This document shows, piece by piece, positions 1 through 13,412 of a DNA stretch of 13,412 bases. The stretch is from Candidatus Nanopelagicales bacterium (GTDB lineage Bacteria; Actinomycetota; Actinomycetes; S36-B12), in contig JAURQC010000040.1 in assembly GCA_030836325.1 (NCBI GenBank), positions 1 through 13,412 on the forward strand, in the 5' to 3' direction. A program made the position numbers and the translations under genes. Within the stretch, counting starts at the first letter, position 1; every line of letters begins with the position of its first letter. The notes under the pieces were generated by a model. The model ran no database searches and was not told the origin of the DNA. It worked only from the letters and a program-made list of their open reading frames with translations.

Positions 1-122
1 ATCAACACCAATTGGCTCAGCATGGACGTGAGCAAGCTGGGTTCTGCAGCGTCCCAGTCGTCTTGGGTCGTGGAGATCTGGATCCAGGGTGCGTCGGGCA
101 CCAGGTTTTTGCGGTTGCTCAT
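1..122 (-). CDS. Partial gene of unknown function (N-terminal 40 residues only), running off the left edge
   Basis: On the minus strand an ATG at 122-120 opens a frame with no stop as far as base 1, giving 40 complete codons. The protein begins MSNRKNLVPDAP and ends in a helical-looking stretch (EPSLLTSMLSQLVL). About 33 of the 40 third codon positions are G or C, as expected for a real gene in this genome. It is read divergently from the VOC/GntR pair, and the gap 123-232 would hold both promoters. No convincing Shine-Dalgarno sequence is visible; a TTG slightly further upstream in the same frame is an alternative start. The family cannot be told from 40 residues. The last helix faintly recalls the first helix of thiamine-diphosphate-dependent E1 alpha subunits, but this is only a guess. 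Confidence 0.55.
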   Translation of the reverse strand, partial: MSNRKNLVPDAPWIQISTTQDDWDAAEPSLLTSMLSQLVL

Positions 123-142
123 GCCCCGAGCGTGGCACAAAT

Positions 143-150
143 TGGATCCA
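143..150. promoter_or_regulatory. Candidate GntR-family operator, TGGATCCA copy in the divergent promoter region
   Basis: Palindrome TGGATCCA within TTGGATCCATTA. It is one of three copies in 125 bp (79-86, 143-150, 195-202), and two of them share the longer form TTGGATCCAT. FCD-type GntR regulators commonly bind short palindromes with TGG and CCA arms, and such a regulator is encoded by the second gene downstream. The assignment of regulator to site is inference. The copy at 79-86 lies inside the partial divergent gene and may be only coding sequence. Confidence 0.45.
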
Positions 151-194
151 TTAACAACCGAATATTGGCAAATTCCTTCCCAAATTGCAACTTT

Positions 195-202
195 TGGATC
201 CA
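195..202. promoter_or_regulatory. Candidate GntR-family operator, TGGATCCA copy nearest the VOC gene
   Basis: TGGATCCA within TTTTGGATCCATAATG, about 30 bp upstream of the VOC start codon. A promoter or a short leader is expected here, so a bound regulator would plausibly block transcription of the VOC-GntR pair. CATAAT at 201-206 resembles a -10 box but has no good -35 partner. The site is 52 bp from the copy at 143-150. Confidence 0.45.
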
Positions 203-232
203 TAATGGCGACTCTGACGAAAGGACGCACCC

Positions 233-736
233 ATGGCTCTGCCCGGCGTACGCCGCTTGGATCACATCGGTCTCACCGTTCCCGACCTTGCCCAGGCACG
301 GGACTTCCTCGTCGATGTGCCGGGCTGTGAGTACATGTACACCCTCGGTCCGTACGTCCACGAGGACTCAGATTGGATGCTCGAGCACTTGAACGTCCAT
401 CCACGCACGGTCATGCGCAAACTGCACTTCTTCCGTCTCGGTGGCCAGGCGGTCTTCGAGGTCTTCGAATACGAGGCTCCCGATCAGAAGACCGAAGTCC
501 CCAAGAACTCCGATATCGGTGGACACCACGTCGCCTTGTATGTCGATGATCTCGACGAGGCTGTTGCCTATCTCAAGGAACAGGGTGTCCAGGTCCTCGG
601 CGAACCGACGGTGAGCAAGAACGCCAGCGAAGGTCAGCGCTGGGTGTATTTTTTGGCGCCATGGGGAATGCACTTCGAACTCGTTTCCTACCCCAATGGC
701 AAGGCATTCGACCATCACCCCGAGCGATTTGCGTAG
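233..736 (+). CDS. VOC (vicinal oxygen chelate) family protein
   Basis: A 167-residue protein made of two beta-alpha-beta-beta-beta modules of the VOC superfamily (glyoxalase I, extradiol dioxygenases, bleomycin-resistance proteins, methylmalonyl-CoA epimerase). The expected four metal ligands can all be placed: His11 (DHIGLTV), Glu76 (VFEVFEY), His99 (HHVALYV) and Glu149 (HFELVSYP). It is therefore probably an active, metal-dependent enzyme rather than a binding protein. The start is ATG 233, preceded by the Shine-Dalgarno-like GAAAGGA at 218-224. Its stop codon directly abuts the start of the GntR gene, so the two are co-transcribed and the enzyme is likely controlled by that regulator. The reaction cannot be read from sequence; an isomerase, lyase or dioxygenase on a small catabolic intermediate is possible. 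Confidence 0.85.
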   Translation: MALPGVRRLDHIGLTVPDLAQARDFLVDVPGCEYMYTLGPYVHEDSDWMLEHLNVHPRTVMRKLHFFRLGGQAVFEVFEYEAPDQKTEVPKNSDIGGHHVALYVDDLDEAVAYLKEQGVQVLGEPTVSKNASEGQRWVYFLAPWGMHFELVSYPNGKAFDHHPERFA

Positions 737-1402
737 ATGATGACCGAAAGCCCCGGTAGTTCTGCTGCGAGTTCGCGCATTGCCGATGCACTTCGCGCAG
801 ACATCCTCGATGGCTCGATTCCCCCAGGACAGCGTCTTCGGCAAGAGGACATCGCTGAGCGCCTAGGTGGAAGTCGGCTCCCGGTACGTGAGGCATTGCG
901 CATGCTAGCCGCCGAGGGCCTAGTGCAGATTGAACCGAACAAGGGTGCCCGTGTCCCGTTCCTCGATCCCGGTGAAGTTGAGACGCTCTACCGGATGCGA
1001 GAGCGCCTCGAACCGCTCGCTTTGGTGGAGAGCATGGCCAAGTTGGGCCCGGCGGAGATGGCAGAGATCGAGGCGATCCAGCGCAGGATCGAAGAAGGCG
1101 TTGACGTCTCGGAGTTCCTGGTGCTGGACCGGGAGTTCCACATGGCCACATACACCGGGTGCAGCGACGAGCACCTGATGTCCTCGGTCATGCGGTTGTG
1201 GAACGCCACGCAGCACTATCGCCGGGCGTTTATGTCCTTCACCGGTCCGGGTCGCGCGTGGATCGTCAACGCGGAGCATCGGCTCTTGATGGAAGCCATC
1301 GAACGACAAGACCCCGACGATGCCGAGTTGTATCTACTGGGTCATATCCGTCGCACCAGGAAGGAACTGGTGCGACATCCGGAGATATTTAGTACGGATT
1401 AG
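737..1402 (+). CDS. GntR family transcriptional regulator, FCD (FadR-like) subfamily
   Basis: A 221-residue cytoplasmic repressor-type protein. The N-terminal winged helix-turn-helix spans about residues 13-80; the recognition region reads GGSRLPVREALRMLAAEGLV, followed by the wing. A C-terminal all-helical FCD effector domain spans about 85-215 and has the typical metal/ligand-binding pattern D..H (LDREFH), a later His in NAEHRLL and a His in LLGHIRR. FCD regulators usually sense carboxylates or sugar acids. The start ATG at 737 directly follows the VOC stop, and a second ATG at 740 is equally possible. The 3' end overlaps the end of the convergent M24 gene by 14 bp. A likely target is its own VOC-GntR unit through the TGGATCCA repeats, and perhaps the divergent gene; this is inferred. 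Confidence 0.92.
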   Translation: MMTESPGSSAASSRIADALRADILDGSIPPGQRLRQEDIAERLGGSRLPVREALRMLAAEGLVQIEPNKGARVPFLDPGEVETLYRMRERLEPLALVESMAKLGPAEMAEIEAIQRRIEEGVDVSEFLVLDREFHMATYTGCSDEHLMSSVMRLWNATQHYRRAFMSFTGPGRAWIVNAEHRLLMEAIERQDPDDAELYLLGHIRRTRKELVRHPEIFSTD

Positions 1403-2654
1403 TAACGACGAGTTCCTCCGCCGGGAACAGTGTCAGCAACTCAGCACCGTCCTCAGTAACGACGAGTTCTTCCTCGATTCGTGCAGCCGAGTGTCCGTCG
1501 CTCGCTGGCCAGTAGGTTTCGAGTGCGAACACCATGCCGGGCTTGATCTCCACCGGGTTCTCCAGTGAATTCAGGCGGCTGATTACGGGGCGCTCGTGGA
1601 GACCAAGGCCTAGTCCATGTCCGAATTGGAGTCCGAAGGCCTCCATCTCCGATGAGAAACCGAATTCCTCGGCCTTAGGCCACAGCGCGGCGATCTGGTC
1701 GGTGGTGACGCCTGGCCTGACCATGGCAATGGCGGAGTCGATGAGTTCGCGAGCCTTTTTGTAGGCGTCGCGGTGAGCGGTGGTGGCGCGTCCGACGGCG
1801 AAGGTGCGGTAGTAACAGGTTCGGTAGCCGTTGAAGGCGTGGATGATGTCGAAGTACGCCTGGTCACCCGGACGGATCAGCCGGTCGGAGAAGACGTGGG
1901 GGTGTGGTGAGCAGCGCTCGCCGGCGATCGAGTTGATGGCCTCGACCTGCTCGGATCCCATTTCGAGGAGACGGCCAGTAGCGAGGGCGACGATGTCGTT
2001 TTCGCGGACGCCGGGCTTGAGGGCCTCAAAGATATCTTGATAGACGCCGTCGACCATCGCGGCCGCTTGGCTCAGCAACAGAATCTCGTCCTGGTTCTTG
2101 ATCTGCCGGGCGTCGAGCATGACTTGCTGGCCGTCTCGGACGTCGATTCCGGCCGCCTCGAGTTCGCGGAGCATCGGCATCTCGACGACGTCGACGCCCA
2201 GGGGCATTCCGGCCACGCCCTCTTCCTTCAAGATCGCGGCGATCTCGCGGGCGGTTCCCTGTGGGAGTCCGGACGTGGGGGAGATGGCACCTTGCAGGCC
2301 GTTGTTGCCACCGTTGGACTGCTCGGGCTTGAGCCACGGTGAGTACATTCGGTGGTTCTTGGCTGCAGATCCGAAGTCCCAGATCCACGGTTCGCCGGTA
2401 CGCGTCAGCAACGCCCAGCGTTCTGTCTTGTTGTAGCCCCAGGTGCCGATGTGGGTGGCCGTGAGATAGCGGATGTTCGACGACTCGAAGACCAGGAGCG
2501 CCCCCAGATCGCTCGCCTCTAGCGCCTGACGTGCCCGGCTGAGCCGATAGTCCCGCAGGCGGGAGTAGTCGACCCGCTCCTCCCAGTCGACACCGATGAT
2601 GCCGGGTGCGGCGATGGATGTCTGGGCGAATTCGCTTGCGGGCATGAGTGTCAT
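1389..2654 (-). CDS. M24 family metallopeptidase-fold protein (aminopeptidase P/creatinase-like), altered metal site
   Basis: A 421-residue protein with a creatinase-like N-terminal domain (about 30-180) and a C-terminal pita-bread domain (about 195-415). The M24 metal ligands can be aligned: Asp269 (YFDIIH), His346 (FGHGLGLGLHE), Glu379 (FALETYW) and Glu394 (ARIEEELVV) are present. The second Asp, expected 11 residues after the first, is Cys280 (GYRTCYYRTF, codon TGT). The usual two-metal peptidase centre is therefore probably changed. Some M24-fold enzymes such as creatinase work without metal, and others such as ectoine hydrolase and DddP act on non-peptide substrates. The gene lies downstream of the ABC importer in the same direction, 150 bp after the binding-protein gene and behind a strong hairpin, which suggests it acts on the imported compound. 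Start ATG 2654 or 2645; no clear Shine-Dalgarno. The 3' end overlaps the GntR gene by 14 bp. Confidence 0.87.
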   Translation of the reverse strand: MTLMPASEFAQTSIAAPGIIGVDWEERVDYSRLRDYRLSRARQALEASDLGALLVFESSNIRYLTATHIGTWGYNKTERWALLTRTGEPWIWDFGSAAKNHRMYSPWLKPEQSNGGNNGLQGAISPTSGLPQGTAREIAAILKEEGVAGMPLGVDVVEMPMLRELEAAGIDVRDGQQVMLDARQIKNQDEILLLSQAAAMVDGVYQDIFEALKPGVRENDIVALATGRLLEMGSEQVEAINSIAGERCSPHPHVFSDRLIRPGDQAYFDIIHAFNGYRTCYYRTFAVGRATTAHRDAYKKARELIDSAIAMVRPGVTTDQIAALWPKAEEFGFSSEMEAFGLQFGHGLGLGLHERPVISRLNSLENPVEIKPGMVFALETYWPASDGHSAARIEEELVVTEDGAELLTLFPAEELVVTNPY

Positions 2655-2666
2655 TGGGACGTGTTC

Positions 2667-2711
2667 TCACAATTCTTCGAGGGGGATGAACTCGTTTAGC
2701 GGGGCGGCCAT
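2667..2711 (-). other. Possible short leader ORF (14 codons) before the M24 gene
   Basis: On the minus strand ATG 2711-2709 opens a 14-codon frame, MAAPLNEFIPLEEL, ending in TGA at 2669-2667. This is 12 nt before the M24 start codon and directly after the hairpin at 2726-2766. Its position between a terminator-like hairpin and a gene start is what a leader peptide would have. There is no strong ribosome binding site and no run of a regulatory codon, so chance is a fair explanation. Confidence 0.15.
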
Positions 2712-2725
2712 GAAAGGGCCCCGGT

Positions 2726-2766
2726 GGTGGGGTTGCCCTGACGTCGAGTGTCGGGACAACCCCACC
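2726..2766 (-). terminator. Strong hairpin between binding-protein gene and M24 gene (terminator or attenuator)
   Basis: Two 17-base arms, 2726-2742 (GGTGGGGTTGCCCTGAC) and 2750-2766, are complementary except at two positions where a G-U type pair is possible in one strand, and enclose a 7-base loop. On the minus strand the hairpin lies 38 bp after the binding-protein stop codon and is followed by ACCGGGGCCCTTTC, not by a long T run. Actinobacterial terminators often lack a U tail. It would end or reduce transcription after the importer genes, or stabilise the 3' end of the abundant binding-protein message. Confidence 0.65.
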
Positions 2767-2770
2767 GGTG

Positions 2771-2784
2771 CCTACGAAAGTAGG
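2771..2784. repeat. Small perfect hairpin next to the terminator
   Basis: CCTAC-GAAA-GTAGG is a perfect 5-bp stem with a 4-base loop, between the binding-protein stop and the large hairpin. On the minus strand it is preceded by AAACCCC, which could alternatively pair with the GGGGTT of the next hairpin arm, so two mutually exclusive folds are possible. Confidence 0.4.
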
Positions 2785-2803
2785 CGGGGTTTAACTGAGC
2801 GAT

Positions 2804-3871
2804 TTACCACTCGGGAGCGACGTCCGGGGACTCCCAGTTCTCGATGGTGACCTTCGGGTTCGGCATGTAGAGCACCGATCCTTCGTCGTCACGGCCGAGG
2901 TTGGTGTCACCGGTCATCGCGCGGTAGATGCCAACGACCGCGTTCTCGCCGTCCCACGAGGAGGACTGGAAGACCGTGCCGTCGAGCTCACCGGAGCCGA
3001 CCAGCGGGTTACCCAGGAAGGTGTTGCCGATAGAGGTAACGATCAGGCCGTCGACATCTAAGCCCTGAGCCTTGGCAGCGTCGATGGCACCGGCGACCAT
3101 GGTGTCGTCAGCGGCGTAGATGCCCTGAACGTTGCCCTGGTTGGCGGTGAGCATCTCCGAAGCCGCGAGCTGCGACTCATCCTTGTTCCAGTTACCGGGC
3201 TGCTCGGCGAGGATGGTTACGTTCGGGCACAGCTCGGCGACGGTCTCCTTGAAGCCGTTGCCGCGCAGGGTGGCCACCGAGTTACCGGTGAGGCCGTTTA
3301 CCTGGATGACGCCGATCTCGGCACCGTCGGCGAACTCACACATCATCTCGGCGGAGGCAGCGCCCTGGCCGTAGCTATCGGTACCGGAGTAGCCGTAGGT
3401 GAGATCGGTGTCCTCGGGGTTCACATCAGCGTTGGTGATCCACACCGGGATACCAGCGTCGTTCGCGGCCTGGAGGCAGGGACGGATCGAGTCCGCCACG
3501 GCCGGCCACAAGATGATGCCGTCGGGCTGGGCAGCAACTGCGACCTCGCACTCGCTGGCCTGCTTGTCGGCGTCGTACTCCGAGTTGGTGATCGTCAGGT
3601 TGATACCGAGTTCGGCAGCCTTCTCCTCCATCGGGGGGAGGTAGGTGGTGCCGTAGGGCTGGTCGTTGCCCTGCGGGAGGAGCGCGTAGACCTCGTAGGT
3701 CTCGTCACCGGCCGCTGCGGCATCTTCCGCTGCGGTTTCCTCGGATGTAGCAGCATCGTCGCTGCCCCCTGCGTCTGCGCTGGAGGAGTCGTCAGACCCA
3801 CCACAGGCAGCGAGGGTAAGCGTCGCAGCAGCGAGGATGCTGGCCGCAACGGTAAGGCGAGACTTTCGCAT
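2804..3871 (-). CDS. Sugar-type ABC transporter substrate-binding lipoprotein (Peripla_BP_4 type)
   Basis: A 355-residue extracellular binding protein. Residues 1-22 are a lipoprotein signal (MRKSR, then a hydrophobic stretch) ending in the lipobox LAAC with lipidated Cys23. An acidic Ser/Ala/Asp/Glu-rich linker of about 35 residues follows, then the two-lobed periplasmic-binding-protein fold. Fold signatures are the first strand YEVYALLPQGNDQPYG, GIILWPAVADS, AGIPVWITNADVN, and the late IYAADDTMVAGAIDAAKAQG, all typical of ribose/galactose-like (CUT2) binding proteins. An ATG at 3871 is preceded by GAAAGAGGCAAG. It is the fourth gene of the importer operon, 64 bp after the second permease, and a strong hairpin follows. 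Asp, Asn and Trp residues in the ligand lobe fit a polar carbohydrate-like ligand, but which one cannot be said. Confidence 0.93.
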   Translation of the reverse strand: MRKSRLTVAASILAAATLTLAACGGSDDSSSADAGGSDDAATSEETAAEDAAAAGDETYEVYALLPQGNDQPYGTTYLPPMEEKAAELGINLTITNSEYDADKQASECEVAVAAQPDGIILWPAVADSIRPCLQAANDAGIPVWITNADVNPEDTDLTYGYSGTDSYGQGAASAEMMCEFADGAEIGVIQVNGLTGNSVATLRGNGFKETVAELCPNVTILAEQPGNWNKDESQLAASEMLTANQGNVQGIYAADDTMVAGAIDAAKAQGLDVDGLIVTSIGNTFLGNPLVGSGELDGTVFQSSSWDGENAVVGIYRAMTGDTNLGRDDEGSVLYMPNPKVTIENWESPDVAPEW

Positions 3872-3935
3872 AACTTGCCTCTTTCGGTTGGTTTTCTCCG
3901 GTCTGCCACCTGTCGATGGCTATCCCTCGGCGGTG

Positions 3936-4961
3936 TTAGCCGTCGGGGGATTTCGCGCGGCTTTGCAGAAGAGTCCGCAGACTTCCGCGAACCGCACGAA
4001 TACTCGATGGATCCGTCGTCACTGCGACGAGCAGGATCACGCCGATGTAGATCTGTTGGATGGGTACCTGAACACCTGAGATGGTCAAGGCGACCTGCAG
4101 GATTCCCAGCGATGCTGCACCGATCAAGGTTCCGACGATCGAGCCTCGGCCACCCTTGAGGTAGTTGCCACCGATGATCGCGGCAGCAAAACTCGCGAGC
4201 AGAACAGTCGATCCCGCCGTGGGATCGGCCGTTGTGCGCTCCAGCGTGTTGATCACCCCGGCGAGGGCCGAGACGAATCCCGAGATCATGAAGCCGGTGA
4301 AGATTCGGCGATTAACGGGGATACCGGCATCGCGCGCTGCTTGGCGGTTGCCACCAACGGCGAAGAATTCCCGGCCGGCCTTGACCCGCGAGACAAACAC
4401 CTGAATCGCGATGAAGACGAGGATGAAGATGATGATGCGTGGGGTCAGCGGCCCGAGCAATGGCTGACCGAAGGCAATGCCGGCGTCCTTATTCGCCAGG
4501 CTCACCGGCGCTTCATTCGACAGCACGAATGCCAACCCGCGCAGGGCGAACAGCGTGCCCAGCGTTGCGATGAACGAGTTGATCCCGATCACGGCAACAA
4601 AGAAGGCATTGATCACGCCCACGATCAGACCGGCGGCTAGACCCGCGATGATGCCCAAAGTCAGGTCGGGGATGCTGGCCATGATGACGCCGGCCACGGC
4701 AAGGGTGCTCGCCACGCTCAGGTCGAGTTCGCCCATCAAGATGACCGCTGTGAGGCCGAGGGCCACGATCCCGATAAGCGCAATGCGACCCAGAGTTACG
4801 TCGTAGGCAGTCAGTGCCAGCGGCTCGGTGAGGGCGACCACGACGATGATGAACGCCAGCAGCGCAACGCCGCGACCCTCGGTGCGTCGAGACGCGATGG
4901 TTCGGATTCGTCCCCACGTTCCGGTGGACGTATTGGTATCCAGGGAGATGGTCTGGCTCAT
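3936..4961 (-). CDS. ABC transporter permease, ribose/RbsC type (second of pair)
   Basis: A 341-residue polytopic membrane protein of the BPD_transp_2 family, with about 8-10 hydrophobic segments after a polar N-terminus of some 30 residues. Family marks are GELDLSVASTLAVAG (about residues 77-91), the cytoplasmic loop GREFFAVGGNRQAARDAGIPV that contacts the ATPase, and GGRGSIVGTLIG near the end. It pairs with the permease encoded just upstream to form a heterodimeric channel. Its ATG overlaps the stop of that gene (ATGA, 4958-4961), indicating translational coupling. The binding-protein gene follows after 64 bp. Confidence 0.93.
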   Translation of the reverse strand: MSQTISLDTNTSTGTWGRIRTIASRRTEGRGVALLAFIIVVVALTEPLALTAYDVTLGRIALIGIVALGLTAVILMGELDLSVASTLAVAGVIMASIPDLTLGIIAGLAAGLIVGVINAFFVAVIGINSFIATLGTLFALRGLAFVLSNEAPVSLANKDAGIAFGQPLLGPLTPRIIIFILVFIAIQVFVSRVKAGREFFAVGGNRQAARDAGIPVNRRIFTGFMISGFVSALAGVINTLERTTADPTAGSTVLLASFAAAIIGGNYLKGGRGSIVGTLIGAASLGILQVALTISGVQVPIQQIYIGVILLVAVTTDPSSIRAVRGSLRTLLQSRAKSPDG

Positions 4962-5962
4962 CGCTTGGCCACCTTCCTGGCCAGTGCGTCGAGGGAGACA
5001 GCCAAGACGATCAGCACTCCTAGAGCGACTTGTTGGTAGCCGAAGCTGATGCCGGACAGAACGAGGATGTTGGTCAGCACGCTGACGAAGATCACGCCGA
5101 GCAACGTGCGGTACACGCTCCCGCGACCACCGAAGACGCTGGTGCCGCCGACGATGATCGCGGCGAGGGCACGGAACTCGTATCCCACACCGTCGTTCGA
5201 GACTGCGGTGTTGGAGAAGGCCGCCAGGACGAAGCCGGCGATCATCGCTGCGATCGCGGTGACCAGGAAGGCACCAATGATCACGAGCGCGGTGTTGGTG
5301 CCACCGAGTCGGGTAGCGGACTCGTTCACGCCGAAGGATCGGACCAGGAATCCGAAGTTCGTTCGGTTGAGTAGCAGCCCGAGGATGATCGTCATGGCGA
5401 CAAGGACGAGCGCCGAGTAGGGGACCGGACCGATCTTGCCGAGTCCAAACGCCCTGATGGGGCCGTCGGGCGGACCGAAGAAGATCGATCCTCCTGAGAA
5501 GAAGCGCAATAGTCCAAGGCCGATGAACGTTGTCGAGAGCGTGACGATCACCGCGTTGGCCTTGAAGATGCCAACGGCTGTTCCGTTGACGAGTGCGAAG
5601 AGCAACGCAGCTGCCAGCGCGGCGAGGATCGCCAGGAAAAGACCGTGGCTGTTGCTGACGGCGATCAAGATGACGCCGGCGGTAGCAACCTGGGCCACGA
5701 CCGACAGGTCGAGGTAGTTGCCGCTAATGACCACAAAGGTCATGCCGACAGCCACGATGCCGATCGGAGCGGCGCGGTGGAAGACGTCGGTGATGTTGAA
5801 CAAAGAGCCGAAGCCGTCGACGAAGAGTAGGGCGAACAAGATGAGAACGGCGGTGAAGATGAAGATGCCGTTCTGGGAGATCCAGGTGAGGATGCCGGCA
5901 AGCCTGCTGGCCTCGGTGGTCCCCGTTGTTGCCGCGGGTGCGGGTGTTGTTTGCTGTGACAT
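4958..5962 (-). CDS. ABC transporter permease, ribose/RbsC type (first of pair)
   Basis: A 334-residue membrane protein of the same BPD_transp_2 family as the next gene. It has a short Thr/Ala-rich N-terminus, about 8-10 hydrophobic segments, the signature ISGNYLDLSVVAQVATAG, the ATPase-contact loop FLVRSFGVNESATRLGGTN, and GGTSVFGGRGSVYRTLLG near the C-terminus. Two different permeases plus one double ATPase is the usual make-up of many actinobacterial and rhizobial CUT2 importers for pentoses, polyols and sugar derivatives. The start overlaps the ATPase stop by one base (5962), and the end overlaps the next permease by 4 bp, so the genes form one transcript. Confidence 0.93.
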   Translation of the reverse strand: MSQQTTPAPAATTGTTEASRLAGILTWISQNGIFIFTAVLILFALLFVDGFGSLFNITDVFHRAAPIGIVAVGMTFVVISGNYLDLSVVAQVATAGVILIAVSNSHGLFLAILAALAAALLFALVNGTAVGIFKANAVIVTLSTTFIGLGLLRFFSGGSIFFGPPDGPIRAFGLGKIGPVPYSALVLVAMTIILGLLLNRTNFGFLVRSFGVNESATRLGGTNTALVIIGAFLVTAIAAMIAGFVLAAFSNTAVSNDGVGYEFRALAAIIVGGTSVFGGRGSVYRTLLGVIFVSVLTNILVLSGISFGYQQVALGVLIVLAVSLDALARKVAKR

Positions 5963-7479
5963 CAGGCAACCACTTCCGCTTCGCCGGCGGCGAGGGACAT
6001 GACCGATTGTTCGGATGCCTCTTCGCGGGTGAGAGTTCCGGTTATTCGTCCGTCACGCATGACATGAATGACGTCGGAGAGTTCGAGTAGTTCGGGAAGG
6101 TCGGAACTGACGACGAGTACGGCAGTGCCGTTGTCGGCCATTTCCTTGACGAGTCGGTGGATCTCGGTCTTGGCACCGACGTCCACACCGCGGGTGGGCT
6201 CATCGAGCACCATGAAGTCGGGCTTTCGTCCCAGCCACTTGGCGACTACGACCTTCTGCTGGTTACCACCGCTGTACTGACCGGCCTCGCGCTGGATCTC
6301 CGGCGGCCGGAGTCCGACCTTGTCGGCCAGTGACTGCGCAAATTCGGTGATCATCCGCGAGGCTTTGAACCCGAATCGGCTCAATTGCTGGCGGTTGGGA
6401 AGTCGGATGTTGTCCGAGACGCTCATGATGAGAGCGAGGCCGTCAGTGCGACGTTCCTCGGGCACGTAGCCGACGCCATTGCGAACCGCGGATGTGTAAC
6501 TCGACAAGGTCACGGTCTTGCCGTTGCGAGTCAAGGTCACGCGACCGGAGGTGCGGGTGTCGGCGCCGATGATGGCGCGAACGAGTTCTGAGCGGCCGGC
6601 TCCGACGAGTCCACCAAGGCCCACGATCTCGCCGGCACGAACCTCGAGGCTGACGTTGTTCACTCGGGGTGCAGTGATGTCCCGTGCGCTGAGGACAACG
6701 TCGCCGGGGTTCGCCACGCGGTGCGATTCGAGGTCCTTCTTGAGTTCCCGGCCCACCATGCTGTCGATCACTTCTTGCGGAGTGAGGTCCTCGATCGGCG
6801 CGCTGAGCACCTGCTTGCCGTCTCGCAGGATGGTCACATTCGAGGAAATCTCGAATACTTCTGGGATGCGGTGCGAGATGTAGGCGATGGCCATCCCCCC
6901 TGCCGCGAGGCGCTGGAGCATCCGCAGCAGGTAGTCGGTTTCCGCGGGGGTCAAGGTGGCGGTCGGCTCGTCGAGGATGAGCACCCTGGGTTGCCGAGCC
7001 ACCGCTCGGGCGATTTCCACGAACTGGCGGAGGGCTACCGAGAGCCGCGAGACGCGCTCGTCGAGGTCGACCGAGACGCCGATCTCCGCGAGTGCGGCTG
7101 CGGCGATCTCTTTAAGCTCCTTGTATTTGGTAAACCCGAAGGTGGTGGGGAAGGCCCCGAGCAGGATGTTCTCGGCGACGGTCATCTCTGGAACGAGGCT
7201 CAGCTCTTGGTGGACGAGGGCGATCCCGGCGTCTATAGCCGACCTCGTTCCCGGTTCCACCTGCTCGCCGTAGACCATCACCGAGCCGCTGTCGGCCTCG
7301 ATGATGCCGGCCATGACCCTCATGAGGGTCGACTTGCCCGCGCCGTTTTCACCGACGATCGAATGGATTTCTCCAGGGGCGATTTTCAAGGAGACATCGT
7401 CGACGGCGAGTGCCCCTCCGAAGCGCTTGACTATGTGGGATGCCTCGATGGCGATCCCGGTGTTGCCCGATTGGCCCAC
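5962..7479 (-). CDS. Sugar ABC transporter ATP-binding protein, two fused ABC domains (RbsA/MglA type)
   Basis: With GTG 7479 as start the protein has 505 residues and two tandem ABC domains. Domain 1: Walker A GENGAGKST (43-51), Q-loop HQE (90-92), degenerate signature LSVALRQ, Walker B LILDEPT (167-173). Domain 2: degenerate Walker A GLVGAGRSE (290-298), a full signature YSGGNQQK (402-409), Walker B VLDEPT (424-429), and SSD in place of the switch His. This asymmetry is normal for the RbsA/MglA family. The frame is open to an ATG at 7512, but only the GTG at 7479 has a good Shine-Dalgarno (GGGAG, 6 nt away), so it is preferred. It is the first gene of the importer operon and energises the two permeases encoded next. 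Confidence 0.94.
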   Translation of the reverse strand: MGQSGNTGIAIEASHIVKRFGGALAVDDVSLKIAPGEIHSIVGENGAGKSTLMRVMAGIIEADSGSVMVYGEQVEPGTRSAIDAGIALVHQELSLVPEMTVAENILLGAFPTTFGFTKYKELKEIAAAALAEIGVSVDLDERVSRLSVALRQFVEIARAVARQPRVLILDEPTATLTPAETDYLLRMLQRLAAGGMAIAYISHRIPEVFEISSNVTILRDGKQVLSAPIEDLTPQEVIDSMVGRELKKDLESHRVANPGDVVLSARDITAPRVNNVSLEVRAGEIVGLGGLVGAGRSELVRAIIGADTRTSGRVTLTRNGKTVTLSSYTSAVRNGVGYVPEERRTDGLALIMSVSDNIRLPNRQQLSRFGFKASRMITEFAQSLADKVGLRPPEIQREAGQYSGGNQQKVVVAKWLGRKPDFMVLDEPTRGVDVGAKTEIHRLVKEMADNGTAVLVVSSDLPELLELSDVIHVMRDGRITGTLTREEASEQSVMSLAAGEAEVVA

Positions 7480-7485
7480 GTGGTG

Positions 7486-7490
7486 CTCCC
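7486..7490 (-). promoter_or_regulatory. Ribosome binding site deciding the ATPase start
   Basis: GGGAG on the minus strand, 6 nt upstream of GTG 7479. The upstream ATGs at 7512 and 7500 are preceded by TTGTTCTTCCAC and ATGTTCTTCCAC, which have no Shine-Dalgarno character. Confidence 0.6.
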
Positions 7491-7576
7491 GACTGTGCAT
7501 GTGGAAGAACAAGCGATGCGAAAGTACGGCGAGACAAGACGGGCCGACAAGCCTTAGCGGACAAGCGTTTCCAAAA

Positions 7577-7595
7577 TGTTATCTCTGACAGAACA
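7577..7595. promoter_or_regulatory. Candidate operator of the importer operon (19-bp inverted repeat)
   Basis: TGTTAT-CTCTGAC-AGAACA: 6-base arms, one mismatch, 7-base spacer, about 100 bp upstream of the ATPase start and outside any convincing gene. It matches the site at 9284-9302 in 15 of 19 positions, including C, T, A and C in the spacer, which the arms alone do not require. It probably binds the XRE-cupin regulator whose gene ends 26 bp away (7621). On the minus strand TAACAT inside the site could be part of a -10 element. Confidence 0.6.
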
Positions 7596-7620
7596 CCTAG
7601 AGGCTCTGCCGGATCGCCGC

Positions 7621-8337
7621 CTAGAAACCGCCTGGGATGTGCGGGCGATCGTCGTGGGAGAAAGCTTGGGGCATACCGTCGGGCTCCTTGTCCAGGACGA
7701 ACCAGATGGCCACCACCTCATCGGAGGTCTCATTCCAGAATCGGTGGGGCACCCGGGATTCGAAGGAGATCGAATCGCCTGGGTGTAACACCGCCTCTTC
7801 GAAGCCGACTTGGACGTTGAGGTGCCCACACACGACCACGCCCCATTCGTGCGACTGGTGGTGAAGGAAATCGGGCAATTCGGATTCCGCGACCCCCGGT
7901 GGGTAGCGAACTTCTAAGAACTCGGTTCCGCGTTGGGTTGTCTTGCCGGTGAGGCGCTCCCAGCGGCGGTTGCCCAGGTTGATCGACGGTCGATCGGCTC
8001 TTCGGAGTACGACGCCGGAGTCCTCCAGTGCGCTGACTTCCGTCGTCAGCGGCACGACGATCGCTGCAGGGCCGGCCGCATCCTCCTGTTCGAGCACAGG
8101 GTCCTCGAACAGACTGTCCATGCTGATGTTCAGATTGCTCACGACGCTGTAGAGAGCTCGAACGCTGAAGGAGGCCAGCCCACGCTCGACGTTCGAAACA
8201 TGGCTCGCGGAGACGCCGATCCTTCTGGCTAGTTCGCGCACGCTGATTCCGGCGGCCTCCCGGGCTATGCGAATGCGTTCGCCGACGACCGTCCACTCAG
8301 AGTCCCCATCAGGGCGCTCTAAAAGTTCCGAGACCAT
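7621..8337 (-). CDS. XRE family transcriptional regulator with C-terminal cupin domain
   Basis: A 238-residue one-component regulator. The helix-turn-helix (HTH_3/XRE) spans about 19-74, with the motif ISVRELARRIGVSASHVSNVE. A linker of about 60 residues leads to a cupin ligand-sensing barrel at about 138-215. Cupin residues seen are His159/His160, His163 and Glu164 (HHQSHEWGVVV), the glycines of LHPGDSISF, and His198 (VPHRFWN). HTH-cupin proteins of this kind (for example PuuR-type) usually repress uptake and catabolic genes until a small ligand binds the cupin. The ATG at 8337 has GAGGTGA just upstream. The gene lies between the bicupin gene and the importer operon, all in the same direction. 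Two matching 19-bp inverted repeats (7577-7595, 9284-9302) are its likely operators. Confidence 0.93.
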   Translation of the reverse strand: MVSELLERPDGDSEWTVVGERIRIAREAAGISVRELARRIGVSASHVSNVERGLASFSVRALYSVVSNLNISMDSLFEDPVLEQEDAAGPAAIVVPLTTEVSALEDSGVVLRRADRPSINLGNRRWERLTGKTTQRGTEFLEVRYPPGVAESELPDFLHHQSHEWGVVVCGHLNVQVGFEEAVLHPGDSISFESRVPHRFWNETSDEVVAIWFVLDKEPDGMPQAFSHDDRPHIPGGF

Positions 8338-8428
8338 GCATCACCTCGAAAACTGAGCGTAACGGACTCCACGGCGCGAGGTAGGCAGACGTCCTAGTCC
8401 GCGCGCGATGTGGCGCCTACAGATTCGG

Positions 8429-9139
8429 CTACGAAGCGGACAAAACCCTTGTCGTGACTACGAAAAACGTGAATTGACTTGTGGTCGTTTCGATGGTTGC
8501 GAAGCCGTTGAGCGGGATGACCAGCGCATTGCCGGGACCGATAACCCAGGACTTCCCGTCCGAGTCCACAACCTGGGTGGAGCCGGAGATGCCGAAGATT
8601 CCGTACTCACCGTCGTGGGCCTCCAATGTCGTCGAGGCGCCGGCACCCAGCCGAACCACCTCCGCGTTGCGCCAGCGATCGCTTAAGTTCTCGCGGACCG
8701 CGATGCTGCCGCTGAGGAGAAGGTTGACGCGAACGGCTGCTGTCTGTTTAGCCGCATGATCGTTCGCACTTTGTACGGTGTCGGTGAGTGAAAGACGAAC
8801 AACGACGACCACCAGATCGTCGGTTCCTGTGTTGGTGACGCCGTGCTCGACAGCGGGGTGGACTGCGATCAAGTCCCCGGGAACAACATCAAATGAATCC
8901 GCGCCGTGCTGGAACAGTCCTTCGCCCGAGGCGACAAAGGCGATTTCTTCAGAAGCAGGGTGTGAGTGCAGGCCCACTTGAGCCCCGGGAGAAAGGCGGA
9001 GTGTTTCGAATGTCTCCCAGGGCCCTTGCATCACGATGCCGGGCGTAAAGCACCGCCAGCGTGCGGCGCCGTTTCCACCGTGCAGGCCGAGGATCGTCGT
9101 CGTTGTGGATGAGTCGCTGACGATGAGAGGTCGTGTCAC
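8429..9139 (-). CDS. Bicupin-like protein (cupin domain-containing)
   Basis: With GTG 9139 as start the protein has 236 residues. The first cupin (about 42-116) carries a metal-site motif: His58, His60 and Glu64/65 (GLHSHPASEEIAF), then PGDLIAVHPAVEHGV with His99. The second half (about 160-230) has the same beta-barrel rhythm (GAGASTTLEAHDGEYGIFG, GPGNALVIPLNGFATI) but few possible ligands (His175, Glu178), so it is probably a degenerate second cupin. The frame is open 38 codons further up, but AGGAGG lies exactly 6 nt before GTG 9139, which settles the start. It is divergent from the SDR gene and upstream of the XRE-cupin gene (91 bp apart). It could be a sugar isomerase/epimerase, a dioxygenase or a ligand-binding accessory protein; no specific function is recognised. 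Confidence 0.82.
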   Translation of the reverse strand: MTRPLIVSDSSTTTTILGLHGGNGAARWRCFTPGIVMQGPWETFETLRLSPGAQVGLHSHPASEEIAFVASGEGLFQHGADSFDVVPGDLIAVHPAVEHGVTNTGTDDLVVVVVRLSLTDTVQSANDHAAKQTAAVRVNLLLSGSIAVRENLSDRWRNAEVVRLGAGASTTLEAHDGEYGIFGISGSTQVVDSDGKSWVIGPGNALVIPLNGFATIETTTSQFTFFVVTTRVLSAS

Positions 9140-9145
9140 TTTCAC

Positions 9146-9151
9146 CCTCCT
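9146..9151 (-). promoter_or_regulatory. Ribosome binding site deciding the bicupin start
   Basis: A perfect AGGAGG on the minus strand, 6 nt upstream of GTG 9139. The longer frame starting at 9253 has no comparable site and would add an Arg/Gly/Cys-rich N-terminus that does not look like part of a cupin. Confidence 0.75.
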
Positions 9152-9283
9152 GCCCCCTGAGCCTTCCAGCCTGCCACGGCAACGCTGGCCCGTACAGGTG
9201 AAATCCGAGGCCGACTGCCCATGAGCCTGGGTTGTGGGGCACCGCCAGTCCAAAGAGGTGAGCGCAACCTTTGTGGTGACAAG

Positions 9284-9302
9284 TGTTCTCTAATACAGAA
9301 CA
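9284..9302. promoter_or_regulatory. Candidate operator of the SDR gene (19-bp perfect-arm inverted repeat)
   Basis: TGTTCT-CTAATAC-AGAACA: 6-base arms perfectly inverted around a 7-base spacer, in the bicupin/SDR divergent region, 82 bp upstream of the preferred SDR start. It is the twin of the site at 7577-7595. A possible plus-strand promoter, TTGTGG (9271-9276) and TACAGA (9294-9299) with 17-bp spacing, would be covered by a protein bound here, which fits repression. Confidence 0.62.
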
Positions 9303-9383
9303 ATGTCGTAGTCTTTCGCATCACACTGACCGGTAGACCATTACTGGATAGCACCAAACAACATGGAAAAGGACGGCGTAGCC

Positions 9384-10190
9384 ATGGCTTCTGATCGACT
9401 TGCAGGTAGAAAAGCGCTCATCACGGGTGGTGCCCAGGGCATGGGCGCCGCGATCGCCAAGGACTGGGCATCGCTAGGCGCGGCAGTGTGTGTTGCCGAC
9501 ATCAATGAGGAAGGCATCAACCAGGTAGTCGAGGAGATCAAGGCTGCAGGTGGTCAGGCCACCCCGTTCCTTCTGGACGTCACCAGCGAGGAGCAGGCCA
9601 AGGCCGCGGTTGCGCACGTGGTTTCAGAGTTCGGCGAGATCAACCTGCTGCTCAACAACGCAGGCGTCAACAAGCCGACCATCTACCCGAAGGACACCAC
9701 CAAGGCGAACTACGACTTCATCATGAACGTGAATGCCTGGGGTGCGTTCAACGTCATGACCGAAACCTCCCGTCAGATGATCGCCCAGGGCAAGCGCGAC
9801 TACGTCTACAAGATCATCAACGTCGGCTCGATCCTTTCCCGAGAGGCGTTCCTTGATGTCATCCCCTACTCGATGTCCAAGCACGCGATCCTCGGCCTTA
9901 TCAAGGGTGGGGCGAAAGCTCTCGTGGACCACAACATCACTGTGAACGGTTACGGCCCGGGAGTTGTGCGCACCGAACTGTGGGAGCAGTTGGACAAGGA
10001 CCTCGTCGAGATCGGCATGTTCGAAAAGCAGGGCGAGTCGATGGACAAGCTCGCCGAGAACATGATCTTGATGAAGCGATACTCCTACCCCGAGGACGTG
10101 CTGGGCACTGCGAGTTTCCTCGCCAGCTCCGACTCGGACTACATGACCGGCCAGTTGATCATGATCGACGGAGGCATGGTCCTGCACTAG
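9384..10190 (+). CDS. SDR family NAD(P)-dependent oxidoreductase (polyol/acetoin dehydrogenase-like)
   Basis: A 268-residue classical short-chain dehydrogenase. Cofactor loop TGGAQGMG (14-21), acidic Asp39 after strand 2 (VADINEE) pointing to NAD+ over NADP+, NNAG (91-94), catalytic Asn115, Ser149, Tyr162 and Lys166 (YSMSK), and the C-terminal MTGQLIMIDGG. The segment GPGVVRTELWEQLDKDL resembles acetoin/butanediol and polyol dehydrogenases. ATG 9384 is preferred because AAAGGAC lies upstream; ATG 9363 is in frame but has no such site. It is divergent from the bicupin gene and shares an operator-like repeat with the importer operon, so it probably oxidises a hydroxyl of the imported compound or its breakdown product. 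The substrate is not determined. Confidence 0.93.
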   Translation: MASDRLAGRKALITGGAQGMGAAIAKDWASLGAAVCVADINEEGINQVVEEIKAAGGQATPFLLDVTSEEQAKAAVAHVVSEFGEINLLLNNAGVNKPTIYPKDTTKANYDFIMNVNAWGAFNVMTETSRQMIAQGKRDYVYKIINVGSILSREAFLDVIPYSMSKHAILGLIKGGAKALVDHNITVNGYGPGVVRTELWEQLDKDLVEIGMFEKQGESMDKLAENMILMKRYSYPEDVLGTASFLASSDSDYMTGQLIMIDGGMVLH

Positions 10191-10250
10191 GCCTTGATTA
10201 CTGGCCTCAGATGATGGCGTGGACCGCCGTCGCCCTGCCAAGATGACGTC

Positions 10251-11102
10251 GTGACTGCAACGACTTTGGATGGCAAGGCGACGGCGGCGGCCGTTAAGGA
10301 GAACTTGGCGGCTCGCGTGGCTGCCCTTGCCGAGCGGGGGATAACTCCTGGTCTTGGCACCGTGCTCGTGGGCGACGACCCGGGCTCGCATGCCTATGTG
10401 GGAGGCAAGCACAAGGACTGCGCCGAGGTCGGCATCGCCTCGATCCGAGTGGATCTTCCCGAGGACACAACGCAGGAGCAACTAGAGGAAGAGATCAACC
10501 GACTCAACGACGATCCGGCAGTTACCGGCTACATCGTCCAACTCCCGCTGCCCAAGCACCTCGACGCGAATCGTGTGCTCGAACTCATGGACCCCGCCAA
10601 GGACGCCGATGGCCTTCACCCGATGAACCTTGGTCGCCTCGTGCTCGGTATCGACGCACCTTTGCCGTGCACGCCGCGCGGCATCGTGGAACTCCTGCGC
10701 GCGTACGACGTCCCGATCAACGGAGCCCACGCGGTCGTGATCGGCCGGGGAGTAACTGTCGGGCGCCCGCTTGGTCTGCTGCTCACGCGTCGCAGCGAGA
10801 ACGCGACAGTCACTCTGTGCCACACCGGAACCAAAGACGTGGATGCCGAGATCGCACGTGCGGACATCGTTGTCGCGGCTGCCGGGGTCCCGGGAATGGT
10901 TACAGCGGCTGCCGTCAAGCCGGGTGCAGCCGTGCTCGACGTCGGGATCACCCGCACTGACGCAGGACTCGTGGGCGACGTCGCCAAGGACGTCGTGGAC
11001 GTCGCCGGCTGGGTCGCCCCTATGCCCGGGGGCACCGGGCCCATGACCCGAGCGATGCTGCTCGCCAACGTGGTGGAGTCGGCCGAGCGCGCTGCGGGCT
11101 AG
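10251..11102 (+). CDS. folD: Bifunctional methylenetetrahydrofolate dehydrogenase / methenyltetrahydrofolate cyclohydrolase
   Basis: A 283-residue FolD, the usual family length. It interconverts 5,10-methylene-, 5,10-methenyl- and 10-formyl-tetrahydrofolate with NADP+ in the cytosol, supplying one-carbon units for purines and formyl-Met. Active-site residues align with the E. coli enzyme: Tyr49 and Lys53 (AYVGGKHK), Gln97 (YIVQLPLP) and Asp120 (DPAKDADG). The nucleotide-binding loop [11 protein letters not shown] (165-175) and the C-terminal [12 protein letters not shown] are present. The start is GTG 10251, since the nearby ATG at 10243 is out of frame and stops at once. It lies 60 bp after the SDR stop and is followed after 13 bp by a DUF3017 gene. 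Confidence 0.97.
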
Positions 11103-11115
11103 GTCGATCACCTCA

Positions 11116-11421
11116 ATGTCATCCGCCGATTCGGACAACGTCCGTCACATTCACGCTCCACGTTGGTGGCGTCAGTGGCCGATCATCGTTGTGCTCACCG
11201 GAGTAGGCATCGCGCTGGCTTTGGTTGGGCTCGACTACTTCCGTCGGGGGTCCGTTGTCCTTGCCGGCAGTGTTCTTTTGGCGGCTTTCCTGCGGTTATT
11301 CCTGCCCGAACGCGAAGCCGGACTCCTGGTTGTTCGGTCGCGCAAGGTCGACGTTGCCGTGCTGGGTGTTCTCGGGGCGCTCCTTGCCCTGTTCGCGTTC
11401 TGGGTCCCGCCACCGAGATAA
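11116..11421 (+). CDS. DUF3017-type small membrane protein
   Basis: A 101-residue protein with a polar N-terminus (about 20 residues, WWRQW at its end) and three hydrophobic segments at about 21-41, 46-63 and 77-97, joined by basic loops (FRRG, RSRK). This fits an integral membrane protein with a cytoplasmic basic loop. Size, topology and position between folD and mdh fit the actinobacterial DUF3017 family, whose function is unknown. It begins 13 bp after folD and so is probably in the same transcript. Confidence 0.82.
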   Translation: MSSADSDNVRHIHAPRWWRQWPIIVVLTGVGIALALVGLDYFRRGSVVLAGSVLLAAFLRLFLPEREAGLLVVRSRKVDVAVLGVLGALLALFAFWVPPPR

Positions 11422-11484
11422 GCACGCGCCAGTCGATCTCCCACGAGGTGATGCCCACCGAGCCGGGGTGTGTCAAGGGCAGGT

Positions 11485-11500
11485 ATCTTGACGTCAAGAT
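11485..11500. promoter_or_regulatory. Perfect 16-bp palindrome upstream of mdh
   Basis: ATCTTGACGTCAAGAT reads the same on both strands. It ends 29 bp before the mdh start, in a 108-bp gap between genes. It contains TTGAC, a possible -35 core, and CAAGAT, a possible -10 with TGTCAA 18 bp upstream, so a dimeric regulator bound here would overlap the mdh promoter either way. Which regulator binds is unknown. Confidence 0.6.
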
Positions 11501-11529
11501 TTCTTCCCCCAGATACCGAAGGGTGCGCA

Positions 11530-12486
11530 ATGGCTCGCAGTGGCAAGGTGACGGTGGTCGGGGCCGGTTTCTACGGCTCAACGACTGCGCTTCGACTGGC
11601 TGAATACGACATTTTCGAGACCGTCGTCTTGACCGACGTGGTCGATGGCAAGGCTGAAGGGCTCGCGCTGGACATGAATCAGTCGCGCTGGGTCGAGGGC
11701 TTCGAAACCAAGCTGGTGGGCCAGACCACCGGTCCCAACGGTGAGGGCTACGAGGCGATCGCCGGATCGGAGATCGTGATCATCACCGCCGGCCTGCCGC
11801 GCAAGCCCGGGATGAGCCGCATGGACCTCATCGAGACCAACGCCAAGATCATGCGTCAGGTCGCCGAGAACGTCGCGAAGTACGCACCGGAATGCGTGGT
11901 TATCAACGTGGCCAACCCGCTCGATGAGATGACCGCTCTGGCGCAAATCGTCACCGGCTTCCCGCACAACCGAGTTCTGGGCCAGGCAGGCATGCTCGAC
12001 ACCGCGCGGTTCACGCACTTTGTGGCCGAGGAGCTGGGCGTTCCGGTTGGCTCGGTGAAGACCCTGACCCTCGGTTCGCACGGCGACACCATGGTTCCGG
12101 TCGCCTCGGTCTGCGCGGTCGATGGCAAGCCGCTGACCGAGTTGGTCTCGGCCGAGAAGATTGATGAGCTCGTTGAGCGCACCCGCAATGGTGGTGCGGA
12201 GATCGTGGCACTGCTGAAGACCGGATCGGCGTATTACGCCCCGTCCGCAGCAGCAGCTCGTATGGCCCGTGCAGTGCATGAGGATTCCGGCGCCGTGATG
12301 CCGGTCTGCGCCTGGGTTGATGGCGAGTACGGGCTATCCGGTGCTTACCTCGGTGTCGAGGCCGAGATCGGCAAGGAAGGCATCCGCAAGGTGGTCGAAA
12401 CCCCGATGACCGACGATGAAAAAGCCCTGCTCGCCGAGGCCTACGAGGCCGTCAAGGCTAAGCAGGCCGACGTCAAGGATCTGTGA
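11530..12486 (+). CDS. mdh: Malate dehydrogenase (NAD-dependent, LDH-like type)
   Basis: A 318-residue enzyme of the TCA cycle, malate + NAD+ to oxaloacetate + NADH. Rossmann loop GAGFYGST (11-18) and Asp36 after strand 2 (NAD specificity); substrate arginines Arg91 and Arg97 (LPRKPGMSR), the first being the residue that marks malate rather than lactate dehydrogenases; Asn129 (NVANPLD), Arg160 (LDTAR) with Asp157, and catalytic His184 (GSHGDTMVP). ATG 11530 is chosen over the in-frame ATG at 11470 because GAAGGG lies just before it and the Rossmann strand begins at once. The gene ends 8 bp before icd, and the TGAGG spanning its stop codon supplies the icd ribosome binding site. The palindrome at 11485-11500 suggests its own regulated promoter. 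Confidence 0.97.
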
Positions 12487-12494
12487 GGAAACCA

Positions 12495-13292
12495 ATGGCC
12501 AAGATCAAGGTAGAGAACCCCGTCGTCGAACTCGACGGCGATGAGATGACCCGCATTATCTGGCAGTTCATCAAGGACGAGTTGATCCTCAAGTACCTAG
12601 ACGTCGATCTGAAGTACTACGACCTCAGCGTCGAGTACCGCGATGAGACCGACGACCAGGTGACGATCGACGCCGCACACGCTATACAGCAGTACGGCGT
12701 GGGTGTGAAGTGCGCGACCATCACCCCGGATGAGGCACGCGTCGAGGAGTTCGGCCTGAAGAAGATGTGGCGTTCACCGAACGGCACCATCCGCAACATT
12801 CTCGGTGGCGTGATCTTCCGCGAACCCATCATCATCGACAACATCCCGCGTTTGGTTCCCACATGGACCAAGCCGATTATCGTCGGCCGTCACGCCTTTG
12901 GTGATCAGTACCGCGCTACCGACTTCAAGGTTGAGAAGGCCGGCACGCTGACTATGACCTTCACGCCTGAAGACGGCTCCGAACCGATGGAGTTCAACGT
13001 CTTCGACTTCCCGGCCGGCGGTGTCGCTATGGGTATGTACAACCTCGACGAGTCGATCCGGGACTTTGCTCGTGCGTCGTTCCGCTATGGACTCGCTCGG
13101 AACTACCCGGTGTACATGTCCACGAAGAACACGATCCTGAAGGCCTATGACGGTCGCTTCAAGGATCTGTTCGCTGAGGTCTTCGACGCCGAGTTCAAGG
13201 ATGAATTCGAGAGGGCCGGCATCACCTACGAGCACCGCTTGATTGACGACATGGTCGCCGCGGCGCTGAAGTGGGAGGGCGGCTACGTCTGA
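12495..13292 (+). CDS. icd: Isocitrate dehydrogenase (NADP), interrupted by an in-frame TGA
   Basis: The first 265 codons of a dimeric, eukaryote-like NADP-isocitrate dehydrogenase (family length about 400-410; converts isocitrate to 2-oxoglutarate, CO2 and NADPH). The substrate loop SPNGTIRN (94-101), Arg109, [14 protein letters not shown] (131-144) and LIDDMV with metal ligand Asp251 are intact. Translation then meets TGA (13290-13292) at position 266, where the family has Trp ([13 protein letters not shown]). A protein ending here lacks the other two metal Asp residues and the whole NADP site, so it would be inactive. The start is ATG 12495, with TGAGGAAACC before it; a GTG at 12483 overlaps the mdh stop and is less likely. 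The gene is coupled to mdh, 8 bp apart. Confidence 0.9.
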
Positions 13293-13412
13293 GCTTGCAA
13301 GAACTACGACGGCGACGTCCAGTCCGACACCGTCGCCCAAGGCTTCGGCTCACTGGGTCTGATGACCTCAGTTCTCATGACCCCGGACGGCAAGACCGTC
13401 GAGGCCGAGGCC
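13293..13412 (+). pseudogene. icd: Continuation of icd after the internal stop, running off the right edge
   Basis: In the same frame as icd, 40 codons are open from the base after TGA to the window end. They spell conserved IDH sequence ([19 protein letters not shown], then a stretch ending in TVEAEA), including Asp274 and Asp278, which match the metal ligands Asp275 and Asp279 of human IDH1. There is no insertion or deletion and no decay; one base (TGA for TGG) breaks the gene. The rest of the gene lies beyond the window. Treated as one unit, icd runs 12495 to beyond 13412. Confidence 0.85.

Follow-up and report, generated by a model that had tools for sequence, protein, structure and literature searches.

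The gene for NADP-dependent isocitrate dehydrogenase (icd) at the end of the window, i.e., the whole 13,412-nucleotide stretch of DNA that was analysed, is interrupted by one in-frame TGA at a codon that specifies Trp in its relatives. The most economical reading of this TGA, to which we give a probability of roughly 0.6, is that one base of the assembly is in error. The organism would then carry a normal, working icd, and the consensus would hold a single wrong base, arising from sequencing, low coverage or the assembly path. We infer that the base is wrong because (i) a single base change separates the TGA from the Trp codon of the relatives, (ii) nothing but the TGA is damaged across the 306 icd codons present, (iii) the genetic code of the organism is normal, and (iv) lone stops also occur in icd genes in draft genomes of relatives. 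The main rival, a genuine and very recent nonsense mutation in the strain, is a possibility to be taken seriously; readthrough of UGA at this one codon is improbable. The sequence-only reading had arrived at the same three choices, and its list proves to be the right one.

Table 1 Coordinates of the icd gene, its in-frame TGA and the upstream mdh gene in the window.
Feature	Position	Strand	Remarks
mdh, LDH-like malate dehydrogenase	11530..12486	+	Intact, ends in TGA; NCBIfam TIGR01763.1, 352.8 bits, cut-off 351.85
icd, NADP-dependent isocitrate dehydrogenase	12495..13412	+	Truncated at the window edge after 306 of about 404 codons
In-frame TGA, codon 266	13290..13292	+	Trp position in relatives
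40 codons 3' of the TGA, open and conserved	13293..13412	+	Codon comparison with L081

The interrupted icd frame

The icd frame starts at 12495, meets the TGA at codon 266 and then stays open for 40 codons up to the edge at 13412; a frame of this kind, with the TGA at 13290-13292, had been described earlier, and we read the same in the sequence. Residues 1-265 correspond to positions 1-264 of the 403 in the NCBIfam profile PRK08299.1 and score 499.2 bits (the cut-off is 335), which places the protein among the NADP-dependent enzymes on its first 265 residues alone. Where that family has an uninterrupted frame of about 404 codons, the window icd has one TGA at codon 266, with about 98 more codons lying outside the window. 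A frameshift is ruled out, as the identical frame runs on past the TGA.

The 120 homologues listed are mostly 404-405 residues long and, among the matches listed, at most 96% identical to the window icd; the 119 of them with at least 400 residues were aligned. The column of codon 266 holds Trp in 118 of these full-length proteins and Gly in one (P0014), which bears out the claim that the TGA occupies a conserved Trp position. Five icd columns share the residue of the window with at most three of the 119 homologues: four are variable columns, and the fifth is codon 266. At the DNA level, Trp is encoded by TGG at all 64 loci where the motif matched (80 loci were searched, and the 16 without a motif match were left out of the count). 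Among the 12 nearest loci, TGG stands in 11 of the 11 that matched, L002 being unmatched. The TGA allele is seen at none of these loci, which argues against a nonsense mutation and, since the relatives have an ordinary Trp codon here, against readthrough as well.

A phmmer alignment sets query residue 265 opposite residue 266 of 1t09_A, the chain of a cytoplasmic IDH that we take to be human IDH1, so that the lost residue corresponds to Trp267. The metal-binding residues Asp275 and Asp279, together with residues of the NADP site, presumably lie downstream of the TGA position.

Among the genomes compared, the nearest relative of the window is G046 (locus L081), whose icd protein is 97% identical and whose DNA is 87% identical over 11482-13412. 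Against L081, the 265 codons 5' of the TGA show 79 silent and 10 replacement differences, and the 40 codons 3' of it show 9 silent and 0 replacement differences. The same comparison with nine of eleven relatives (L003 and L004 were lost, the start motif having no match) gave no more than one replacement 3' of the TGA in each case. Purifying selection persists 3' of the TGA. Neither further decay nor relaxed selection, the marks of a pseudogene, is seen, although a very young pseudogene would look alike. The relatives that carry names are mostly metagenome-derived, and include Actinomycetota bacterium, Micrococcales bacterium and Candidatus Nanopelagicales bacterium, among others.

A 303-residue homologue, P0001, follows the IDH family up to residue 263 and then continues into unrelated residues; it probably stems from a chimeric contig.

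Lone stops in draft genomes and a probable consensus error

Among the best 150 icd matches listed for the order, two have a lone in-frame stop, a TGA in G022 (contig C64) and a TAG in G121 (contig C31). Like the window, each has one stop in a gene that is conserved and otherwise recognisable. In G022, the TGA lies two codons after the position of codon 266 and about 200 bases from the contig end. A second G022 contig overlaps the stop-bearing one over 331 bases with 7 mismatches, and it has an open frame with the codon intact. Four of the seven differences, the stop included, change the product, a share far above the silent-to-replacement ratios of 79:10 and 9:0 found between the window and L081. 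Such a share would fit an error better than strain variation, and on this comparison the G022 stop is more likely to be an error; both contigs end within the overlap, the intact copy is thus also near a contig end, and it is by conservation that one copy is judged to be wrong. In G121, the TAG occupies a Lys position and falls at base 772 of a contig of 5,150 bases, not near its end; the gene is otherwise intact.

These lone stops in two drafts of the order, in one case with an intact overlapping contig, shift some weight towards an error in the window. The parallel has its differences, however. The G022 stop sits two codons further on and is accompanied by other product-changing differences and by an intact overlapping contig, whereas in the window no other error is apparent in the 40 codons that follow the TGA. 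The G121 stop is at a Lys position in the interior of its contig, and an interior position does not speak for an error. Lone stops are also not common, given that none was flagged among the icd matches listed for a sample of the class (a match in 224 of 394 genomes) or among the mdh matches listed for the order (a match in 144 of 166 genomes). Finally, nonsense codons also arise easily from Trp codons in nature.

We dropped the idea of a sequence-specific error hot spot at codon 266, which had been suggested by the Gly of P0014 and by the G022 stop two codons further on: 37 lone substitutions at conserved columns are spread along the protein, and one of them falls at this codon.

The mdh protein of the window is identical to P0241, which is present on three contigs, the longest of 158,395 bases; the window could thus be part of a longer contig. 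For the substrate-binding protein of the window, the best match, P0121, is 99% identical and is encoded on a contig of 18,406 bases. If the TGA is an error, it serves as a reminder that a lone stop in an otherwise perfect housekeeping gene of a draft genome needs a read check before it is called gene loss.

A possible recent nonsense mutation

In a single sequence, an error and a recent nonsense mutation look the same. Were the mutation genuine, translation would end after residue 265 and the product, without the rest of the active site, would be inactive; the cell would survive on external glutamate or 2-oxoglutarate, or would be disappearing from the population. One base change from the Trp codon is enough for such a mutation, and Shulgina and Eddy (PMC8629427), on yeast pseudogenes, regard single transitions from UGG as a probable origin of in-frame stops. 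The lack of any other damage would fit an age too young for decay. On the other hand, a consensus contig would be expected to carry the majority allele, and a null allele of icd should be rare. We hold a nonsense mutation to be possible, and the strongest competitor of a consensus error.

The distribution of icd in relatives bears on this rival from both sides. In the order, 151 of 166 genomes have an icd match, a single one in 129 of the 151; the 15 genomes without a match, drawn from a set whose completeness is not given, favour a genuine mutation. In the family of G001, a match is found in 76 of 85 genomes and is the only one in 67 of the 76. Monomeric IDH (PF03971), by contrast, has no match in any of these 85 family genomes, which are relatives of the window's genome and of completeness not given; among 14 control genomes, Corynebacterium glutamicum matched. 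This result argues against a nonsense mutation, and with it a back-up monomeric IDH was rejected. The earlier suggestion that a broken icd might go along with another IDH or with rewiring of the TCA cycle thus finds little support in the relatives, most of which have a single icd.

Among the second icd matches that were examined, the one in G022 is the overlapping contig of the same gene described above, and those in two other genomes are partial. That of G001 covers residues 1-150, is 84% identical to the query and lies at a contig end. That of G072 (L093, at the end of contig C175) covers residues 138-403 and is about 73% identical to P0002, and G072 also has a full-length icd. Both partial matches may represent contamination or second copies. 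The sequence pattern around the TGA had 0 matches in viral_contigs.

We also considered whether close relatives might be devoid of icd, given that no listed homologue is more than 96% identical. This idea was dropped: the 97%-identical icd of G046 is not evident among the homologues listed either, so absence from them says little.

Readthrough and the genetic code

Readthrough at the one codon is far less probable than either an error or a nonsense mutation. The UGA at codon 266 would here be read as Trp and full-length IDH would be made, perhaps at a reduced dose, in agreement with a TGA at a Trp position and a downstream frame that looks selected. Altered tRNA-Trp gives UGA readthrough in E. 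coli, and features that favour it are named in PMC13092985; we looked for a UCA anticodon, a 4-bp anticodon stem, A9C or G24A. The tRNA-Trp was sought in ten related genomes by a sequence pattern, and the nine exact matches were read, G040 having no exact match. Each of the nine genomes has one tRNA-Trp, with anticodon CCA, a 5-bp anticodon stem, A9 and G24. None of the altered features is therefore seen in nine of the ten genomes searched, which weighs against readthrough, as does a search of the window in which every Rfam family stayed below its gathering score. The latter result also led us to discard selenocysteine or a known RNA element, the column being Trp and not Cys in relatives.

It is more doubtful still that the dose of this central TCA-cycle enzyme is set by UGA-to-Trp readthrough, programmed or leaky, in an actinobacterium whose code is normal. 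A literature search returned no paper matching Nanopelagicales with isocitrate dehydrogenase. If the TGA were both real and read through, it would represent a rare instance of a core metabolic enzyme being recoded at one specific codon.

The window itself attests to normal use of the code. The 13 other open reading frames taken as genes contain 42 TGG codons and 0 internal stops, in line with the claim that Trp is written TGG throughout, and they end in TAG (6), TAA (4) or TGA (3). As had been stated, TGA is a true stop here, ending mdh (12484-12486), an ATPase gene (5962-5964) and one permease gene (4958-4960). An organism with reassigned UGA should show several in-frame TGA codons and no genes ending in TGA, and the window shows neither. 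Its GC content is 61.6%, whereas bacterial UGA reassignments occur mostly at very low GC (PMC8629427). A genome-wide code in which UGA means Trp would account for the icd TGA falling at a Trp position, but the stops used and the number of TGG codons in the window rule it out for practical purposes, and with the ordinary tRNA-Trp of nine relatives they uphold the earlier judgement that a general UGA-to-Trp code is unlikely.

Neighbouring genes

Directly upstream of icd, two kinds of mdh occur within one bacterial family. The window has the LDH-like kind (TIGR01763), as do many relatives, judging by their similarity to the window mdh; in G024 and G033 (L087:425-1414; L088:472-1467), a classic MDH (TIGR01759) occupies the corresponding site. 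The presence of both kinds at one site looks like in-place replacement.

Elsewhere in the window, an M24-type protein encoded at 1389-2654 on the minus strand scores 119.9 bits against the model of the DMSP lyase DddP, for which the cut-off is 600. Its gene is surrounded by those for a sugar-type ABC transporter, a glyoxalase-like protein, cupin proteins and an SDR, and this stretch is perhaps a candidate catabolic cluster.
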